A DNA stretch of 64,000 nucleotides from Micrococcus flavus (lineage in GTDB: Bacteria; Actinomycetota; Actinomycetes; Actinomycetales; Micrococcaceae). The stretch covers positions 2,448,793-2,512,792 of the forward strand of contig NZ_JACHMC010000001.1 in assembly GCF_014204815.1 (NCBI RefSeq), read 5' to 3'. The position numbers and the translations under genes are program-made. The notes under the pieces are model-generated. The model did no database searches, was not told the DNA's origin, and worked only from the letters and a program-made list of their open reading frames with translations. Each line of letters opens with the position of its first letter. Position 1 is the stretch's first letter. Shown piece after piece: positions 1 through 64,000 of the stretch.

Positions 1-117
1 TGGGACGGCGTCCTGGCCGCCAGCCAGAAGCACGGCGTGAGCCTGCGCGAGGCCGCCACCGTCACCGCGGTGAAGCGCGTCCGGGACGCCCACGAGATCC
101 GCGGCCTCTACCCGTGA
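1..117 (+). CDS. C-terminal end of a probable Glu/Leu/Phe/Val dehydrogenase (partial)
   Basis: Only the last 38 codons are in the window, in frame from base 1 to a TGA at 115-117. The tail ends in VKRVRDAHEIRGLYP. C-termini of bacterial glutamate dehydrogenases of the Glu/Leu/Phe/Val family end in a helix followed by LRG-(I/L)-YP, which is the basis of the call. These enzymes interconvert glutamate and 2-oxoglutarate with NAD(P). No catalytic residue is visible, so the family is an inference from the tail alone. A strong hairpin terminator follows 33 bases after the stop. Confidence 0.45.
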   Translation, partial: WDGVLAASQKHGVSLREAATVTAVKRVRDAHEIRGLYP

Positions 118-149
118 TCCGACGCCGGCCCGCCTGAGCCCCCCGGATG

Positions 150-189
150 CACCACTGCCCCGCATCCTCACGGATGCGGGGCAGTGGTG
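150..189. terminator. Bidirectional hairpin terminator between convergent genes
   Basis: A perfect 18-bp inverted repeat (150-167 and 172-189) with a 4-base loop lies between the converging dehydrogenase end and trpB. It can serve both strands. As is usual in high-GC actinobacteria, there is no long U-tract. Confidence 0.8.
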
Positions 190-196
190 TCTCCGG

Positions 197-1483
197 TCAG
201 CGCACGGTCTCGTCCGCCACGCCCTCGAGGCCGAGGCGCTCGGCGACGTAGTCCACGTCCTTGTCCCCGCGGCCGGAGAGGTTCACGAGGATCCGCGCGT
301 CCGCGGGCAGGGTCGGGGCCAGGCGCATCGCGTGGGCCACGGCGTGGGCGGACTCGAGCGCCGGCACGATGCCCTCGAGGCGGGTGAGGCGCTGGAACGC
401 GTCCAGCACTGCGTCGTCGTCCTCCGCCACGTACTCCACCCGCCCGATCGACTGGAAGTGCGCGTGCTGCGGCCCGACCCCCGGGTAGTCGAGGCCGGAG
501 GCGATGGAGTGCACCGGGGCGGCGGCGCCGTCGTCGTCCTGGATGACCAGCGTGGCCATGCCGTGCAGCGTCCCCGCGGTGCCGTGGGTCATGGTCATCG
601 CGTGCTCGCCGCGGGCGGCGGAGCGCCCGCCCGGCTCGACCCCGATCAGCCGGACGTCGGCGTCGTCGAGGTAGGCGGTGAACGCGCCCATCGCGTTGGA
701 TCCGCCGCCCACGCACGCCACCACGGCGGCGGGCAGAGCGCCGAACCGCTCGAGCAGCTGGGCGCGGGACTCGCGGCCCACCACGGTCTGGAAGTCGCGG
801 ACGATCGTGGGGAACGGGTGCGGACCCACCACGGAGCCGATCGCGAACAGGTAGTCCTGCGGCCGCTGCGCGTACACGTCGAAGGCCGAGTCCACGGCCT
901 CCTTGAGTGAGCGCCCCTCCCTGTCCACGGAGACGACCTTCGCGCCGAGCAGGCGCATCCGCACCACGTTGGGGTGCTGCTTGGCGATGTCGATCGCGCC
1001 CATGTGGATCTCGCAGTCCAGGCCGGTCATGGCCGCCGCGGTGGCCAGGGCCACGCCATGCTGGCCGGCGCCCGTCTCCGCGATCAGGCTGCGCTTGCCC
1101 ATGCGCTTCGCGAGCAGCGCCTCGCCGATGCAGTGGTTGATCTTGTGCGAGCCCGTGTGGTTGAGGTCCTCGCGCTTGAGCAGGATCTGCGCACCGCCGA
1201 GCTCCGCGGACAGCCGCCGGGCCTCGGTCACGGGGGAGGGGCGGCCGACGACGTCGCGCAGCAGGCGTCGGTACTCGGCGTAGAACTCCGGGTCGTTCCG
1301 GGCGTCGGCGTACGCCTGGGCGACCTCGGCCATCGGCCCCTGCAGGTGCGGGGGCAGGTGGGCGCCGCCGAACTCGCCGAAGGTTCCGTCCGGACTCACG
1401 TCCAGGTCAGGCGTCGAGACGAGGGCGGCGGCCTCTGCGAGGGTGCGCGGCTCGGCGGTCGAGGACTTCGGGCGATGCGTCAT
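197..1483 (-). CDS. trpB: Tryptophan synthase beta chain (stand-alone)
   Basis: TrpB condenses indole and serine to tryptophan using PLP. The 428-residue protein has the PLP-lysine motif HTGSHKIN (Lys about 114), the segment ETGAGQHG (136-143), the phosphate-binding loop GGGSN (259-263) and LSGRGDKD near the C-terminus. Length is normal for the family. No trpA or other trp gene is adjacent: RNase J lies upstream on the same strand and a convergent gene end lies downstream. It may therefore be a second TrpB that works alone, or the pathway genes are scattered. The ATG at 1483 follows an AGGAGG-like site at about 1490. Confidence 0.9.
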   Translation of the reverse strand: MTHRPKSSTAEPRTLAEAAALVSTPDLDVSPDGTFGEFGGAHLPPHLQGPMAEVAQAYADARNDPEFYAEYRRLLRDVVGRPSPVTEARRLSAELGGAQILLKREDLNHTGSHKINHCIGEALLAKRMGKRSLIAETGAGQHGVALATAAAMTGLDCEIHMGAIDIAKQHPNVVRMRLLGAKVVSVDREGRSLKEAVDSAFDVYAQRPQDYLFAIGSVVGPHPFPTIVRDFQTVVGRESRAQLLERFGALPAAVVACVGGGSNAMGAFTAYLDDADVRLIGVEPGGRSAARGEHAMTMTHGTAGTLHGMATLVIQDDDGAAAPVHSIASGLDYPGVGPQHAHFQSIGRVEYVAEDDDAVLDAFQRLTRLEGIVPALESAHAVAHAMRLAPTLPADARILVNLSGRGDKDVDYVAERLGLEGVADETVR

Positions 1484-1517
1484 GCGGGTGCCTCCTGGGG
1501 GCGGATCCGAGGGATGC

Positions 1518-1550
1518 GGACGGCCCGCCCCCGGAGGGGACGGGCCGTCC
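1518..1550 (-). terminator. Hairpin terminator after RNase J
   Basis: A perfect 10-bp inverted repeat (1518-1527 and 1541-1550) with a 13-base loop lies between the RNase J stop and the trpB start. It would end rnj transcription and separate the two minus-strand genes. Confidence 0.6.
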
Positions 1551-1565
1551 CGGACGGGAGTCGGC

Positions 1566-3317
1566 TCAGGCGTCCACGACCACCACGGTCACGAGCGGGG
1601 CGCGGCGGTAGGCCCGGTCGAGGTGACGGTGCACGGCGTCGCCGATGACCTTCTCGAGCTTCTCGATGTCGTCGATGTCCTGGACCTTCGAGCCGGCCAG
1701 CGCGGCCTTGACCTTCTCCGCGGCGCCCTTGAACACGGACGCGTCCTGGATGAAGCCCTTGGTCATGAACTCCAGCGGCTCGGCCAGCTGGTTGGTGTCC
1801 GGGTCCACGATGGCGACCACGGTGACCAGACCGCCCTCCTGCATGGAGCGGCGCTCCTCGAGGGTGCTCTCGGTGACCTTGCCGACCGTGTCCCCGTCCA
1901 CGTAGACGAGCCCGGCCTCGACCTTGCCGGCCACGGACACCTCGCCGTCCACCAGGTCGACGACGTCGCCGTCCTTGACGATGACGACCTTGTCCTCCGG
2001 GACGCCGGTCCTGCGGGCCAGCTCGCCGTTGGCGTGCAGGTGCGCGGCCTCGCCGTGCACGGGCATCACGTGGGTGGGCCGGACGATGTTGTAGCAGTAC
2101 ACCAGCTCGCCCGCGGAGGCGTGGCCGGAGACGTGCACCTTGGCGTTGCCCTTGTGCACCACCTTCACGCCCATGTCCGTGAACTTGTTGATGATGCCGG
2201 TGATCGAGGTCTCGTTGCCGGGCACCACGGAGGAGGCCAGCAGCACCGTGTCGCCGCGGTTGAGCTTGATCTGGTGGGTCTTGTTGGCCATGCGGCCCAG
2301 CGCGGCCATCGGCTCGCCCTGGGAGCCGGTGGAGATCAGGGCGATCTTGTCGTCCGGCATGTCCTGCAGCTTCTTGAAGTCCACCACGAGGCCCTGGGGG
2401 ATCTTCAGGTAGCCCAGGTCCCCGGCGATGCCCATGTTCCGCACCATGGACCGGCCCACGAAGGCGACCTTGCGGCCCGAGGCCTGGGCGGCGTCGAGCA
2501 CCTGCTGGATGCGGTGCACGTGGGAGGCGAAGGAGGACACGATGATCCGCTTCGGCGCCGTGCGGAACACGTGGTCGATGGCGGGGGTCAGGTCCCGCTC
2601 GGACACGGTGAAGCCCGGGACCTCCGCGTTGGTGGAGTCCGTGAGGAACAGGTCCACGCCCTCCTCGCCCAGACGGGCGAAGTGGCGCAGGTCCGTGATG
2701 CGGTCGTCCAGCGGGAACTGGTCCATCTTGAAGTCGCCGGTGTGCAGCACGAGGCCGGCGTCCGTGCGGATGGCCACGGCCAGCGCGTCCGGGATGGAGT
2801 GGTTCACGGCCACGAACTCGAGCTCGAACGGCCCGAAGTGGCGCTTGTCCTCGGCGACCACCAGGTGGGTCTTCGGGGCGATCTTGTGCTCCTGGAGCTT
2901 GGCCTCGATGAAGGCCAGCGTGAGCTCGGAGCCGATCAGGGGGATGTCCGGGCGCTCCTTGAGCAGGTACGGGACACCGCCGATGTGGTCCTCGTGGCCG
3001 TGCGTCAGCACGATGCCCACGATGTCCTTGAGGCGGTCCCGGATGGAGGTGAAGTCCGGCAGGATCACGTCGATGCCGGGCTGGTGGTCCTCGGGGAACA
3101 GCACGCCGCAGTCGACCACCAGGAGCTTGCCCTGGTGCTCGAACACGGTCATGTTGCGGCCGATCTCGCCGAGGCCGCCGAGCGGCGTGACGCGCAGGCC
3201 GCCCTTGGCCAGGGGGGCCGGGGCGGCGTTGGCGCGGGGCTTGCGGCCGCCGCCGGAGCCCCCGCGGCGGCGGGAGGAGGAGTTGCGCGAGGAGGAGTTG
3301 CGGGAGGAACGGGTCAA
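1566..3317 (-). CDS. rnj: Ribonuclease J
   Basis: This is a metallo-beta-lactamase/beta-CASP ribonuclease of 583 residues that acts as a 5'-3' exo- and endonuclease in mRNA decay and rRNA maturation. The catalytic zinc motif THGHEDH is at 105-111, after the typical GLRVTPLGGLGEIGRNM entry. The first 35 residues are an Arg/Ser/Gly-rich extension. The start is uncertain: the longest frame begins with TTG at 3317, with GAAAG upstream, and no ATG or GTG precedes the conserved core. In many actinobacteria rnj lies beside dapA; here it sits between trpB and a permease gene. Confidence 0.93.
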   Translation of the reverse strand: MTRSSRNSSSRNSSSRRRGGSGGGRKPRANAAPAPLAKGGLRVTPLGGLGEIGRNMTVFEHQGKLLVVDCGVLFPEDHQPGIDVILPDFTSIRDRLKDIVGIVLTHGHEDHIGGVPYLLKERPDIPLIGSELTLAFIEAKLQEHKIAPKTHLVVAEDKRHFGPFELEFVAVNHSIPDALAVAIRTDAGLVLHTGDFKMDQFPLDDRITDLRHFARLGEEGVDLFLTDSTNAEVPGFTVSERDLTPAIDHVFRTAPKRIIVSSFASHVHRIQQVLDAAQASGRKVAFVGRSMVRNMGIAGDLGYLKIPQGLVVDFKKLQDMPDDKIALISTGSQGEPMAALGRMANKTHQIKLNRGDTVLLASSVVPGNETSITGIINKFTDMGVKVVHKGNAKVHVSGHASAGELVYCYNIVRPTHVMPVHGEAAHLHANGELARRTGVPEDKVVIVKDGDVVDLVDGEVSVAGKVEAGLVYVDGDTVGKVTESTLEERRSMQEGGLVTVVAIVDPDTNQLAEPLEFMTKGFIQDASVFKGAAEKVKAALAGSKVQDIDDIEKLEKVIGDAVHRHLDRAYRRAPLVTVVVVDA

Positions 3318-3475
3318 GTCAGCGTGCTTTCGTCGGTCGGGCAGGGAGGGGCACGGACTCGGTCTCGAGGCGTGCGGGGCCCCGTCCTGGACACGCGGCC
3401 GTCGAGGGCGCGGGCGGGGAACGGGTGAAGTCTTCGTCTAGACTACGGGGTTTTCTCCGCGTGCGCGGTCGCGGG

Positions 3476-4489
3476 TCACCGCGCCCGGCGACGACGTCGG
3501 CGCAGGCCGACGGGGAGCTGCGGGGTGGAGGCGACCACCATGGCCACCAGCGCCCCCAGCGTGCCGGCCACCGTCAGCCCGGTGACGTGCGTGCCCGGGG
3601 CGGGCGCGACGGCGTCGAGCAGGAGCGAGCCCAGGAGCTGGCCGCCCACCATGCCCAGGGTGGTCAGGAACGCGCCGACCCGCGGCACCAGGAACGCCGC
3701 CAGACCGATGAACACGCAGCCCAGCGGCCCGCTCAGGTACATCCACCACGCGCCCGGCGGCGGAGCCAGGCCCCCGGAGGCCGCGGCGGTGACCCCGGTG
3801 AGCACGGCGAGCAGGGCCGTGCCGGCCACGAAGTTCAGGAGCGTGGCCGGGATCGGGTTGCCGTAGTGGGCGGTCTGCTGGCCGTTCAGCACCTGCTGGA
3901 CGCTGGTGCCCGCACCCGCGAGCAGGGGCACGAGGGCCAGCAGCAGCCATGCGCCCGGGCTGCCTGTGCTCTGCAGGCTCGGCCACACCACGGTCACGAC
4001 GGCGACGAAGGCGAGGACCGCACCGATCAGGCGCCGCGGACTGATGCGCTGCACCCCGGCCGGGGTCCACCCGAGGCGGTCCAGCGTCATGCCGCCCAGC
4101 ATCTGCCCCGTCACCACGGCCACGGTGAACACGGCCACGCCGATCACCGGGATGGTCAGGGCCTGGCTGAACACGAACACCGCGCCGATCATGCCGGCGA
4201 GCATCTGCCACCAGCGGACGTGCCCCGCCCGCACGGCCGCCGGGATCCGCGCCACCGAGCGGCGCCCCGCCGGCAGCAGCAGCCACACCAGCGTCATGAG
4301 CGCCAGACCGGAGGAGAAGGAGATCAGGGCGGCGTGCACCGGCGATCCCAGCTGGAGGCTGACGGCCGAGTTGATCCGGCCCTGCAGCGGGATCGCGACC
4401 CCGGCCACGAGCGCCAGGACCACCAGGAGGCCCGTGCCCGCCGGGGAGTGGGGCGATCCGGGAGGGGAGGGGAGGAGGGGGGAGGTCAC
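3476..4489 (-). CDS. DMT-superfamily permease, YdcZ/DUF606 type, two-domain
   Basis: A 337-residue membrane protein made of two homologous halves, each with about five hydrophobic helices. The first half starts GLLVVLALVAGVAIPLQGRI, typical of DUF606 (YdcZ), and carries GVAVFTVAVVTGQMLGG. The second half repeats this pattern in VPRVGAFLTTLGMVGGQLLG. Substrate is unknown. I chose the GTG at 4489 because hydrophobic homology starts just after it and a CATACT -10-like box (4497-4502, minus strand) ends 7 bases before it, which suggests a leaderless mRNA. Longer in-frame readings run antisense through the next gene and are not credible. Confidence 0.8.
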   Translation of the reverse strand: MTSPLLPSPPGSPHSPAGTGLLVVLALVAGVAIPLQGRINSAVSLQLGSPVHAALISFSSGLALMTLVWLLLPAGRRSVARIPAAVRAGHVRWWQMLAGMIGAVFVFSQALTIPVIGVAVFTVAVVTGQMLGGMTLDRLGWTPAGVQRISPRRLIGAVLAFVAVVTVVWPSLQSTGSPGAWLLLALVPLLAGAGTSVQQVLNGQQTAHYGNPIPATLLNFVAGTALLAVLTGVTAAASGGLAPPPGAWWMYLSGPLGCVFIGLAAFLVPRVGAFLTTLGMVGGQLLGSLLLDAVAPAPGTHVTGLTVAGTLGALVAMVVASTPQLPVGLRRRRRRAR

Positions 4490-4496
4490 CTGAGCC

Positions 4497-4502
4497 AGTA
4501 TG
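4497..4502 (-). promoter_or_regulatory. -10 box for a leaderless GTG start
   Basis: CATACT on the minus strand is followed after 7 bases by the GTG at 4489. No Shine-Dalgarno sequence is present, so transcription probably begins at the start codon. Confidence 0.45.
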
Positions 4503-4594
4503 GCGCGGCTGGCCGAGCCCCTCGCCCGTCGGGGAGACTGACCGGCAAGGGACGGCCCGCGCCGTCCGTCCACCCGTGCCTGAGGAGGCCCCCC

Positions 4595-5314
4595 ATGACC
4601 CGTGTCCTGTTCGTCGTCAGCGCCGCCGACGGGTGGACGCTCAAGGACGGCACCGTGCACCCCACCGGCTTCTGGGCCGAGGAGCTCGTGGTGCCGCACC
4701 AGACGTTCGTCGAGGCGGGCTGGGACGTGGACATCGCCACCCCGCGCGGCAAGGCGCCCACCGTGGACCGCCTCAGCCTGGGCGTGATGGGCGGCTCCCC
4801 GGCCAAGCGCGAGCAGCTGAAGGGGTACCTGGAGCGCCTGCGCCCATGGCTGGAGCGTCCGCTGGTGCTCGCGGACGTGGACCAGTCCCGCTACGACCTG
4901 GTGTTCTACCCCGGCGGCCACGGCCCCATGGAGGACCTCGCGCACGACCCGGTCTCGGGCGCGATCATCGCCCAGCGCCTGCTGGACGAGACCCCGCTGG
5001 CCCTGCTGTGCCACGCGCCCGCGGCGGTGTTCGCCGCCAAGCGCCATGACGGCACGATCGTGGCCGAGGGGCGCCGGATGACCGCGTTCTCCGACCTCGA
5101 GGAGAAGCTGAACCTCTTCGCGCGCAAGGCGAAGTGGACCGTGCAGGCGCAGCTGGAGCACGGCGGCGTGCGGTACGAGAAGGCCCGCTTCCCCATGCAG
5201 CCGCACGTGGTGGTGGACGGCGCCCTGTACACCGGCCAGAACCCGCAGTCCTCGGCCCCGCTGGCCGAGCGCCTGGTGCAGGACCTGAACGCGGCGGCCG
5301 GCGTCGCCCGCTGA
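4595..5314 (+). CDS. DJ-1/PfpI family protein (Hsp31-like class I glutamine-amidotransferase fold)
   Basis: A 239-residue cytosolic protein. It has the family's nucleophile elbow (LLCHAPAAVF, Cys about 135) and FYPGGHGPMEDL, the glycine-rich turn seen in Hsp31/HchA-like members, which act as holding chaperones, glyoxalases or deglycases. Which of these applies is not visible. The ATG at 4595 is preceded by GAGGAGG at 4582-4588. The gene diverges from the DMT permease and faces a spermidine-synthase-like gene. Confidence 0.85.
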   Translation: MTRVLFVVSAADGWTLKDGTVHPTGFWAEELVVPHQTFVEAGWDVDIATPRGKAPTVDRLSLGVMGGSPAKREQLKGYLERLRPWLERPLVLADVDQSRYDLVFYPGGHGPMEDLAHDPVSGAIIAQRLLDETPLALLCHAPAAVFAAKRHDGTIVAEGRRMTAFSDLEEKLNLFARKAKWTVQAQLEHGGVRYEKARFPMQPHVVVDGALYTGQNPQSSAPLAERLVQDLNAAAGVAR

Positions 5315-5338
5315 GCCCGGCACCCCGGCCCGCCGGGC
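5315..5338. terminator. Hairpin between convergent genes
   Basis: Arms GCCCGGC (5315-5321) and GCCGGGC (5332-5338) form a 7-bp stem directly after the stop codon at 5314, facing a converging gene that ends at 5363. Confidence 0.4.
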
Positions 5339-5362
5339 GGCGCCGGCGAGGCACCCCGCGCC

Positions 5363-6205
5363 TCAGGCCCGCTCGATCCGCTCCGCCAGCTCCGCGGTGC
5401 CGTGCTCGTCCAGCACGAGCCCGGGGTGCGGGCCCGCGGCGGCGAGCGCGTCCCGGTCCAGCGTCCGCAACCCCGGCCCGGCCGCCAGCACGGCGTTCCC
5501 CAGCTCGAGCCGGTCCAGCACGGACGCCGGTCCCAGCGTCCACGGGCCCGGGACGCCGGCCTCGGCGCAGGCCGCCTCGAGGGCCGTGAGCTGCGTGCCG
5601 AGGTGGGCGAGGCCGTCGTCGTCGCCGATGTTCACCAGCAGCGCCCCGCCCGGGGAGAGCAGCGCGAGCAGCTCGGCGTGGAAGGCCGCCCCGGTCAGGT
5701 GCGCCACGGCGCCGGAGTCCGTGTCGATGTCCAGCACGACGGCGTCCCACGCCCCCGCGCTCGACTCGCCCTCCAGCGGGTCCAGCAGGTCGTCGACGGC
5801 GGCCCGCGCGTCTCCGATCACGACCTGCACGTCCGCGTCCGCGGGCAGGGGAAGCTCGTCCAGGACCAGGCCCATGAGCTCGCGGTCCAGGTCCACGGCG
5901 GTCTGCGCCGAGCCGGGGCGGGTGGAGGCGACGTACCGCGGCAGCGTCAGCGCGCCGCCGCCCAGATGCAGCACCCGCAGGGGCGCGCCGGCCGGGGCGA
6001 GGAGATCGAGGACGTTCGCGATCCGGCGCAGGTACTCGTAGCGGACCTCCTGGGGACGGGCGAGGTCCACGTGGGACTGCGCGTGGCCGCCCACCTCGAG
6101 GACGTGCCCGTCGCCGTGGGGATCGGGCAGGATCCGCGCGTCGACCCCGGAGGCGGCCAGGTGGACGGTGCGCGGGGCGGGGGAGGGGACGTCGTCGTGG
6201 GCCAT
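5363..6205 (-). CDS. Spermidine synthase-like methyltransferase-fold protein
   Basis: 280 residues with a Rossmann-type SAM or decarboxylated-SAM pocket (VLHLGGGALTLPRYV) and a second acidic strand (VVLDIDTDSGA), as in actinobacterial proteins annotated as spermidine synthase or fused MFS/spermidine synthase. Polyamine synthesis is only a family-level inference because no other polyamine gene is nearby. The start is placed at the ATG at 6205; frames extending to 6289 pass through a tandem GTCCC tract and lack conservation. Confidence 0.7.
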   Translation of the reverse strand: MAHDDVPSPAPRTVHLAASGVDARILPDPHGDGHVLEVGGHAQSHVDLARPQEVRYEYLRRIANVLDLLAPAGAPLRVLHLGGGALTLPRYVASTRPGSAQTAVDLDRELMGLVLDELPLPADADVQVVIGDARAAVDDLLDPLEGESSAGAWDAVVLDIDTDSGAVAHLTGAAFHAELLALLSPGGALLVNIGDDDGLAHLGTQLTALEAACAEAGVPGPWTLGPASVLDRLELGNAVLAAGPGLRTLDRDALAAAGPHPGLVLDEHGTAELAERIERA

Positions 6206-6214
6206 GGGGCCATT

Positions 6215-6249
6215 GTCCCGTCCCGACCCGTCCCGTCCCGTCCCGACCC
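6215..6249. repeat. Tandem pentamer tract, seven units of GTCCC/GACCC
   Basis: Seven adjacent 5-bp units (five GTCCC, two GACCC) lie just upstream of the minus-strand ATG at 6205. Such a tract could vary in copy number by slippage and alter the spacing of promoter elements for the spermidine-synthase-like gene. Confidence 0.75.
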
Positions 6250-6279
6250 ACCCCCGCATCCCCGCGCCCCCTCGCCCTC

Positions 6280-6354
6280 GCGAATCCACTGCGCTTTTGA
6301 CCCTTCTGAGCCGCGAAACCGGGTCCAGAAGGGTCAGAAGTGCAGTCGATTCGC
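6280..6354 (-). terminator. Long imperfect hairpin after the desaturase gene
   Basis: Arms of 29 bases (6280-6308 and 6326-6354) pair with one true mismatch and two G-T pairs around a 17-base loop; the inner 11 bp (TGACCCTTCTG and its complement) are perfect. It lies 9-83 bases downstream of the desaturase stop at 6363 and can act as its terminator. Confidence 0.65.
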
Positions 6355-6362
6355 TGAGGGGG

Positions 6363-7775
6363 TCACGGCAGGGCGAGCCGGCAGACCTTCTTCCACGCCG
6401 AGCTGACCTGCGTCAGCAGGGGCCCGGTGTTGTAGGGCAGCCCGTAGCGGCGGCACACGTCCTGCACCTGCACGGCCACCTCGGCGTACCGGTTGGACGG
6501 CAGGTCGGGGAACAGGTGGTGCTCGATCTGGTGGGAGAGATTGCCGGTCATGAAGTGCATGAGCGGGGAGCCGGAGATGTTCGCCGAGCCCAGCATCTGC
6601 CGCACGTACCAGTGCCCGCGGGTCTCGCCGGCGGCCATCTCCTCGGAGAACGTCTCCACGCCGTCGGGGAAGTGGCCGCAGAAGATCACCGCGTGCGCCC
6701 AGATGTTGCGCACGAAGTTGGCGGTGGTGGTGCCGGCCCACGCCGCCACGCCCGAGCCGGTCAGCGCCTGCGCCATGAGCGGCGTGGCCACGGTGTCCTT
6801 GGCCAGCTGACGGGCGGCCTTCACGCCCACGGAGCGCAGGTCGCGCCACAGGGCCTCCTTCGGCTTCTCACCGGACTGCACCTGGGCCAGCTCGAGGTCG
6901 TAGATGGCGATGCCCCACTCGAAGAACGGCGCCAGGATCCCGTTGATCACGGGGTTGAGCAGGTGGCGCGGCTCCCACGGCTCGGAGGGGTCCATGCGCA
7001 GGACGTTGTACCCGAGGTCGTGGTCCTTGCCGGACACGTTGGTCCAGCGGTGATGCGCGTCGTTGTGGGTGTTCTGCCACGCGCTGGAGGGGGTCACGAA
7101 GTCCCACTCCCACGTGGTGGAGTGGATGTCCGGGTCCCGCATCCAGTCCCACTGGCCGTGCAGGACGTTGTGGCCGATCTCCATGTTCTCGATGATCTTG
7201 CCCACCGTGAGCATGGTGGTCCCGGCCAGCCACGCCGCCGGGTGCTTCGCGTTGAGCAGGCACACGCGCCCGCCCACCTCGAGGCCGCGCTGCAGGCGGA
7301 TGACGCGGCGGATGTAGGCCGCGTCCCGCGCCCCCCGCGTGGCCAGGACGGACTCCTGGATCGCGTCCAGCTCCCGGCCGATCTCCGCGATGTCCTCGTC
7401 GGTCAGATGCGCCGTGAGCGGGTGGCGGGCCACGGGTCCGCCCTCGGCCGCCAGGGCGTCGCTGCGCCGGGCGCTGCCCGCGGGCGCGGACGACGACGGC
7501 GCGGCCACCTGGGCGGTCGCGCTCGCCGGGCCCTCAGCGCGCTCCGTGCCGGGCGCGGTGCCGGCGTCGTCCGCGGCGGCCTCACCGGCGGCCGGGACGT
7601 CGTCGAGGGGGGCCCAGCTGGTGGTGTCCGCGACGTCGTCGGTCAGGACGTGGCGCAGCGGGCTGCGGACCGCGGTGCCCGGCAGCGTGGGGGTTGCGGA
7701 GGCGGCGGTGCCGATGCCCATCCGCAGGGGGCGGGCCTCGGCGGGCAGGTGTGGACGGTCCAGGGTCTGCGTCAT
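6363..7775 (-). CDS. Membrane fatty-acid (acyl-CoA) desaturase, DesA3-like
   Basis: This di-iron desaturase should introduce a double bond into fatty acyl chains. All three histidine boxes are present: HNVLH (202-206), HNDAHH (237-242) and HQIEHH (415-420). The 470-residue protein has about 115 extra N-terminal residues of low complexity rich in Ala, Pro and Ser, absent from most relatives. The start at 7775 is supported by AAGGAG about 8 bases upstream. The next gene (78-bp gap, same strand) encodes a flavin and 2Fe-2S reductase that would supply electrons, as in the mycobacterial DesA3-Rv3230c stearoyl-CoA delta-9 system. Confidence 0.9.
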   Translation of the reverse strand: MTQTLDRPHLPAEARPLRMGIGTAASATPTLPGTAVRSPLRHVLTDDVADTTSWAPLDDVPAAGEAAADDAGTAPGTERAEGPASATAQVAAPSSSAPAGSARRSDALAAEGGPVARHPLTAHLTDEDIAEIGRELDAIQESVLATRGARDAAYIRRVIRLQRGLEVGGRVCLLNAKHPAAWLAGTTMLTVGKIIENMEIGHNVLHGQWDWMRDPDIHSTTWEWDFVTPSSAWQNTHNDAHHRWTNVSGKDHDLGYNVLRMDPSEPWEPRHLLNPVINGILAPFFEWGIAIYDLELAQVQSGEKPKEALWRDLRSVGVKAARQLAKDTVATPLMAQALTGSGVAAWAGTTTANFVRNIWAHAVIFCGHFPDGVETFSEEMAAGETRGHWYVRQMLGSANISGSPLMHFMTGNLSHQIEHHLFPDLPSNRYAEVAVQVQDVCRRYGLPYNTGPLLTQVSSAWKKVCRLALP

Positions 7776-7853
7776 GGTGACTCCTTCGTCGTGGGGTGGG
7801 TGGAGATCGTGGGGCGGCGCCGCGCGGCGTGGGGCCGACGCGCCGCGGCGGGG

Positions 7854-8906
7854 CTACAGGTCCAGGGAGACGGGGCCGGCGGCGGCGGACACGCACGTCT
7901 GGATCAGGTCGCCGGGCTCGCCGTGCACCTCGCCGGAGCGCAGGTCCGTGACCTGCCCGGAGCGCAGCGGGGTCAGGCACGCGTGGCAGATGCCCATGCG
8001 GCAGCCGTACGGCGCGGCGATCCCGGCGTCCTCGGCCACGTCCAGCAGCGGGGCGTCGCCGGGGCCGGGGGCCTCCACGTCCGAGCGCTCGAACGTGACG
8101 AGCCCGCCCGCACCGGCCTCGCCGCCCACGAGGTCCACGCTGAACCGCTCCAGCAGCAGCTCCTCGGGCGCGTGCTCGGCCCAGAGCGCCTCGGCGGCGT
8201 CGAGGAACTCCGTGGGGCCGCACGCGTAGGCGGTGCGGTCGCGCCAGTCGGGGCACAGGGCGTCCAGGGCGGCCGGGCCCGACAGGTCCAGACGGCCGTC
8301 CTGCGACGTCAGCCGATGGTGCACGGTGAGGCCCGGGAACTGGTCGGCGAGCTCGGCGAGCTCCTCGCGGAACGGGATGTCCTCCAGGGTGCGGGCCGAG
8401 TGGACCAGGACCACGTCCGCATCCTGCCGCCGCGGCACCAGGGTGCGGATCATGGACATCACGGGGGTGAGGCCGGAGCCGGCGGTGAGCATCAGCAGCG
8501 GGCGGGGATGGCCCGGGAGGACGAAGTCGCCCTCCGGCGGGGCCAGGAACAGGACGTCGCCGGGCTTGGTGCGGCGCACGAGCGTGCCGGAGACCAGGCC
8601 CACGTCCCGCACGGTGATCTCGGGCTGCTCGCCCGCGGCGGCGGAGAGCGAGTAGGAGCGCCACCGGCGCACGCCGTCCACGTCCACGCCGATCCGGGCC
8701 CACTGGCCGGCCTCGTGGGCATGCCAGCCGGGGCCGGGGCGGAAGCGGACGGTCACGGTGCCGGCGGCGGGGTGCTCGACGGCGGTCACCACCCCGCGCA
8801 GCTGGCGCGAGGAGTGGACGGGGTCGAACAGGGCCATCACGTCCTGCGGCGTGAGCGGGTGCAGGAGCGTGGACGCCAGGCGCGACAGGAGGGGGGATGC
8901 GGCCAT
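7854..8906 (-). CDS. Ferredoxin reductase with C-terminal 2Fe-2S domain (desaturase electron donor)
   Basis: 350 residues. An N-terminal FAD-binding domain (RWRSYSLS, the Arg-x-Tyr-Ser flavin motif) is followed by an NAD(P)H-binding domain (LMLTAGSGLTPVMSM; CGPTEF) and a plant-type ferredoxin domain with cysteines near 302, 307, 310 and 338. This is the domain order of mycobacterial Rv3230c, which donates electrons to DesA3, so it most likely feeds the desaturase just downstream. The ATG at 8906 sits 7 bases after a TACGCT -10 box on the minus strand, suggesting a leaderless transcript covering both genes. Confidence 0.88.
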   Translation of the reverse strand: MAASPLLSRLASTLLHPLTPQDVMALFDPVHSSRQLRGVVTAVEHPAAGTVTVRFRPGPGWHAHEAGQWARIGVDVDGVRRWRSYSLSAAAGEQPEITVRDVGLVSGTLVRRTKPGDVLFLAPPEGDFVLPGHPRPLLMLTAGSGLTPVMSMIRTLVPRRQDADVVLVHSARTLEDIPFREELAELADQFPGLTVHHRLTSQDGRLDLSGPAALDALCPDWRDRTAYACGPTEFLDAAEALWAEHAPEELLLERFSVDLVGGEAGAGGLVTFERSDVEAPGPGDAPLLDVAEDAGIAAPYGCRMGICHACLTPLRSGQVTDLRSGEVHGEPGDLIQTCVSAAAGPVSLDL

Positions 8907-8992
8907 GAGTCAGAGCGTATGCCGCGGGGAGTCAGGTTTCTTCGCCCGCCGCGTACGATGCTCCCCAAGAGTTCATCGTCAGGAGATGAAGA
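8907..8992. promoter_or_regulatory. Divergent promoter region, desaturase operon and PucR-type regulator
   Basis: On the minus strand TACGCT (8919-8914) ends 7 bases before the ATG of the reductase. On the plus strand TACGAT lies near 8953-8958 and CAGGAG precedes the regulator ATG at 8993. A small inverted repeat, TTCATC with GATGAA 7 bases apart, overlaps the regulator's ribosome-binding site and could be an operator or a translational hairpin. Confidence 0.5.
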
Positions 8993-10192
8993 ATGCCCCG
9001 ATCCGGTGCCCCGTCCCCGCCCTGGCAGGCCCTGCCCGCGGACCTCGCCGACGCCCTCGCCCCCGTGGTCCCGGGGGTCGCGGACCGCATCATCGGCACC
9101 GTGCCGGACCAGATCCCCGCGTACGCCGCGGCCCGGGACGGCGGCTACGGCAAGAAGATCGCGTTCGGCGTGCGGACGGCCCTCGGGCAGCTCCTCAGCC
9201 TGCCCGGGACCTCCCGCCGGACCCTGAACCCGGAGACCCGCGACCTCATGGCCTCCCTCGGCGCCGGCGAGTTCCGGGAGGGCCGCACGATGGACCACCT
9301 CCTGGGCGCCTACCGCCTCGCGGCCCGGATCGCCTTCCGCGAGCTCTCCGAGGAGTGCGCCCGCCAGGGGATGGCGATGGGCGTCGTCGTGGACCTGGGG
9401 GAGTCCATCTGGGCGTACATCGACGAGCTCTCCGCCGTCAGCGCCCAGGCCTACGCCGCGGAGCAGTCGGCGCGGGCGGGCGTGCTCGAGCGGCACCGGG
9501 CCGAGCTGGCGGCCGCGCTCCTGCACGGCACCGCGGCGCCGGCGGAGATCGACCGGCTGTCCGTGGTGGCGGACTGGCCCGTCCCCGAGCGGCTGACGGT
9601 GGCGGTCCTGCCCGAGGAGGTGGACCCGGCCGTGCGCGCGGTGCTGGTGCGCCGCGGACTGGTCCTCGAGCGCGGCGGCGAGACCGTCCTGGTGGCGCCC
9701 TCGCCGCGTTCGCCCGCCGTGCGCCGGCGGATGCTCGACGCCCTCGCCGGGACGGGGGCCGTGGTGGGACCCACCGTGATCCCGTCCCGCGTGCCGACCT
9801 CCCACCGGGTGGCGCGGGCGCTCGCGGCCCAGCGTCCGGGGCTGCCGGGGGTGGCCGAGGGCGAGGCGATCCTCGCGGAGGAGCACCTGGGGGCCGTGGT
9901 GCTCGGCGCCGCCCCGGAGGTGCTGCGTCAGCTCTCGGACCGGGTGCTCGCGCCGCTCGACGGCCTCACGGACGGCAAGCGCCGGGCCATGGAGGACACC
10001 CTGGCCTCCTGGCTGCGCCACTGGGGTCAGCGGGCCCCCATGGCCCGGGAGCTCAGCGTCCACCCGCAGACCGTGGGGTACCGCGTGGGCCGCCTGCGGG
10101 AGCTGTTCGGGGACGTCCTCGAGGACCCCGACGCGCGGTTCGACCTGGAGCTGGCCCTGCGGGGGCGGGCGGTCGTCACCGGTGGACTTTGA
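8993..10192 (+). CDS. PucR/CdaR-family helix-turn-helix regulator
   Basis: 399 residues. The N-terminal two thirds form an alpha-helical sensor region without a recognised ligand motif. The C-terminus (about 330-390) is the PucR-type HTH: DTLASWLRHWGQRAPMAREL, then HPQTVGYRVGRLRELFG. It is divergent from the reductase-desaturase operon across 86 bp, so the simplest role is control of membrane-lipid unsaturation; that role is inferred from position only. The start follows CAGGAG at a good distance. Confidence 0.82.
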   Translation: MPRSGAPSPPWQALPADLADALAPVVPGVADRIIGTVPDQIPAYAAARDGGYGKKIAFGVRTALGQLLSLPGTSRRTLNPETRDLMASLGAGEFREGRTMDHLLGAYRLAARIAFRELSEECARQGMAMGVVVDLGESIWAYIDELSAVSAQAYAAEQSARAGVLERHRAELAAALLHGTAAPAEIDRLSVVADWPVPERLTVAVLPEEVDPAVRAVLVRRGLVLERGGETVLVAPSPRSPAVRRRMLDALAGTGAVVGPTVIPSRVPTSHRVARALAAQRPGLPGVAEGEAILAEEHLGAVVLGAAPEVLRQLSDRVLAPLDGLTDGKRRAMEDTLASWLRHWGQRAPMARELSVHPQTVGYRVGRLRELFGDVLEDPDARFDLELALRGRAVVTGGL

Positions 10193-10286
10193 TGCTGTGC
10201 GTCGGATAGGAATAGGTCCGGTGTGGGTCCCGTCACCCGCATCCGTGCGCCATCCCCCGTCTCGTCCGCCCGACCCTGAGGACACC

Positions 10287-10946
10287 ATGAAGAAGACCGC
10301 CACCGGCCTCACCCTGGCCGCAGCCCTGTCCCTGACCGCCTTCTCCGCCGCCCCGGCCTCCGCGGAGGTGCCCCTCTTCGACACCTGCGCCGAGGCGCGG
10401 GAGGCGGGCTACGGCAACTTCGTCCCGGGCGACGCCAACTTCGCTAACAAGCGTGACGCCAACAGCAACGGCGTCGTCTGCGAGGGTGAGGGCCTGCGTC
10501 GCACGGACGGGGCGTCCGCTCCTGCCCCGACGGCCACGCACGACCCGACCGACCAGGCCCTGCCGGACGCCGCCTACACCTACCCGGACTGCAAGGACGC
10601 CTACGCCGCCGGTGTCTTCAACATCCCGGCCGCCTCGGACGACTACCACGACGACCTCGACTCCGACCAGGACGGCGTGGGCTGCGAGTACAACGTCGAG
10701 TACGGCGTGATCGTGGAGGGCCGCGAGGAGGCCGCCGCCGAGGAGATCGCCGCGATCAAGGCCGCCGCCGTCCAGGAGTCCGACGACGAGGACGCCTCCG
10801 ACGACGAGCCGCAGGTCACCGTGGTCCCCGAGGGCACCCCGGACACCGGCGCCGAGGGCACCCCGCTGGCCCCGTTCGCCGCGGGCGCGCTGGCCCTGGC
10901 CGCCGTCGGCGGTGCTGGCGTGGCGCTGCGCCGTCGCCAGGCCTGA
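10287..10946 (+). CDS. Secreted excalibur-domain protein with C-terminal sortase-like anchor
   Basis: 219 residues. A Sec signal peptide (1-26, ending APASA) is followed by two excalibur calcium-binding domains with EF-hand-like loops, KRDANSNGVVCE (55-66) and DLDSDQDGVGCE (123-134), each with paired cysteines. An acidic linker leads to TPDTG (184-188), a hydrophobic helix (about 195-213) and RRR. That tail has the layout of a sortase signal, but the usual Leu of LPxTG is Thr. The gene 18 bp downstream encodes a sortase. The ATG at 10287 was chosen because it starts the signal peptide. Confidence 0.85.
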   Translation: MKKTATGLTLAAALSLTAFSAAPASAEVPLFDTCAEAREAGYGNFVPGDANFANKRDANSNGVVCEGEGLRRTDGASAPAPTATHDPTDQALPDAAYTYPDCKDAYAAGVFNIPAASDDYHDDLDSDQDGVGCEYNVEYGVIVEGREEAAAEEIAAIKAAAVQESDDEDASDDEPQVTVVPEGTPDTGAEGTPLAPFAAGALALAAVGGAGVALRRRQA

Positions 10947-10964
10947 CCCAGGGACATCCCCCGG

Positions 10965-11717
10965 ATGAGCCCCGCCGCACCGCGTCGCCGCGGACGCCTC
11001 GTCGCGTCCGCGGCGGCGCTGTGCCTGCTCCTGGCCGGCTGCGCCGGGCCGGAGACGACGCCGGCCGCCGCCCCCGCGCCGCAGCCCGCCCCGGGCACGA
11101 CGTCGGTCCCGGCCACGGCGACCCCCTCTCCCTCCGTCGAGCCGAGCACCTCCGCGTCCACCGGGTCGTGGTCCCGCGAGGACGCGGTGGAGGAGTACTG
11201 GGCCGAGGGCGCGGAGACGTCCGCGGCGGAGCCGGAGGCGGCCGCGCCCGAGGACGACGTCCTGCCCGCCGCCGTGCCCACCCGCGTGCGCGTGCCCTCC
11301 GTGGACATCGACTCCCCGTTGATGGAGCTCGGACTGCAGGAGGACGGCACGGTCGAGGTCCCGCCCACGGGCGAGGGCTCCCCGGCCGGCTGGTACCGCA
11401 ACTCCCCGACGCCCGGTGAGCGCGGCCCGGCGGTCCTCCTCGGGCACGTGGGGAACGCGCACGGTCGGCTCGGCGTCTTCGGCCGGCTGGAGGAGCTGGG
11501 GCCGGGCGACGTCGTCGAGGTGGACCGCGAGGACGGCACCACCGCGGTCTTCACCGTGGACCGCTCCGTCTCCTACGAGCGGGCCGACTTCCCGAAGGAC
11601 GAGGTCTACGGGAACACGGACGACGCCCAGCTGCGCCTGATCACCTGCGAGGACTACAGCGCCTGGACCGGACGCTGGGAGGCCAACCACGTCGTCTACG
11701 CGCGCCTGACGGGCTGA
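10965..11717 (+). CDS. Class F-like sortase anchored as a lipoprotein
   Basis: 250 residues. A lipoprotein signal peptide has lipobox LAGC (Cys26), then comes a Pro/Thr/Ser-rich stalk (about 30-95) and a sortase domain (about 105-250). The catalytic set is visible: His161 in LLGHVGN, Cys228 in LITCED and Arg237 in TGRWEANHVVYA. The pattern fits actinobacterial class F sortases. Most sortases are held by a transmembrane helix, so a lipid anchor is uncommon. It lies 18 bp after the excalibur protein gene and probably attaches that protein to peptidoglycan. Confidence 0.85.
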   Translation: MSPAAPRRRGRLVASAAALCLLLAGCAGPETTPAAAPAPQPAPGTTSVPATATPSPSVEPSTSASTGSWSREDAVEEYWAEGAETSAAEPEAAAPEDDVLPAAVPTRVRVPSVDIDSPLMELGLQEDGTVEVPPTGEGSPAGWYRNSPTPGERGPAVLLGHVGNAHGRLGVFGRLEELGPGDVVEVDREDGTTAVFTVDRSVSYERADFPKDEVYGNTDDAQLRLITCEDYSAWTGRWEANHVVYARLTG

Positions 11718-11841
11718 CCGCCCGCCTGCGCGCCCCGCGCGTCCCGCACCCCGGCCCTCGCCGTGCCCGGCCGGACCGGGATACGCTCCGCCCTGCACCC
11801 CGCGGATCAGCCCCGGGGGCCGACACCCGGAGGACACCGCC

Positions 11842-12060
11842 ATGCCGCAGAACCACGACCTGGACGCCCAGCTGGCCGAGGCCGAGACCTACCTCATCCA
11901 CGTGCTCACCGAGGCCGTGCCGCCGCAGGACCCCACGAACTTCGAGATCACCGCCGCCGCCCGCGACTTCTACGAGCAGCACGGCACCTACGACGTGCAG
12001 GGTGCCGGCGCCGAGGCCGCCGAGGAGCTGCTCGCCCGTCACCGCCGCCCCGTCCGCTGA
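11842..12060 (+). CDS. Small conserved-looking hypothetical protein (72 aa)
   Basis: A 72-residue soluble, acidic protein preceded by GGAGGACACCGCC before the ATG, which is a good ribosome-binding site. It begins MPQNHDLDAQLAEAETYL and appears mostly helical; no domain is recognised. It ends 14 bp before the oxidoreductase gene, so the two are probably cotranscribed. Confidence 0.55.
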   Translation: MPQNHDLDAQLAEAETYLIHVLTEAVPPQDPTNFEITAAARDFYEQHGTYDVQGAGAEAAEELLARHRRPVR

Positions 12061-12074
12061 CTGCGCTGCGCACC

Positions 12075-13031
12075 GTGACCCCCGTGGCGCCCCCGATCTC
12101 CACCGACCCGTCCGTGGCCGTCCTGATCTGGGGCGCCACGCACGTCCACACCCAGGACCACCGCGACGCCGTCGCACGCCATCCGCGCGCCCGCCTCGTG
12201 GCCGAGGTCTTCGACGACGGCGCCGCGGACCCCGCCGCGCAGGCGGCGGGGATCGACTGGGCGGGCGTGGACGCCGTGATCCTGGACGGCCGGACCGAGC
12301 ACCACGCCGCGCAGCTGCGCGCGGTGCCCGCCGGGACCCCCGTGTTCGTGGAGAAGCCCCTCGGGGTGGACGTCGCCGCGGCGGCGGAGGTGGCCGCCCT
12401 GCTCCGTGGCCGCCCCCACTCCGTGGGCTTCTTCCAGCACCTGCTGCCGGCCACGCGCCGGTGGGCGGCCCAGGTCCGCCTGGCCGCCGACCTCACGGCG
12501 GCCGCGCCCGAGCGGATCACCCTGGACTTCGGCCACGACGGCCGGGTCACCGGCATGTTCTCCGGCTCGCACGCCTGGATGGTGGACCCCGCCCGCGGCG
12601 GGTCCGGGAACTTCCTGGACCTCGGCCTGCACCTGGTGCACCTGGCCCGTCGCCTGGGCCTGGGACGCCTGGACCCCGTCTCCTGCACGCTCGAGCCCGC
12701 CGTGGACGGCCTGTCCGACGCCGGCGGGTCGGCCGTGCTCAGCGACGGCCGCACCGAGGTCCGGCTCAGCGTGACGGCGAACCGGCGGCGCGAGTTCACC
12801 GCGCGTGCCGAGTGGGCCTCCGGCGCCGGCGTGCCGACCTGGGAGGTGCGCGGCGGCACCCTGTTCCGCGACGGGCATCACGTCCTGACCGGCCAGGGCC
12901 CCGACGCGGCGATCGCCACCACCGCCTTCCTCGACGCCGTCACGGGCGAGCCGTCCGAGCTGGGCACCACCGACGCCGCCGAGGCGCTGGCGGTGCAGGA
13001 GCTCGTGGCGGCCCTGCTGGAGCTGGCCTGA
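12075..13031 (+). CDS. Gfo/Idh/MocA-family oxidoreductase
   Basis: 318 residues. The N-terminal Rossmann-like half contains VFVEKPLGVD, the family's EKP motif whose Lys binds cofactor and substrate. The C-terminal alpha/beta half has GGSGNFLDLGLHLVHLARRL, matching the conserved Gly-x-x-x-D-x-G-x-H segment. Members oxidise or reduce sugars and cyclitols with NAD(P); the substrate here is unknown. The classic GxGxxG is altered to IWGATHVH, which weakens confidence in tight dinucleotide binding. The GTG start at 12075 is the most upstream plausible one. Confidence 0.75.
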   Translation: MTPVAPPISTDPSVAVLIWGATHVHTQDHRDAVARHPRARLVAEVFDDGAADPAAQAAGIDWAGVDAVILDGRTEHHAAQLRAVPAGTPVFVEKPLGVDVAAAAEVAALLRGRPHSVGFFQHLLPATRRWAAQVRLAADLTAAAPERITLDFGHDGRVTGMFSGSHAWMVDPARGGSGNFLDLGLHLVHLARRLGLGRLDPVSCTLEPAVDGLSDAGGSAVLSDGRTEVRLSVTANRRREFTARAEWASGAGVPTWEVRGGTLFRDGHHVLTGQGPDAAIATTAFLDAVTGEPSELGTTDAAEALAVQELVAALLELA

Positions 13032-13048
13032 GCAGGGGCCCGCGCGGC

Positions 13049-13579
13049 TCAGACCAGCGACATCCCCATCACGGTGCGGGAGCTGATCCCCAGCGCCGCG
13101 AACACCTCGGCGGGCATGCCCGAGACGTCGTCGTCCACATGGGTCATCCCGATCTTCTCCGCCACGCGCCGCGACGCCGTGTTCCCCGGGTGGATGATCG
13201 CCACGAGCTGGTCCGCGAGGGCGCGATCGCGGGCGAGGTCCCGGCAGGCGGCGGCGGCCTCCGTGGCGTACCCCCGCCCCTGTCGGTCCGCGCGCACGTG
13301 GTAGCCGACCTCGAGCCGGCGCTCGCCGTTCACCGACTGCCAGGTCAGTCCGCAGTCGCCCAGGAACGCGCCCTCGTGGCCCTCGATGATCCACAGCCCG
13401 TGCCCGTCCTGCAGGTACCGCGTCCGGTTGCCCGCGATCCACAGGACCGCCTCCTCGGGCGTCTTCGGCGCCGGGTAGTGGGCCATCACGGCCGGGTCGC
13501 CGAGCAGCGCGGCCATCGGGACGACGTCGGCCTCCGTCATCTCACGGAAGCGCAGGCGGGCGGTGGGGGCGGGGAGCAT
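13049..13579 (-). CDS. GNAT acetyltransferase (RimJ/RimL-like)
   Basis: 176 residues with the GNAT fold. LRFREMTEADV at the N-terminus, GDCGLTWQ in the core strand, and YHVRADRQGRGYATEAAAA as motif A, whose Q/RxxGxA/G segment binds acetyl-CoA. HPGNTASRRVAEKIGM is motif B. The pattern resembles RimJ/RimL enzymes acting on amino groups of proteins or small molecules; the substrate is unknown. The start is leaderless-looking: TACGCT on the minus strand (13591-13586) ends 6 bases before the ATG. Confidence 0.85.
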   Translation of the reverse strand: MLPAPTARLRFREMTEADVVPMAALLGDPAVMAHYPAPKTPEEAVLWIAGNRTRYLQDGHGLWIIEGHEGAFLGDCGLTWQSVNGERRLEVGYHVRADRQGRGYATEAAAACRDLARDRALADQLVAIIHPGNTASRRVAEKIGMTHVDDDVSGMPAEVFAALGISSRTVMGMSLV

Positions 13580-13585
13580 GGGGCG

Positions 13586-13610
13586 AGCGTAGCCGCGCCG
13601 CCGGTAGCGT
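13586..13610. promoter_or_regulatory. Back-to-back leaderless promoters
   Basis: Only 38 bp separate the divergent ATGs at 13579 (minus) and 13618 (plus). TACGCT on the minus strand (13591-13586) is 6 bases from one ATG, and TAGCGT (13605-13610) is 7 bases from the other. Neither gene has a Shine-Dalgarno sequence, so both transcripts probably start at the initiation codon. Confidence 0.6.
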
Positions 13611-13617
13611 GCGGGGC

Positions 13618-14388
13618 ATGAGGATCGCTGCGCTCGACGTCGACGGGACCCTGCTGTTCGAGGACCGGATCGCCCCGGAGACGGTGGCCGCCGTCCGGGA
13701 CTGGCGCGCGGCCGGGCACCTGGCCGTGGCGGCCACGGGCCGCTCGATCGCGGCGTTCGAGCTCGCCCAGCGCGGCGGCCCCGTGGAGGTGGACTACGGG
13801 ATCCTGGCGACGGGCGCCGTCGTGGTGGACGCCGCCGGCGAGGTCCTGCACCGGCGCACCCTCTCGCGCGCCACCGTGCGTGCCGTCCTGGAGGAGGTGC
13901 GGGGCATGCCCGAGGTGGTCGCGTACGGGTCCGCGGTGGGGCGGGCGGACGGCCGGTTCTTCTCCACCCGCACGGACGGCCGCGGTCATGCGCTCCTGCG
14001 CGAGGTGCGCGAGCTCGGCCCGGACGCCGCGGACGCGGAGGACTTCATCAGCATGCCCGTGTGGATCCCCGACGACGCCGAACGGCGCCGCGTCGCCGAC
14101 TGGGTGGAGACGACCTTCGACGACGCCGTGGTCCAGGTCAACGAGCACTTCGCGGACATCCTGCCGGTGGGCTCCACTAAGGGGGACGCCCTGGGCTGGC
14201 TCGTGACGCACCTGGGGGTGCCGCGCGAGGAGGTCGAGCTGCTCACGTTCGGCGACTCCTGGAACGACCTGTCCATGCACGCCGTGGCGGACCGCTCCTT
14301 CAGCTTCCCCTGGTCGCCGGCGCCGGTGCGGGCGGCCACGCACGAGGTGGTCGACTCCGTGGCCGAGGCGCTGCCGCGGCTGATCTGA
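13618..14388 (+). CDS. HAD-superfamily Cof-type hydrolase
   Basis: 256 residues. HAD motif I is LDVDGTLL (residues 5-12, nucleophile Asp), motif III is the Lys in STKGDALGWL, and motif IV is FGDSWNDLSM, together a Cof/YidA-type phosphatase with a C2 cap between motifs I and III. Such enzymes dephosphorylate sugar phosphates or flavin and PLP derivatives. The ATG at 13618 is favoured over a GTG 9 bases upstream because TAGCGT is placed 7 bases before it. Confidence 0.85.
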   Translation: MRIAALDVDGTLLFEDRIAPETVAAVRDWRAAGHLAVAATGRSIAAFELAQRGGPVEVDYGILATGAVVVDAAGEVLHRRTLSRATVRAVLEEVRGMPEVVAYGSAVGRADGRFFSTRTDGRGHALLREVRELGPDAADAEDFISMPVWIPDDAERRRVADWVETTFDDAVVQVNEHFADILPVGSTKGDALGWLVTHLGVPREEVELLTFGDSWNDLSMHAVADRSFSFPWSPAPVRAATHEVVDSVAEALPRLI

Positions 14389-14404
14389 CGGGTGGGGCGC
14401 CGCC

Positions 14405-14869
14405 TCACACGACGCGCGTGAGCCGCCCGAGCGCGTACCCCATCAGCGGCCGGTAGGCCGCGAGCAGCCACCCCGGCCCGGTGACGGTCACGCCGGCGCG
14501 GGTGCCGGCGTCGTGGTGGTCCGGGGAGGGGCCGGCGGGCTCCACGGTGTGCTCCAGCGCCATGCGCCACGGTCCGAGGCGGACGTCCCACGCCCACGTG
14601 CGGGCGGCCGCGTCCACGGCGGTGATCCGGAACGGGACGGGCACCGCCCACGCCACCCGGACCGTGCCTGTGGTGCCGGGGCGGATCACCGCGTCCGCGG
14701 TCTCGACGCCGGTCAGGTGGGGGGCCCAGGACGGCCAGCGGTCCGGGTGCAGGTAGGCGGCCCAGACGTCGTCGGGGTGGGACGGGCCGGTGCGGGAGGT
14801 GTGGATCCGGCTGTGTCCGGGGACGGTGGGCCGGGTGCGGCGCGGGCGGGGGAACGGGCGGAGAAGCAT
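14405..14869 (-). CDS. SRPBCC (polyketide cyclase/START-like) protein
   Basis: 154 residues. After a basic N-terminus, the sequence SHPDDVWAAYLHPDRWPSWAP is the typical opening of SRPBCC proteins, followed by alternating strands (GTTGTVRVAWAVPVPFRITA) and a C-terminal helix (YRPLMGYALGRLTR). These small beta-barrel proteins bind hydrophobic ligands, but the ligand cannot be inferred. The gene converges with the HAD gene 16 bp away. Confidence 0.7.
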   Translation of the reverse strand: MLLRPFPRPRRTRPTVPGHSRIHTSRTGPSHPDDVWAAYLHPDRWPSWAPHLTGVETADAVIRPGTTGTVRVAWAVPVPFRITAVDAAARTWAWDVRLGPWRMALEHTVEPAGPSPDHHDAGTRAGVTVTGPGWLLAAYRPLMGYALGRLTRVV

Positions 14870-14928
14870 GGCCCCACGATCCCATGGGTGCGGGGAGCCC
14901 GGGCCTGCGGAGCGTCCAGAAGGTGAGA

Positions 14929-14951
14929 TCACGTCCACATGGTGAACGTGA
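14929..14951. promoter_or_regulatory. Inverted repeat in a divergent intergenic region
   Basis: TCACGT (14929-14934) and ACGTGA (14946-14951) form a perfect 6-bp inverted repeat with an 11-base spacer between the SRPBCC gene and the GIY-YIG gene. It could be an operator; no regulator is adjacent. Confidence 0.3.
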
Positions 14952-14988
14952 ATCCGTGGGCGTCGACTCAGTGAATCATCATGAACCC

Positions 14989-15579
14989 ATGAGGACCCCG
15001 CACCCCGCCTTCACCCCCAGCCCGGCCACGGGCGCCCTCCTCGCGCTGACCGCCGCCCGTGCGGTGCCCCACGCGGAGTTCGTCGCGGCCGCCCCGGACG
15101 CCCCCGGCGTGGTGGGCGTGCACGTGGACCTCGACGGCGCCCGTCGCCTCGGCCTGACGGACCGCGCCCTGGCGGGCGGCCTCGTCTACGTGATCGCCGC
15201 TCCCGTGTCCCTGCGGGACCGGGCGGTGCGCGCCCACTTCCAGTCCGGCCGCACGGCCGCGTCCCATCTGCGCGCCGGCGTGGCCGCGCTGCTCTCGGAG
15301 GACCTCGAGCTGGACGGCGTCCCGCGCAGCCCCGGCGTGTCCGGCCGACGCGGGCTGACCTCGGACGCCGAGGAGGAGCTGACCGCCTGGATGCGTGCCC
15401 ACCTGCGGCTGAGCTGGTGGGAGGCGCCGGAGGGCGTCGACGCCGCCGAGGTGGCCGCGGCCGTGACCCGCGAGCTCTCCCCGGCGCTGCACTCCACCGG
15501 CGTGGACCGCCCGTGGGACCGCCTCACCGAGAGCCGCCGGGCGATCGTCCAGCGGGCCCGCCGCTCGGCGACCCTCTGA
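14989..15579 (+). CDS. GIY-YIG nuclease-family protein
   Basis: 196 residues. The segment GLVYVIAAPVSLRDRAVRAHF followed by QSGRTAASHLRAGVAALL matches a widespread actinobacterial GIY-YIG group in which GL-Y-VG replaces the classic motif and SGRTxxSxLR follows. The second half, LTSDAEEELTAWMRAHLRL, is also typical of that group. The catalytic Arg/Glu set cannot be confirmed, and the second strand reads YVIAAP rather than YVGKA, so nuclease activity is uncertain. ATG at 14989 is chosen; an upstream extension would be low-complexity. Confidence 0.6.
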   Translation: MRTPHPAFTPSPATGALLALTAARAVPHAEFVAAAPDAPGVVGVHVDLDGARRLGLTDRALAGGLVYVIAAPVSLRDRAVRAHFQSGRTAASHLRAGVAALLSEDLELDGVPRSPGVSGRRGLTSDAEEELTAWMRAHLRLSWWEAPEGVDAAEVAAAVTRELSPALHSTGVDRPWDRLTESRRAIVQRARRSATL

Positions 15580-15709
15580 CGCTCACCCGCCGTCTTCCCC
15601 TCCCGCCGTTCGGGCCGCGACGCCCGCCGCGCTCACCTGTGAGGATGAGGTGCGTCACAGGCTGATCACGGCCGCGTGTCACCCGCTCGTCGTTCGCTTC
15701 GGAGGCCCG

Positions 15710-16705
15710 ATGACTCGCACCCGCACCCCCCTGCTCCTGACGACCGGCGCCATGGCGGCGCTCGCCTTGGCGACCGGTTGCGCGGCCGAGGAGGAGGTCT
15801 CGGCACCGGCCACGACGTCGACTCCTTCCTCCTCCACCATGGCCGCGACGGCTGCCGCGTCCAGCTCGCCCGACGCCCTCGCCTCGAGCTCTGCGATGGT
15901 CTCATCGGCCTCAACACCGAGTGCGGCCTCCTCCGAGAACACCGCCGGTGCGGAGTCGGAGACAGATGCCCCCACGACGTCGGCGCCGCCTGCGGCTCCG
16001 ACGGGGAGCGGGGAATCCGAGACAGAGGGTGACGAGGACTCCTTCGAGGCCTCGGCGGTCGCGGAGGCCGGGGCGGAGTCCGATGAAGGCGACGACTCCG
16101 ACGGCGGATCCGGGACCTCCGGTGACACAGCCGGCTCGGGCGAGCTGGCCTCGGCGCGCAGTCAGGCACGTTCGTACCTCGAATTCACGGGATTCTCGCG
16201 CACCGGTCTCATCGATCAGCTTGAATACGAGGGCTACTCGAATGCCGTGGCCACGGAGGCGGTCGACGGGATGGACATCGACTTCGACGCGGAGGCTCTC
16301 CAGTCTGCGGAGTCCTACCTCGAGCACACTGCGTTCTCCGGGGAGGGCCTCCAGGGGCAGCTCGAGTTCGAGGGGTACACCCCGGAACAGGCGGCTGGAG
16401 CGGTGGCCGCCGTCGGCGTGGATACCGCGTCCGAGGCCGTGGAGTCAGCACGGTCGTATCTGAAGCATTCCGGCATGTCCGAGTCCGGCCTGATCGACCA
16501 GCTCGAATACGAGGGCTTCTCCGCGGAAGAGGCGGCGTCCGCCGTCGAAGGTCTGGATGTGGACTGGGCCGCCGAGGCGGCGGAATCGGCGGCGTCGTAT
16601 CTGAAGCACACGTCCATGTCGCGGTCGGCTCTGATCGATCAGCTCGTCTTCGAGGGCTTCACGCCGCCCCAGGCCGAGGCGGGGGTGTCGGCCGCCGGCC
16701 TCTGA
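15710..16705 (+). CDS. Ltp-family lipoprotein with four helical repeats (superinfection-exclusion type)
   Basis: 331 residues. A lipoprotein signal peptide has lipobox ATGC (Cys24). A long Ser/Thr/Glu-rich, probably disordered stalk (30-145) follows, then four repeats of about 45 residues starting near 155, 202, 249 and 296, each built as SYL-(E/K)-H-x-x-x-S-x-x-x-L-x-x-QL-x-(F/Y)-EG-(F/Y). This repeat defines host cell-surface lipoproteins such as Ltp of Streptococcus phage TP-J34, which blocks DNA injection by incoming phages. Two repeats are normal in Ltp; four here. No phage genes are adjacent. GGAGG sits 4 bases before the ATG at 15710. Confidence 0.85.
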   Translation: MTRTRTPLLLTTGAMAALALATGCAAEEEVSAPATTSTPSSSTMAATAAASSSPDALASSSAMVSSASTPSAASSENTAGAESETDAPTTSAPPAAPTGSGESETEGDEDSFEASAVAEAGAESDEGDDSDGGSGTSGDTAGSGELASARSQARSYLEFTGFSRTGLIDQLEYEGYSNAVATEAVDGMDIDFDAEALQSAESYLEHTAFSGEGLQGQLEFEGYTPEQAAGAVAAVGVDTASEAVESARSYLKHSGMSESGLIDQLEYEGFSAEEAASAVEGLDVDWAAEAAESAASYLKHTSMSRSALIDQLVFEGFTPPQAEAGVSAAGL

Positions 16706-16723
16706 CGCCACCGCGTCACAACA

Positions 16724-16756
16724 CCGGGCGCCCCTTCGCCTGGAAGGGGTGCCCGG
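16724..16756. terminator. Hairpin terminator between Ltp lipoprotein gene and malG
   Basis: A 14-bp stem (16724-16737 with 16743-16756, one G-T pair) with a 5-base loop sits between converging genes. It is nearly identical to the terminator at 23396-23432 on the other side of the sugar transport locus. Confidence 0.85.
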
Positions 16757-16764
16757 CGTCGTCG

Positions 16765-17802
16765 TCAGCCCTTCACGCCGCCGGCGGTGAGGCCGGAGAC
16801 GATGTACTTCTGCAGGAACAGGAACAGCGCCATCACGGGCAGGGCTGCCAGCACGGCGCCCGCCGCGAACACGCCCCAGTTCTCCGACCGGGTCTCCGAG
16901 ACGTACCCGTACAGGCCCACGGCCAGGGTCTGCGCCTGCGGGTCGGTGAGCACCACCGAGGCGATCACGAACTCGGACACCGTGGAGATGAAGGACAGCA
17001 GCGCCACCACCGCGAGGATCGGCGTGACCAGGCGCAGGATGATGCGGAAGAAGATCTGCACATGGGAGGCGCCGTCCAGCTTCGCGGCCTCGTCCAGGGA
17101 CGTGGGCACGGTGTTGAAGAAGCCGTACATCAGGTAGGTGTTCACGCCCAGCGCGCCGCCGAGGTACACCATGATCAGACCCAGATGGGTGCCGATGCCC
17201 AGGGCGGGCACGATGTCCCCGATCCAGTTCAGCAGCAGGAAGATCGCGACGACGGCCAGGAGCTGCGGGAACATCTGCACCAGCAGCAGGGTCAGCAGGC
17301 CCACGCGCCGGCCGCGGAAGCGCATCCGGGAGAACGCGTAGGCGGCGAGCGCGCCGAGGAACACCGTGGCCACCGAGGTGACGACGCCGATGATCAGGGT
17401 GTTCAGGAACCACCGGCCGAAGGGGCGCTGCTGGTCCTGGAACAGGTCCACGTAGTTCTGCGTGCTGAACGCGCTGAACAGCGTGTTGGAGCTGGCCATC
17501 GTGCCGGTCGGGTCGAAGGACGCCGAGAGCACGTAGAGCAGCGGGAACAGGGAGAACGCGCTGGCCAGCACGCCCACGGCATGCCGCCAGCCGTCCTCCC
17601 TGAGCCACCGTCCGAAGCCGCGCTGGGAGCCGGAGGGGCCGTCGTCGTCCCAGCGGATGGGGTCGGCCTCCTGGGCAGCCAGCGCCGCGGCCATGCCGGT
17701 GGCGCCCGGTTCGGGGGCGGCGGAGGCGGTGGTGGCGGCCGTCTCCGGCCCGGGGGTGTCCCGGTGTCCGCGGGGGTCCTGGGGTGCGGGGGAGCTGCTC
17801 AC
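16765..17802 (-). CDS. Sugar ABC transporter permease, MalG type
   Basis: 345 residues. After about 60 disordered N-terminal residues there are six predicted membrane helices. The EAA loop that contacts the ATPase is DEAAKLDGASHVQIFFRII. The C-terminus ending GLTAGGVKG is typical of MalG. It overlaps the malF-like gene by 4 bp (ATGA), so the two are translationally coupled. With MalF- and MalE-like partners it forms the membrane part of a maltose/oligosaccharide importer. Confidence 0.92.
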   Translation of the reverse strand: MSSSPAPQDPRGHRDTPGPETAATTASAAPEPGATGMAAALAAQEADPIRWDDDGPSGSQRGFGRWLREDGWRHAVGVLASAFSLFPLLYVLSASFDPTGTMASSNTLFSAFSTQNYVDLFQDQQRPFGRWFLNTLIIGVVTSVATVFLGALAAYAFSRMRFRGRRVGLLTLLLVQMFPQLLAVVAIFLLLNWIGDIVPALGIGTHLGLIMVYLGGALGVNTYLMYGFFNTVPTSLDEAAKLDGASHVQIFFRIILRLVTPILAVVALLSFISTVSEFVIASVVLTDPQAQTLAVGLYGYVSETRSENWGVFAAGAVLAALPVMALFLFLQKYIVSGLTAGGVKG

Positions 17803-19412
17803 GAGTTGATCTCCTCGAGGGCCTTGGTGCGGCTGAAGCTGACGGCGGAGACGGTGGCCACGATCAGGAAGATCACGATCGACAGGGCCGAGGCGAGGCC
17901 GAAGTCACGGCCCACCCCGGAGAACGCGGTCTTGTAGACCACCGTGATCAGGATGTCCGTGGCGCCGATGTTGCCCGAGGCGTCCGGGAACTGCGGGCCG
18001 CCGCCGGTCAGCATGTAGATGATGTTGAAGTTGTTGAAGTTGAAGGCGAACGAGGAGATCAGCAGGGGGGCCACCGACACCAGCAGCAGGGGCAGCTTGA
18101 TGGAGCGGAAGATCCGCCACGCGCTGGCACCGTCCATCTTGGCGGCCTCGTCCACGTCCTCGGGGAGCGACTGCAGGGCGCCCGTGGTCACCAGGAACAT
18201 GTAGGGGAAGCCGAGCCAGAGGTTCACCAGGAGGACGGAGAACTTGGCGAGCCACGGGTCCGTGAGCCACTGGATGTCGGCCCCGCCGAACAGGGTGCTG
18301 TTGACGAATCCGAACTCCGGGTTCAGCAGGCCGGACCACACGAGGCCGGACAGGAACGCCGGGAAGGCGTAGGGGAGGATCATCAGCACGCGGTAGACGC
18401 GCCGGCCGCGCATGGTGGCCTTGTTGAAGGTGATCGCCAGGAGCAGCCCGAGCACGAACGTGGTGGCCACGGACAGGAACGCGAACGCGAACGTCCACAC
18501 GGTCACGCGGATGAGCGGGTCCCGCAGCTGGGGGTCGGTGAACGCCTTGGTGAAGTTCTCCAGGCCCACGAACACCCGCCAGCCGTTCTGCAGGGTGCTC
18601 CCGTCCTCCGCCGCGAACTGCCCCTCGCCGTTGTCGCGGTAGACGGTGCCGTCCTGGGTGTCCGTGAAGGTGTCCGAGGCGGCGTCGTACTTCAGGGCGG
18701 GGGCGTAGGCGTAGGCGACCGAGCCGTCCTGGGTCTTGAGCGAGCCCGCGGCCGGGTCGTCCGAGAGGGGGACGTCCAGCTCGGCGACCTCGCCCTGACG
18801 GCTCAGCAGGTCCCCGAAGGTGAGGGGGGTGTACCCCTCCGCGGCGACCGGGCGGTCCCCGGAGACCTCCGCCTCCACGGGCTCGAGGGGGCTCTCCGAG
18901 GAGCCGACCATGGCCTGCCCGTCCTGGACGGTGAGCAGGTGCAGCTCCCCGCCGCGGTCCACCACCGTGACCGGGTAGGCGGGGGAGTCCGGCACGCGCA
19001 CGCTCGAGGACCGTTGGATGGCCTCGATGGCGGCGGGCTTGTCCGAGTTGTGCCCGTCACCGTAGTTCGTGAAGGCGATGTAGGAGGAGTACAGCACCAC
19101 GAACACCTGGAACAGCACCAGGAAGAACACGCCCGGGGCCAGGTACTTCGCGGGCAGTCCGCCCCGGCGGAGGTAGATCCAGTTGATCAGCAGGGTCACG
19201 GCCAGCGTCACCGCGAAGACCACCCAGTCGCCGGCGGCGGCGAGCTGGAACAGCACGAAGCCCGCGAACGCGTCTACGAGCCCCAGCAGGACGATCTTGA
19301 CCAGGGTGCCCGTCAGCCCGTCGGGGCCGCGTCCGGCCGCACCGCGACGCCGGGCGGGGGCGTCGTCGTCGGGGGCGCCCGTGCGGTCCGGCGCCGTGGA
19401 AGTCGTGCTCAT
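17799..19412 (-). CDS. Sugar ABC transporter permease, MalF type
   Basis: 537 residues. Several N-terminal helices are followed by a large extracytoplasmic domain (about 130-285), as in true MalF proteins, and a permease core with the EAA loop DEAAKMDGASAWRIFRSI. The presence of the large loop and the paired MalG point to maltose, maltodextrin or a related oligosaccharide rather than a monosaccharide. It is the middle gene of the minus-strand operon, 130 bp after the binding-protein gene. Confidence 0.92.
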   Translation of the reverse strand: MSTTSTAPDRTGAPDDDAPARRRGAAGRGPDGLTGTLVKIVLLGLVDAFAGFVLFQLAAAGDWVVFAVTLAVTLLINWIYLRRGGLPAKYLAPGVFFLVLFQVFVVLYSSYIAFTNYGDGHNSDKPAAIEAIQRSSSVRVPDSPAYPVTVVDRGGELHLLTVQDGQAMVGSSESPLEPVEAEVSGDRPVAAEGYTPLTFGDLLSRQGEVAELDVPLSDDPAAGSLKTQDGSVAYAYAPALKYDAASDTFTDTQDGTVYRDNGEGQFAAEDGSTLQNGWRVFVGLENFTKAFTDPQLRDPLIRVTVWTFAFAFLSVATTFVLGLLLAITFNKATMRGRRVYRVLMILPYAFPAFLSGLVWSGLLNPEFGFVNSTLFGGADIQWLTDPWLAKFSVLLVNLWLGFPYMFLVTTGALQSLPEDVDEAAKMDGASAWRIFRSIKLPLLLVSVAPLLISSFAFNFNNFNIIYMLTGGGPQFPDASGNIGATDILITVVYKTAFSGVGRDFGLASALSIVIFLIVATVSAVSFSRTKALEEINS

Positions 19413-19542
19413 GGTCCCTCATCCGGCCCAGACGGGCCCTCGTCGGTGGTGTGCGGCGGGGTGCGCCTCCGGAGACCGTCACGGCCGCCGGAGGCGAGCG
19501 TCCCGCCGCGGGCCCGCACCGGGGCCCGCGACGGGACGGGGG

Positions 19543-20862
19543 TCACTTCCCGAGCTTGCCCTCGATGTCGGACACCATCTTCTTCCAGGCCTCGGCCGGC
19601 TCGGCCTCGCCCTTGATGATGCGCATCTCGGCGGAGCCCCAGTACTCGAACACGGCGCCCATCTCCGGGGCGGCGGGCATCGGGACGCCCTCCTTGGCGA
19701 TCTCGCCGAACGCCTTGACGACCTCGTCCTCCGCCGCCTTGTCGAAGGAGGCCGTCAGGGCGGGGGCGCGCTTGCCCTCCTGGTACAGGGCGTCCTGCGC
19801 CTGCTCCGTGGAGAGGTAGTTGATGACGAACTCGTTGGCGGCCAGCTTGTTCTTGGACTCCGCGGAGACGAAGAACGCGTTGACGCCCACGAACGGCTGC
19901 GCGGGCTGGTCACCCATGGCCGGGATGGGCTCGACCGCGAAGTCGACGCCGGCCTTCTGCGCGTCCTCCACGTTCCAGGGGCCGGTCAGGAAGTACGCGG
20001 CCTGGCCCTTGAAGAACTGCTCCTTGGCGATGTCGCCGGTCATGTTGGGGTTGAACATGCCCGTGCCCTCGGGACCGTGCTCCGCTAGCTTGGCGGCGAA
20101 GGCCTCGCCCTCGGGGCCGCCCATGGCCAGCGAGCTGACGTCGTAGGAGCCGTCGGCCTTCTGCGTGAAGACGGGGGCGCCCATCGAGGTCTGGAAGGGG
20201 TACAGGTGGTAGGGGTCGCCCTGGACGGGGTCCAGGCCGACGACGAAGCCGTACTTGGCCTTGCCCTCGTCCACGACCTTCTGGCTCTCGGTCACGAGCT
20301 CGTCGAAGGTCTTCGGGGCGGTCTGCGCGAGCGCGGTGTTGCGCAGCAGCGCGATGTTCTCCACCGAGTAGGGCACGCCCCAGGTCTTGCCCTGGTAGGT
20401 CACGGCCTGCACGGCGGTCTCGGAGAACTCGCCGGCCTTCTGCCCCATCTCCAGGGGCTCGATGACGCCGTTCTGGACGAGCGCGCCGATCCAGTCGTGC
20501 GCACCGACGATCACGTCCGGGCCCTTGCCGGTGGGCGCCTGGGTGATGAAGTCGTCCCGCATGGAGGAGTTGTCCTTCACCACCAGGTTGACGGTGATGC
20601 CCTTCTCCTCCTTGAACTTCTTGGCCACGGCCTCCAGGGGGCCCTGACGGTTCTGGTCCACCCACATGGTGATGGTGGTGGCCCCGCCCTGGGTGAGGTC
20701 CTGGGAGGAGGAGGCCGCCCCGGCGGACGCGGAGCCCGCGGAGGAGGACGGGGCGGAGGAGGTGCCGCCCGAGCAGGCGCTCAGGGCCAGGGCGGAGACC
20801 GCGCCGGTGAGGGACAGGGCGAAGGTGCGGCGGGACATTCCGCCGGGGATGTTCGCAGTCAT
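19543..20862 (-). CDS. Sugar-binding lipoprotein, MalE type
   Basis: 439 residues. The signal peptide carries SRRTFALSLTG, a possible twin-arginine motif, and a lipobox ending at LSAC. The mature part is a family 1 solute-binding protein (TTITMWVDQNRQ; GPDVIVGAHDWIG; NPNMTGDIAKEQFF; KGQAAYFLTGPWNV). It captures the sugar and delivers it to the MalF/MalG-like pore. The ATG at 20862 is preceded by an AAAGG site. The reading frame stays open far upstream, antisense to lacI, but that part is not coding. Confidence 0.93.
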   Translation of the reverse strand: MTANIPGGMSRRTFALSLTGAVSALALSACSGGTSSAPSSSAGSASAGAASSSQDLTQGGATTITMWVDQNRQGPLEAVAKKFKEEKGITVNLVVKDNSSMRDDFITQAPTGKGPDVIVGAHDWIGALVQNGVIEPLEMGQKAGEFSETAVQAVTYQGKTWGVPYSVENIALLRNTALAQTAPKTFDELVTESQKVVDEGKAKYGFVVGLDPVQGDPYHLYPFQTSMGAPVFTQKADGSYDVSSLAMGGPEGEAFAAKLAEHGPEGTGMFNPNMTGDIAKEQFFKGQAAYFLTGPWNVEDAQKAGVDFAVEPIPAMGDQPAQPFVGVNAFFVSAESKNKLAANEFVINYLSTEQAQDALYQEGKRAPALTASFDKAAEDEVVKAFGEIAKEGVPMPAAPEMGAVFEYWGSAEMRIIKGEAEPAEAWKKMVSDIEGKLGK

Positions 20863-20989
20863 GGCTGCCTTTCGGTGCTGGGCGACCTCGTGGGATCGCC
20901 GTACGGCAGAGCCGCGGGCGGTCGCGCCGTCGCGACCGAGGTCGAAGCCGTCCGGGGGTCGGTGGGCCGACCCTGGACGGGATGGAAGA

Positions 20990-21018
20990 AGTGTAAGCGC
21001 TTCCAGTGTGGCGGTCCA
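20990..21018 (-). promoter_or_regulatory. malE promoter with LacI-type operator between -35 and -10
   Basis: On the minus strand TACACT (20995-20990) is a good -10. TGGACC (21018-21013) is a plausible -35, with 17 bp between them. The palindromic core AAGCGCTT (20995-21002), flanked to give TGGAAGCGCTTACA, occupies the spacer. A LacI-family repressor bound there would block transcription. Confidence 0.7.
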
Positions 21019-21090
21019 CACACACGGCCTCGGCGGCTGTTCGCCGCAGGAAACGGCAGAGCTGTCCGCGCCCGGGTCGCACAGGGGCCG

Positions 21091-21129
21091 GTGGAAACGT
21101 TTCCACTCCGTGCGTGGCGGGCCTAGGAT
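21091..21129 (+). promoter_or_regulatory. lacI-gene promoter with perfect LacI-type palindrome
   Basis: GTGGAAACGTTTCCAC (21091-21106) is a perfect 16-bp palindrome with the central CG typical of LacI-family operators. It overlaps a -35 (TTCCAC, 21101-21106) that is 17 bp from a -10 TAGGAT (21124-21129). The regulator is probably autoregulated through the same site type as at the malE promoter. Confidence 0.75.
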
Positions 21130-21183
21130 GTGGCCCAGTTCACCCGCCTGACGGCGGCCCGGTTCGAGAGAAGCAGAGACCCC

Positions 21184-22206
21184 ATGACCGGCATCAAGGA
21201 CGTCGCGCACGTGGCCGGCGTCTCCACCGCGACGGCGTCGCGCGCGCTCACGGGCTCCGGCGCGGTGGCGGCGGCGACCCGCGCGCGCGTGCAGGACGCC
21301 GCCCGGGTGCTGGGCTACGTGCCGCACGCCCCCGCGGTATCCCTCGCCTCGAGCCGCACGGGCACGGTGGGGGTGGTGGTCCCGGACGTGAACCGCTGGT
21401 TCTTCGCGGCTGCGCTCGAGGGGATCGCCCACGAACTCATGGAGGAGGGCCTGGACCTGACCCTGCTCAACGCCGGGGTGTCCCCGGGCCACCGGGGGAC
21501 CATCTTCTCCGAGCTGGTCCATCGCGGCCGGCTCGACGCGCTCGTCACGGTCTCCTTCAAGCTCAACGGCTTCGAACTGGCGGGTCTGGCGCGCCTGGGC
21601 CGGCCCGTCGTCGCACTCGGCGGCCTCGTGGACCCGGGCGTCGCGCTGCCCGACTGGTACACGGCCCTGCAGGTGGACGACGCGGCCGCGGCGACCCTCG
21701 CCGCCGAGCACCTGGTCGAGCTCGGGCATCGGGACGTCGCCTTCCTGGGCACCGTGCCCGAGGACGTGGAGTTCCAGGTGAGCACCGAGCGCACGCGCGG
21801 GTTCGAGCGGACCATGGCTCGGGCCGGCGTCCTCGTCCCGCCGCACCGGATGGTCGAGGCGGACTTCACCCTCGGCGGGGCCTGTCACCGGGTGCGCGCC
21901 CTGCTCGAGGGGCCGGGCCCGAGGCCGACCGCGATCCTGGCGATCTCGGATGAGATGGCCATGGGTGCGTGCATGGCCGCCCTGTCGCTGGGGCTGCGCG
22001 TGCCGGAGGACCTGTCCGTGATCGGCGTGGACGGGCACCCGGACGCCGCCCGCCTGGGCCTGACCACCGTGGACCAGACGCCGCGGGAGCAGGGCCGCCG
22101 GGCCGCCCGCCTCGTCGCCGAGACGCTGCGCGGCACGTCCGAGCCCCGCCGCATCCTGCACCGGCTCCACCTGCGCCGCCGCGCCAGCACCGCCCCGCCG
22201 CCCTAG
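21184..22206 (+). CDS. LacI-family transcriptional repressor of the sugar locus
   Basis: 340 residues. The N-terminal LacI HTH reads [19 protein letters not shown] (4-22) with hinge helix [20 protein letters not shown], followed by the two-lobed sugar-sensing domain ([32 protein letters not shown]). It diverges from malE and precedes the ATPase gene, and matching palindromes lie in both divergent promoters. Local control of malEFG and of itself is therefore well supported. The ligand is probably the transported sugar or a breakdown product. Confidence 0.93.
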
Positions 22207-22301
22207 GCGGCCGAACAGGCGACGGCGGTCCCGTCATCGCCCCCTCAGACCCCCTTCCACCCGGATCGTCGGGCACGTGCCTGCCCGTGAAAGGACCCCC
22301 C

Positions 22302-23378
22302 ATGGCCTCCGTGACGTTCAAGTCCGCCACCTGCCAGTACCCCAACGCCCCCCGCCCCTCCGTGGACCGGCTGGACCTGGAGATCGCCGACGGCGAGTTC
22401 CTCGTGCTCGTGGGCCCCTCGGGCTGCGGCAAGTCCACCTCCCTGCGCATGCTCGCCGGCCTCGAGCCCCTCACCGGGGGGCGGGTGTTCCTGGGCGACC
22501 GGGACATCACCGACGTGGAGCCCAAGGACCGGGACATCGCGATGGTGTTCCAGAACTACGCCCTCTACCCGCACATGACCGTGGCGGACAACATGGGCTT
22601 CGCCCTGAAGATCGCGGGCGTGCCCGCGGACGAGAGCCGCCGGCGCGTGGAGGAGGCCGCCAAGCTCCTCGACCTCGAGCAGTTCCTGGACCGCAAGCCC
22701 AAGGCCCTCTCCGGCGGCCAGCGGCAGCGCGTGGCCATGGGCCGCGCGATCGTCCGGAACCCGCAGGTGTTCCTCATGGACGAGCCGCTGTCCAACCTGG
22801 ACGCCAAGCTGCGCGTGCAGACCCGCGCCCAGATCGCGCAGCTGACCCGCCGGCTGGGGACCACCACCGTCTACGTGACCCATGACCAGACCGAGGCCAT
22901 GACCATGGGCGACCGGGTGGCCGTGCTCAAGGACGGCCTGCTCCAGCAGGTGGACACGCCGCGCAACCTCTACGAGCGCCCGCGCAACGTCTTCGTTGCC
23001 GGGTTCATCGGCTCCCCGGCCATGAACATCCTGCGCCTGCCTCTGGCCGAGGGCGGCGTCCGATTCGGCTCCGCGGTGCTCCCGGTGGAGCGCGAGGTGC
23101 TGGCCTCCGCCGGCCGCGAGGTGGACCTCGGTGTGCGTCCGGAGGACCTGGAGATCACCTCGGGGGACGGCCTGGAGGTGGAGGTGGACACCGTGGAGGA
23201 GCTGGGCGCCGACGCCTACGTGTACGGCCACACCGTGCTGGACGGTCAGGAGCACATGATCACCCTGCGCACCGGGGGCTACACCGCTCCGGGCAAGGGG
23301 TCGGTGGTCCGTGTGCTCCCGCACCACGACCGCGTGCACCTGTTCCACGCCGAGAGCGGCGAGCGCCTCAACGGCTGA
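22302..23378 (+). CDS. Sugar ABC transporter ATPase, MsmK/UgpC type
   Basis: 358 residues. Walker A is GPSGCGKS (38-45), the Q-loop follows, the signature is LSGGQRQRV (about 133-141), Walker B is [12 protein letters not shown] and the switch His is in [10 protein letters not shown]. The C-terminal TOBE region (VRPEDLEI) marks the MalK/MsmK/UgpC class, whose members often energise several sugar importers. It is 95 bp after lacI on the same strand, with AAAGGA upstream of ATG 22302. It is the obvious partner for the MalEFG-like proteins across the divergent promoter. Confidence 0.93.
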
Positions 23379-23395
23379 GGCCCTCGACATCACAA

Positions 23396-23432
23396 CGCCG
23401 GGCGCCCCTTCGCGCGGAAGGGGCGCCCGGCG
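23396..23432 (+). terminator. Hairpin terminator after the ATPase gene
   Basis: A perfect 16-bp stem (23396-23411 with 23417-23432) with a 5-base loop lies 18 bp after the stop. The sequence is nearly the same as the terminator at 16724-16756. Confidence 0.88.
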
Positions 23433-23483
23433 TCGTCGTGCTCGCGCCCTTCCCGCCTCGCCGCTCGGGGGCGGGCGGGGGAG

Positions 23484-23526
23484 CAACCGGGGTTGACGCC
23501 GGGGCGTGTCGTCAACCATGGTTGAC
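23484..23526. promoter_or_regulatory. Palindromic operator upstream of the HTH/Clp-N gene pair
   Basis: GTCAACCATGGTTGAC (23511-23526) is a perfect 16-bp palindrome ending two bases before the ATG at 23529. A second, looser site CAACC-GG-GGTTG (23484-23495) continues into GTTGAC, so GTTGACGC occurs twice, 29 bp apart. The TTGACG at 23493 could be a -35 element. Binding would block transcription or initiation. Confidence 0.65.
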
Positions 23527-23528
23527 GC

Positions 23529-23822
23529 ATGGCATCCCCCGACCTCCCCGAGCCGACGACGGCGCCCGGCGCCGCCGGAACGGACCTCGCCGCCGCGGCC
23601 GCGGACGTGCAGGACCCCCAGCGGGGCCTGCGCGCCGTGGCCGCGCTGCGCCGTCTCACCGACGAGCTCGAGCTGACCCAGGTGGAGGCCGCGCTCGCGG
23701 CCGGCCTCGGCTGGCCCGAGATCGCCGCCGCGCTCGGCGTGACCCGCCAGGCCGCGCACAAGAAGTTCAGCCGCCGCGTCAGCACCGAGCTGCGCCGCCC
23801 CCGACGGACGGAGACCCGATGA
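23529..23822 (+). CDS. Small HTH protein, probable autoregulator of the Clp-N-like partner
   Basis: 97 residues. A 45-residue linker-like N-terminus precedes an HTH: LTQVEAALAAGLGWPEIAAA then LGVTRQAAHKKFSRR, with the recognition helix rich in Gln/Lys. Small proteins with WPEIAxALGVTRQAxHKK are common in actinobacteria next to genes with Clp N-terminal repeats. The gene overlaps its partner by ATGA and starts 2 bp after a perfect palindrome, so autoregulation is likely. Confidence 0.78.
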   Translation: MASPDLPEPTTAPGAAGTDLAAAAADVQDPQRGLRAVAALRRLTDELELTQVEAALAAGLGWPEIAAALGVTRQAAHKKFSRRVSTELRRPRRTETR

Positions 23823-24853
23823 CCCGCCTGACCGACACCCTCACCGCCCTGCCCGGCCGCCTCGTGGCGAAGCCCGCCGCCACCCGCCGTGCCCTGGCCA
23901 CCGCCCAGGACCTCGCCGCGGCAGCGTGGCACGAGGCGGACGCCGCCGGCCGCGACGCCGTCACCCTCGACGACCTGCTGGTCGCCTTCGCCCTGGTGGG
24001 CGGGCCGGTGGGTCGGACCCTCGCCGCCCACGGCCTGACGGCGGAGGTGCTGCGTGCCGGCGTGCGCGACCGGGACGCCTCCGACCTCGCCGCCCTCGGC
24101 ATCACCCCGCCGCCGGCCGCCGAGCCGGTGCGCGTCCCGGGGCGTCTGGACCCGCGGCGCTCCTTCCGTCTGGATCCGGAGGCCGCCCGCTTCCTGGAGA
24201 AGGCCGCCGGGTCCCCGGCCACGCTTCTTCAGGAGCTGGCGGAGCATCCCTCCGGTCGCCCGGCCGCCGCCCTGCGCTCCGCGGGCGCCGATCTGTCCGC
24301 CCTGCGCGGGGCCCTCATCGGCCTCGGCGACGACCAGGCCGAGGACAACGAGCCCGCCGCCCCGATCCCCGGCCTGCTCGACGGGCATCGGGAGACCACG
24401 CGGCGGGGCCGGCGCTGGGTGCCGGTGTCCGCGGAGGCGGTGGGCGCCGTCGTCGGCGATGCGGAGGCGATGCGTCCGCTCCTGCTCCCCGAGGCCGAGG
24501 GGGCGGGCCAGGAGGTGCGGGTCGCCCCGGGCCTGCTGGCGAGCAGAGTGAAGGGCCGCCCCTTCGAGTACCGCCTCGTCCGTGATGCCGACGTCGACGG
24601 CGCCCGCGAGCTGGTCTGGCAGATGTTCTGGCCCGAGGGTGTGCGCCCGCGGGGCGAGGGCGCGGATCCGCGCGGCGCCTATCTGCACGTCCGGATCGAG
24701 CCCGACGACGGCGGGTCCGTCCTCACCCTGACCCGCGGCGTGCGGGGCTTCGGCCGACTCGGCGGGATTGTCGGACCGCTGATGGCGGTCTTCGGCGGCT
24801 CGGGGAACCGGGGCATGCTCCGCGGGATCCTGGAGCAGGCCCGCCGGGGCTGA
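23819..24853 (+). CDS. Clp-N-repeat-like protein with C-terminal uncharacterised domain
   Basis: 344 residues. The N-terminal part (TRRALATAQDLAAAAWHEAD; VTLDDLLVAFALVGGPVGRTL) resembles the Clp N-terminal double repeat that binds substrates or adaptors in ClpC/ClpA. A weaker second copy follows (ARFLEKAAGSPATLLQELAE). There are no AAA+ motifs. The C-terminal 140 residues (FEYRLVRDADVDGARELVWQ) resemble no family I can name. With the HTH partner it could be a stress-response adaptor; the role is inferred from the domain only. Confidence 0.6.
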   Translation: MTRLTDTLTALPGRLVAKPAATRRALATAQDLAAAAWHEADAAGRDAVTLDDLLVAFALVGGPVGRTLAAHGLTAEVLRAGVRDRDASDLAALGITPPPAAEPVRVPGRLDPRRSFRLDPEAARFLEKAAGSPATLLQELAEHPSGRPAAALRSAGADLSALRGALIGLGDDQAEDNEPAAPIPGLLDGHRETTRRGRRWVPVSAEAVGAVVGDAEAMRPLLLPEAEGAGQEVRVAPGLLASRVKGRPFEYRLVRDADVDGARELVWQMFWPEGVRPRGEGADPRGAYLHVRIEPDDGGSVLTLTRGVRGFGRLGGIVGPLMAVFGGSGNRGMLRGILEQARRG

Positions 24854-24920
24854 GGCGCCCTCCGGACGGCAGTCTCGGACATCCACGTGTGGTCGTATGT
24901 GCGCCGAAGCCGTGCACACC

Positions 24921-24926
24921 TATGCT
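24921..24926 (+). promoter_or_regulatory. -10 box for a leaderless ATG
   Basis: TATGCT is followed after 6 bases by the ATG at 24933, with no Shine-Dalgarno sequence. Confidence 0.5.
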
Positions 24927-24932
24927 CGCGCC

Positions 24933-25961
24933 ATGAGCGACGACGTCCCCGCCCTGACCGTGGACACCCTGCTGACCGGCCCCCGCGGGCGGGACCTGTG
25001 CTTCGCCCTGCTGCCCGACCCGCCGCCGACCCCGTTCGGGCCCGTGCCCGCGGACGCGGCCGAGGCGATGCGCGCGGCCGTCGGACGCTGGGACCCCGCC
25101 TCGCTCACCCGCTCCACCCTGCACGCGGCGCTCCTGACGAGCGTGGACGACGCGATGTACTGGCAGGCGCCGTGGGAGCACGAGGCGTTCCTCGCCGCGG
25201 ACGGTGTGGCGGAGGCGTTGCGCCCGGTGGCCGAGGTCGTGGTCGCCCACCCGGACACCGCGTGGTGGACCCGGCCGTGCCCGGTGCGGCAGTGGAGCCT
25301 GCACCCGTGGGAGCATCCGGCGGTCGGCGGACGTCCCGAGGGGGTGCCCGCGGAGCCCATCGAGCGGTTCTTGACGGAGGCCGAGGACGACGAGCGCCGG
25401 TTCCGGGCCTGGCGAGAGGCGGGCGAGGGCCCGGTGGGCGGGATCTGGTGGACTCAGCCCCCCATGCGCTTCACCCGCGCGCAGATCCCGGAGGCCTTTG
25501 ACCTCATCGAGGACTCCGACGCTCCCGAGGAGGTCTCCGCCTACCCCGTGCGCGGCCACGGGCGGGTCCTGGAGATCCGCGGACCGGAGGACTGGGTGGC
25601 GCTGTGCCGGGAGCATCCGTTCGAGGTCACCGAGTCCCGGCGCGCGGACTGGGGTGCCGTCACAGGCCGGCAGGGCCGCTGGTTCCTGCCGGACTGGCGG
25701 TCCGTGGCGCGCGACTGGGACGGGCTCCACCTCACCGTGGCCGGCTACCTGTCCACGGCCACCCGCGCCCTGATGTTGGACGACCCCTCCACGGGCGCCC
25801 TCACCGACGACGGCGGCGGGCGCGCCTGCCTGATGGCCGGCTTCGATCCGGACGCGACACTCTGGCTGACGGACGTGGTGCGGCCTCTGCCCGCCGAGGA
25901 GGAGCCGACGCAGCGCTGGGAGGGCGAGCCCACCCGCCGCCACCGCGCGGGGGAGCGGTGA
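24933..25961 (+). CDS. Hypothetical protein, 342 aa
   Basis: I do not recognise the family. The protein is soluble, acidic and unusually rich in tryptophan: WWTRPCPVRQWSLHPWEHP near residue 110 and GGIWWTQPPMRFTR near 170. It has no signal peptide or membrane helix. The start at 24933 is supported by TATGCT 6 bases upstream. It overlaps the following lipoprotein gene by GTGA, so the two are translationally coupled and may work together. Confidence 0.65.
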   Translation: MSDDVPALTVDTLLTGPRGRDLCFALLPDPPPTPFGPVPADAAEAMRAAVGRWDPASLTRSTLHAALLTSVDDAMYWQAPWEHEAFLAADGVAEALRPVAEVVVAHPDTAWWTRPCPVRQWSLHPWEHPAVGGRPEGVPAEPIERFLTEAEDDERRFRAWREAGEGPVGGIWWTQPPMRFTRAQIPEAFDLIEDSDAPEEVSAYPVRGHGRVLEIRGPEDWVALCREHPFEVTESRRADWGAVTGRQGRWFLPDWRSVARDWDGLHLTVAGYLSTATRALMLDDPSTGALTDDGGGRACLMAGFDPDATLWLTDVVRPLPAEEEPTQRWEGEPTRRHRAGER

Positions 25962-26383
25962 GCGTGCGGGCCGCGGTCCGGGGTCACAGAGGTGGGACGT
26001 GGGCGGGCGTCGCCGTCGTGCTGGCTGGCGGAATGCTCGCACTGACCGGCTGCGGGGTCGGCGAGCGCCTGCTGTGGGGCGAGGAGGGGTACGCCGTGAA
26101 GGAGGCCGCCCGCTCGGTGATCGACGCCGTGGCCGCGGGCGAGGCCCCTGCGGTGTGCGACGGCGTCGACGTGGACTTCGGCGAGCCCGACGACTGGCGC
26201 GGGGCCGGCGCGGGGGAGCCCGAGCGGATCGACGGGCGGTGGCACATCAACGTGGAGGTGCGCGAGGGCGTGCCCCGGGTGGGGGAGCCCATGCCGGGTG
26301 ACCTCGTCTTCGGCGAGACCCCCGACGGCCTCTGCCTCCAGGAGCACCTGCCGTCCATCCCGGTCGACGTCGGTCCGGGCTGA
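25958..26383 (+). CDS. Small lipoprotein, 141 aa
   Basis: The GTG at 25958 overlaps the previous stop. A signal peptide with hydrophobic core WAGVAVVLAGGMLALTGC gives lipobox LTGC. The mature part has about 110 acidic residues with no recognised domain (SVIDAVAAGEAPAVCDGVDV). It is probably an exported lipid-anchored protein coupled to the unknown gene upstream. Confidence 0.7.
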   Translation: MSVRAAVRGHRGGTWAGVAVVLAGGMLALTGCGVGERLLWGEEGYAVKEAARSVIDAVAAGEAPAVCDGVDVDFGEPDDWRGAGAGEPERIDGRWHINVEVREGVPRVGEPMPGDLVFGETPDGLCLQEHLPSIPVDVGPG

Positions 26384-26436
26384 GCCGGCCGTCCCGCCCC
26401 CGGACCCCGGTGACTTAAGAGGTGAACCGCACGCCG

Positions 26437-26442
26437 TAGGAT
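26437..26442 (+). promoter_or_regulatory. -10 box for a leaderless ATG
   Basis: TAGGAT is followed after 7 bases by the marR-like ATG at 26450. This argues for that start over the in-frame ATG at 26441, which overlaps the -10 box. Confidence 0.6.
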
Positions 26443-26449
26443 GTCCGCC

Positions 26450-26965
26450 ATGTCCGACGCCGCCCCCGCTGCCTCGCACCGCGCCCCCGCCGACGTCGTC
26501 CCCTGGCTGGACGAGGAGGAGCGCAGCGCCTTCCTGGCGCTGATGTCCGTGGTCCTGCGGCTGGAGCCCACCCTCGACGCCCAGCTCCGCCGCGAGGCCG
26601 GGGTGACCCACTTCGAGTACTCCGTCCTCGCGAACCTCTCCGAGGCCGACGGCGGCCGACGCCGCATGAGCGAGCTCGCCCACCTCTCCTCCGGCTCCCT
26701 GCCGCGCCTGTCCCAGGTGGTCACCCGGCTCGAGAAGCGCGGCTGGGTGCAGCGCCGCCCGGACCCCGAGGACGGGCGCTACACCCTGGCCGTCCTCACC
26801 GACGACGGCCGCGCCGCCGTCGAGGCGGCCGCCCCCGGCCACGTGGCGGAGGTGCGGCGCACCGTCGTCGACCCTCTCACCCGGGCCCAGCTGCGTCAGC
26901 TCACCGCGATCGGCCGGCGGATCATGGCCCAGATCGACCCCGAGGACCGCTGCCTCGAGGGCTGA
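26450..26965 (+). CDS. MarR-family transcriptional regulator
   Basis: 171 residues with the MarR winged helix: THFEYSVLANLSEADGGRRR, then MSELAHLSSGSLPRLSQVVT as HTH, and KRGWVQRRPDPEDGRYTLAVLTDDG as the wing, including the conserved DxRxxxxxLT-type segment. MarR proteins respond to small phenolic or oxidant ligands. The target is unknown; no efflux gene is divergent. The 3' end overlaps the convergent DUF2809 gene by 44 bp. Confidence 0.88.
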   Translation: MSDAAPAASHRAPADVVPWLDEEERSAFLALMSVVLRLEPTLDAQLRREAGVTHFEYSVLANLSEADGGRRRMSELAHLSSGSLPRLSQVVTRLEKRGWVQRRPDPEDGRYTLAVLTDDGRAAVEAAAPGHVAEVRRTVVDPLTRAQLRQLTAIGRRIMAQIDPEDRCLEG

Positions 26966-27398
26966 GGCGCACCGCGGCGTCCACCGCCGCAGCGGCGCCC
27001 ACGCCCACCAGGTACAGAAGCAGGTCCGACCACAGGAAGCCCGTGCCCAGCACGAGCCGGGCGGGCGGGAACGCCTGGCCCAGGTCCGCGGGGATGCCCG
27101 TGAGCTGGAACAGCTCGATCGCCGCGCAGATCCCGAACGCCGCAGCGGCCAGGGCGGCCGTCCGCACCCGCGGCGCGCAGAACCCCGCCAGCAGGTAGAT
27201 CAGCACGGCGTACAGGGCGTCGCCGACCGGGCCGGTCCACCACGCCGTCCCGGGCACGCCGCGCAGCCCCAGGCGCACCGCCAGCCCCGCGGCCACCGTG
27301 ACCACCGCCGCGAGGGCGAGGCCGAGGCGGCGACGGGCGAGCGACGTCGTGGTCGGCGTCGTCGAGGCGGGGGAGGGCCCGGAGGCAGGGGAGCGCAT
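26922..27398 (-). CDS. DUF2809 membrane protein
   Basis: 158 residues with four to five hydrophobic helices. It carries the DUF2809 hallmarks GDALYAVLIYLLAGF, AAIELFQLTGIPADL and FPPARLVLGTGFLWSDLLLY. Function is unknown. ATG 27398 is chosen because the frame upstream lacks hydrophobic or conserved sequence. Its stop lies inside the converging marR-like gene, so the two 3' ends overlap. Confidence 0.75.
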   Translation of the reverse strand: MRSPASGPSPASTTPTTTSLARRRLGLALAAVVTVAAGLAVRLGLRGVPGTAWWTGPVGDALYAVLIYLLAGFCAPRVRTAALAAAAFGICAAIELFQLTGIPADLGQAFPPARLVLGTGFLWSDLLLYLVGVGAAAAVDAAVRLSPRGSGPRGRSGP

Positions 27399-27511
27399 GG
27401 CACCGAGCCTGCCGCCTGACCCGCGCGGCCGCATCCACCCCGGGGACCATCCCCGCGTGCCCTCCCTCCTCCCGGGGGAGGAGCGGGCCGGGGCGATGGG
27501 ACACTGGGCGC

Positions 27512-28252
27512 ATGGGTCTGATCGCGGTGGTGCTGCTCTGCACGCTGGTCGGCGGCGCCCTCCAGCGGGTGAGCGGCATGGGTGTGGGAATGATCGCCGC
27601 GCCCGCGTTCACCCTGCTGCTCGGCCCCGCCGCCGGGGTGTCCCTGAGCAACGCCGCCGCGGTGGTGTCCGCGGTCCTGCTCACCCTGGTCCTCCGCCGC
27701 GACGTCGACTGGGCCCGCTTCCTGCGTCTGGCCCCGCTGCTAGTGGCCGGCTCGCTCGCGGGGGCGTGGGCCGTGCGCGTGCTCGACGTCGCCTGGCTGG
27801 AGGTGGTGCTGGGCGCCTCCATCCTCGTGGCGATCGCCGCCTCCCTCGGTCTCCAGCGGCGCCTGGCCGTGCGCGGCCCCGGCGCGGCGCTCGCCTCCGG
27901 AGCCGTGGCCGGGTTCATGAACACCACCGCAGGGGTGGCCGGGCCGGCGCTCGCGGTCTACGCGGTGGCCTCGCGCTGGGACCAGCGGTCCTGGGCCGCC
28001 ACGCTGCAGCCGATCTTCCTGCTGGCCAATGTCACCTCGCTGGCCACCAAGTCGCTGCTCGGCGCGGCGGGCCTGGATGCGGGCATGCCCGTCGGTGTGG
28101 GGGTGGCGGTCCTCGTAGGGGTCCCCTCCGGGATCCTCCTGGGCGGGCTGATCGCCCGGCGGGTGCCGGCCGGCCGGGCACGCGGGCTGGCGCTGGTGCT
28201 GGCGGGCACGGGCGGCGCCGTCGCGCTGGTGCGGGGCCTGCTGGCCCTCTGA
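27512..28252 (+). CDS. TSUP-family (TauE/SafE) membrane transporter
   Basis: 246 residues and seven to eight hydrophobic helices. The two TSUP repeats open with GGALQRVSGMGVGMIAAPAF and SGAVAGFMNTTAGVAGPALA, the second being the conserved GxxxGxxNTxxGxxGP signature. The family exports sulfite, sulfonates or other sulfur-containing organic anions. No sulfur genes are adjacent except the decayed sulfide:quinone reductase at about 29,000. Confidence 0.85.
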   Translation: MGLIAVVLLCTLVGGALQRVSGMGVGMIAAPAFTLLLGPAAGVSLSNAAAVVSAVLLTLVLRRDVDWARFLRLAPLLVAGSLAGAWAVRVLDVAWLEVVLGASILVAIAASLGLQRRLAVRGPGAALASGAVAGFMNTTAGVAGPALAVYAVASRWDQRSWAATLQPIFLLANVTSLATKSLLGAAGLDAGMPVGVGVAVLVGVPSGILLGGLIARRVPAGRARGLALVLAGTGGAVALVRGLLAL

Positions 28253-28261
28253 CGGCCCGGG

Positions 28262-28969
28262 TCAGCAGCCGCGCGGGGCGCGCCAGCCGTCGCCGAGGAC
28301 CACGCCGCGTGCGGCGAGGAACGGCGCGGGGTCCCGCGGCTCGCCGTCCACGCGCAGCTCCAGGTGCAGATGGGGCGCCGTGGCGGTGCCTGTCTCGCCG
28401 ACCTCCGCCAGCACGTCCCCGGCCGAGACCCGCTGCCCCTCCTCGACGACGGCGCTGCCGGTGCGCGCGTGCGCGTAGAGCCACTGCCGCCCACCGGGCT
28501 CGTCCACGAGGATCACGTTGCCGCCGGCCTCCCCGCCGAGGTCCGCGCCCGTGACCACGCCGTCCGAGACCGCGCGGAACGGGGTCCCCTCCGGCACGCG
28601 GCCCAGGTCGGTCCCCCGGTGGTCCGTCAGGCGGTCCTCGTCCCTGGCGCCGGGCGGCACGCTGCCCTCGCCGAAGGGGTTGGCGCGCGGGCCGAAGCAG
28701 GACGTCACCGGCCCCAGGAACGGCGCGGAGTAGCCGTGGGCGGACAGCGGCGGCACCGCGGTGGGCTCGGGCGCCCGGGAGCGGAGCAGGCCGCGCTCCC
28801 ATCCGGCCGCCGAGGACTCGCCGTCGCCGTCGGGCGTCCGGCCCTCGGGGCGGGAGCCCGGGCCGAAGGCGAGCACCAGGGAGACGACGAGCACCAGGAA
28901 GGCCATGGCGGCCAGGGCGGAGAGCACGGCGGCCGCGGCGGAGGCGCCGCGGGGCGTCGAGCGGGTCAT
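28262..28969 (-). CDS. M23-family peptidase (LytM type), membrane-anchored
   Basis: 235 residues. One N-terminal transmembrane helix (15-37), a linker, and an M23 zinc endopeptidase domain from about 80. The zinc ligands are visible: His117 and Asp121 (HRGTD), and His202 in HLHLE; WLYAH supplies the additional His. The enzyme would cut peptidoglycan cross-bridges. The protein ends in a free Cys (RGC). The TSUP gene converges 9 bp away. Confidence 0.88.
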   Translation of the reverse strand: MTRSTPRGASAAAAVLSALAAMAFLVLVVSLVLAFGPGSRPEGRTPDGDGESSAAGWERGLLRSRAPEPTAVPPLSAHGYSAPFLGPVTSCFGPRANPFGEGSVPPGARDEDRLTDHRGTDLGRVPEGTPFRAVSDGVVTGADLGGEAGGNVILVDEPGGRQWLYAHARTGSAVVEEGQRVSAGDVLAEVGETGTATAPHLHLELRVDGEPRDPAPFLAARGVVLGDGWRAPRGC

Positions 28970-29002
28970 CCGTCCAGTCTGGCATGGGGCACTGGCGCCG
29001 AT

Positions 29003-29418
29003 CGTCCCCGGATCCTCATCATCGGCGGCGGCAATGCCGGCATCAGCGTGGCGGCGGACTACGGCATCGAGGTCATGTTCGAGAGCGAGCTCATGGAGGT
29101 CCGCCCGGACGCCGCCGAGGCCGTCATCCGCCACCACGCCACCGGCCAGGACGAGGCCCTCTCCCACGTCCTGATGCACGTGGCCCCGCCGCAGTCCCCC
29201 CCCCGACCGGCTCAAGGCCACGCCCCTGGCGGACCCCGCGAACCCCGCCGGCTGCGTGGAGGTGGACGAGCACACGATGCGTCACGTGCGGTACCCGGAC
29301 GTGTTCGCCCTCGGCGACGCCGGCAGCACCCCCAACTCCACGACGGGCGCCGCGGTCCGCAAGCGGGCCCCCGTGCTGGTGGAGAACCTGCTGGCCGAGT
29401 TCGACTACAGCGGCCGAC
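29003..29418 (+). pseudogene. Decayed sulfide:quinone oxidoreductase-like flavoprotein
   Basis: The N-terminal FAD motif RILIIGGGNAGISVAA is fused directly to DYGIEVMFESELMEVRPDA, which lies near residue 200 in intact enzymes, so about 180 codons are deleted. After HVAPPQSP the frame shifts at a run of eight or more C (about 29197-29204). The C-terminal part (YVEVDEHT-like, then HVRYPDVFALGDAGSTPNST and RKRAPVLVENLLAEFD) continues in another frame and stops short. No start codon lies before the first motif. The pattern matches actinobacterial SQR, which oxidises sulfide to polysulfide at the membrane. Confidence 0.85.
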
Positions 29419-29476
29419 CGACGCCCTCGATCCCGCCACATCGGGACGCGGCGCGGCCGTGCGCGGTGCGTCTCGC

Positions 29477-29482
29477 TACGGT
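29477..29482 (+). promoter_or_regulatory. -10 box for a leaderless ATG
   Basis: TACGGT is followed after 7 bases by the ATG at 29490. It gives the GNAT gene its own promoter at the edge of the pseudogene. Confidence 0.55.
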
Positions 29483-29489
29483 CGTGCCC

Positions 29490-30065
29490 ATGACCGCGCA
29501 CTCCGAGACCCCCGCGCCCTTCCGCATCCGTCCGGCCACGCTCGAGGACGTTCCCGCCGTCGCGCGCGTGGCCGCCCTGACCTTCCCGGACGCCTGCCCG
29601 CCCACCACGCCCCAGGAGGCCAAGGACGAGCACATCGCGCGGAACCTCAACCAGCAGGTCATCGCCGGCTGGATCACGGACGGCCGCCACGCGGTGCACG
29701 TGGCGGTCCGCCCCGAGGGGCACGACGACGCCGGCACCGTGCTCGGCTACGTCATGGCGGACCTGGCGCCGGAGGAGGAGCCGGACGTGACGGCCGCCGT
29801 CGGGGCGGACGTCCGCGTGGGCTGCCTGTCCAAGCTGTACCTGCTGCCCGAGGCGCGGGGCACCGGCGCCGCGGCGGCGCTCCTGGCCGCGGGGATGGCG
29901 GCCATGCGCGAGCACGGGCTGGCCCACGCGTGGCTCGGCACCTCCGTGGCCAACCACCGCGCCAACGCGTTCTACGAGAAGGTCGGCTTCCGCACCGTGG
30001 GCCGGCGCCGGTTCATGGTGGGCGGCAACCCGGAGGAGGACAACGTGCGCCTGGCCGCCCTCTGA
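29490..30065 (+). CDS. GNAT acetyltransferase
   Basis: 191 residues. FRIRPATLEDVPAVARVAAL opens the GNAT fold, CLSKLYLLPEARGTGAAAAL is motif A with the acetyl-CoA loop ARGTGAA, and VANHRANAFYEKVGFRTVGR is motif B. The substrate is unknown. The reading frame is open back through the C-terminal remnant of the SQR pseudogene, so an automatic call could produce a false fusion. The leaderless promoter supports the start at 29490. Confidence 0.87.
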   Translation: MTAHSETPAPFRIRPATLEDVPAVARVAALTFPDACPPTTPQEAKDEHIARNLNQQVIAGWITDGRHAVHVAVRPEGHDDAGTVLGYVMADLAPEEEPDVTAAVGADVRVGCLSKLYLLPEARGTGAAAALLAAGMAAMREHGLAHAWLGTSVANHRANAFYEKVGFRTVGRRRFMVGGNPEEDNVRLAAL

Positions 30066-30112
30066 GCCCCCGCTCCGCCCCGGGGGCCGCGATCGTGACG
30101 CACCTGTGACCG

Positions 30113-30128
30113 CTCCGCCGTGGCGGAG
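30113..30128 (+). terminator. Small hairpin after the GNAT gene
   Basis: CTCCGCC (30113-30119) pairs with GGCGGAG (30122-30128) over a 2-base loop, 48 bp after the stop. It is a weak terminator candidate. Confidence 0.35.
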
Positions 30129-30197
30129 GCGGGCCGCCTCCGCACACCATGGAGGGTCGGCCCCCGCCACGACCCGGGCCGGCAGGAAGGTGATCCC

Positions 30198-31451
30198 GTG
30201 TCCCCCTCGCGCCGCCACGTGCTCTTCGGCGGGTCCGCCCTGTCCCTGACCGCCCTGCTCGCCGCGTGCGCGCCGGGCGAGGAGGGAGCGCCGTCGTCGT
30301 CCCCGTCCCCGGCCCCGTCCGGGAGCACCCCGGGCACGCCCGCACCGTCCTCGTCCAGCCCTGTGGGCCCGCCCCCGGCCGGGCCGCCGACGCCCTGGGC
30401 GGACGTCACGCGCGTGCCGCACCTGTTCTTCCACTCCCTCGTGGTGGACACGGACCGCGCGTTCCACGCCCACGGGAAGGCGGACGGCTACCTCGACTAC
30501 ATGGTCACGCTCAAGGAGTTCCATCGGATCCTGCCGCAGCTGTGGACCAACGGCTACGTCCTGGTGTCCCCGCACGAGCTCTACGAGGTGGGCGCGGACG
30601 ACGTGGTGCGCCCCCGTGAGCTGATGGTCCCGGAGGGGCGCACCCCGCTGATCCTGTCCCTCGACGACTGCTCGTACTACGAGTACATGGAGGGGGACGG
30701 GTTCGCCTCCCGCCTCGTGGTGGCCGACGACGGGCGCGTGCGTACCGAGTACACCGACGCGGCGGGGAACACGGAGGTCGGCGCGCACGACATGGTCCCG
30801 GTGCTCGACGACTTCGTGGCCGCGCACCCGGACTTCACGCTCACCGGGGCCAAGGGCGTCCTCGGCCTGACCGGTTACAACGGCGTGCTCGGCTACCGGT
30901 CCTCCCCGTCCCAGTACGCGGACAGCCCCACGCTGGAGGAGGACATCGCCGCGGCCCGCCGGGTCAAGGAGGCCATGGCGGCGGACGGCTGGGAGTTCGC
31001 CTCCCACTCGTGGAGCCACCGCTCCTTGGGCGCCATGGACCTCGCGGACCTCAAGGAGGACTGCGAGATGTGGATCGCGGACGTCCAGCCGATCCTGGGG
31101 GAGACGGACATGCTGATCTACCCGTTCGGCGCGGACATCGCGGGCACCGAGACCTATGCCGGCCCCAAGTACGAGTACCTGCGCTCGATCGGCTTCCGCT
31201 CGTTCTTCCTGGTGGACGGCTCCGCCGAGGCCTGGGGCCAGCTGGAGCCCGGGTACTACCGGGGCTCGCGCATCAACGTGGACGGCATCAGCCTGGCCGC
31301 GGCCCTGGACGGCTCCCGCCCCGTCCTCGACGAGTTCCTCGACTCCGCCTCCGTGGTGGACGACGCGCGGCCGGAGACGATCCACAGCCCGAGCTACGTC
31401 CCGCCGGGGAAGCGGACCTCGCCCTCCCCGTCGGCGTCCCCGTCCGGCTGA
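30198..31451 (+). CDS. Polysaccharide deacetylase-like lipoprotein
   Basis: 417 residues. The signal peptide begins SPSRRHVLFGGSALSL, a possible twin-arginine motif, and ends in lipobox LAAC. A Ser/Pro linker leads to a NodB-type domain with LILSLDDCSYYEY (catalytic and metal Asp pair) and WEFASHSWSHRSLG (metal HxxxH). It would remove acetyl or related groups from cell-wall glycans outside the cell. The inserts around the first motif are longer than in chitin deacetylases. The GTG at 30198 has AGGAAGG 7 bases upstream. Confidence 0.82.
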   Translation: MSPSRRHVLFGGSALSLTALLAACAPGEEGAPSSSPSPAPSGSTPGTPAPSSSSPVGPPPAGPPTPWADVTRVPHLFFHSLVVDTDRAFHAHGKADGYLDYMVTLKEFHRILPQLWTNGYVLVSPHELYEVGADDVVRPRELMVPEGRTPLILSLDDCSYYEYMEGDGFASRLVVADDGRVRTEYTDAAGNTEVGAHDMVPVLDDFVAAHPDFTLTGAKGVLGLTGYNGVLGYRSSPSQYADSPTLEEDIAAARRVKEAMAADGWEFASHSWSHRSLGAMDLADLKEDCEMWIADVQPILGETDMLIYPFGADIAGTETYAGPKYEYLRSIGFRSFFLVDGSAEAWGQLEPGYYRGSRINVDGISLAAALDGSRPVLDEFLDSASVVDDARPETIHSPSYVPPGKRTSPSPSASPSG

Positions 31452-31474
31452 CGCCCGGTCCGATCGGTCCCGCG

Positions 31475-31498
31475 GTCCGCCGTCCACCGACGGCGGAC
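31475..31498 (+). terminator. Hairpin terminator after the deacetylase gene
   Basis: A perfect 10-bp stem, GTCCGCCGTC (31475-31484) with GACGGCGGAC (31489-31498) and a CACC loop, lies 24 bp after the stop. Confidence 0.8.
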
Positions 31499-31587
31499 CC
31501 GATTGGCACGGGCGCGCGGCGGCGGAGACAATGGGCAGGCCCGGCGCCAGACCGCCCGGCCCGCACCGGATCACCAGGAGGACCTCC

Positions 31588-32139
31588 ATGACCGCCGAGA
31601 CCACCATCGAAGGCCGCTGGAAGGCCTGCGCCGAGCCCTTCACCCAGCTGGTGCGCTCCGTCACCGACTGGGAGGCCCCCACTCCGTGCAAGGGCTGGAA
31701 CGCCCGCGACCTGCTGGACCACGTCATCACCTCCGAGCGGGACTTCGCCGCCCGCCAGGGCCGGGAGATCCCCGTCTTCGACGGCTCCCGCAACGAGCTC
31801 TGGACCCAGTGGGTCAAGCATGCGTCCGCGGTCCGCGCCCTGGCCGGTGACCGCACGTTCGTGATGCGTCCGTTGGGCACCGCCACCGGGGAGATGACCG
31901 TGGGCGAGGCGCTGCTGCACTACCACGGCTTCGACCTGCTGGTGCATCGTTGGGACCTGGCCCGCTCGCAGGGCCAGGACATCCGGTTCACCGACGCCGA
32001 GCTGGACAAGATCGAGCGCGCCCTGGACAGCTTCGGCGAGCAGGCCTATCAGCCCGGTATCCTCGCCGGTCCCCTGCGGGCGCCGGAGGGTGCCGACCGC
32101 CAGGCGCGCGTGCTCGCGCGCCTGGGCCGCTCCGCCTGA
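31588..32139 (+). CDS. TIGR03086-type mycothiol-dependent (MDMPI/DinB-fold) protein
   Basis: 183 residues with the four-helix maleylpyruvate-isomerase-N/DinB fold. WEAPTPCKGWNARDLLDHVI supplies the first metal histidine, and YHGFDLLVHRWDLARSQGQD supplies the second pair; both are hallmarks of TIGR03086. Family members are thought to be thiol-dependent, metal-binding transferases that use mycothiol in actinobacteria. The substrate is unknown. AGGAGG precedes ATG 31588, and the gene converges with an arsC-like gene 4 bp away. Confidence 0.82.
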   Translation: MTAETTIEGRWKACAEPFTQLVRSVTDWEAPTPCKGWNARDLLDHVITSERDFAARQGREIPVFDGSRNELWTQWVKHASAVRALAGDRTFVMRPLGTATGEMTVGEALLHYHGFDLLVHRWDLARSQGQDIRFTDAELDKIERALDSFGEQAYQPGILAGPLRAPEGADRQARVLARLGRSA

Positions 32140-32143
32140 GCGG

Positions 32144-32854
32144 TCAGCGCCCGCCGGAGACCTCCCGCCAGAACGCGTCCACCCGGTCCTCGATCTCGGC
32201 GACGATCTCCTGCAGCCGCTCCCAGTCGGCCTCGGCCGGGTCGCCGACCGGCCAGTCCCGGACGTCCTGGTGCGGGGCCACCGCGCAGTCGTCGCCGCAG
32301 CCCATCGTGATGACGTAGTCCGCCGCCGCGAGGACCTCGCCCGTGAGCGGCTTGGGGAACGCGTCCGCGGGGTCCGCGCCGATGTCCGAGAGCACCGGGG
32401 CCACGTTCTCGTGGATGCGCTCGGCCGGCCGGGAGCCGGCCCAGCTGATCCGCAGGGCGTCCCCGGCTCGGGCGGCCAGCAGGGCGGCCGCCAGCTGGGA
32501 GCGACCGGCGTTCTGGACGCACACGAACAGCACATGGGGGACGGGGCGGGGCTCGAGTCCCCGTGCCCCGGTCAGGGCCTCGAGCCGTTCGGCCGCGAAC
32601 CGCACCGCGATCGACTCGCGGCGGGCCGGGTCCGAAGCCATGGCGGAGAGCTCCGCGTGGGACTCCGCCGCCACGCGCTCCACGGTGTCCTCGCCCAGCA
32701 GCGGCCCGAAGATGCGCCGCAGCTCGGCGGTCCCGTGGGCGAGCATGCCCGCGTGCTCGCCGATCCGGGGGAGGGGGCCGGTGACGGGCGGGGTCTCGGC
32801 GGCGCGGCGCCCGTCGTCGGGGAGCGGCGCACGCGGGGACACGTCGGTCGTCAT
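32144..32854 (-). CDS. arsC: Arsenate reductase-like LMW phosphatase with N-terminal three-helix domain
   Basis: 236 residues. The N-terminal helical domain (about 40-95, RIFGPLLGEDTVERVAAESH) is the three-helix bundle fused to some actinobacterial arsenate reductases. The C-terminal domain is an LMW-PTP fold with P-loop VCVQNAGRSQ (Cys112, Arg118) and ADYVITMGCGDDCAV. It would reduce arsenate to arsenite, probably with mycothiol and mycoredoxin. It is on the arsR strand, 123 bp after arsR. AGGAAG lies just upstream of ATG 32854. Confidence 0.85.
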   Translation of the reverse strand: MTTDVSPRAPLPDDGRRAAETPPVTGPLPRIGEHAGMLAHGTAELRRIFGPLLGEDTVERVAAESHAELSAMASDPARRESIAVRFAAERLEALTGARGLEPRPVPHVLFVCVQNAGRSQLAAALLAARAGDALRISWAGSRPAERIHENVAPVLSDIGADPADAFPKPLTGEVLAAADYVITMGCGDDCAVAPHQDVRDWPVGDPAEADWERLQEIVAEIEDRVDAFWREVSGGR

Positions 32855-32977
32855 GGAGGACTTCCTGGGGAGCCGGTGGGGATGTCTGCTGGCGTACTCC
32901 ACGGTACGCCTCTGGGCCGGTGCCGCCCAGATGAGGGGCACGACGACGGAGGGGGCGTCCCGTCCCGGGTCGATGGG

Positions 32978-33376
32978 TCAGCGGGTCGGCGCCGCGGGGG
33001 ACGCCAGGAATGCGCGGGAGGCGTCGAGGGCCGCGGGGACCGCGGTGTAGTGCGCCCAGCGGCCGCGCTGCTCCCGGGTCACCAGCCCGGCCTCGGTGAG
33101 CTTCTTGAGGTGATGGGAGAGGGTCGGCTGGCTGATCCCGAGCGGCTCCGGCAGGTGGCATGCGCACACGGTGCCCTCGGGGGAGGCGGCCACGTGGGCG
33201 AGCACCCGGACGCGCGTGGGATCGGAGAGCGCCTTGAACACCGCGGCCAGGTCCGCTGCCGCCTTCGCCGGCAGCAGCGTCGGGGCCGAGGGGGCGCAGC
33301 AGGCGTCGGCGGGGCCTTCCCCGGGCGCGACGACGCCCACGTCCGGGGAGGCGGCGGCGCGCGGGAGGGGAGTCAT
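32978..33376 (-). CDS. arsR: ArsR-family arsenite-responsive repressor
   Basis: 132 residues. The ArsR winged helix includes VFKALSDPTRVRVLAHVAAS and LGISQPTLSHHLKKLTEAGL. Cysteine pairs Cys26-Cys27 near the N-terminus and Cys71/Cys73 (TVCACHLPEP) match the arrangement known for Corynebacterium glutamicum ArsR, where two adjacent N-terminal cysteines and one from the core bind As(III). It diverges from arsB and probably controls both directions from the 114-bp gap. The long upstream frame is antisense to arsB and is discarded. Confidence 0.92.
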   Translation of the reverse strand: MTPLPRAAASPDVGVVAPGEGPADACCAPSAPTLLPAKAAADLAAVFKALSDPTRVRVLAHVAASPEGTVCACHLPEPLGISQPTLSHHLKKLTEAGLVTREQRGRWAHYTAVPAALDASRAFLASPAAPTR

Positions 33377-33400
33377 GGCAGACCACTCTAGACCGTCGTA

Positions 33401-33429
33401 TTGACAGCCTTCAATGTGACTGTCAGGAT
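33401..33429 (+). promoter_or_regulatory. arsB promoter and candidate ArsR operator
   Basis: TTGACA (33401-33406) is a consensus -35, and CAGGAT (33424-33429) a possible -10 at 17 bp. TGACAG (33402-33407) and CTGTCA (33420-33425) form a perfect 6-bp inverted repeat across the promoter, a suitable ArsR site. This rules out an arsB start at the TTG at 33401. Confidence 0.65.
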
Positions 33430-33490
33430 CGTGCCATCCCCACACATCGACGCCGGTCGATGTGACGCCCCCTCGGCCGGAGAGGTCCGC

Positions 33491-34651
33491 GTGAGCCACG
33501 CACCCCAGTCCCCCGTCTCTGCTCCCGCGGCCCCACCGGCCGGCGCGGAGGCCCCCGTCGCCGCCCGCCTGTCCACCCTGGACCGCTGGCTGCCCCTGTG
33601 GATCGGCCTGGCCATGGTGGCCGGCCTCCTCCTGGGCCGCCTGGTGCCCGGCCTCGGCGAGGCCCTCGCCGCCGTCGAGGTGGACGGCGTCTCCCTGCCC
33701 ATCGCCCTCGGCCTGCTGGTGATGATGTACCCCGTCCTGGCCAAGGTCCGCTACGACCGCCTGGACACCGTCACGGGGGACCGCCGCCTGCTCGTGGCCT
33801 CGCTCGTGCTCAACTGGGTCCTCGGCCCGCTGCTGATGTTCGCGCTCGCCTGGATCTTCCTGGCGGACCTGCCCGAGTACCGGACGGGCCTGATCATCGT
33901 GGGCCTCGCCCGCTGCATCGCCATGGTCATCATCTGGAACGACCTCGCGTGCGGCGACCGGGAGGCGGCCGCCGTCCTCGTGGCCCTCAACTCGATCTTC
34001 CAGGTCATCGCCTTCGCGGCCCTCGGCTGGTTCTACCTCTCCGTGCTGCCCGGCTGGCTGGGCCTGGCGCAGGCCGGCCTGGACGTCTCCCCGTGGGACA
34101 TCGCCCGCTCCGTGCTGATCTTCCTGGGCATCCCGCTGCTGGCCGGCTTCCTCACGCGCGTGCTCGGCGAGCGCCGCTGGGGCCGCCCCGCCTACGAGGG
34201 CTCGTTCCTGCCGAAGATCGGCCCGTGGGCGCTCTACGGCCTGCTCTTCACGATCGTGGTGCTGTTCGCGCTCCAGGGCGAGCAGATCGCCGCCCGCCCG
34301 TGGGACGTGGCCCGGATCGCCCTGCCGCTGCTCGTGTACTTCGCGGTGATGTGGGGCCTGGGCTACGGCGTCGGCCGCGGCCTCGGCATGGGCTACGAGC
34401 GGACCACCACCCTCGCCTTCACCGCCGCCGGCAACAACTTCGAGCTGGCCATCGCGGTGGCCATCGCGACGTTCGGCGTCGCGTCCGGCCAGGCCCTCGC
34501 CGGCGTCGTCGGGCCCCTGATCGAGGTCCCCGTGCTGGTGGGCCTCGTGTACGTCAGCCTCTGGCTGCGCCGCCGCTTCCCCCACGCCGCCGACGCCCCC
34601 GTCCCAGGCCCCCGTCCCGCCGACCGCACCCGTGAGGAGACCGCCCGATGA
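33491..34651 (+). CDS. arsB: Arsenite efflux permease, ACR3 family
   Basis: 386 residues with ten predicted helices. ACR3 signatures are visible: IALGLLVMMYPVLAKVRYD, GLARCIAMVIIWNDLACGD with the conserved Cys, and TTLAFTAAGNNFELAIAVAI. It exports As(III) using the proton-motive force. I chose the GTG at 33491 (GGAGAGG upstream) because the longer frame runs through the promoter. The stop overlaps the arsC start by 4 bp (ATGA), so pump and reductase are coupled. Confidence 0.93.
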   Translation: MSHAPQSPVSAPAAPPAGAEAPVAARLSTLDRWLPLWIGLAMVAGLLLGRLVPGLGEALAAVEVDGVSLPIALGLLVMMYPVLAKVRYDRLDTVTGDRRLLVASLVLNWVLGPLLMFALAWIFLADLPEYRTGLIIVGLARCIAMVIIWNDLACGDREAAAVLVALNSIFQVIAFAALGWFYLSVLPGWLGLAQAGLDVSPWDIARSVLIFLGIPLLAGFLTRVLGERRWGRPAYEGSFLPKIGPWALYGLLFTIVVLFALQGEQIAARPWDVARIALPLLVYFAVMWGLGYGVGRGLGMGYERTTTLAFTAAGNNFELAIAVAIATFGVASGQALAGVVGPLIEVPVLVGLVYVSLWLRRRFPHAADAPVPGPRPADRTREETAR

Positions 34652-35508
34652 CCGCCGCCGACCGCCCCTCCGTCCTGTTCGTCTGCGTCAAGAACGGCGG
34701 CACGTCCCAGATGGCCGCCGCGCTGATGCGCCAGGCCGCCGGCGACGCCGTCACCGTCCACTCTGCGGGCACGCGCCCCGGCTCCGCGCTCAACGAGGGC
34801 TCCCGGGCCGCCGTCGAGGAGGTGGGCGCCACCTTCGAGGGCGAGCACCCCAAGCCGATCGACCCGGCCCTGCTGGACTCCGTGGACCGCGTGGTCCTCG
34901 TGGGCATCGAGGCCCAGCTCGAGCGGACCGGCGCCGCGCCCGTGGAGGTGTGGGCCACGGACGAGCCCTCCGAGCGCGGCATCGAGGGCCCCGAGCGCAT
35001 GCGCCTGATCCGCGAGGACCTCGCCGGCCGCGTCCGCGGGCTCCTGGCCGAGCTCACCGACGCCGACGGGGCCGACGCCGCACCCGCCGAGGGCGGCGCC
35101 GGGCGCCCCTCCGTCATGTTCGTGTGCGTCCACAACGCGGGCCGCTCCCAGATGGCCGCCGCGTACGCCCGCCACCTGTCCGGGGGCGCCGTCGAGGTGC
35201 GCTCGGCCGGCTCCGCTCCGGCGGACACCATCAACCCGGCCGTGCACGAGGCCATGCTCGAGGAGGGCATCGACCTGACCGACGAGCGCCCGAAGATCCT
35301 CACCCCCGAGGCCGTCCAGGCCTCCGACGCCGTGATCACCATGGGCTGCGGCGACGCCTGCCCCTTCTACCCGGGCAAGCGCTACGAGGACTGGACGCTC
35401 GCAGACCCGGCCGGCCAGGGCGTGGACGCCGTCCGCCCCATCCGTGACGAGATCCGGGCCCGCGTGGCCGCACTGCTGACGGACATGGGGGTGGACGTCG
35501 TCGCGTGA
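34648..35508 (+). CDS. arsC: Two-domain fused arsenate reductase (tandem LMW-PTP folds)
   Basis: 286 residues built from two tandem LMW phosphatase domains. Domain 1 (1-135) has VLFVCVKNGGTSQMAAAL: Cys13 is kept, but the P-loop Arg is replaced, like the C. glutamicum ArsC1'-type proteins with KNGGKS. Domain 2 (150-286) has the canonical VCVHNAGRSQMAAAY (Cys160) and VITMGCGDACPF. In C. glutamicum comparable proteins are encoded separately. The fusion suggests that both parts act together in mycothiol-dependent arsenate reduction. The start overlaps the arsB stop. Confidence 0.88.
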   Translation: MTAADRPSVLFVCVKNGGTSQMAAALMRQAAGDAVTVHSAGTRPGSALNEGSRAAVEEVGATFEGEHPKPIDPALLDSVDRVVLVGIEAQLERTGAAPVEVWATDEPSERGIEGPERMRLIREDLAGRVRGLLAELTDADGADAAPAEGGAGRPSVMFVCVHNAGRSQMAAAYARHLSGGAVEVRSAGSAPADTINPAVHEAMLEEGIDLTDERPKILTPEAVQASDAVITMGCGDACPFYPGKRYEDWTLADPAGQGVDAVRPIRDEIRARVAALLTDMGVDVVA

Positions 35509-35583
35509 GCGGGCGCTAGCCTGGCCGTGACCCGGCCGGACGCCCCGTGGCGTCCGGCCCGCACGAATCCCCAGGAGGCCCCC

Positions 35584-36009
35584 ATGTCCGAGTCCGCCGG
35601 CTTCAGCGAGGCCGAGAAGGCCGCCTTGGCCGAGCGCGCCGAGGAGCTGCGCGCCCAGCGCGGCGGGAAGAAGAAGGCGGAGGCCCTGCAGGACCTCCTC
35701 GAGAGGATCGAGGCGATGCCGGAGCAGGACCGCGCGATCGCCGTCGCCCTGCACCAGATCGTGGGCGAGGTGGCCCCGGACCTCGAGCCGCGGACCTGGT
35801 ACGGCATGCCCGCCTACGCCCGCGGCAAGGACGTGGTGGTGTTCCTGCAGGTGAGCAGCAAGTTCGGGGTCCGGTACACGACGCTCGGCTTCAACGAGTC
35901 CGCCGCCCTGGACGACGGCGACATGTGGCCCACCTCCTTCGCCGTCGCCGCCCTGACGGACGACGTCCGCGCCCGGATCGCCGACCTGGTGCGACGCGCG
36001 GTCGGCTGA
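35584..36009 (+). CDS. DUF1801 protein
   Basis: 141 residues. EPRTWYGMPAYARGKDVVVF followed by FGVRYTTLGFNESAALDDGD is the DUF1801 core (related to YdhG and frataxin-like iron chaperones of Bacillus). The N-terminal 50 residues are a charged helix (EEVRAQ-like, GGKKKAEALQDLLERIE). Function is not established. A good AGGAGG site precedes ATG 35584. Confidence 0.75.
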   Translation: MSESAGFSEAEKAALAERAEELRAQRGGKKKAEALQDLLERIEAMPEQDRAIAVALHQIVGEVAPDLEPRTWYGMPAYARGKDVVVFLQVSSKFGVRYTTLGFNESAALDDGDMWPTSFAVAALTDDVRARIADLVRRAVG

Positions 36010-36030
36010 GACCCGGACGGCCGGAGGTGG

Positions 36031-36106
36031 TTGTCCCCAGGTGTAGACAACCGTGTGGACAAGCCTGTGCAGGAGGGGGCCAGGGGTGTGGAGGACGTGT
36101 GGACGG
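36031..36106. promoter_or_regulatory. Cluster of DnaA-box-like 9-mers
   Basis: In the 102-bp convergent gap are TTGTCCCCA (36031-36039), TGTAGACAA (36042-36050), TGTGGACAA (36054-36062) and TGTGGACGG (36098-36106). Relative to the high-GC DnaA box TTGTCCACA they match 8, 8, 9 and 7 of 9 positions, the last three in reverse orientation. DnaA binding here is inferred, not shown. Confidence 0.4.
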
Positions 36107-36111
36107 CGGCC

Positions 36112-36912
36112 TCAGGCGTGGCCGTGCCAGTCCTCCTCGTCGTCGTGCTCCGGCGGGTCGGCGACGTCGTGCACCTGGTGGTGCAGGTGCTCCATGCGGC
36201 CGTCCAGATCCGCGGCCACGCGCGCCGCGGCAGCGAGCTCGGTGGTGATGGACGGGGGGACGTCCCCCGCGAACTTGTAGTTGATCTTGTGCTCCAGCGA
36301 CGCCCAGAAGTCCATGGCGATGGTGCGGAACTGCATCTCCACCGTCACGGGCAGCGTGCCTGTGGACAGGTGCACGGGCACCTGCACGAGGCAGTGCAGA
36401 CTGCGGTAGCCGCTGGGCTTGGGGCGGCGGATGTAGTCCTCCACCTCGAGCACGCGGATGTCCGGCTGGGACGTGAACAGGCGGAACACCCGGTAGACGT
36501 CCTCCGTGAAGCTGACGATCACGCGGGCGCCGGCGATGTCCGTGACGCCCCGGCGCAGGGCCTCCAGGTCCAGGGACAGCCCGCGCTCGGAGGCCTTGCG
36601 CAGCAGGGACTCGGGGGACTTCACGCGCGTGGCGATGTGCTCGATGGGGTTGTACTCGTGCAGATGGGCGAACTCGTCCTGCAGGGTCTCCAGGCGGGTC
36701 TCCACCTGCAGCAGCGCCGAGCGGTACTCGAGGTCGAACCGCTCCACGTCCGCGCGCAGGGTCTCGAGCGCCTCCGCCACGGGGGGCGGCAGGCGGGTCA
36801 GGTCCGCCAACGAGGTGGCCTGCAGGGCCTCGAGCGCCGTGGAGGCGGGCACGCGGCGGGTCCCGGGGCCGGTCTCCGGCTCCGGCGCGGCGTGTCCCTC
36901 GTCACCAGGCAT
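36112..36912 (-). CDS. Small alarmone synthetase-like (RelA/SpoT synthetase domain)
   Basis: 266 residues. It has only the (p)ppGpp synthetase domain and no HD hydrolase or TGS domain. Motifs: RVKSPESLLRKASERG, DIAGARVIVSFTEDVYRV, PKPSGYRSLHCLVQVP and EMQFRTIAMDFWASLEHKI. The layout fits RelQ/RelP-type enzymes, which make (p)ppGpp from GTP/GDP and ATP in stress. The C-terminus is His/Asp-rich. The start is leaderless: TAGGCT (minus strand, 36925-36920) ends 7 bases before ATG 36912. Confidence 0.87.
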   Translation of the reverse strand: MPGDEGHAAPEPETGPGTRRVPASTALEALQATSLADLTRLPPPVAEALETLRADVERFDLEYRSALLQVETRLETLQDEFAHLHEYNPIEHIATRVKSPESLLRKASERGLSLDLEALRRGVTDIAGARVIVSFTEDVYRVFRLFTSQPDIRVLEVEDYIRRPKPSGYRSLHCLVQVPVHLSTGTLPVTVEMQFRTIAMDFWASLEHKINYKFAGDVPPSITTELAAAARVAADLDGRMEHLHHQVHDVADPPEHDDEEDWHGHA

Positions 36913-36919
36913 GCCCTCC

Positions 36920-36925
36920 AGCCTA
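36920..36925 (-). promoter_or_regulatory. -10 box for a leaderless ATG
   Basis: TAGGCT on the minus strand is followed after 7 bases by the ATG at 36912 of the alarmone synthetase gene. Confidence 0.6.
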
Positions 36926-36963
36926 GGGGCGCATCCTGAGAGTCGTCTGAGCCGTCCACAGGC

Positions 36964-37452
36964 TCAGGCGGCACCTCCGGACCCGTCCCCGGCCCTGTCG
37001 TCGTCGGGATCCGGGCCCCCGTCCTCCGGCGCGATCAGCACGGCCTCGAGGAGGGCGCGCCGCGCGTCGGAGTGGGGGACGGGGCGCGCGGTGACGGCGT
37101 CCACCACCACCATGGCCGCGTCGCTGACCAGGCACCGGCGCCCCTCCTGCCACAGCTCGTGGTGCAGCGTGTAGGAGGTCCGGCCGATCCCGGAGACCCA
37201 CACCCGCGCGGTCAGCTCGGGGCCGTAGCGCACGGGGGCCTCGTACTCCGTGGTCATGGAGCGCACGAAGCGCATGACGTCCCCGTCGCTCCACTCGCCC
37301 CACGCCTGCGCGGCCCGCACGCGCGCCTCCTCCGTGAGGGTCAGCAGGCGCACGTTGTTGACGTGGCCGTAGGCGTCCTGGTCGGACCAGCGCAGCTCAA
37401 TGCCCCCCTCCCAGGGGGCGGTGGGGCGCGGGTCGGGGGTCTGCTCGCTCAT
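36964..37452 (-). CDS. Acyl-CoA thioesterase (hotdog fold)
   Basis: 162 residues. ELRWSDQDAYGHVNNVRLL is the 4-hydroxybenzoyl-CoA thioesterase-type active-site segment, with the catalytic acid in DAYGHVNN. TTEYEAPVRYGPELTARVWV and IGRTSYTLHHELWQEGRR complete the hotdog fold. The protein ends in an acidic Gly-rich tail. It hydrolyses acyl-CoA esters; chain length is not predictable. TAGCCT (minus, 37465-37460) ends 7 bases before ATG 37452, pointing to a leaderless mRNA. Confidence 0.85.
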   Translation of the reverse strand: MSEQTPDPRPTAPWEGGIELRWSDQDAYGHVNNVRLLTLTEEARVRAAQAWGEWSDGDVMRFVRSMTTEYEAPVRYGPELTARVWVSGIGRTSYTLHHELWQEGRRCLVSDAAMVVVDAVTARPVPHSDARRALLEAVLIAPEDGGPDPDDDRAGDGSGGAA

Positions 37453-37459
37453 GGCCGCC

Positions 37460-37465
37460 AGGCTA
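37460..37465 (-). promoter_or_regulatory. -10 box for a leaderless ATG
   Basis: TAGCCT on the minus strand is followed after 7 bases by the ATG at 37452. Confidence 0.55.
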
Positions 37466-37520
37466 CCGCCGACACGGTCAGGGGCGAGGGGCCTGCGAGA
37501 CGCAGCGGAGGGCCTCTGCA

Positions 37521-37594
37521 CTTTCGAACGTCGAATAGGTGCTATTCCACGCTCGAAAGCGCGGATTCCACCGATTCCGCGTTCGAAAGCTCGG
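37521..37594. repeat. Three-copy intergenic repeat forming a hairpin
   Basis: Arms 37521-37538 and 37542-37559 pair over 18 bp with two mismatches and a 3-base loop. The right arm is part of a 21-bp unit (37544-37564) repeated directly at 37574-37594 with three differences; the core is TCGAAAGC. It lies downstream of the GlcD-like gene (stop at 37627) and could end its transcription. Confidence 0.65.
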
Positions 37595-37626
37595 CAACCA
37601 CGAGCGCCGCAACGCTGGCAGCGCGG

Positions 37627-39060
37627 TCACGGCAGCGGGGTGAACACCTTGCCGGGGTTGAGGATCCCGTGCGGGTCGAACACCGCCTTGATCCGCTCCT
37701 GCAGCGCGTGCTGGGCGTCCCCGAGCTCGTCCCGGAGGAACGCCCGCTTGAGCAGTCCCACGCCGTGCTCGCCCGTCAGCGTGCCGCCCAGCTCGAGGCC
37801 CGCGCGGAACAGCATCCCCGCGGCCTCCCACACCTCGGCCGGGATCTCCCCGCCGCCCTCCCCGCCCACCCGGGACGCCTCCCCGAACAGCAGGATGGGG
37901 TGCAGGTTGCCGTCCCCGGCGTGCGCGGTGGTGGGGATCAGCAGCCCCGTGGCCCGCTCGATCTCCCCGATCCGCGCGAACATCTCCACCATCCGCGAGC
38001 GCGGCACCGCCACGTCCTCCACGAGGGGGGTGCCGAGCGCCTCGAGGGCGGGGAAGGCGGTGCGGCGCAGGGCCACGAGCCGGTCGGCCTCCACCGGGTC
38101 GGCGGTCACGGTGGTCTGGCCCCCGGCCGCCCGGGCCAGCTCGGCCATGCGGTCCGCCTGCGCGGCGGCGCCCTCGCCGTCGGCCTGGACCAGCAGGAAG
38201 GCGCCCGTCTCCGGCAGGCGAGCGGCGTCGTCGTCGGCGGCGTGGGCGCGGACGGCGGCGAGCGTGGCCTCGTCCATCAGCTCCATGATGGCCGGGACCA
38301 GCCCGTCCCCGGTGATCGCGGCGGCGGCCGCCGCGCCGGCGGTCACGTCCGGGAAGAACGCGCCCACCGTGTGCACGGCGCCCGGCACGAGGGGACGCAG
38401 GGCGAGCACGGCCTGCGTGATCACGCCGAGCGTGCCCTCGGAGCCGATCATCAGCGCGGTGAGGTCGTACCCGGTGACGCCCTTGACGGTGCGGTGGCCC
38501 AGGGACAGCACCGTGCCGTCCGCGAGGACCACCTCGAGCCCCAGCACCGCCTCCCGGGTGACGCCGTACTTGGCGCACAGCAGGCCGCCGGCGTTCATGG
38601 CGATGTTCCCGCCCACCGTGGAGATGTCCTTGGAGGCCGGGTCCGGCGCCCACCACAGCCCGTGGTCGGCCAGGTGGGTGTTGAGCGCGCCGTTGAGCAC
38701 GCCCGGCTCGACGACGGCGACCCGGTCCTCCGGGACGACCTCCAGGATTCGGTCCATGCCGGACAGGTCGAGCACGAGCTCCCCGGCGCCGGCCACCGCG
38801 CCGCCGGCCAGGCCCGTGCCCGCCCCGCGCGTGACCAGCGGGGTGCGCGTGGCGTGCGCGGCCCGGCACGCGGCCTGCACGTCCGCTGTGCTCCGGGCGC
38901 GGACCACGGCCAGCGGGGCCGCGGCGGAGCGGTGCCCCGAGCGGTCGGTGCGGGCGGCCTCGAGCGCGGCGTCGGAGGTGTCCACGGCGTCGCCGAGCTC
39001 CGCGCGCAGGCGGGCCACGACGTCGGTGAGGGCGGGGGAGTGCGGTGCGGAGCCGGTCAT
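37627..39060 (-). CDS. FAD-linked oxidase, GlcD/D-lactate dehydrogenase type
   Basis: 477 residues. The PP-loop FAD domain has TPLVTRGAGTGLAGGAV, DPASKDISTVGGNIAMNAGG and ALMIGSEGTLGVIT. The C-terminal FAD-oxidase domain has TTAHAGDGNLHPILLF (catalytic His and metal site) and TGEHGVGLLKRAFL. It oxidises a 2-hydroxyacid such as glycolate or D-lactate. No GlcE/GlcF partner is near, favouring a single-subunit D-lactate or 2-hydroxyglutarate type enzyme. The Asp-rich linker after VRAHAADDDAARL is unremarkable. Confidence 0.88.
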   Translation of the reverse strand: MTGSAPHSPALTDVVARLRAELGDAVDTSDAALEAARTDRSGHRSAAAPLAVVRARSTADVQAACRAAHATRTPLVTRGAGTGLAGGAVAGAGELVLDLSGMDRILEVVPEDRVAVVEPGVLNGALNTHLADHGLWWAPDPASKDISTVGGNIAMNAGGLLCAKYGVTREAVLGLEVVLADGTVLSLGHRTVKGVTGYDLTALMIGSEGTLGVITQAVLALRPLVPGAVHTVGAFFPDVTAGAAAAAAITGDGLVPAIMELMDEATLAAVRAHAADDDAARLPETGAFLLVQADGEGAAAQADRMAELARAAGGQTTVTADPVEADRLVALRRTAFPALEALGTPLVEDVAVPRSRMVEMFARIGEIERATGLLIPTTAHAGDGNLHPILLFGEASRVGGEGGGEIPAEVWEAAGMLFRAGLELGGTLTGEHGVGLLKRAFLRDELGDAQHALQERIKAVFDPHGILNPGKVFTPLP

Positions 39061-39086
39061 GCCCCCAGCATCCCACCGCCGTTGCC

Positions 39087-39092
39087 TAGGGT
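39087..39092 (+). promoter_or_regulatory. -10 box for a leaderless ATG
   Basis: TAGGGT is followed after 7 bases by the ATG at 39100 of the GNAT gene. Confidence 0.6.
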
Positions 39093-39099
39093 GGACCCC

Positions 39100-39765
39100 A
39101 TGTCAGCCGACGCCCGCCCGCCCCGCCCCCTGGTCACCTCCCTGCGCCCGGACGCGTTGGACGACGACGCCGTGGCCCGGGTGGCCGGCGTCCTCGCCGA
39201 GGCGTTCCTCACCGACCCGTACACCGTGTCCTTCCTGCCGCGCAGCCGCCGGCAGGAGCGCCTGACGGACATGTTCGACCGCGTCGTCCGGGACACCCTG
39301 CGCCCGGACCCCGCCCGGGGCGGCCGGGCGCCGGGCGTCGTGGACGTGGCGGTGGACCCCGTGGACGGGACGACGCTCGGCGCCGCGGTCTGGGACCGCC
39401 CGGAGGCGCCCCGGGGCGTGGACCTGCTGGGCACCGCGGCCTCCGCCCGGCGCCTGGTCCGCGTCATGGGCCGGCACGCCCTGGACCACGTGCGCACCGT
39501 GGCCGCGTGCGAGCGGGCCCGTCCCCGCGTGGCGCACTGGTACCTGCGGGACGTGGGCGCGCGCCCGTCCGCCCGGGGCCGCGGCGTGGCCCGCGCCCTC
39601 GTGGGCCGCCGCCAGCGCGACGCGCGGCAGGCCGGCGTCGGCGTCTACCTCGAGTCCTCCACCCGCGCCAACGTGCCCTTCTACGAGCGGCTCGGGTTCC
39701 GTGGGACCGGGCCCGTCTCCGCGCACGGCACGGACGACCTCACCGGCATGTGGTGGGAGGCCTGA
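39100..39765 (+). CDS. GNAT acetyltransferase
   Basis: 221 residues. The GNAT region is in the second half: HWYLRDVGARPSARGRGVAR is motif A with acetyl-CoA loop ARGRGVA, and VYLESSTRANVPFYERLGFR is motif B. The N-terminal half (AEAFLTDPYTVSFLPRSRRQ) is typical of a GNAT subgroup with an extra helical segment. The substrate is unknown. It is divergent from the GlcD-like gene by 39 bp. Confidence 0.85.
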   Translation: MSADARPPRPLVTSLRPDALDDDAVARVAGVLAEAFLTDPYTVSFLPRSRRQERLTDMFDRVVRDTLRPDPARGGRAPGVVDVAVDPVDGTTLGAAVWDRPEAPRGVDLLGTAASARRLVRVMGRHALDHVRTVAACERARPRVAHWYLRDVGARPSARGRGVARALVGRRQRDARQAGVGVYLESSTRANVPFYERLGFRGTGPVSAHGTDDLTGMWWEA

Positions 39766-39844
39766 TCATGCCCACCCGCCGCGTGGCCGCCGCGTGCATA
39801 CCCGAGGCCCGGGGGTGACATCGTGGACCTCGGCTCGTGCTGAT

Positions 39845-39894
39845 ACCGGATCTCGTGATGTGACACCGGGTATCGTGAGCCACACCACTACACT
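39845..39894 (+). promoter_or_regulatory. glpD promoter with paired direct repeats
   Basis: ACCGGATCTCGTGA (39845-39858) and ACCGGGTATCGTGA (39865-39878) are direct repeats exactly 20 bp apart, or two helical turns. A -10 TACACT (39889-39894) follows. The repeats occupy the -35 zone, where no good -35 hexamer is seen, so they are a likely binding site for a glycerol regulator (GlpR-like or IclR-like) not encoded in the window. Confidence 0.6.
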
Positions 39895-39925
39895 GTGCTT
39901 CCACCGATCAAGGAGCAACCCCTCC

Positions 39926-41662
39926 ATGCCGACCCTGCGAACCGTCCCCCTCTCCGCCGCCACGCGGGAGGATCACCTCGCCCGCCTCCGGGCCACCAGC
40001 CCGGAGGCCCCCCTCGACGTCCTGATCGTGGGCGGCGGCTCCACCGGCGTGGGCGCCGCGTTCGACGCGGCCACCCGCGGCCTCGACGTGGGCATCGTCG
40101 AGGCCCGCGACTGGGCCTCCGGGACGTCGTCCCGCTCCTCCCGCCTCATGCACGGTGGCCTGCGCTACCTCGAGATGCTGGACGTCAAGCTGGTGTACGA
40201 GGCGCTGCGGGAGCGCGACCTGCTGCTCACCCAGACCGCGCCCCACCTGGTGCGACCCCTGCGCTTCGTCTTCCCGTTCTTCCACAAGGTGATCGACCGC
40301 GGCTTCATCGGCGCCGGCGTCACCATGTACGACGCCATGCAGTCGCTCGGCCGCCGCCGCGCGATGGGCGCGCACCGCCATCTCAGCCGCCGCTCCATGG
40401 CCGCGACCTTCCCCTCCCTCGACGACGAGAAGATCGTCGGCGCGGTCGAGTACGCCGACGCCCAGTTCGACGACGCCCGCCTGGCCATGATGCTCGTGCG
40501 CTCCGCCGTGGACCACGGCGCCGTGGCCGCCAACTACACCGCCGTCACCGACTACCTGCGCGGCGACGACGGCCGTGTGCAGGGCGTGCGTGTCCGCGAG
40601 GAGACCTCCGGCGAGGAGTTCGACGTGCACGCGCGCGCCGTCATCCTGGCCGGGGGCGTGTGGACCCAGGAGCAGCAGGAGCTGGCCGAGGCCGACGGCG
40701 GCCTCGAGGTGCTCGCCTCCAAGGGCGCCCACATCACCGTCCCGCGCGAGCGCATCCGCGCCGACGCCGCCACCGGCGTGATCACCAAGACGGAGAAGTC
40801 CGTGCTGTTCCTCATCCCGTGGGACGAGTACTGGGTGATCGGCACCACGGACACCCCGTGGGCGGAGGACGTGGCCCATCCGGCCACGACCGCGGACGAC
40901 ATCGACTACATCCTCGAGCACGCCAACGCGGTCCTGAAGGAGGACCTCACGCGCGACGACGTGATCGCCACGTACGCCGGCCTGCGGCCGCTGCTGCAGC
41001 CGGTCACCGGCTCCGACGGCGCCTCCACCAAGATCTCCCGTGAGCACACCGTCACCGAGGTGGCCCCCGGCCTCACCGCCGTGGCCGGCGGCAAGTGGAC
41101 GACGTACCGGGCCATGGCCGAGGACGTCGTGGACTTCGTGGTGCGCGAGAACCATCCGACCCGTCCCAGCCTCACCGAGCACATCCCCGTGCTCGGCGGC
41201 CTCGGCTACTCGGAGATCGAGGCGCAGGCGGACCGCATCGCCGCCGACTACGGCCTGGACGAGGCCCGCGTGGACCGTCTGCTGTCCCGCTACGGCACCG
41301 TGCTGCGCCTCGTGCTCGACCTGATCGACGCCGACCCGTCCCTGGGCGCCCCGCTCGCCGAGGCCCCGCGCTACCTGCGCGCCGAGATCGTCTACGCCGC
41401 CCGCGCCGAGGGCGTCGTCCACCTGGACGACGTCATCGAGCGCCGCACGCGCCTGTCCACCGAGGTCCGCGACCGCGGCGTCGCGGCGGCCGAGGAGATC
41501 GCGTCCCTCGTGGCCCCCGAGCTGAGCTGGGACGACGAGCGCACCGCCGCGGAGATCCGCGCGTACCAGGACCTCGTCGACGCCCGCCTGCGCGGCGAGA
41601 GCGCCCATGACGACGTCACCGCCGCCGCCGCCCTGGCGGCGGCCGAGACCACCACCCCCTGA
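39926..41662 (+). CDS. glpD: Glycerol-3-phosphate dehydrogenase (FAD-dependent, aerobic)
   Basis: 578 residues. N-terminal FAD motif VLIVGGGSTGVGAAFDAATR, then SSRSSRLMHGGLRYLEMLD, both hallmarks of GlpD. The middle has LIPWDEYWVIGTTDTPWAED and GLRPLLQP. The C-terminal cap domain follows VAGGKWTTYRAMAEDVVD. It oxidises sn-glycerol 3-phosphate to dihydroxyacetone phosphate and passes electrons to quinone at the membrane. It is first in a glpD-glpF-glpK operon with 13- and 50-bp gaps. AAGGAG precedes ATG 39926. Confidence 0.95.
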   Translation: MPTLRTVPLSAATREDHLARLRATSPEAPLDVLIVGGGSTGVGAAFDAATRGLDVGIVEARDWASGTSSRSSRLMHGGLRYLEMLDVKLVYEALRERDLLLTQTAPHLVRPLRFVFPFFHKVIDRGFIGAGVTMYDAMQSLGRRRAMGAHRHLSRRSMAATFPSLDDEKIVGAVEYADAQFDDARLAMMLVRSAVDHGAVAANYTAVTDYLRGDDGRVQGVRVREETSGEEFDVHARAVILAGGVWTQEQQELAEADGGLEVLASKGAHITVPRERIRADAATGVITKTEKSVLFLIPWDEYWVIGTTDTPWAEDVAHPATTADDIDYILEHANAVLKEDLTRDDVIATYAGLRPLLQPVTGSDGASTKISREHTVTEVAPGLTAVAGGKWTTYRAMAEDVVDFVVRENHPTRPSLTEHIPVLGGLGYSEIEAQADRIAADYGLDEARVDRLLSRYGTVLRLVLDLIDADPSLGAPLAEAPRYLRAEIVYAARAEGVVHLDDVIERRTRLSTEVRDRGVAAAEEIASLVAPELSWDDERTAAEIRAYQDLVDARLRGESAHDDVTAAAALAAAETTTP

Positions 41663-41675
41663 GAGGAGCCCGCCC

Positions 41676-42398
41676 ATGGGCACGATCTTCCTGTACGAGA
41701 TCGCGGGCACCGCGATGCTGCTGCTGCTCGGCGTCGGCGTCGTCGCGAACGCGATCCTGACCAAGACCAAGGGCAACGGCGGAGGCTGGCTCCTGATCAA
41801 CTTCGGCTGGGGCCTGGGCGTCTTCGCGGGCGTCTTCGTGGCCGCCGCCTCGGGGGCCCACCTCAACCCCGCCGTCACCGTCGGCCTGCTGGTCAGCGGC
41901 GCCGAGGAGTACGCCCCCGGGATCGCCGTGAACGCCGGCACGACGCTCGCCTACTTCGCGGCGCAGCTGATCGGCGCCTTCCTGGGCGCCGCCCTGGCCT
42001 GGCTGGCCTACCGCGACCACTACGCGGCGGAGACGGACCAGGGCGCGATCCTGGGCACCTTCGCCACCGGCCCGGAGATCCGCAACCCGGTGTGGAACAT
42101 GGTCACCGAGGCCATCGGCACGTTCGTGCTGGTGCTGGTGGTGCTGATGTTCGGCAACACGCCCTCCGGCCTCGGCCCGCTGGCCGTCGCCCTGCTCGTG
42201 GTCGGCATCGGCGCGAGCCTCGGCGGCCCCACCGGCTACGCCATCAACCCCGCCCGTGACCTCGGCCCGCGCCTGTTCCACGCCGTGGCGCCGATCGCCG
42301 GCAAGGGCGGCTCCGACTGGGGCTACGCCTGGGTGCCGATCGTCGGCCCGCTGCTGGGCGCGGTCCTCGCCGGCCTCGCCTCCATGGCGCTCGTCTGA
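41676..42398 (+). CDS. glpF: Glycerol facilitator (aquaglyceroporin)
   Basis: 240 residues and six membrane helices with two half-helices. The first NPA box is in [13 protein letters not shown], and the second is [15 protein letters not shown] with the NPARD form typical of glycerol-permeable members. It lets glycerol enter by diffusion, to be trapped by GlpK downstream. GAGAGGAG precedes ATG 41676, 13 bp after the glpD stop. Confidence 0.95.
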
Positions 42399-42448
42399 GC
42401 ACCCGAGCGCACACCCCCACCCCCACCCCCGCTTCGAAGGAGGAGCCC

Positions 42449-43981
42449 ATGTCCGCCCCGCAGTACGTCATGGCGATCGACCAGGGCACCACGTCCACCC
42501 GCGCCATCCTGTTCGACCACGACGGCGCCATCGTGTCCACCGGCCAGCTCGAGCACGAGCAGATCTTCCCGCGCGCCGGGTGGGTCGAGCACGACCCCCA
42601 GGAGATCTGGCGCAACACCCGCGAGGTCATCGGCCAGGCCCTGTCCCGCGCCGAGGTCACCCGCCACGAGATCGCCGCCGTCGGCGTCACGAACCAGCGG
42701 GAGACCACCGTGGTGTGGGACCGCCACTCCGGCAAGCCGGTCTACAACGCGATCGTCTGGCAGGACACCCGCACGCAGAAGATCTGCGACCGGCTGGAGG
42801 GCGACGAGGGTCCGGAGAAGTACAAGGAGCGCGTCGGCCTGCCGCTGGCCACCTACTTCTCCGGCCCCAAGGTGGCCTGGATCCTGGAGAACGTGGAGGG
42901 CGCCCGCGAGGCGGCCGAGCGCGGCGACCTGCTGTTCGGCACCACCGACACGTGGGTCATCTGGAACCTCACGGGCGGCGTGGACTCCGGCGTGCACGTC
43001 ACGGATGTCACGAACGCGTCCCGCACGATGCTCATGAACATCGACACGCTCGACTGGAACGAGGACATCTGCCGGGACATGGGCATCCCGATGTCCATGC
43101 TGCCGCGCATCGCCAGCTCCTCCGAGGTCGTCGGCCACGCCGCCGGCCACCAGCTGCTCCGCCAGGCCCCGATCACCGGCATCCTGGGCGACCAGCAGGC
43201 CGCGACCTTCGGCCAGGCGTGCTTCGAAGTCGGCCAGGCCAAGAACACCTACGGCACCGGCAACTTCGTGCTGATCAACACCGGCGAGGAGCTCGTCCGC
43301 TCCGACAACGGCCTGCTCACCACGGTGTGCTACCGGATCGGCGACGAGAAGCCGGTGTACGCGCTCGAGGGCTCCGTGGCCGTGACCGGCTCGCTGGTCC
43401 AGTGGGTGCGCGACAACCTGAACCTGATCAGCAGCGCCCCGGAGATCGAGGAGCTCGCCCGCGAGGTGGAGGACAACGGCGGCGTCTACCTGGTGCCGGC
43501 GTTCTCCGGCCTGTTCGCCCCGCACTGGGACTCCACGGCGCGCGGCACGATGGTGGGCCTGACCCGCTACGTGACCAAGCACCACATCGCCCGCGCCGTC
43601 CTCGAGGCCACCGCCTACCAGTCCCGTGAGGTCGTCGACGCGATGAACGCGGACTCCGGCGTGGACCTCACGGAGCTGAAGGTCGACGGCGGCATGGTCA
43701 TGAACGAGACCCTCATGCAGTTCCAGGCGGACCTGCTGCGGGTCCCCGTGGTCCGCCCGAAGGTCATCGAGACCACCGCGCTGGGCGCCGCCTACGCGGC
43801 CGGCCTGGCGGTGGGCTTCTGGGAGTCCACCGAGGACGTCGTCGCCAACTGGCAGGAGGACCGCCGCTGGGAGCCGACCATGGACGAGGAGAAGGCCGAG
43901 CGCCTGCTCCGCCTGTGGAAGAAGGCCGTGGACCGGGCCCGCGAGTGGATCGACGAGGACGTCGAGGCACTCGAGGCCTGA
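42449..43981 (+). CDS. glpK: Glycerol kinase
   Basis: 510 residues, normal length. FGGY-family motifs are visible: [19 protein letters not shown] at the N-terminus, [32 protein letters not shown] and [13 protein letters not shown]. It phosphorylates glycerol with ATP to sn-glycerol 3-phosphate, the GlpD substrate. AAGGAGGAG lies before ATG 42449. It is last in the glp operon and is followed by a strong terminator. Confidence 0.96.
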
Positions 43982-43994
43982 GACCGTCCGTCGA

Positions 43995-44035
43995 CCGGCC
44001 GGGGCCGGGGGCGTCACGCTCCCGGCCCCGGCCGG
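43995..44035 (+). terminator. Terminator of the glp operon
   Basis: A 19-bp stem (43995-44013 with 44017-44035, one G-T pair) and a 3-base loop begins 14 bp after the glpK stop. It is one of the strongest hairpins in the window. Confidence 0.85.
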
Positions 44036-44109
44036 CCCGTAGGCTGGCCCGGCCGGCCCTGTGCGCCCCGGGCCGGTCCGTGCCGACCCGGCCCCTCCGG
44101 AAGGACCCC

Positions 44110-45516
44110 ATGCAGCATCCCGTGCAGGACTACCTCTCCTCCCTCGTCGACCGCCTGCGCGCGGAGCGCGGCGGCGAGCTCGCCACGTACATCCCCGTGC
44201 TGGCGGAGGCGGACCCCGAGAAGCTCGGCGTGGCCATGGCCACCGTCACCGGGCGCGTGCACTGCGCGGGGGACGCGGACACCGAGTTCACCATCCAGTC
44301 CGTGTCCAAGCCCTTCGCGTACGCGGCCGCGCTCGTGGACCGCGGCGCGGAGACCGTGGACGACGCCGTCGGCCTGAACCCCTCCGGTGAGGCCTTCAAT
44401 GAGCTCTCCCTCGAGGAGCAGTCCAAGCGCCCGGACAACGCCATGATCAACGCGGGCGCGCTCGCGGTGCACCAGCTGCTGGTGGGCCCGTTCGCGGGCC
44501 GCCAGGAGCGGATCGACCGCGTGGTGGGGCTGATGTCCCTGCTGGCCGGCCGGCGGCTGACGGTGGACCGGGCCACCTACGAGTCGGAGATGGGGGCCTC
44601 GGACCGCAACCTGGCGCTGGCGCACATGCTGCGCAGCCACGGGATCCTCCACGACCGCGCGGAGGACGTGGTGGCCGGGTACGTCGCCCAGTGCTCCGTG
44701 CTGGTGACCGTCCGGGATCTGGCCGTCATGGGCGCGTGCCTGGCCTCCGGCGGCGTGCACCCGCTCACGGGGGAGCGGGTCCTGCCGTCCCTGTTCTGCC
44801 GGCAGGTGCTCTCCGTCATGTCCACGGCGGGCATGTACGAGGCCGCGGGCCAATGGATGGCGCACGTCGGGATCCCCGCCAAGTCCGGTGTGTCCGGGGC
44901 GGTGCTCGGTGCCCTGCCCGGACAGGCCGGGATCGCCGTGTTCTCCCCGCCGCTGGACGCCGCCGGCAACTCGGTGCGCGGCGTGCTGGCGTTCGAGCGC
45001 ATGTCCGAGGACCTGAACCTGCACGTCATGGAGGCCGACGCCCTCGGCGGCACCGCGGTGCGGTTCGTCCGCCGCGAGGGGGACACCGTGCTCATGCACC
45101 TGCAGGGCGTCATCCGCTTCGGCGGCGGCGAGGCGGTGGCCACCGCCATGGCGGACCTCGGCACCGGCGGCGAGCCCGGCGCGGGGGACTGGCAGAGCCC
45201 CGCCTACCCCGAGTGGGAGGACGGGGTGCTCGCCCCGGTCGAGGGCGTGGCGGCCGAGCACGGGGACCGCGTGCCCCGCGAGGACGCGGACCCGGCCCTG
45301 GCCGTGGCCGCCGCCACGGGGGACGGCTCCGTGCGGGAGGCTGCCGCCGCGCGCGAGGGGGAGGGCCCCATCCGCACCGTGGTGCTGAACCTGGAGCGCG
45401 TGGACCGGATGACCCGCGTGGGCCGCCGCCTGGTCGCCGAGGGCATCCGCCGGCTCGAGGCGGATGGTGTGGTCGTCCGCGTCGTCGACCCCGACGGGAT
45501 GCTCGGCGCCGACTGA
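44110..45516 (+). CDS. glsA: Glutaminase with C-terminal STAS-like segment
   Basis: 468 residues. The glutaminase (serine-dependent beta-lactamase fold) domain is at 1-310: FTIQSVSKPFAYA holds the catalytic Ser64 and Lys67, followed by RPDNAMINAGALAV, GYVAQCSVLVTVRDLAVMG and HVGIPAKSGVSGAVLGALPG. It hydrolyses glutamine to glutamate and ammonia. The last 55 residues (RTVVLNLERVDRMTRVGRRL) look like a partial STAS domain, as in some actinobacterial glutaminases; Micrococcus luteus has a studied salt-tolerant enzyme of similar size. An acidic linker joins the two. AAGGACC precedes ATG 44110. Confidence 0.93.
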   Translation: MQHPVQDYLSSLVDRLRAERGGELATYIPVLAEADPEKLGVAMATVTGRVHCAGDADTEFTIQSVSKPFAYAAALVDRGAETVDDAVGLNPSGEAFNELSLEEQSKRPDNAMINAGALAVHQLLVGPFAGRQERIDRVVGLMSLLAGRRLTVDRATYESEMGASDRNLALAHMLRSHGILHDRAEDVVAGYVAQCSVLVTVRDLAVMGACLASGGVHPLTGERVLPSLFCRQVLSVMSTAGMYEAAGQWMAHVGIPAKSGVSGAVLGALPGQAGIAVFSPPLDAAGNSVRGVLAFERMSEDLNLHVMEADALGGTAVRFVRREGDTVLMHLQGVIRFGGGEAVATAMADLGTGGEPGAGDWQSPAYPEWEDGVLAPVEGVAAEHGDRVPREDADPALAVAAATGDGSVREAAAAREGEGPIRTVVLNLERVDRMTRVGRRLVAEGIRRLEADGVVVRVVDPDGMLGAD

Positions 45517-45657
45517 GCGCCGCCGCGCGGCGGGGGCGGTCCCCGACGTCGTCCGTTCCGCCTCGGGGTGTGTCGCCTCACAGACCCCTTCCGTTCACCG
45601 GCCGTTCACCTTAGGCTGGGGCGTCGCCCCCCAGCCCTCGAACCGCCGAGGTCCCCC

Positions 45658-46383
45658 ATGCCCGCCTGGCTCCGCCGCATCGCCGAGAGGTCCGCGCCCG
45701 CCGCGCGCCGTCGTCGTGCCGTGCCCGCGCCGGGACGCGCGGCCCGCGTCGGCTGGTGGGCCGCGGGGGCCCTGCCGCTGGTCGGCTGCCTCACCTCGTT
45801 CCCCATCGGCGCGTCCAAGCCGACCATCGCGGTCCCCGGGGTGGGGTACCAGGGGGGCTTCGCGGCCGGCTGGCAGCACCCGCTGAACCAGCCCGCCTAC
45901 TTCACGTGGCTCTCCAACGCCATGGTGGCCGGCACCTCCCTGACCCTGGCCGCCCGCCGCACCGCGCCGACCTCGGACGCGTTCTGGGCCGTGCGCACCG
46001 CGGGCCTGGGCTCCGTCATGGTCACGGGGATCGTCTACAATGGGCTGCTACGGGGCATGGAGCAGGACACGGCGCTCTACCGGTTCAACGACACGCTCCA
46101 GCACATCGTGAACCCCGTCCTCGCGCCCGCCGTGTGGGCGGCGTTCGACCCCCGCGGGCAGATTACCGGCCGCCGCGCTGGCCTGGCCGCCGTCATCCCG
46201 CTCGTCTGGGCCGCGGCGACGCTCGTCCGCGGAGCCCGGATCGACTGGTACCCCTACCCGTTCCTGGATGTCCCGCGGATGGGCTACCGGGGCGTCGGCG
46301 TCGTCCTGTCCGTGGTGCTGGCCGGCTTCTCCGGCCTGCTGGGGGTGCTCGGTCAGCTGGACCGGCGGCTCGCCGTCCGCTGA
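45658..46383 (+). CDS. Pr6Pr-family membrane protein
   Basis: 241 residues with about six hydrophobic helices. PAYFTWLSNAMVAGTSLTLA, GIVYNGLLRGMEQD, NDTLQHIVNPVLAPAVW and DWYPYPFLDV are typical of the Pr6Pr (FAR-17a/AIG1-like) family of unknown function, which in eukaryotes includes lipid hydrolases. ATG 45658 was chosen because the upstream frame crosses a likely promoter. The gene converges with the NAD(P)H-binding protein gene 10 bp away. Confidence 0.72.
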   Translation: MPAWLRRIAERSAPAARRRRAVPAPGRAARVGWWAAGALPLVGCLTSFPIGASKPTIAVPGVGYQGGFAAGWQHPLNQPAYFTWLSNAMVAGTSLTLAARRTAPTSDAFWAVRTAGLGSVMVTGIVYNGLLRGMEQDTALYRFNDTLQHIVNPVLAPAVWAAFDPRGQITGRRAGLAAVIPLVWAAATLVRGARIDWYPYPFLDVPRMGYRGVGVVLSVVLAGFSGLLGVLGQLDRRLAVR

Positions 46384-46393
46384 CCCCGCCCGG

Positions 46394-47050
46394 TCAGCGG
46401 GTGAACACCCGCTCGATCGGGGTGTCCCCGTCCACGAACTCCACCTGGCGGCTGATCGCCGCGCCGGAGCCGACGGCGGCCGCGATCATCCGTGCCACGT
46501 TGCCCCGGGAGACGCCGGGCAGCCCCTCGCCGCGGTCCCGCGGATCCACCTCCACGCGGCCGGTCGGCTCGTCCTGCGTGAGGGCGCCCGGGCCCAGGAT
46601 CGTCCAGTCCAGATGGGACCCGCGCAGGTGCTCGTCCGCGGCGGCCTTGGCCTCGGCGTAGGGGAAGAAGTCGCTGTCCTCAGGCACGCCGTGGTGCGGA
46701 CCGGCGCCCAGGTAGGACACCATCACGTAGCGGCGCACCCCGGCAGACCACGCCGCGTCCATCGAGGCGATCGCGGCATCCCGGTCCACGGCGTACGTCC
46801 GCTCCGGATCCCCGCCCCCGGCCCCGGCGGACCACACGACGACGTCGCGTCCCGCCAGGGCCTGCTCGAGGTCCGCGGGGGCGGCGTGCTCCACGTCCAG
46901 GACGAGGGGCTCGGCGCCCGCGGCGCGCACGTCCGCGGCGTGGTCGGGGTTCCGGATCACGGAGGTGACGGTGTGGCCCGCCTCCGCCAGCAGGGGGGCG
47001 GCCAGCAGGGCCACCTTGCCGTGTCCGCCGATGATCAGCACGTCCGCCAT
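46394..47050 (-). CDS. NAD(P)H-binding atypical SDR (NmrA/YwnB-like)
   Basis: 218 residues. The Rossmann motif is VLIIGGHGKVALLAAPLL (4-21). VVWSAGAGGGDPERTYAVDR and RRYVMVSYLGAG are typical of the YwnB/HSCARG-like atypical SDR group that senses or uses NAD(P)H; the usual catalytic Tyr-x-x-x-Lys is replaced by YAEAKAAAD. ATG 47050 has a GGAGACACC site upstream. It diverges from the cas operon and is probably unrelated to it. Confidence 0.8.
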   Translation of the reverse strand: MADVLIIGGHGKVALLAAPLLAEAGHTVTSVIRNPDHAADVRAAGAEPLVLDVEHAAPADLEQALAGRDVVVWSAGAGGGDPERTYAVDRDAAIASMDAAWSAGVRRYVMVSYLGAGPHHGVPEDSDFFPYAEAKAAADEHLRGSHLDWTILGPGALTQDEPTGRVEVDPRDRGEGLPGVSRGNVARMIAAAVGSGAAISRQVEFVDGDTPIERVFTR

Positions 47051-47179
47051 GGGGTGTCTCCTTCGTCTCGGGTGGGGTGGTCTCGTCCGGCACAACGGAC
47101 CGGGTCAGCCGGATATTCCGGGGCGGGAAGGCGACGCCGGCGGCGCCGCCGATCTGAGGGCGCCGCCGGAGTTCTTCGG

Positions 47180-47268
47180 GCGCGATCCCGGATGCATGCG
47201 GGAGCACTGGGCCACAGGTGCCGGCCCGCGTACACGTCTGGGCTCATCACCGTTGTTCACGGTGCAGG
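47180..47268 (-). ncRNA. Degenerate mini-CRISPR encoding a crRNA-like RNA (CreR/CreA class)
   Basis: Read on the minus strand. Pseudo-repeat 1 (47268-47241) has stem CACCGT/ACGGTG in place of the array's CCCCGC/GCGGGG, with the 3' half at the same repeat positions (16-21) and the same last seven bases ATGAGCC, the future 5' handle. Exactly 33 bases follow (47240-47208), the array's spacer length. Pseudo-repeat 2 (47207-47180) begins GTGCTCCC like the real repeat and folds TCCCG/CGGGA, again ending so that the last stem G is at position 21. Overall identity to the repeat is only about 14/28 and 16/28, but stems, handle and spacing are kept. Cas6e processing would give a guide loaded into Cascade. 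Confidence 0.75.
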
Positions 47269-47271
47269 ACC

Positions 47272-47277
47272 AGCCTA
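47272..47277 (-). promoter_or_regulatory. -10 box of the crRNA-like RNA
   Basis: TAGGCT on the minus strand is the same -10 form used by neighbouring leaderless genes. Seven bases downstream is 47264, the first base of the pseudo-repeat 1 stem, so the RNA could begin directly at its processing hairpin. No clear -35 is visible. Confidence 0.55.
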
Positions 47278-47306
47278 GTGAGGGCCCGTCGAAGCGCCGT
47301 CTCGAA

Positions 47307-47341
47307 AACAGACGAGCACGGTGGTTTAGGGGGAATATCTT
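47307..47341 (+). promoter_or_regulatory. Predicted Cascade target in the cas3 promoter region
   Basis: AAC (47307-47309) is followed by AGACGAGCACG (47310-47320). The crRNA-like guide begins AGACGTGTACG. Bases 1-5, 7 and 9-11 match; position 6 is one that Cascade leaves unpaired, and position 8 can form a U-G pair. AAC fits the PAM suggested by the array, where the base after the repeat is nearly always C or G. An AT-rich -10-like stretch (GAATATCTT, 47333-47341) overlaps, so binding should block cas transcription. Confidence 0.6.
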
Positions 47342-47370
47342 CCTGGCCAAATGTGATTTGCCCCACTAAG

Positions 47371-47399
47371 GTGTTGCCCACGAAGAAGCTGTGCAACAC
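47371..47399 (+). promoter_or_regulatory. Inverted repeat in the cas3 5' region
   Basis: GTGTTGC (47371-47377) and GCAACAC (47393-47399) form a perfect 7-bp inverted repeat with 15 bases between, 39 bp before cas3. TAAGGT (47367-47372) at its edge is another possible -10. It could be an operator or a 5'-UTR hairpin. Confidence 0.4.
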
Positions 47400-47437
47400 A
47401 CAAGCAGGGCCGGCGGACGGGTTAAGGGGGAGGTCGC

Positions 47438-50269
47438 ATGACAACGGTCGGATGGTCACCGCAGGCACTGAGTCTGTGGGCCAAGACCGGACCGGAGTCG
47501 GAGGACTGGCTGGACCTTCCCCGTCACCTCACCGACAGCGCGGCCATCGGGGGATGGCTGTGGCGGTGCTGGCTGGCGCCGGGCGTCGCCGGCTGGCTGG
47601 AGGACGAGCTCGACCTGCGCGGCGAGGGGGATGTCCTTGGCGCATGGCTCGCGGGCGTCCATGACGTGGGCAAGGCGTCCGAGGTGTTCGAGGGGCAGCT
47701 CATGGGCGATCACACCAGGCTCCCGTTCGCGGAGCGCATCCGGGACGTCGGGCTGCCTCTCTCCGGGCCGGCAGGTCCCGCGGACAGTCACCCCCACTCT
47801 GCCGTCAGTCACGCCGCACTGAAGCGCTGGCTCGTGGTGGAGGGCTTGACCCGTTCCAGCCGCGCCGCCGCCTCGTTGGCCGAGATCGCCGGCGCCCACC
47901 ACGGACTGCCTGCGACGCCCGCGGAGGTGCGGCGTGCGGAGAGCGCTGCGCGACGTCAGCCGTCATGGGCCGCGGTCCAAGACGAGCTCATCGCGGGCAT
48001 CACGGACCGGCTCGGAGCCCACGACGTCCTGGGGCGCGTGCTCGCCGTCGAGCCGCGCGCCCACCACCAGATGCTGCTGACCGGTCTGGTGGTGATGGCG
48101 GACTGGATCGCCTCGAACCCGGACCTCTTCCCCCTCCTGCCCGCCGCCCTGCTGGACGAGGAGGCGCGGCTTGCCGACGCCGTGGCGACCCTCGACCTGG
48201 CCGGCCCGGCCCGGCCCCGTGTGCTGGAGGCCGATCCGGCGGCGGCCTATCGTCACGCCTTCGCCTGGCCGGAGGGGCGGCGGCCGTGGCCGGTGCAGGC
48301 GGAGATCCTGCGGGCCGCGGAGCAGATGGAGGGCCCCGGCCTGCTGTGCGTCGAGGCGCCGATGGGTGTCGGCAAGACGGAGGCGGCCCTGGCTGCCGCG
48401 CAGGTGATGATGCGCCGGACGGGGCGCAGCGGGGTGATCGTCGCAGCGCCCACCATGGCCACTTCGGACGCACTGTTCCGTCGAGTGCAGGTCTGGGCGG
48501 AACGCAACCTGGAGGGGGACGGCCCCGTTTCCCTGGTGCTGGCGCACTCGAAGGCTGCGCTGAATGCGGAGGCTGCCGCGATGCCCCGCGTCGGGATGGG
48601 CTCCCAGGACATCGGTCGAGACGATCCGCACGATCGCCACCAGTCTGTGGTCGCGCACCAATGGCTCAGCGGTCGCAAGAGGGGCATGCTCGCCTCCATC
48701 GCGGTGGGGACGGTGGATCAGGTGCTGTTCATGGCCCTGCAGTCCCGGCACGTGATGCTGCGGCACCTGGGCCTCGCGTCCAAGGTGGTCGTCATCGACG
48801 AGGCGCATGCCTACGACTCCTACATGAACCAGTACCTGTCGCGAGCTCTGCACTGGCTGGGGGCGTACGGCGTTCCGGTGGTCCTCCTCTCGGCGACGCT
48901 TCCGCATGCCATCCAGCAGGAACTCGTCGCGGCCTACATGGACGGCCGACACGGCGGTCGGAGGATCACGGCGCCGGAGACGGGCGCCGCCTATCCGGTG
49001 ATCACCACCGCGGACCGGGCCGGGATCAGGGCGGAGCAGACGCCGGAGTCCGGGCGGCGCTCGGAGGTGGAGTTCACGGCCGTCGCGGATGACGAGGACT
49101 CGTTGCGGGGGCTGCTGACTCCGTGCGTGTCGGACGGAGGATGTTTGCTCGTGGTCTGCTCCACCGTCGCCCGAGCGCAGCATGCCTACGCGCTCGCCCG
49201 GGATCTCGTGGGGGATGACGCGGTGCTGCTGCACTCCCGCTTCCTCGCCCGGGACCGCGTCGAGAAGGAGGCCGTCCTGGTGACCGAGCTGGGCCCCGAC
49301 GCGCGGCGAGGCCAGGGCCGGCCCGAGCGGCGGATCGTGGTGGCCACCCAGGTCGTGGAACAGTCTCTCGATCTGGACTTCGACGGCATGGTCACGGATG
49401 TCGCCCCCATGGACCTCATCCTTCAGCGCACGGGGCGTGTGCACCGCCACGCACGCCCGGTGGAGGACCGGCCTGGCTGGGGCCGCGCGCCGCGCGTGTG
49501 GGTGCGTGGCGCCGTGGATCCGGGGGATGATGCCACCCCGCCGGCCTTCGAGAGCGGGGTGGAGGCCGTCTATGCGCCGGCGCTGCTGACGGCCACCTGG
49601 GGTCTGCTCTCCCTGGAGCGGGACGGGCGGACGGTGAGCCTCCCCCGGGAGATCCCGACGCTGGTCGCGGGGGCCTACGCGGAGCGGCCGGCACTGCCCG
49701 AGGCCTGGGGCGAATCTTTTGTGGTGCAGCGGAAGGAGTGGGAGGCGCGGCAGGAGACGGCGCGGAATCGGGCCAAGGGCTTCCTCCTGCCGACGGCGAA
49801 GGGCGTGAAGTACTTCCGCGACCTGTGGGCCGGGCCGACGGGGGACCCCGGGACCGAGCGGGGCGAGGCTGCCGGGCTGGCGCAGGTCCGCGACACGGAC
49901 CCCACGCTCGAGGTGCTCCTCGTCCGGGCGGCGGAGGGCGGCTACGTCCCCTGGGGCTCCCCCGGCGACGCGGAGGTGACCTTCACGGGGAAGGCGCTCT
50001 CCCCGTGGCGTGCCCGGCAAATCGCCGAGTCCTCGGTGCGACTGCCAGGGCGCTTCTCCCGCATGCCGCTCTTCGAACGGGCGCTGGACGAGCTGGAACA
50101 GGGCACGGACGTCGCCTGGCAGCAGTGCTCCCTGCTGCGGGGACAGCTGCAGCTCATCGCCGACGAGGAGGGGCGGACGACGGTGGCGGGCGTCGACCTC
50201 CGCTACGACCTCGACCTCGGCCTGCTGGACGGCCCCCAGACCACCCGGATGAACGAAGGAACGCGATGA
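47438..50269 (+). CDS. cas3: CRISPR-associated helicase-nuclease Cas3 (type I-E)
   Basis: 943 residues. The N-terminal HD nuclease has H30 and the pair HDVGK (75-79), with IAGAHHGLP further on. The SF2 helicase has Walker A APMGVGKTEAAL (about 305-316), VIDEAHAYDS (DEAH, about 452), LLSATLP and QRTGRVHRH (motif VI). Cas3 is recruited by Cascade bound to target DNA and degrades it 3'-5'. Length and order fit I-E. Strong GGGGAGGT precedes ATG 47438. The stop overlaps the casA start (ATGATG). Confidence 0.96.
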   Translation: MTTVGWSPQALSLWAKTGPESEDWLDLPRHLTDSAAIGGWLWRCWLAPGVAGWLEDELDLRGEGDVLGAWLAGVHDVGKASEVFEGQLMGDHTRLPFAERIRDVGLPLSGPAGPADSHPHSAVSHAALKRWLVVEGLTRSSRAAASLAEIAGAHHGLPATPAEVRRAESAARRQPSWAAVQDELIAGITDRLGAHDVLGRVLAVEPRAHHQMLLTGLVVMADWIASNPDLFPLLPAALLDEEARLADAVATLDLAGPARPRVLEADPAAAYRHAFAWPEGRRPWPVQAEILRAAEQMEGPGLLCVEAPMGVGKTEAALAAAQVMMRRTGRSGVIVAAPTMATSDALFRRVQVWAERNLEGDGPVSLVLAHSKAALNAEAAAMPRVGMGSQDIGRDDPHDRHQSVVAHQWLSGRKRGMLASIAVGTVDQVLFMALQSRHVMLRHLGLASKVVVIDEAHAYDSYMNQYLSRALHWLGAYGVPVVLLSATLPHAIQQELVAAYMDGRHGGRRITAPETGAAYPVITTADRAGIRAEQTPESGRRSEVEFTAVADDEDSLRGLLTPCVSDGGCLLVVCSTVARAQHAYALARDLVGDDAVLLHSRFLARDRVEKEAVLVTELGPDARRGQGRPERRIVVATQVVEQSLDLDFDGMVTDVAPMDLILQRTGRVHRHARPVEDRPGWGRAPRVWVRGAVDPGDDATPPAFESGVEAVYAPALLTATWGLLSLERDGRTVSLPREIPTLVAGAYAERPALPEAWGESFVVQRKEWEARQETARNRAKGFLLPTAKGVKYFRDLWAGPTGDPGTERGEAAGLAQVRDTDPTLEVLLVRAAEGGYVPWGSPGDAEVTFTGKALSPWRARQIAESSVRLPGRFSRMPLFERALDELEQGTDVAWQQCSLLRGQLQLIADEEGRTTVAGVDLRYDLDLGLLDGPQTTRMNEGTR

Positions 50270-51939
50270 TGACCACGACGCAGGAGACCTTCAACCTCGT
50301 GGACCGACCGTGGATCCGTGTCCGCGCCCTCGACGGCGGGGAGCGGCTGCTCTCGGGACGCGAGGTGTTCGAGCAGTCCAGGACGATCGAGCGGATCGCA
50401 GGCGAGTCCCCGCAGCAGGACGCCGCGGTGCTCCGGGTGCTGCTCGCCGCCTGGTGGAGCGCCGTCCGGGAGGAGCCGCAGCTCAGCGACGGTGATGCCC
50501 GCGCAGCGGGTGAGTGGTGGATCGACCAGTTCACGTCCACGGACGTGCCCGGAGGCCGGGTGGCCATGGACCGCTACTGGAACGCGGTGCGCGGGCGCTG
50601 GGACCTGCTGGATCCCGTGGCACCGTTCATGCAGGTCTCGGATCTCCACACAGCCAAGGGGGAGTGGAGCTCGGTGCGCAAGCTGCTGCCGGACGCTGAG
50701 TCCTCCTACTTCACCCTGCGCGAGGGCGACGCCGCGGAGTCCCTGGCCCTGGACGAGGCGGCGCGCTGGCTCGTGCACCTGCAGGCGTGGAACTACTCGG
50801 GCATCAAGTCCGGCGCGGTCGGCGATCCGCGCGTCAAGGGAGGGAGGGGATACCCCATCGGCACGGGGTGGAGCGGCAAGGCCGGCGTCGTCGTGCTGCA
50901 CGGACGGGACCTCGCTGAGACGCTTCTGCTGAACACACCGCCGACCAAGGTGTTCCTGAATGACGTCGAGACCGACCGCCCCGTCTGGGAGCGGGAGCCG
51001 GACATGGCCGCCTCCCGGGGCGTCGAGGCACCGGCGGGCCCCCGTGATCTGCTGACGTGGCAGATCCGGCGGGTCCGTCTGCGCATCGAGGACGGCCGCG
51101 TGACCGGCGCGGTCGTGTCCAACGGGGACAGGATCGAGCTGAAGAACCAGTTCGCCGACCCGATGACCGCCTATCGCCACAGCATCCCGCAGTCCAAGAA
51201 GGCCGGCACGGACGTCTGGATGCCACGGGAGCACAGCGAGAGCCGGACCCTCTGGCGCGGGGTCGAACCGCTGCTGCTGCGCGAGGGCATGGCGTCCTCC
51301 TCCTCCCGCGACCGCCCCCCGGCGACGACGGCAGACCTCTCCGGGCTCCACCAGGAGCTGCGGGTCGCGGACGTGGAGGACGTGCTGATCGGGGTCGAGA
51401 TGATCGGCACCGTGTACGGGACCCAGGACGCCGTCGTGACCTCCACGATCCGGGAGGAGCTGCCACTGCGGCTGGCGGCCCTGACGTCACAGGATCCCGA
51501 CGTCGCCGACACGATCGTGACCGCGGCGAAGCAGACCATGGACGCCGCCGTGGACCTCGGCCGGCTCGCCGGGAACCTGGCTGTGGCAGCGGGCGGCGAG
51601 TACTCGTTCGTCGCGGCGGCGACGGAGGCCGCCCTGGCAGGACTCACGGAGCCGTTCAAGGGCTGGCTCGCCCGCGTGGGACCGGACGCCGACCTCCAGG
51701 TGCTCCGAGACCAGTGGTTCGCCTCCGCTGACCGCCACCTGCGTGCGCACGGTGCACGTCTCGTCGCCGGAGCCGGCCCCGTCGCCGTCGTCGGCCGCGA
51801 GGACGCGGACGGCCGGCTTCATTCGGCGGCCACGGCCTGGGGAAGCTTCACCTACGCCATCGACAAGACCCTCGACGGCCCGGCCCGTCGTCGGCGCAAC
51901 GCACCGGCCGACACCCGTGACGAGACCGTGTCGACATGA
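50266..51939 (+). CDS. casA: Cascade large subunit CasA/Cse1 (Cas8e)
   Basis: 557 residues. Cse1 features: ETFNLVDRPWIRVRALDGGE at the start, ALDEAARWLVHLQAWNYSGI, PIGTGWSGKAGVVVLHG, then MPREHSESRTLWRGVEPLL in the C-terminal half. The subunit recognises the PAM and helps open target DNA. The first ATG at 50266 overlaps the cas3 stop and a second follows at 50269; AAGGA upstream serves either. The stop overlaps an ATG in the casB frame at 51936. Confidence 0.94.
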   Translation: MMTTTQETFNLVDRPWIRVRALDGGERLLSGREVFEQSRTIERIAGESPQQDAAVLRVLLAAWWSAVREEPQLSDGDARAAGEWWIDQFTSTDVPGGRVAMDRYWNAVRGRWDLLDPVAPFMQVSDLHTAKGEWSSVRKLLPDAESSYFTLREGDAAESLALDEAARWLVHLQAWNYSGIKSGAVGDPRVKGGRGYPIGTGWSGKAGVVVLHGRDLAETLLLNTPPTKVFLNDVETDRPVWEREPDMAASRGVEAPAGPRDLLTWQIRRVRLRIEDGRVTGAVVSNGDRIELKNQFADPMTAYRHSIPQSKKAGTDVWMPREHSESRTLWRGVEPLLLREGMASSSSRDRPPATTADLSGLHQELRVADVEDVLIGVEMIGTVYGTQDAVVTSTIREELPLRLAALTSQDPDVADTIVTAAKQTMDAAVDLGRLAGNLAVAAGGEYSFVAAATEAALAGLTEPFKGWLARVGPDADLQVLRDQWFASADRHLRAHGARLVAGAGPVAVVGREDADGRLHSAATAWGSFTYAIDKTLDGPARRRRNAPADTRDETVST

Positions 51940-51983
51940 CAGCCGTCCGCCCCCAGACCCCCGCAGCACCTCAGGAGGAGACC

Positions 51984-52652
51984 ATGACCACCACCGACCT
52001 GCCGGATGCCGTCCCTTCGGGGGCGGCCCCGTCCGAGGAGGAGCCGCGCGAGCCCACGCTGTACCGTGCGACGGCCTCCGCCGCCCACCGCCTCCAGGCG
52101 GCTGTGCTGGGCGCCGATGACGCTGCCGCCGCATCAGCCCGGGCGACCCTGAGTCGTCTGCGCTGCGCCGTCGCCCAGGAACCCGGTGAGGACCCACTCG
52201 CCTGGAACGCCGTGGCAGAGGATCTCCTGGGGGAGCTGCCCCCGCAGGACCTCGGCCGGGGAGACGCTCCGTCCCCCGCCGAATGGGCCGCATTCGTGGC
52301 CATCACGCTCTTCGCCGCACATCAGCAGTCCCAGCGGGCACCCATGCACGTCAAGGGCATGAGCGTCGGGGCGGCTGCGGCCCGTCTGCGGCGCGCCACG
52401 GAGAGCGGCTCGATCAAGCAGCGGCTGGACGCCGTGATGGTCTCGGCGACTCCGCGGGCTCTGCGCTACCACCTGCGGTCGTTGGTCTCCCTGTTCGCTG
52501 CGCACGGCATCCCCCTCGACTACGGGGCGCTCGCCGAGGACCTCCGGCGGCTGCGACAGCCGGCCCGTCGCAGCGGCGTCCTGCTGCGCTGGGGGCGGGA
52601 CTACGCCGCCGGACTCTCCCGCAGCCGGGCCGCTGAACCGAACGACGCCTGA
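51984..52652 (+). CDS. casB: Cascade small subunit CasB/Cse2 (Cas11e)
   Basis: 222 residues, mostly helical, somewhat longer than E. coli Cse2 (160). AALRR-type helices include LSRLRCAVAQEPGEDPLAWN, AFVAITLFAAHQQSQ and RLDAVMVSATPRALRYHLRS, the conserved Cse2 C-terminal core. Two copies would line the Cascade belly and stabilise the R-loop. I prefer the ATG at 51984, with AGGAGGAG 4 bases upstream; the ATG at 51936, coupled to the casA stop, would add 16 residues. Confidence 0.88.
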   Translation: MTTTDLPDAVPSGAAPSEEEPREPTLYRATASAAHRLQAAVLGADDAAAASARATLSRLRCAVAQEPGEDPLAWNAVAEDLLGELPPQDLGRGDAPSPAEWAAFVAITLFAAHQQSQRAPMHVKGMSVGAAAARLRRATESGSIKQRLDAVMVSATPRALRYHLRSLVSLFAAHGIPLDYGALAEDLRRLRQPARRSGVLLRWGRDYAAGLSRSRAAEPNDA

Positions 52653-52694
52653 CACCCCTTCCCGTTCCATCCACCCCCTCACCTGGAGGACACC

Positions 52695-53867
52695 ATGAGC
52701 CTGTTCATCGACATCCACGCCCTGCAGACCCTGCCCCCGAACAACATCAACCGCGACGACACCGGATCGCCGAAGACCGCCACGTTCGGCGGAGTCCCGC
52801 GCCAGCGTGTGTCGTCTCAGGCGTGGAAGCGCGCGATCCGCAAGGACTTCGAGCAGCAGCTGAATCCGGACGAGCTCGGCGTGCGCACCAAGCGTGTCGT
52901 CGAGCGCATCGCCCGGCGCGTCCTGGAGCTGCAGGGCACCCCTGAGACGGACGTCCGCGACCCGCAGCAGCGCGCCGCACTGGCCGAGGCGGCCGGGCGG
53001 GTCGAGGCGCTGCTCAAGGGCGCCGGCTTCAAGCCGGAGAAGCCCAAGGCCAAGGCCAAGAAGGACGTCACCGAGGAGGAGCAGCTCGAGGCTCTCTTCG
53101 CCGAGGTCTCCTACCTGATGTTCCTCAGCGACAAGCAGATCACGGCGGCGGCCCAGGCGATCATCGAGACCCCGGACGGACCCTGGAGCAAGAAGACGGC
53201 AGCCGCCCTCCTGGACGATGCGCACTCGGTGGACATCGCGATGTTCGGCCGCATGATCGCCGACGCCTCCGACTTCAGGGTGGACGCCTCCGTGCAGGTG
53301 GCGCACGCCATCAGCGTCAGCGCCTCGGAGCCGGAGTTCGACTACTTCACCGCCGTCGACGATGTCCGGGAGGACGTGGAGGAGTCCGGGGCAGGGATGA
53401 TCGGCACGGTCACCTTCACATCGTCCACCCTCTACCGCTACGCGAACGTCAATGTCGGGGCACTCGCCGCGAACCTCGGTTCCGAGGAGGCCGCGTTGCG
53501 GGCAGCGCAGGCCTTCGTCAGGTCCTTCATCCGCTCGATGCCCACGGGCAAGCAGAACACCTTCGCCAACACGACACTGCCGGACCTCGTGGTCGTCGCG
53601 CTGCGGGAGGACCGGCCGATCTCCTGGGTCAACGCCTTCGAGGACCCGGTGCCCACCGAGGTCGAGGGCGGCCGCCGCAAGGAGGCCGCGGCGCGCCTGG
53701 CCGCCGAGGCCGCCGCGCTCGAGAGCATGTACGCGGCTCCGGCTCGACGCACCTGGGTGATCGCGCTGCCCGCGCTCGCCGACGCCGTCGCCGCCCTCGG
53801 TGCCCCCGTGGACCAGCGGACCCTGCTGACGCAGCTGGAGGTCGAGCTGCAGGAGGCGACGGCGTGA
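52695..53867 (+). CDS. casC: Cascade backbone subunit CasC/Cse4 (Cas7e)
   Basis: 390 residues. FIDIHALQTLPPNNINRDDT, then TATFGGVPRQRVSSQAWKRA-type sequence are hallmarks of Cse4; VQVAHAISVSASEPEFDYFT and MIGTVTFTSSTLYRYANVNV are further conserved. Six copies would form the spine that holds the crRNA. Residues 105-135 are a Lys/Glu-rich insertion (KPKAKAKKDVTEEEQ). The stop overlaps the casD GTG (GTGA). Confidence 0.95.
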   Translation: MSLFIDIHALQTLPPNNINRDDTGSPKTATFGGVPRQRVSSQAWKRAIRKDFEQQLNPDELGVRTKRVVERIARRVLELQGTPETDVRDPQQRAALAEAAGRVEALLKGAGFKPEKPKAKAKKDVTEEEQLEALFAEVSYLMFLSDKQITAAAQAIIETPDGPWSKKTAAALLDDAHSVDIAMFGRMIADASDFRVDASVQVAHAISVSASEPEFDYFTAVDDVREDVEESGAGMIGTVTFTSSTLYRYANVNVGALAANLGSEEAALRAAQAFVRSFIRSMPTGKQNTFANTTLPDLVVVALREDRPISWVNAFEDPVPTEVEGGRRKEAAARLAAEAAALESMYAAPARRTWVIALPALADAVAALGAPVDQRTLLTQLEVELQEATA

Positions 53868-54571
53868 CTGGCACCCTGCTCCTGAGGCTGAAGGGCCCCT
53901 TGCAGTCCTGGGGCTCCTCGAGTCGCCATCAGCGTCGGGAGACGCACCCGGTCCCGACGAAGTCCGCGGTGGTGGGTCTTCTCGCCGCGGCCGAGGGTCG
54001 CCGTCGCACCGATCCCGTGGAGGACATCGCAGCCCTCGAGTTCGGCGTGCGTGTGGACCAGCCGGGGACCCTCCTGCGTGACTACCAGACCGCCGCCGAC
54101 TGGCAGCGGAATCCGACGGCGGCCGCGAAGCTGAGCGAGCGCTTCTACCTGCAGGACGCCTGTTTCGTCGCGGGAGTGTCGGGGCCGGAGGAGTTGCTCG
54201 AGGGAATGGAGCATGCGCTCCGCAATCCGGTGTTCCCCCTGTACCTGGGGCGCCGCTCGTGTCCCGCCGATCCCCGGCTAGTGATCGGCTGGTTCGACCT
54301 CGGCGTGGAGGCGGCGCTGCGGGAGGTGCCGTGGCAGGCTGCCGACTGGTATCGGCGCACCCGCGCGAGGCGGGTGCCCTTGCCGATCTACCGGGACGCC
54401 CAGCCCGGGGAGGTCGTGGAGGAGCGGGTGCAGGACCTGCCGCTGAGCTTCGACCCGGCCCGCCGGGAGTATGGCTGGCGCGCGGTGCACATGCCCGCGC
54501 CGCTCGTCGTGGAGAACAAGCAGGGACGGGACCATGCAGACCCGTTCTGGGAGGCGGTGATGAGCGCATGA
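53864..54571 (+). CDS. casD: Cascade subunit CasD (Cas5e)
   Basis: 235 residues. LLLRLKGPLQSWGSSSRHQR and RRETHPVPTKSAVVGLLAAA are the classic Cas5 N-terminal motif. RDYQTAADWQRNPTA follows, and FPLYLGRRSCPADPRLVIG lies in the second half. Cas5e binds the crRNA 5' handle. It starts with GTG inside the casC stop and ends in ATGA overlap with casE. The last residues (DHADPFWEAVMSA) are typical. Confidence 0.93.
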   Translation: MTGTLLLRLKGPLQSWGSSSRHQRRETHPVPTKSAVVGLLAAAEGRRRTDPVEDIAALEFGVRVDQPGTLLRDYQTAADWQRNPTAAAKLSERFYLQDACFVAGVSGPEELLEGMEHALRNPVFPLYLGRRSCPADPRLVIGWFDLGVEAALREVPWQAADWYRRTRARRVPLPIYRDAQPGEVVEERVQDLPLSFDPARREYGWRAVHMPAPLVVENKQGRDHADPFWEAVMSA

Positions 54572-55254
54572 CGGTGCTCGCCAGGATGTCCTTGAATGCG
54601 GCGACGCGCGGTGGTCGGAGACTGCTGGGCGATCGCCAGGCCATGCACGCCGCGGTCATGTCGGCCTTCTCGCCGGGAGCGCACGACGCGATGGCCGGCC
54701 GGGTGCTGTGGCGGGTGGACCATGAGGCCCACCGCCACACGCTGTATGCCGTCAGCCCGGTGGAGCCTGACCTGACGCATGTCGTGGAGCAGGCAGGGTG
54801 GGCTGGTGAGTCGTGGGACGCGGCGGACTACGACCCGTTTCTCAGCCGTCTCGTGACGGGGCAACGGTGGGCGTTCCGGCTCGCTGCGAACCCGGTGAAG
54901 GCCAAGGCCCAGCCGGACGGCCGACGCAGCAAGGTCCTGCCCCATGTGACGCCGGCCCAGCAGGTGGCCTGGCTGCAGGAACGTGCCGCAGGGTGGGGGT
55001 TCAGCGTGCCGGCGGCGGGCGAGTCGGACGGCCCCGGGGCCGTCACGGTGACCCACCGCGCCGATGAGAGATTCGGTCGGGGGCAGAATGGGGCGGGCAG
55101 GCGACGGAGCCGGGTCACGTTGCGGGTGGTCCAGTTCGACGGGGTGCTCGACGTGGCGGATGCGTCGTTGCTGCGGCAGGCGCTGACAGGTGGCATGGGC
55201 AGGGCCAAGGGCTACGGCTGCGGCCTGATGACCCTGCGGCCGATCGCGCGATGA
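54568..55254 (+). CDS. casE: crRNA endonuclease CasE (Cas6e)
   Basis: 228 residues. It contains the RAMP fold with active-site His in DRQAMHAAVMSAF (about 27) and the glycine-rich loop ALTGGMGRAKGYGCGLMTLR near the C-terminus. It cuts each repeat at the base of the CCCCGC/GCGGGG hairpin and stays bound to the crRNA 3' end. It would also process the pseudo-repeats upstream of cas3. ATGA overlaps join it to casD and cas1. Confidence 0.94.
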   Translation: MTVLARMSLNAATRGGRRLLGDRQAMHAAVMSAFSPGAHDAMAGRVLWRVDHEAHRHTLYAVSPVEPDLTHVVEQAGWAGESWDAADYDPFLSRLVTGQRWAFRLAANPVKAKAQPDGRRSKVLPHVTPAQQVAWLQERAAGWGFSVPAAGESDGPGAVTVTHRADERFGRGQNGAGRRRSRVTLRVVQFDGVLDVADASLLRQALTGGMGRAKGYGCGLMTLRPIAR

Positions 55255-56198
55255 CCGGGGGTGGCGGGAAGCCGCGCATGGAGGCGCGGGAGCTGACGCG
55301 GGTGGCCGATCGGCTGTCCTTCGTCTATCTGGAGCGCGCCACGGTGCACCGGGACGGCAACGCGATCACGGCGACCGATCAGGACGGAGTGCTGCACATC
55401 CCCTCCGCGGCGCTGGGCTGCCTGCTCCTGGGGCCGGGGACGCGTGTGACCCATGCGGCGATGTCCCTTCTGGGTGACTCTGGTGCCTCCGTGGTGTGGG
55501 TGGGGGAGAACGGTGTCCGGTACTACGCCCATGGGCGGAGCCTGGCCCGGTCGACTCGCCTGCTGATCTGTCAGGCGGAGCTGGTGTCCAACACGCGCTC
55601 TCGCCTGGCGGTGGCCCGGCGCATGTACGCGATGCGGTTCCCGGGGGAGGACGTCTCCGCGCTCACGGTGCAGCAGCTGCGTGGACGCGAGGGGGCGCGT
55701 GTCCGAGGCCTGTATAGGCGCATGGCGGCGCAGTACGACGTGGAGTGGACGCGTCGTGACTACGACCCGGAGAACTTCGAGGACGGGAACCTGGCGAATC
55801 GTGCACTGACAGTGGCCAACACGGCGCTCTACGGGATCGTCCACGCCGTGGTGGTGGCGCTGGGATGTGCCGCAGGCCTCGGGTTCGTCCATACGGGCAA
55901 TGACAGGTCGTTCGTCTACGACGTGGCAGACCTCTACAAGGCCGACATCGCCATCCCCGTGGCGTTCCGTGTCGCCGGGACGCCGGGAGCTGATGTGGAG
56001 ACGGATGTGCGGCGAGCCGTGCGAGACGCCGTCGTGAAGGAGCGCCTGCTGGAGAGGATCGCCCGTGACGTGGGCGAGCTTCTTCTGGGGCTCGAGGAGC
56101 TTCCGGAGGAGTGGGACCAGGAGGACGGCCTGTCCCTGTGGAGCGGGCGAGGCCAGCAGACCGTCCCCGGCGGCGTGAGCTACGGAGAGCGCGCATGA
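55251..56198 (+). CDS. cas1: CRISPR integrase Cas1 (type I-E)
   Basis: 315 residues. The metal-binding set is visible: Glu in LRGREGARVRGLYRR (about 145), His in GLGFVHTGNDRSF (about 213) and Asp in YDVADLYKADI (about 225). RLSFVYLERATVHRDGNAIT is the I-E-type N-terminus. With Cas2 it captures prespacers and inserts them at the leader end. Start and stop both overlap neighbouring genes. Confidence 0.95.
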   Translation: MTGGGGKPRMEARELTRVADRLSFVYLERATVHRDGNAITATDQDGVLHIPSAALGCLLLGPGTRVTHAAMSLLGDSGASVVWVGENGVRYYAHGRSLARSTRLLICQAELVSNTRSRLAVARRMYAMRFPGEDVSALTVQQLRGREGARVRGLYRRMAAQYDVEWTRRDYDPENFEDGNLANRALTVANTALYGIVHAVVVALGCAAGLGFVHTGNDRSFVYDVADLYKADIAIPVAFRVAGTPGADVETDVRRAVRDAVVKERLLERIARDVGELLLGLEELPEEWDQEDGLSLWSGRGQQTVPGGVSYGERA

Positions 56199-56581
56199 TG
56201 GTCCTGGTCCTCACGGCGGCGCCTGCCGGCCTGCGCGGAGAGCTGACTCGCTGGCTGATGGAGATCGACGCGGGCGTGTTCGTGGGGAACCCGTCGGCGC
56301 GAATCCGTGACGAACTCTGGGCGAAGACGAAGCAGGACGTCAGGGAGGGGCGTGCCCTGCTCGTCTACACGGCAGCGACAGAACAGAGAATGCGCGTCGA
56401 GACGCACCGGCATCATTGGCAGCCCGTCGACGTGGAAGGACTGACCCTGATGCGGCGCCCGCTTCCGGAAGGATCCCGGCAGGATGGCCCGCAACGACGT
56501 ACTGGATGGAGCGCTGCGCGGATGCGGCAACGCTCGTTGAGGCCGTCGTGGCGGCGCCAGCAAGACGGCCAAAGTGAATGA
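56195..56581 (+). CDS. cas2: Cas2 (type I-E) with extended C-terminus
   Basis: 128 residues. MVLVLTAAPAGLRGELTRWL, IDAGVFVGNPSARIRDELWA and EQRMRVETHRHHWQPVDVEG are the Cas2e ferredoxin-like core, ending near residue 90. The last 35-40 residues are basic and Gln/Arg-rich (RQDGPQRRTGWSAARMRQRS) without recognised homology and run to within 51 bp of the first repeat, so they may read through leader DNA. Two start codons, 56195 and 56198, overlap the cas1 stop. Confidence 0.9.
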   Translation: MMVLVLTAAPAGLRGELTRWLMEIDAGVFVGNPSARIRDELWAKTKQDVREGRALLVYTAATEQRMRVETHRHHWQPVDVEGLTLMRRPLPEGSRQDGPQRRTGWSAARMRQRSLRPSWRRQQDGQSE

Positions 56582-56632
56582 AACGCACGCCGAGGCGTGC
56601 GGCTAGGCTTGGAACCGGGCCAATTTTCAAGT
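56582..56632 (+). promoter_or_regulatory. CRISPR leader with hairpin and -10 box
   Basis: The gap between cas2 and the first repeat is only 51 bp. It contains a perfect palindromic hairpin, CGCACGCC/GGCGTGCG (56584-56601, 2-base loop), then TAGGCT (56604-56609), a -10 box like those of local genes, and an AT-rich CAATTTTCAA next to the array. It would drive the pre-crRNA on the plus strand. Part of the functional leader probably lies inside the 3' end of cas2. Confidence 0.65.
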
Positions 56633-59600
56633 GTGCTCCCCGCGCGAGCGGGGATGAGCCGTTCGCCTTGTCGACGCCGGCCGGGTAGTCGAAGTGCTCC
56701 CCGCGCGAGCGGGGATGAGCCCATGTGCACGGTGTTGCCGGCGGACCCGTAGCAGTGCTCCCCGCGCGAGCGGGGATGAGCCCTCGCCAGGCTTGCGGCC
56801 GAGGGGGTCGTTGTGGTGCTCCCCGCGCGAGCGGGGATGAGCCCGTCACGGCCACGAGGCGGCCCCACCGGAACACGTGCTCCCCGCGCGAGCGGGGATG
56901 AGCCCTCCTTGACCGCGTCACCGGCCTTATCCATGCCGTGCTCCCCGCGCGAGCGGGGATGAGCCCTCGTGCTCTCCGATCCGGACGATCATGGTCCGGT
57001 GCTCCCCGCGCGAGCGGGGATGAGCCGGTGACGGCCTCCAAGGCCCTGTTCGCGGACGCGTGCTCCCCGCGCGAGCGGGGATGAGCCGCTCACACCCTGC
57101 CCGGGCCCGTTCGAGGTGACGTGCTCCCCGCGCGAGCGGGGATGAGCCCCGTCTCGTCCAGGTGTCGCCGCCGTCCATGGAGTGCTCCCCGCGCGAGCGG
57201 GGATGAGCCCGTGCAGATCACGAACTTCCGCACGGAGGACGCGTGCTCCCCGCGCGAGCGGGGATGAGCCCCGGAGTAGTCAACCCGCTTGAGGGTCCGC
57301 CAGGTGCTCCCCGCGCGAGCGGGGATGAGCCCCCCGGCGGCGTCGGGCACCTGTGGGTCAAGGCGTGCTCCCCGCGCGAGCGGGGATGAGCCGGTGTCCC
57401 ACGGCTCCATCCGCTCCGCCAAGACGTGCTCCCCGCGCGAGCGGGGATGAGCCGATGTCCTTGACGGTCAGGCCCCACCAGGTCTCGTGCTCCCCGCGCG
57501 AGCGGGGATGAGCCTCCCCGTGCCAACCGATGGGAATGGAGAAACCGGTGCTCCCCGCGCGAGCGGGGATGAGCCCAGGATCCAGGGCAAGACCGTGGAC
57601 CTCACCGCGTGCTCCCCGCGCGAGCGGGGATGAGCCGAAGCGAGCGCCGGTGGCGTCCCGGTAGCAGATGTGCTCCCCGCGCGAGCGGGGATGAGCCCCC
57701 GTCCTGCTGCAGGACCAGCAGCCGGTCCCCGTGCTCCCCGCGCGAGCGGGGATGAGCCGTTGGCGCCGTCGTGGAACTCCACCTGGCACCTGTGCTCCCC
57801 GCGCGAGCGGGGATGAGCCCCATCCGCCCCCGAAGCACGGCTCCCCGTCAGCGTGCTCCCCGCGCGAGCGGGAATGAGCCCTGGAATCTGGTGCTCAAGG
57901 GCATCATCGAGGGGTGCTCCCCGCGCGAGCGGGGATGAGCCCCAGCGCTACACCCACTTCGACCACCCCGCGTTGTGCTCCCCGCGCGAGCGGGGATGAG
58001 CCCCGATCGCTCGACGCGTCCCGCTGGGCGATGAAGTGCTCCCCGCGCGAGCGGGGATGAGCCGGAGGGCATGACCCCGCAGGTCGACGTGTGGGAGTGC
58101 TCCCCGCGCGAGCGGGGATGAGCCGTTCGAGCCGAGCACCCGGAGACCGTTGTCGTAGTGCTCCCCGCGCGAGCGGGGATGAGCCCTACGTGGAGCGGGC
58201 CCGGTACCTGCTGGACCGGTGCTCCCCGCGCGAGCGGGGATGAGCCGTCCCGGACCATGCCGAGGACTGGCAGGATGACGTGCTCCCCGCGCGAGCGGGG
58301 ATGAGCCCCTGCCGTGGACGTCCGTGACCGGGAAGCCGTCGTGCTCCCCGCGCGAGCGGGGATGAGCCCTGGCAGATCGCCCGGCTCTGAACCGGGAGGT
58401 TGTGCTCCCCGCGCGAGCGGGGATGAGCCCCACCAGCGGGGAAAGTGCTCGACCCACTCGCCGTGCTCCCCGCGCGAGCGGGGATGAGCCCGCCGTATCC
58501 GTGAGCTCAAACGCCGGGAGATCGTGCTCCCCGCGCGAGCGGGGATGAGCCGAGCGGGCATGGAAGAACGCACGTCAGCGGGACGTGCTCCCCGCGCGAG
58601 CGGGGATGAGCCGGCGTACCTCGGCGCGGACGGCGCCTGGCACGTGTGCTCCCCGCGCGAGCGGGGATGAGCCCTCGTCGATGACACCGTGGGCGCCGGA
58701 GACGAGGTGCTCCCCGCGCGAGCGGGGATGAGCCGGAGCTCGTCGACCGGCTCACCACCCACACCCCGTGCTCCCCGCGCGAGCGGGGATGAGCCGAACG
58801 TGGGCGGGAGTGGGTTCAAGACGCTGGCGTGCTCCCCGCGCGAGCGGGGATGAGCCCTTGATGAACTGCCGTCCACCGGCTTCCCAGTCGTGCTCCCCGC
58901 GCGAGCGGGGATGAGCCCCCCTCCGTGCGAGTGCGCCGTAGGTCATCCTCGTGCTCCCCGCGCGAGCGGGGATGAGCCGCGCTGGGCCACGTGCCACTCG
59001 GCCGCGTCGATGTGCTCCCCGCGCGAGCGGGGATGAGCCCATCTCGGTCAACGTGCCGGGCGTGGACTTCTTGTGCTCCCCGCGCGAGCGGGGATGAGCC
59101 GGCGGTGACGTAGTGCGGCCTCCAGTCGCGGAGGTGCTCCCCGCGCGAGCGGGGATGAGCCTACCGGCCCGGGCAGACCAACGCCCGCGGCACCGTGCTC
59201 CCCGCGCGAGCGGGGATGAGCCGTGGGCCGTACGTGCCAGCGACGGTGAGATGTAGTGCTCCCCGCGCGAGCGGGGATGAGCCCAAGTGGTGGACCGTCC
59301 GCGCCGTGAGCGACCGGTGCTCCCCGCGCGAGCGGGGATGAGCCGGCCCGGCGCGAGCGGAGCCGAGACAACATCGCGTGCTCCCCGCGCGAGCGGGGAT
59401 GAGCCCATACACGCCTATGGGGGAGGGGGCAACCCCCGGTGCTCCCCGCGCGAGCGGGGATGAGCCGGAACTCCCACATGCGCCACCAGGAGAACCGCCG
59501 TGCTCCCCGCGCGAGCGGGGATGAGCCGCACGCCCTCACCGGCGCCTTTGATGGCCGCATGTGCTCCCCGCGCGAGCGGGGATGAGCCGCCCTGGTGGCT

Positions 59601-62600
59601 GAGGCCCGCGTGCGCTCCACCGTGCTCCCCGCGCGAGCGGGGATGAGCCGCCACGACACTTGCCCCGTGAACCATAGAGCGCGTGCTCCCCGCGCGAGCG
59701 GGGATGAGCCCAGGGCGCGGCGCAGCTCCGGCCCCGCGTCCACGTGCTCCCCGCGCGAGCGGGGATGAGCCGCATGAGCACCGAGAACGTGGAAGTCCCC
59801 AAGCGTGCTCCCCGCGCGAGCGGGGATGAGCCCAACGGCGGGGCGCCGGTGGCGATGCTCGGCTCGTGCTCCCCGCGCGAGCGGGGATGAGCCGGGCCTG
59901 TGACCATGAGCGTGGACGAGCTGACCGTGCTCCCCGCGCGAGCGGGGATGAGCCCGCGCGGCGGGCGAGCCCGCTGCTGTCGGTGAGGTGCTCCCCGCGC
60001 GAGCGGGGATGAGCCCCAGAACACGTTCATCGGCGGGCGCTGGCACCTGTGCTCCCCGCGCGAGCGGGGATGAGCCCACCCGCCAGTCGTGGCCGTTCGA
60101 CCGGACGGAGTGCTCCCCGCGCGAGCGGGGATGAGCCGGTGGAGGGACACGGTCACGTCCGCCTTGATATGTGCTCCCCGCGCGAGCGGGGATGAGCCCC
60201 ACGATGACCACCCAGACCCGCCCCCAGACGAGTGCTCCCCGCGCGAGCGGGGATGAACCGTGCTGCTGATCAACACCCCGCCCGGTGACCCGGTGCTCCC
60301 CGCGCGAGCGGGGATGAGCCGACCTCGCCCTGCTTGGTGATGCGGTAGTGCCCGGTGCTCCCTGCGCGAGCGGGGATGAGCCCGTCCCCCGCGGCCGCGG
60401 CCCGGCTGCCCGCGAGTGCTCCCCGCGCGAGCGGGGATGAGCCGTACCGGACGACCGGGACGGTGACCCTGCGGGGGTGCTCCCCGCGCGAGCGGGGATG
60501 AGCCCTCCGTGGCCGCACGACTGGGAGAGGTGGGGGCGTGCTCCCCGCGCGAGCGGGGATGAGCCGCCGTCACCTTCCAGGCCGGCCTGCCGCTAGGCGT
60601 GCTCCCCGCGCGAGCGGGGATGAGCCCAGATAGGAGCCCTGAGATGGCCAAGGCTGACGGTGCTCCCCGCGCGAGCGGGGATGAGCCCAGAAGTTCCACT
60701 ACGGCCTGGACATGGCCGACGTGCTCCCCGCGCGAGCGGGGATGAGCCTGCCGTGTCGTAGAGGGTGAAAAGCTCACTGTCGTGCTCCCCGCGCGAGCGG
60801 GGATGAGCCGCGGCCCCGCTCCGAGGTCGCCATGCAGACCGCGTGCTCCCCGCGCGAGCGGGGATGAGCCGGGCTTGCCGGATCCCTCCCACCTGCAGCC
60901 GATGTGCTCCCCGCGCGAGCGGGGATGAGCCCTCACGAACGTAGGGGACGACGAGGGTGCAGGCGTGCTCCCCGCGCGAGCGGGGATGAGCCTACCGCCG
61001 GGCGTCCCGGCTGGAGATGTTCCGAGTGCTCCCCGCGCGAGCGGGGATGAGCCGGTGCGGGTCTGCTCGCGGCCGGACCCGTCCGTGTGCTCCCCGCGCG
61101 AGCGGGGATGAGCCCACCACCGCCCGCGACCGCGCCAGAGCCCTAGTGTGCTCCCCGCGCGAGCGGGGATGAGCCCCACGGGGTCACCGTCCTCAACGCC
61201 CCCGGGACGTGCTCCCCGCGCGAGCGGGGATGAGCCACACTCAAGGGACCGGGTAGTACCGGCAGCTGGGTGCTCCCCGCGCGAGCGGGGATGAGCCTCG
61301 GGGCTCGCCGTTGGCGTGCTCCCCGCCGCGGTGCTCCCCGCGCGAGCGGGGATGAGCCGGTGCGGACCGTGTAGGCGTTGAAGCCGGGGTCGTGCTCCCC
61401 GCGCGAGCGGGGATGAGCCCGGCTCCACGTTCATGGACAAGAAGACCGGGACGTGCTCCCCGCGCGAGCGGGGATGAGCCTTGCAGCGCGACCACGCGGG
61501 CGGTCACCCGGGCGTGCTCCCCGCGCGAGCGGGGATGAGCCCCCCCCCCCCACACGAGGTTCGTGTAGGGGTCGGACAGGTGCTCCCCGCGCGAGCGGGG
61601 ATGAGCCGGCGGGCGAGAACCTGGCCCGCCTCATGGGGAGGTGCTCCCCGCGCGAGCGGGGATGAGCCGCCGCCCGTCACCGCGGACACGATGCCCGCCC
61701 AGTGCTCCCCGCGCGAGCGGGGATGAGCCGGCCGCAGCAGCAGCCGAGGCCGCCGACGCCGAGTGCTCCCCGCGCGAGCGGGGATGAGCCGTCGCTGGGG
61801 CCTGCCCGCCCGGCCTCGCGGACGTGCTCCCCGCGCGAGCGGGGATGAGCCGTGGGGGTGCGCGGCGAGGTCGAAGTCGTCGGGGTGCTCCCCGCGCGAG
61901 CGGGGATGAGCCGCCGGTGCCGCCACGGGACAACTCGAAGCCAGTGTGCTCCCCGCGCGAGCGGGGATGAGCCCAGCGGCGAACACCACGGGCCGTTCCC
62001 CACCTTGTGCTCCCCGCGCGAGCGGGGATGAGCCCCGGGGGAGACGTGCGTGAAATAGCCACGTTGCGTGCTCCCCGCGCGAGCGGGGATGAGCCACGCG
62101 CGCGCATAGTGTCAAGTGGTTCACGAACGTGCTCCCCGCGCGAGCGGGGATGAGCCGCTGGGCCGGCCACATTCCATCGAGCACGACCAGTGCTCCCCGC
62201 GCGAGCGGGGATGAGCCCGCGGTGCACACGCCGCGGATCAGACGGGCCGGGTGCTCCCCGCGCGAGCGGGGATGAGCCGAGTGCCGCCCATGCAGACCAA
62301 GCCCCTGTCCTGTGCTCCCCGAGCGAGCGGGGATGAGCCCGGGTCGATCACGGCCACCGTGACGGTGCGTGGGTGCTCCCCGCGCGAGCGGGGATGAGCC
62401 CGATCAGCCACCAACCGAAGACCTTGGCGGCAAGTGCTCCCCGCGCGAGCGGGGATGAGCCCTGCCGGCTCAGCGCGAGGCCATGAAGCGCGCAGTGCTC
62501 CCCGCGCGAGCGGGGATGAGCCCGAGGTGCGGCCGACGGCCGCCGAGATCGTCCGGTGCTCCCCGCGCGAGCGGGGATGAGCCCAACCCCGGCCCCGGTG

Positions 62601-63620
62601 ACGTCCTGATTCAGCGGTGCTCCCCGCGCGAGCGGAGATGAGCCCTGCAGCGCGTTGTCCAGCCGCAGGTGCAGGCGGTGCTCCCCGCGCGAGCGGGGAT
62701 GAGCCGTTCCGGCGCCGGTCTGCATGGCCTGGATCATCGTGCTCCCCGCGCGAGCGGGGATGAGCCGACGCGTGCGTGACGTTCGGCCCACGCAGGGCCG
62801 TGCTCCCCGCGCGAGCGGGGATGAGCCCGGCGGCATCGGGTAGCCCTGCGTCAGGCTGTCGTGCTCCCCACGCGAGCGGGGATGAGCCCGATCCGATGGT
62901 GACGCCCACGGCAGCCGCGCCGTGCTCCCCGCGCGAGCGGGGATGAGCCGCGGTACGTCGCCACCACGGACGTGAACCGTCGGTGCTCCCCGCGCGAGCG
63001 GGGATGAGCCCCGGTGGGCCCCCGGCATGGCCGCCGATGCGGTGTGCTCCCCGCGCGAGCGGGGATGAGCCGGCACCGGACCCGTCGCAGCCGCTGCAGT
63101 ACGCGTGCTCCCCGCGCGAGCGGGGATGAGCCGGCCGCGAAGTTATGCGACGCCATGCCCGGGGTGTGCTCCCCGCGCGAGCGGGGATGAGCCCGACGCG
63201 CCGACCCGCCGCGAGCAGGCGGCCGCGTGCTCCCCGCGCGAGCGGGGATGAGCCCAGGGTGGGGGACAGGGCCCCCTGCGCGGTCGCGTGCTCCCCGCGC
63301 GAGCGGGGATGAGCCGTCAGCGGGTGCATGAGGTGATCCTCTCGAGGTGTGCTCCCCGCGCGAGCGGGGATGAGCCCCGCGACATGCTCGCGCTCGTCTA
63401 CATGGCGAAGTGCTCCCCGCGCGAGCGGGGATGAGCCGGGGTACGTGGACACGGCGGTGGGCGGCCGCGCGTGCTCCCCGCGCGAGCGGGGATGAGCCTA
63501 CGTGGTGCCGGCCGCCGCCGGAGCGGCGCCCGTACTCCCCGCGCGAGCGGGGATGAGCCCACGGTGTGCGAGGACTCGTCGCCGTCCACGAGGTGCTCCC
63601 CGCGCGAGCGGGGATGAGCC
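56633..63620 (+). CRISPR. Type I-E CRISPR array, 115 repeats and 114 spacers
   Basis: The 28-bp repeat begins GTGCTCCC, folds CCCCGC-GCGA-GCGGGG and ends ATGAGCC. Period is 61 bp (33-bp spacers), checked along the array. Exceptions are spacer 61 (34 bp, before the repeat at 60355) and spacer 81 (38 bp, 61542-61579). Single-base repeat variants occur at 57853, 60232, 60355, 62312, 62617, 62861 and 63532. Six of the seven lie in the distal half, so the leader is at 56.6 kb beside cas2. I found no duplicate spacers by eye. The base after the repeat is C or G in about nine of ten units. Confidence 0.99.
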
Positions 63621-63656
63621 GCGCACCCAGCGCGGCCATAGAGGGACTGGTGCACG

Positions 63657-64000
63657 TGTAGGTGACAGCCATCTTCACGCCGCGTCTGCGGGCGTGTGGT
63701 CCATGATCAACTCGTACTCAACCGGCGTCAATCGGTCCAGGCGCACCTGCCGGCGGCGGCGGTGGTAGGTCCGCTCGATCCAGGTGATGATCCCGGCCCG
63801 CAGCTCGTCCCGGGTGTCCCAGTCGCATCGGTCCAGCACGTTCTTCTGCAGCAACGCGAAGAAGGACTCCATGGCCGCATTGTCCCCGGCTGAGCCGACC
63901 TGACCCATGGACCCGATCAGCCCGTGGGTGGTGAGGGCGTCCTGGAAGGCGGTCGAGCGGAACTGCGAGCCGCGGTCCGAGTGCACGATGCACCCGGCCA
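63657..64000 (-). mobile_element. IS3-family insertion sequence, right end (partial)
   Basis: An IS3-type transposase reading leftward runs off the window. Its end is close to the last CRISPR repeat; TGTAGGTGACAGCC (63657-63670) starts with TG and is a candidate terminal repeat, but the other end is not in view, so the boundary is tentative. It leaves 36 bp after the last repeat. Confidence 0.7.
63675..64000 (-). CDS. IS3-family transposase OrfB, C-terminal part
   Basis: At least 108 residues of the rve integrase core are present. CIVHSDRGSQFRSTAFQDAL holds the second catalytic Asp, and MGQVGSAGDNAAMESFFALL holds the catalytic Glu of the DDE triad. The C-terminal RRRRQVRLDRLTPVEYELIM is typical of the IS3 (IS150/IS51-like) group. 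The N-terminus, first Asp and OrfA lie beyond 64,000. The stop at 63675 is 55 bp from the last repeat. Confidence 0.93.
   Translation of the reverse strand, partial: AGCIVHSDRGSQFRSTAFQDALTTHGLIGSMGQVGSAGDNAAMESFFALLQKNVLDRCDWDTRDELRAGIITWIERTYHRRRRQVRLDRLTPVEYELIMDHTPADAA

Follow-up and report, generated by a model that had tools for sequence, protein, structure and literature searches.

The type I-E CRISPR-Cas locus of Micrococcus flavus raises the question of what is encoded by two degenerate copies of its repeat, 33 nt apart, that lie on the minus strand in front of cas3 (47264-47180 of the window, that is, of the whole 64,000-nt stretch of DNA analyzed here). A first-pass annotation had read these copies as the candidate gene of an autorepressor RNA of the CreR type. 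Such cas-regulating RNAs are stated to occur in type I-B, I-E and V-A systems in the available excerpt of a published account (PMC13131331). We consider it highly probable that the element is a degenerate two-repeat mini-CRISPR likely making a CreR guide, which would lead the cell's own Cascade to DNA before cas3 and bring about repression without cutting.

The main array of the locus (Table 1) is built from the repeat GTGCTCCCCGCGCGAGCGGGGATGAGCC, and 112 of its 114 intervals measure 33 nt. Beyond its 115 repeats, no copy with up to three mismatches was found on either strand elsewhere in the genome. The window ends at the end of the contig, shortly after the last repeat; the DNA at 63620-64000 appears transposase-like by eye, and a mobile element may interrupt the array.

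The element adjoins the cas operon: cas3 starts (47438) 174 nt away from the first base of its stem (47264). The two pseudo-repeats, their stems, the ATGAGCC segment and the 33-nt spacing were all present as the first-pass annotation had described them. The stem of pseudo-repeat 1 departs from that of the array repeat at two of its six pairs; both arms are changed there, and pairing is kept (C-G to A-U and C-G to U-A). The pseudo-repeats are unlike each other and unlike the array repeat, and the near-identity expected of a functional array is absent. Like the ordinary I-E array at the same locus, the element has the handle ATGAGCC, the 33-nt interval, the repeat start GTGCTCCC and an AA-type PAM. 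Unlike that array, it comprises one unit with degenerate repeats on the opposite strand, and its predicted self-target is limited to the seed. As judged from sequence, the anatomy of a crRNA-like gene is present: a repeat-derived 5' handle, a hairpin, a guide and a second repeat-like hairpin.

Table 1. Coordinates of the putative CreR gene, its predicted target and the surrounding type I-E locus, numbered from the first nucleotide of the window.
Feature	Position	Strand	Remark
Candidate -10 box of putative CreR gene, TAGGCT	47272-47277	-	inferred; 7 nt before first stem base
Pseudo-repeat 1 with ATGAGCC (5' handle of predicted guide RNA)	47264-47241	-	stem pairing, likeness to array repeat
Pseudo-repeat 1 stem, first arm CACCGT	47264-47259	-	
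Pseudo-repeat 1 loop	47258-47254	-	
Pseudo-repeat 1 stem, second arm ACGGTG	47253-47248	-	
ATGAGCC	47247-47241	-	identical to array repeat end
Base 29 (C), final base of predicted 8-nt handle	47240	-	same as last base of target AAC
Interval between pseudo-repeats, 33 nt	47240-47208	-	
Predicted 32-nt guide, AGACGTGTACGCGGGCCGGCACCTGTGGCCCA	47208-47239	-	
Pseudo-repeat 2 (predicted 3' handle)	47180-47207	-	start GTGCTCCC, stem TCCCG/CGGGA
GTGCTCCC	47207-47200	-	identical to array repeat start
Pseudo-repeat 2 stem, TCCCG / CGGGA	47203-47199 / 47190-47186	-	
AAC, predicted PAM of target	47307-47309	+	
Predicted target	47310-47341	+	guide matches at 1-5, 7 and 9-11; position 8 a possible U-G wobble
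cas3	47438-50269	+	first gene downstream of target, head of I-E operon
cas8e (cse1), cas11 (cse2), cas7, cas5, cas6e, cas1, cas2	49738-56581	+	open frames as listed, starts unrefined
Main I-E CRISPR array, 115 repeats, 114 intervals	56633-63620	+	

Scored as a mini-CRISPR, the element reaches 22.5, the highest value in the window outside the array (the runner-up scores 20.0). When 1,500 copies of the gap were generated with a first-order Markov model, the best score was 19.5 and none reached 20. A folding energy of -9.3 kcal/mol was computed for the first hairpin, equaled by none of 200 shuffles, and one of -10.7 kcal/mol for the second, equaled by 14 of 200. The fold of the complete 89 nt is ordinary in stability (46 of 200 shuffles equal it), and the minimum-energy structure retains the first hairpin only, the second being lost. 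With a z of -0.76, the whole-RNA fold was dropped as support for the element.

When the final base of the handle is counted as base 29, the predicted guide begins with AGACGTGTACG. Upstream of cas3, AAC followed by AGACGAGCACG is found at 47307-47320; it departs from the guide at positions 6 and 8, in accord with the first-pass annotation. Of the ten positions read by Cascade (1-5 and 7-11), nine match, the exception being position 8. Tolerance of a wobble there is assumed; two wobbles occur among the 14 of 44 related elements, presented below, that have one seed mismatch. The target lies 97-128 nt before the cas3 start, and only 2 of 3,000 shuffled guides match as well as the real guide. In the 2.55-Mb genome, AANAGACGNGNACG has a single exact site, upstream of cas3, and seven sites with one mismatch, versus ten for a reversed control pattern. 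One of these seven (C1:1196216-1196229) matches all 11 seed bases and carries CAA in place of the AA PAM.

The array itself gives some indication of the PAM. Three of its spacers match Micrococcus plasmids exactly, and all three show AAG together with G as base 29. Base 29 is C in 57 cases, G in 48, T in 7 and A in 2 across the array, and these counts make AAC a plausible PAM here. Targets of the related elements have AAC in 37 of 44 cases, AA having been required by selection, and base 29 is the same as the last base of the PAM in 22 of 44 only. When array spacers were compared with the gap, the best agreement was 8 of 10 positions, reached by 5 of 113 spacers. A megablast search of phages with the array spacers found no targets, and blastn returned five weak records, one of which pointed to Corynebacterium phage Stiles, described below. 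On plasmids, blastn of the spacers yielded 154 records, which were not used; most were Streptomyces sequences that aligned along the greater part of the query at about 65% identity. Sequence comparison indicates that a limited seed match (positions 1-5 and 7-11) with a putative PAM to DNA before a cas gene is present, and this target upstream of cas3 may lie in the cas promoter.

For the putative CreR gene itself, the proposed -10 hexamer TAGGCT is present (47277-47272). A scan of 47050-47500 revealed no consensus sigma-70-type promoter, so the transcript starts of both the element and cas3 are tentative. The 7-mer CTAGGCT has three copies in the window, counting both strands, which are located in the array leader (56603), at the element and at 36926. 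Terminators were sought in the gap, and none was found. An imperfect inverted repeat occupies 47360-47410, between target and cas3; its 21-nt arms are 71% complementary and 9 nt apart, and its inner arms are GTGTTGC/GCAACAC. It is possibly an operator or a leader hairpin of cas3.

These roughly 96 nt between target and cas3, which also include an ATG-TGA start-stop at 47351-47356, are where a different product might be encoded. The guide could be a CreA-type antitoxin that silences a toxic small RNA (CreTA) or a toxin gene (CrePA) in the gap and so makes the CRISPR system addictive. According to the available part of the CreA work (PMC8501985), CreA genes likewise have two degenerate repeats and a seed at positions 1-5 and 7-11. 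However, cas3 is the first gene downstream, and no plus-strand frame of at least 20 aa starts between target and cas3, in line with the first-pass annotation, which had seen no toxin gene. Moreover, 46900-47500 contains no match to an Rfam family up to E 1, and an alignment of the Corynebacterium group, inspected by eye, has no evident extra gene between target and cas3. We regard an antitoxin role as improbable.

Evidence for cas autorepression comes also from other genomes. DNA before cas3 was taken from 80 named genomes, which are the best 80 of 293 relatives. In a target-blind test, mini-CRISPRs were picked first, with targets ignored, in the 79 of 81 loci that offer at least 250 nt upstream, and six loci with true arrays were set aside. 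This test produced 30 loci with a candidate mini-CRISPR. For 14 of the 30, guide and DNA upstream of the same cas3 agree at 9 or 10 of the 10 positions with an AA PAM. Guides exchanged between loci do so in 2 of 826 cases, and shuffled guides in 3 of 1,800. A pairwise search was positive for 24 of 81 loci, versus 0-5 (mean 1.45) in 20 shuffled rounds. Among 45 further loci, from which 10 duplicates and one short locus had been removed, 19 were positive, versus 0-2 (mean 0.75) with shuffling.

Overall, 50 of 150 cas3 loci pass the handle, stem and target tests, a total that includes a class-wide set of 27 loci without a shuffled control of its own. Excluded from the 150 were one duplicate, loci shorter than 200 nt, the fragment L033, the own-genome copies L130 and L151, and L175 and L176, which derive from the same genomes as L142 and L143. 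Curation retained 44 elements. Removed by hand were L038, L075 and L108 (second repeat unconvincing), L159 (a true array unit), and L157 and L010 (odd guide lengths of 15 and 36). The 44 include several close relatives and so represent fewer independent cases than their count. About two-thirds of the 150 loci are negative, and the I-E type is confirmed for only part of them. Members that score 9 or 10 are found in Corynebacterium, Rothia nasimurium, Brachybacterium nesterenkovii, Klugiella, Bifidobacterium asteroides, B. mellis, Nocardiopsis alba and Amycolatopsis antarctica, among others.

Some loci have additional characteristics. At L065 and L146, one CreR-like guide has two AA-PAM targets upstream of cas3, at -370 and -438 in the former and at -578 and -605 in the latter. 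The targets of L082, L146 and L170 precede the cas3 match by 641, 578 and 478 nt, respectively. What is regulated at these three loci may be a different gene or RNA, and CreTA or CrePA is possible.

Target position in the family bears on a further alternative, in which the M. flavus guide acts not on cas3 but on, for example, the divergent oxidoreductase-like gene (46394-47095), its own transcription or a site elsewhere in the genome. Self-repression could occur, since the target also precedes the predicted -10 box of the element by about 30 nt, the two being on opposite strands, and the genome does contain the CAA-flanked site with all 11 seed bases. Nonetheless, the sole exact site with an AA PAM is the one upstream of cas3, and 31 of the 44 relatives have their target on the sense strand of cas3, 87 to 641 nt from the cas3 match. 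Regulation of something else in place of cas3 is extremely unlikely in our judgment.

Positions 1-5 and 7-11 were used for selection, and therefore matches there carry no further proof. The free positions are more informative about pairing: position 6 matches in 12 of the 44 elements and position 12 in 8. A match at position 6 in so few elements is expected if Cascade ignores this position. Positions 13-17, which were unselected, match in 127 of 220 cases (58%), versus per-position rates of 0.22-0.39 with swapped targets. As far as sequence can indicate, the pattern is that of a Cascade-read duplex in which every sixth base is ignored. The enrichment at positions 13-17 is seen in both guide-length classes and extends beyond the known seed.

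Guide and target can also be followed as they vary. The guides of Corynebacterium loci L048, L049 and L061 (ACGTCAGTGCT, ATGTTAGTGCT and ATGTCAGTGCT) agree letter for letter with their targets; guide and target, as predicted from these alignments, change together at positions 2 and 5. The fourth stem pair, compared in 20 elements, is C-G in 9, G-C in 5, A-T in 4 and T-G in 2. This variety was set aside as proof of covariation, because pairing was itself a selection criterion. In L068, no stem directly adjoins the handle.

Within Micrococcus, a full-length relative of the window's cas3 is present in 2 of 11 genomes. The other is Micrococcus sp. EYE_212, whose cas3 has 60% identity and whose genome holds at least 80 copies of the 22-nt 3' part of the repeat (up to three mismatches). 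No such element was found in the 1.5 kb upstream of its cas3. One 9-of-10 handle-and-seed match, at L034:6915, just beyond cas3, looks like a chance match. DNA of the gap, when sought in the 11 Micrococcus genomes, was present only in M. flavus itself. The comparison across Micrococcus strains that the first-pass annotation had proposed thus covers a single other genome, EYE_212, which has a cas3 relative and shows no such element upstream of it.

Absence from EYE_212, together with the worn repeats, would be consistent with a decayed remnant of an old array end whose match to the cas3 region is due to chance or to an old self-targeting spacer. Yet wear has left exactly the handle, the hairpins and the spacing, on the strand opposite to the array and about 9 kb from it. 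The scarcity of shuffled guides that fit as well, and the recurrence of the same layout with co-fitting targets in many loci, also argue against decay. This explanation appears very unlikely to us, and cas autorepression by a CreR guide, the reading preferred in the first-pass annotation, remains the best-supported one. It rests on the seed-only match with a PAM, the neglect of position 6, the location in front of cas3, and the agreement of guides with their own upstream DNA at many related loci, well in excess of controls.

The related elements differ in guide length. Distances from the handle to the second repeat were measured over 14-40 nt with no length favored. Among 47 elements with a confident second repeat, a count that includes hand-removed elements, guides measure 19-22 nt in 22 elements, 31-34 nt in 23, 15 nt in one and 36 nt in one; no guide of 23-30 nt was observed among them. 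In shuffled DNA, guide lengths are scattered over the entire range. The second repeat is confident in 44 of 44 elements versus 571 of 1,760 shuffled sequences, and strong in 34 of 44 versus 33 of 1,760. The element in the window belongs to the long class, with its 32-nt guide. Array positions were listed for two of the eight short-guide genomes searched, and both have the usual 61-bp array period, which implies that the short guides are about 12 nt shorter than the crRNAs of those genomes. Cascade engages its guide in 6-nt Cas7 steps, and a difference of 12 nt would therefore equal two subunits. To our knowledge, Cascades with an altered subunit number have so far come from engineered guides; the two lengths, if true, would be natural examples.

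We see about even chances for a broader proposal: that cas-autorepressor RNAs form a large and rapidly evolving class in actinobacterial I-E systems, with positions 1-5 and 7-11 fully kept, 13-17 partly kept and 6, 12 and 18 free, and with two guide sizes of about 32 and about 20 nt, the short ones building a smaller Cascade that represses only. A precedent is provided by the Haloarcula hispanica I-B system, in which, according to the portion of the report available, repression persisted and interference was lost when a spacer was shortened from 36 to 24 bp (PMC10989794). This step of 12 is the same as that from 32 to 20 nt in the relatives. Unlike that engineered case, the element in the window has a full 32-nt guide with an 11-nt seed match. 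Our literature search found no report of two CreR guide lengths, although the original CreR description may list such; as far as searched, the clustering at about 20 and about 32 nt is new at the family level.

How the element compares with characterized RNAs can be stated for the parts of the literature available. It resembles CreR in being a type I-E mini-CRISPR beside cas genes with a partial match before cas and no toxin gene seen. It differs in its actinobacterial host and in being a prediction from sequence; many relatives have guides of about 20 nt, which the window's element does not. It resembles CreA of CreTA in its two divergent pseudo-repeats and in a seed at 1-5 and 7-11 that ignores positions 6 and 12. 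The accessible text on CreA, which is described there mostly for I-B haloarchaea, establishes this seed and the free positions 6 and 12 by mutation and reports pairing at 13-17 to be dispensable (PMC8501985). Unlike the case of CreA, the gene downstream of the target is cas3 and not a toxin. By these comparisons, the element is a predicted new CreR and not a new kind of RNA. No report of CreR in Micrococcus or other Actinobacteria was found in the literature searched; the original CreR description may include such.

Repeats of the I-E type also occur in Corynebacterium phage Stiles (MK977710.1), where three hairpin repeats about 62 nt apart are located between genes 23 and 24 (L118:1500-1640). 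They are a candidate phage-borne mini-array or decoy. Compared with the cas3 regions of the 80 loci, their two guides reached at best 8 of 10 (L105) and 7 of 10 positions, which does not make a case for targeting.

The proposed autorepression would proceed as follows. A minus-strand transcript would begin near 47264, and Cas6e would cut it after each hairpin, near 47248/47247 and 47187/47186 as judged from repeat anatomy, leaving a 32-nt guide between an 8-nt handle and a 3' hairpin. For loading into Cascade, this RNA would compete with crRNAs from the 115-repeat array. The complex would then bind the AAC-flanked target by pairing at positions 1-5 and 7-11, of which position 8 would form a wobble. 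By analogy with CreA and CreR, this pairing would be too short for Cas3 cutting and would block transcription into cas3. Competition of CreR with crRNAs for Cas proteins, relieved by anti-CRISPRs, is described in the available part of a review (PMC12737573). Following the published CreR model, repression would ease and cas output would rise whenever Cascade is scarce, occupied by array crRNAs or inhibited by a phage.

The 44 curated I-E elements with predicted targets offer a test set for guide-target coevolution, for the neglect of positions 6 and 12, and for the two guide lengths. If our reading is true, M. flavus tunes CRISPR immunity with its own CRISPR machinery: free Cascade would set the level of cas expression, which would respond directly to crRNA load or to a phage anti-CRISPR.
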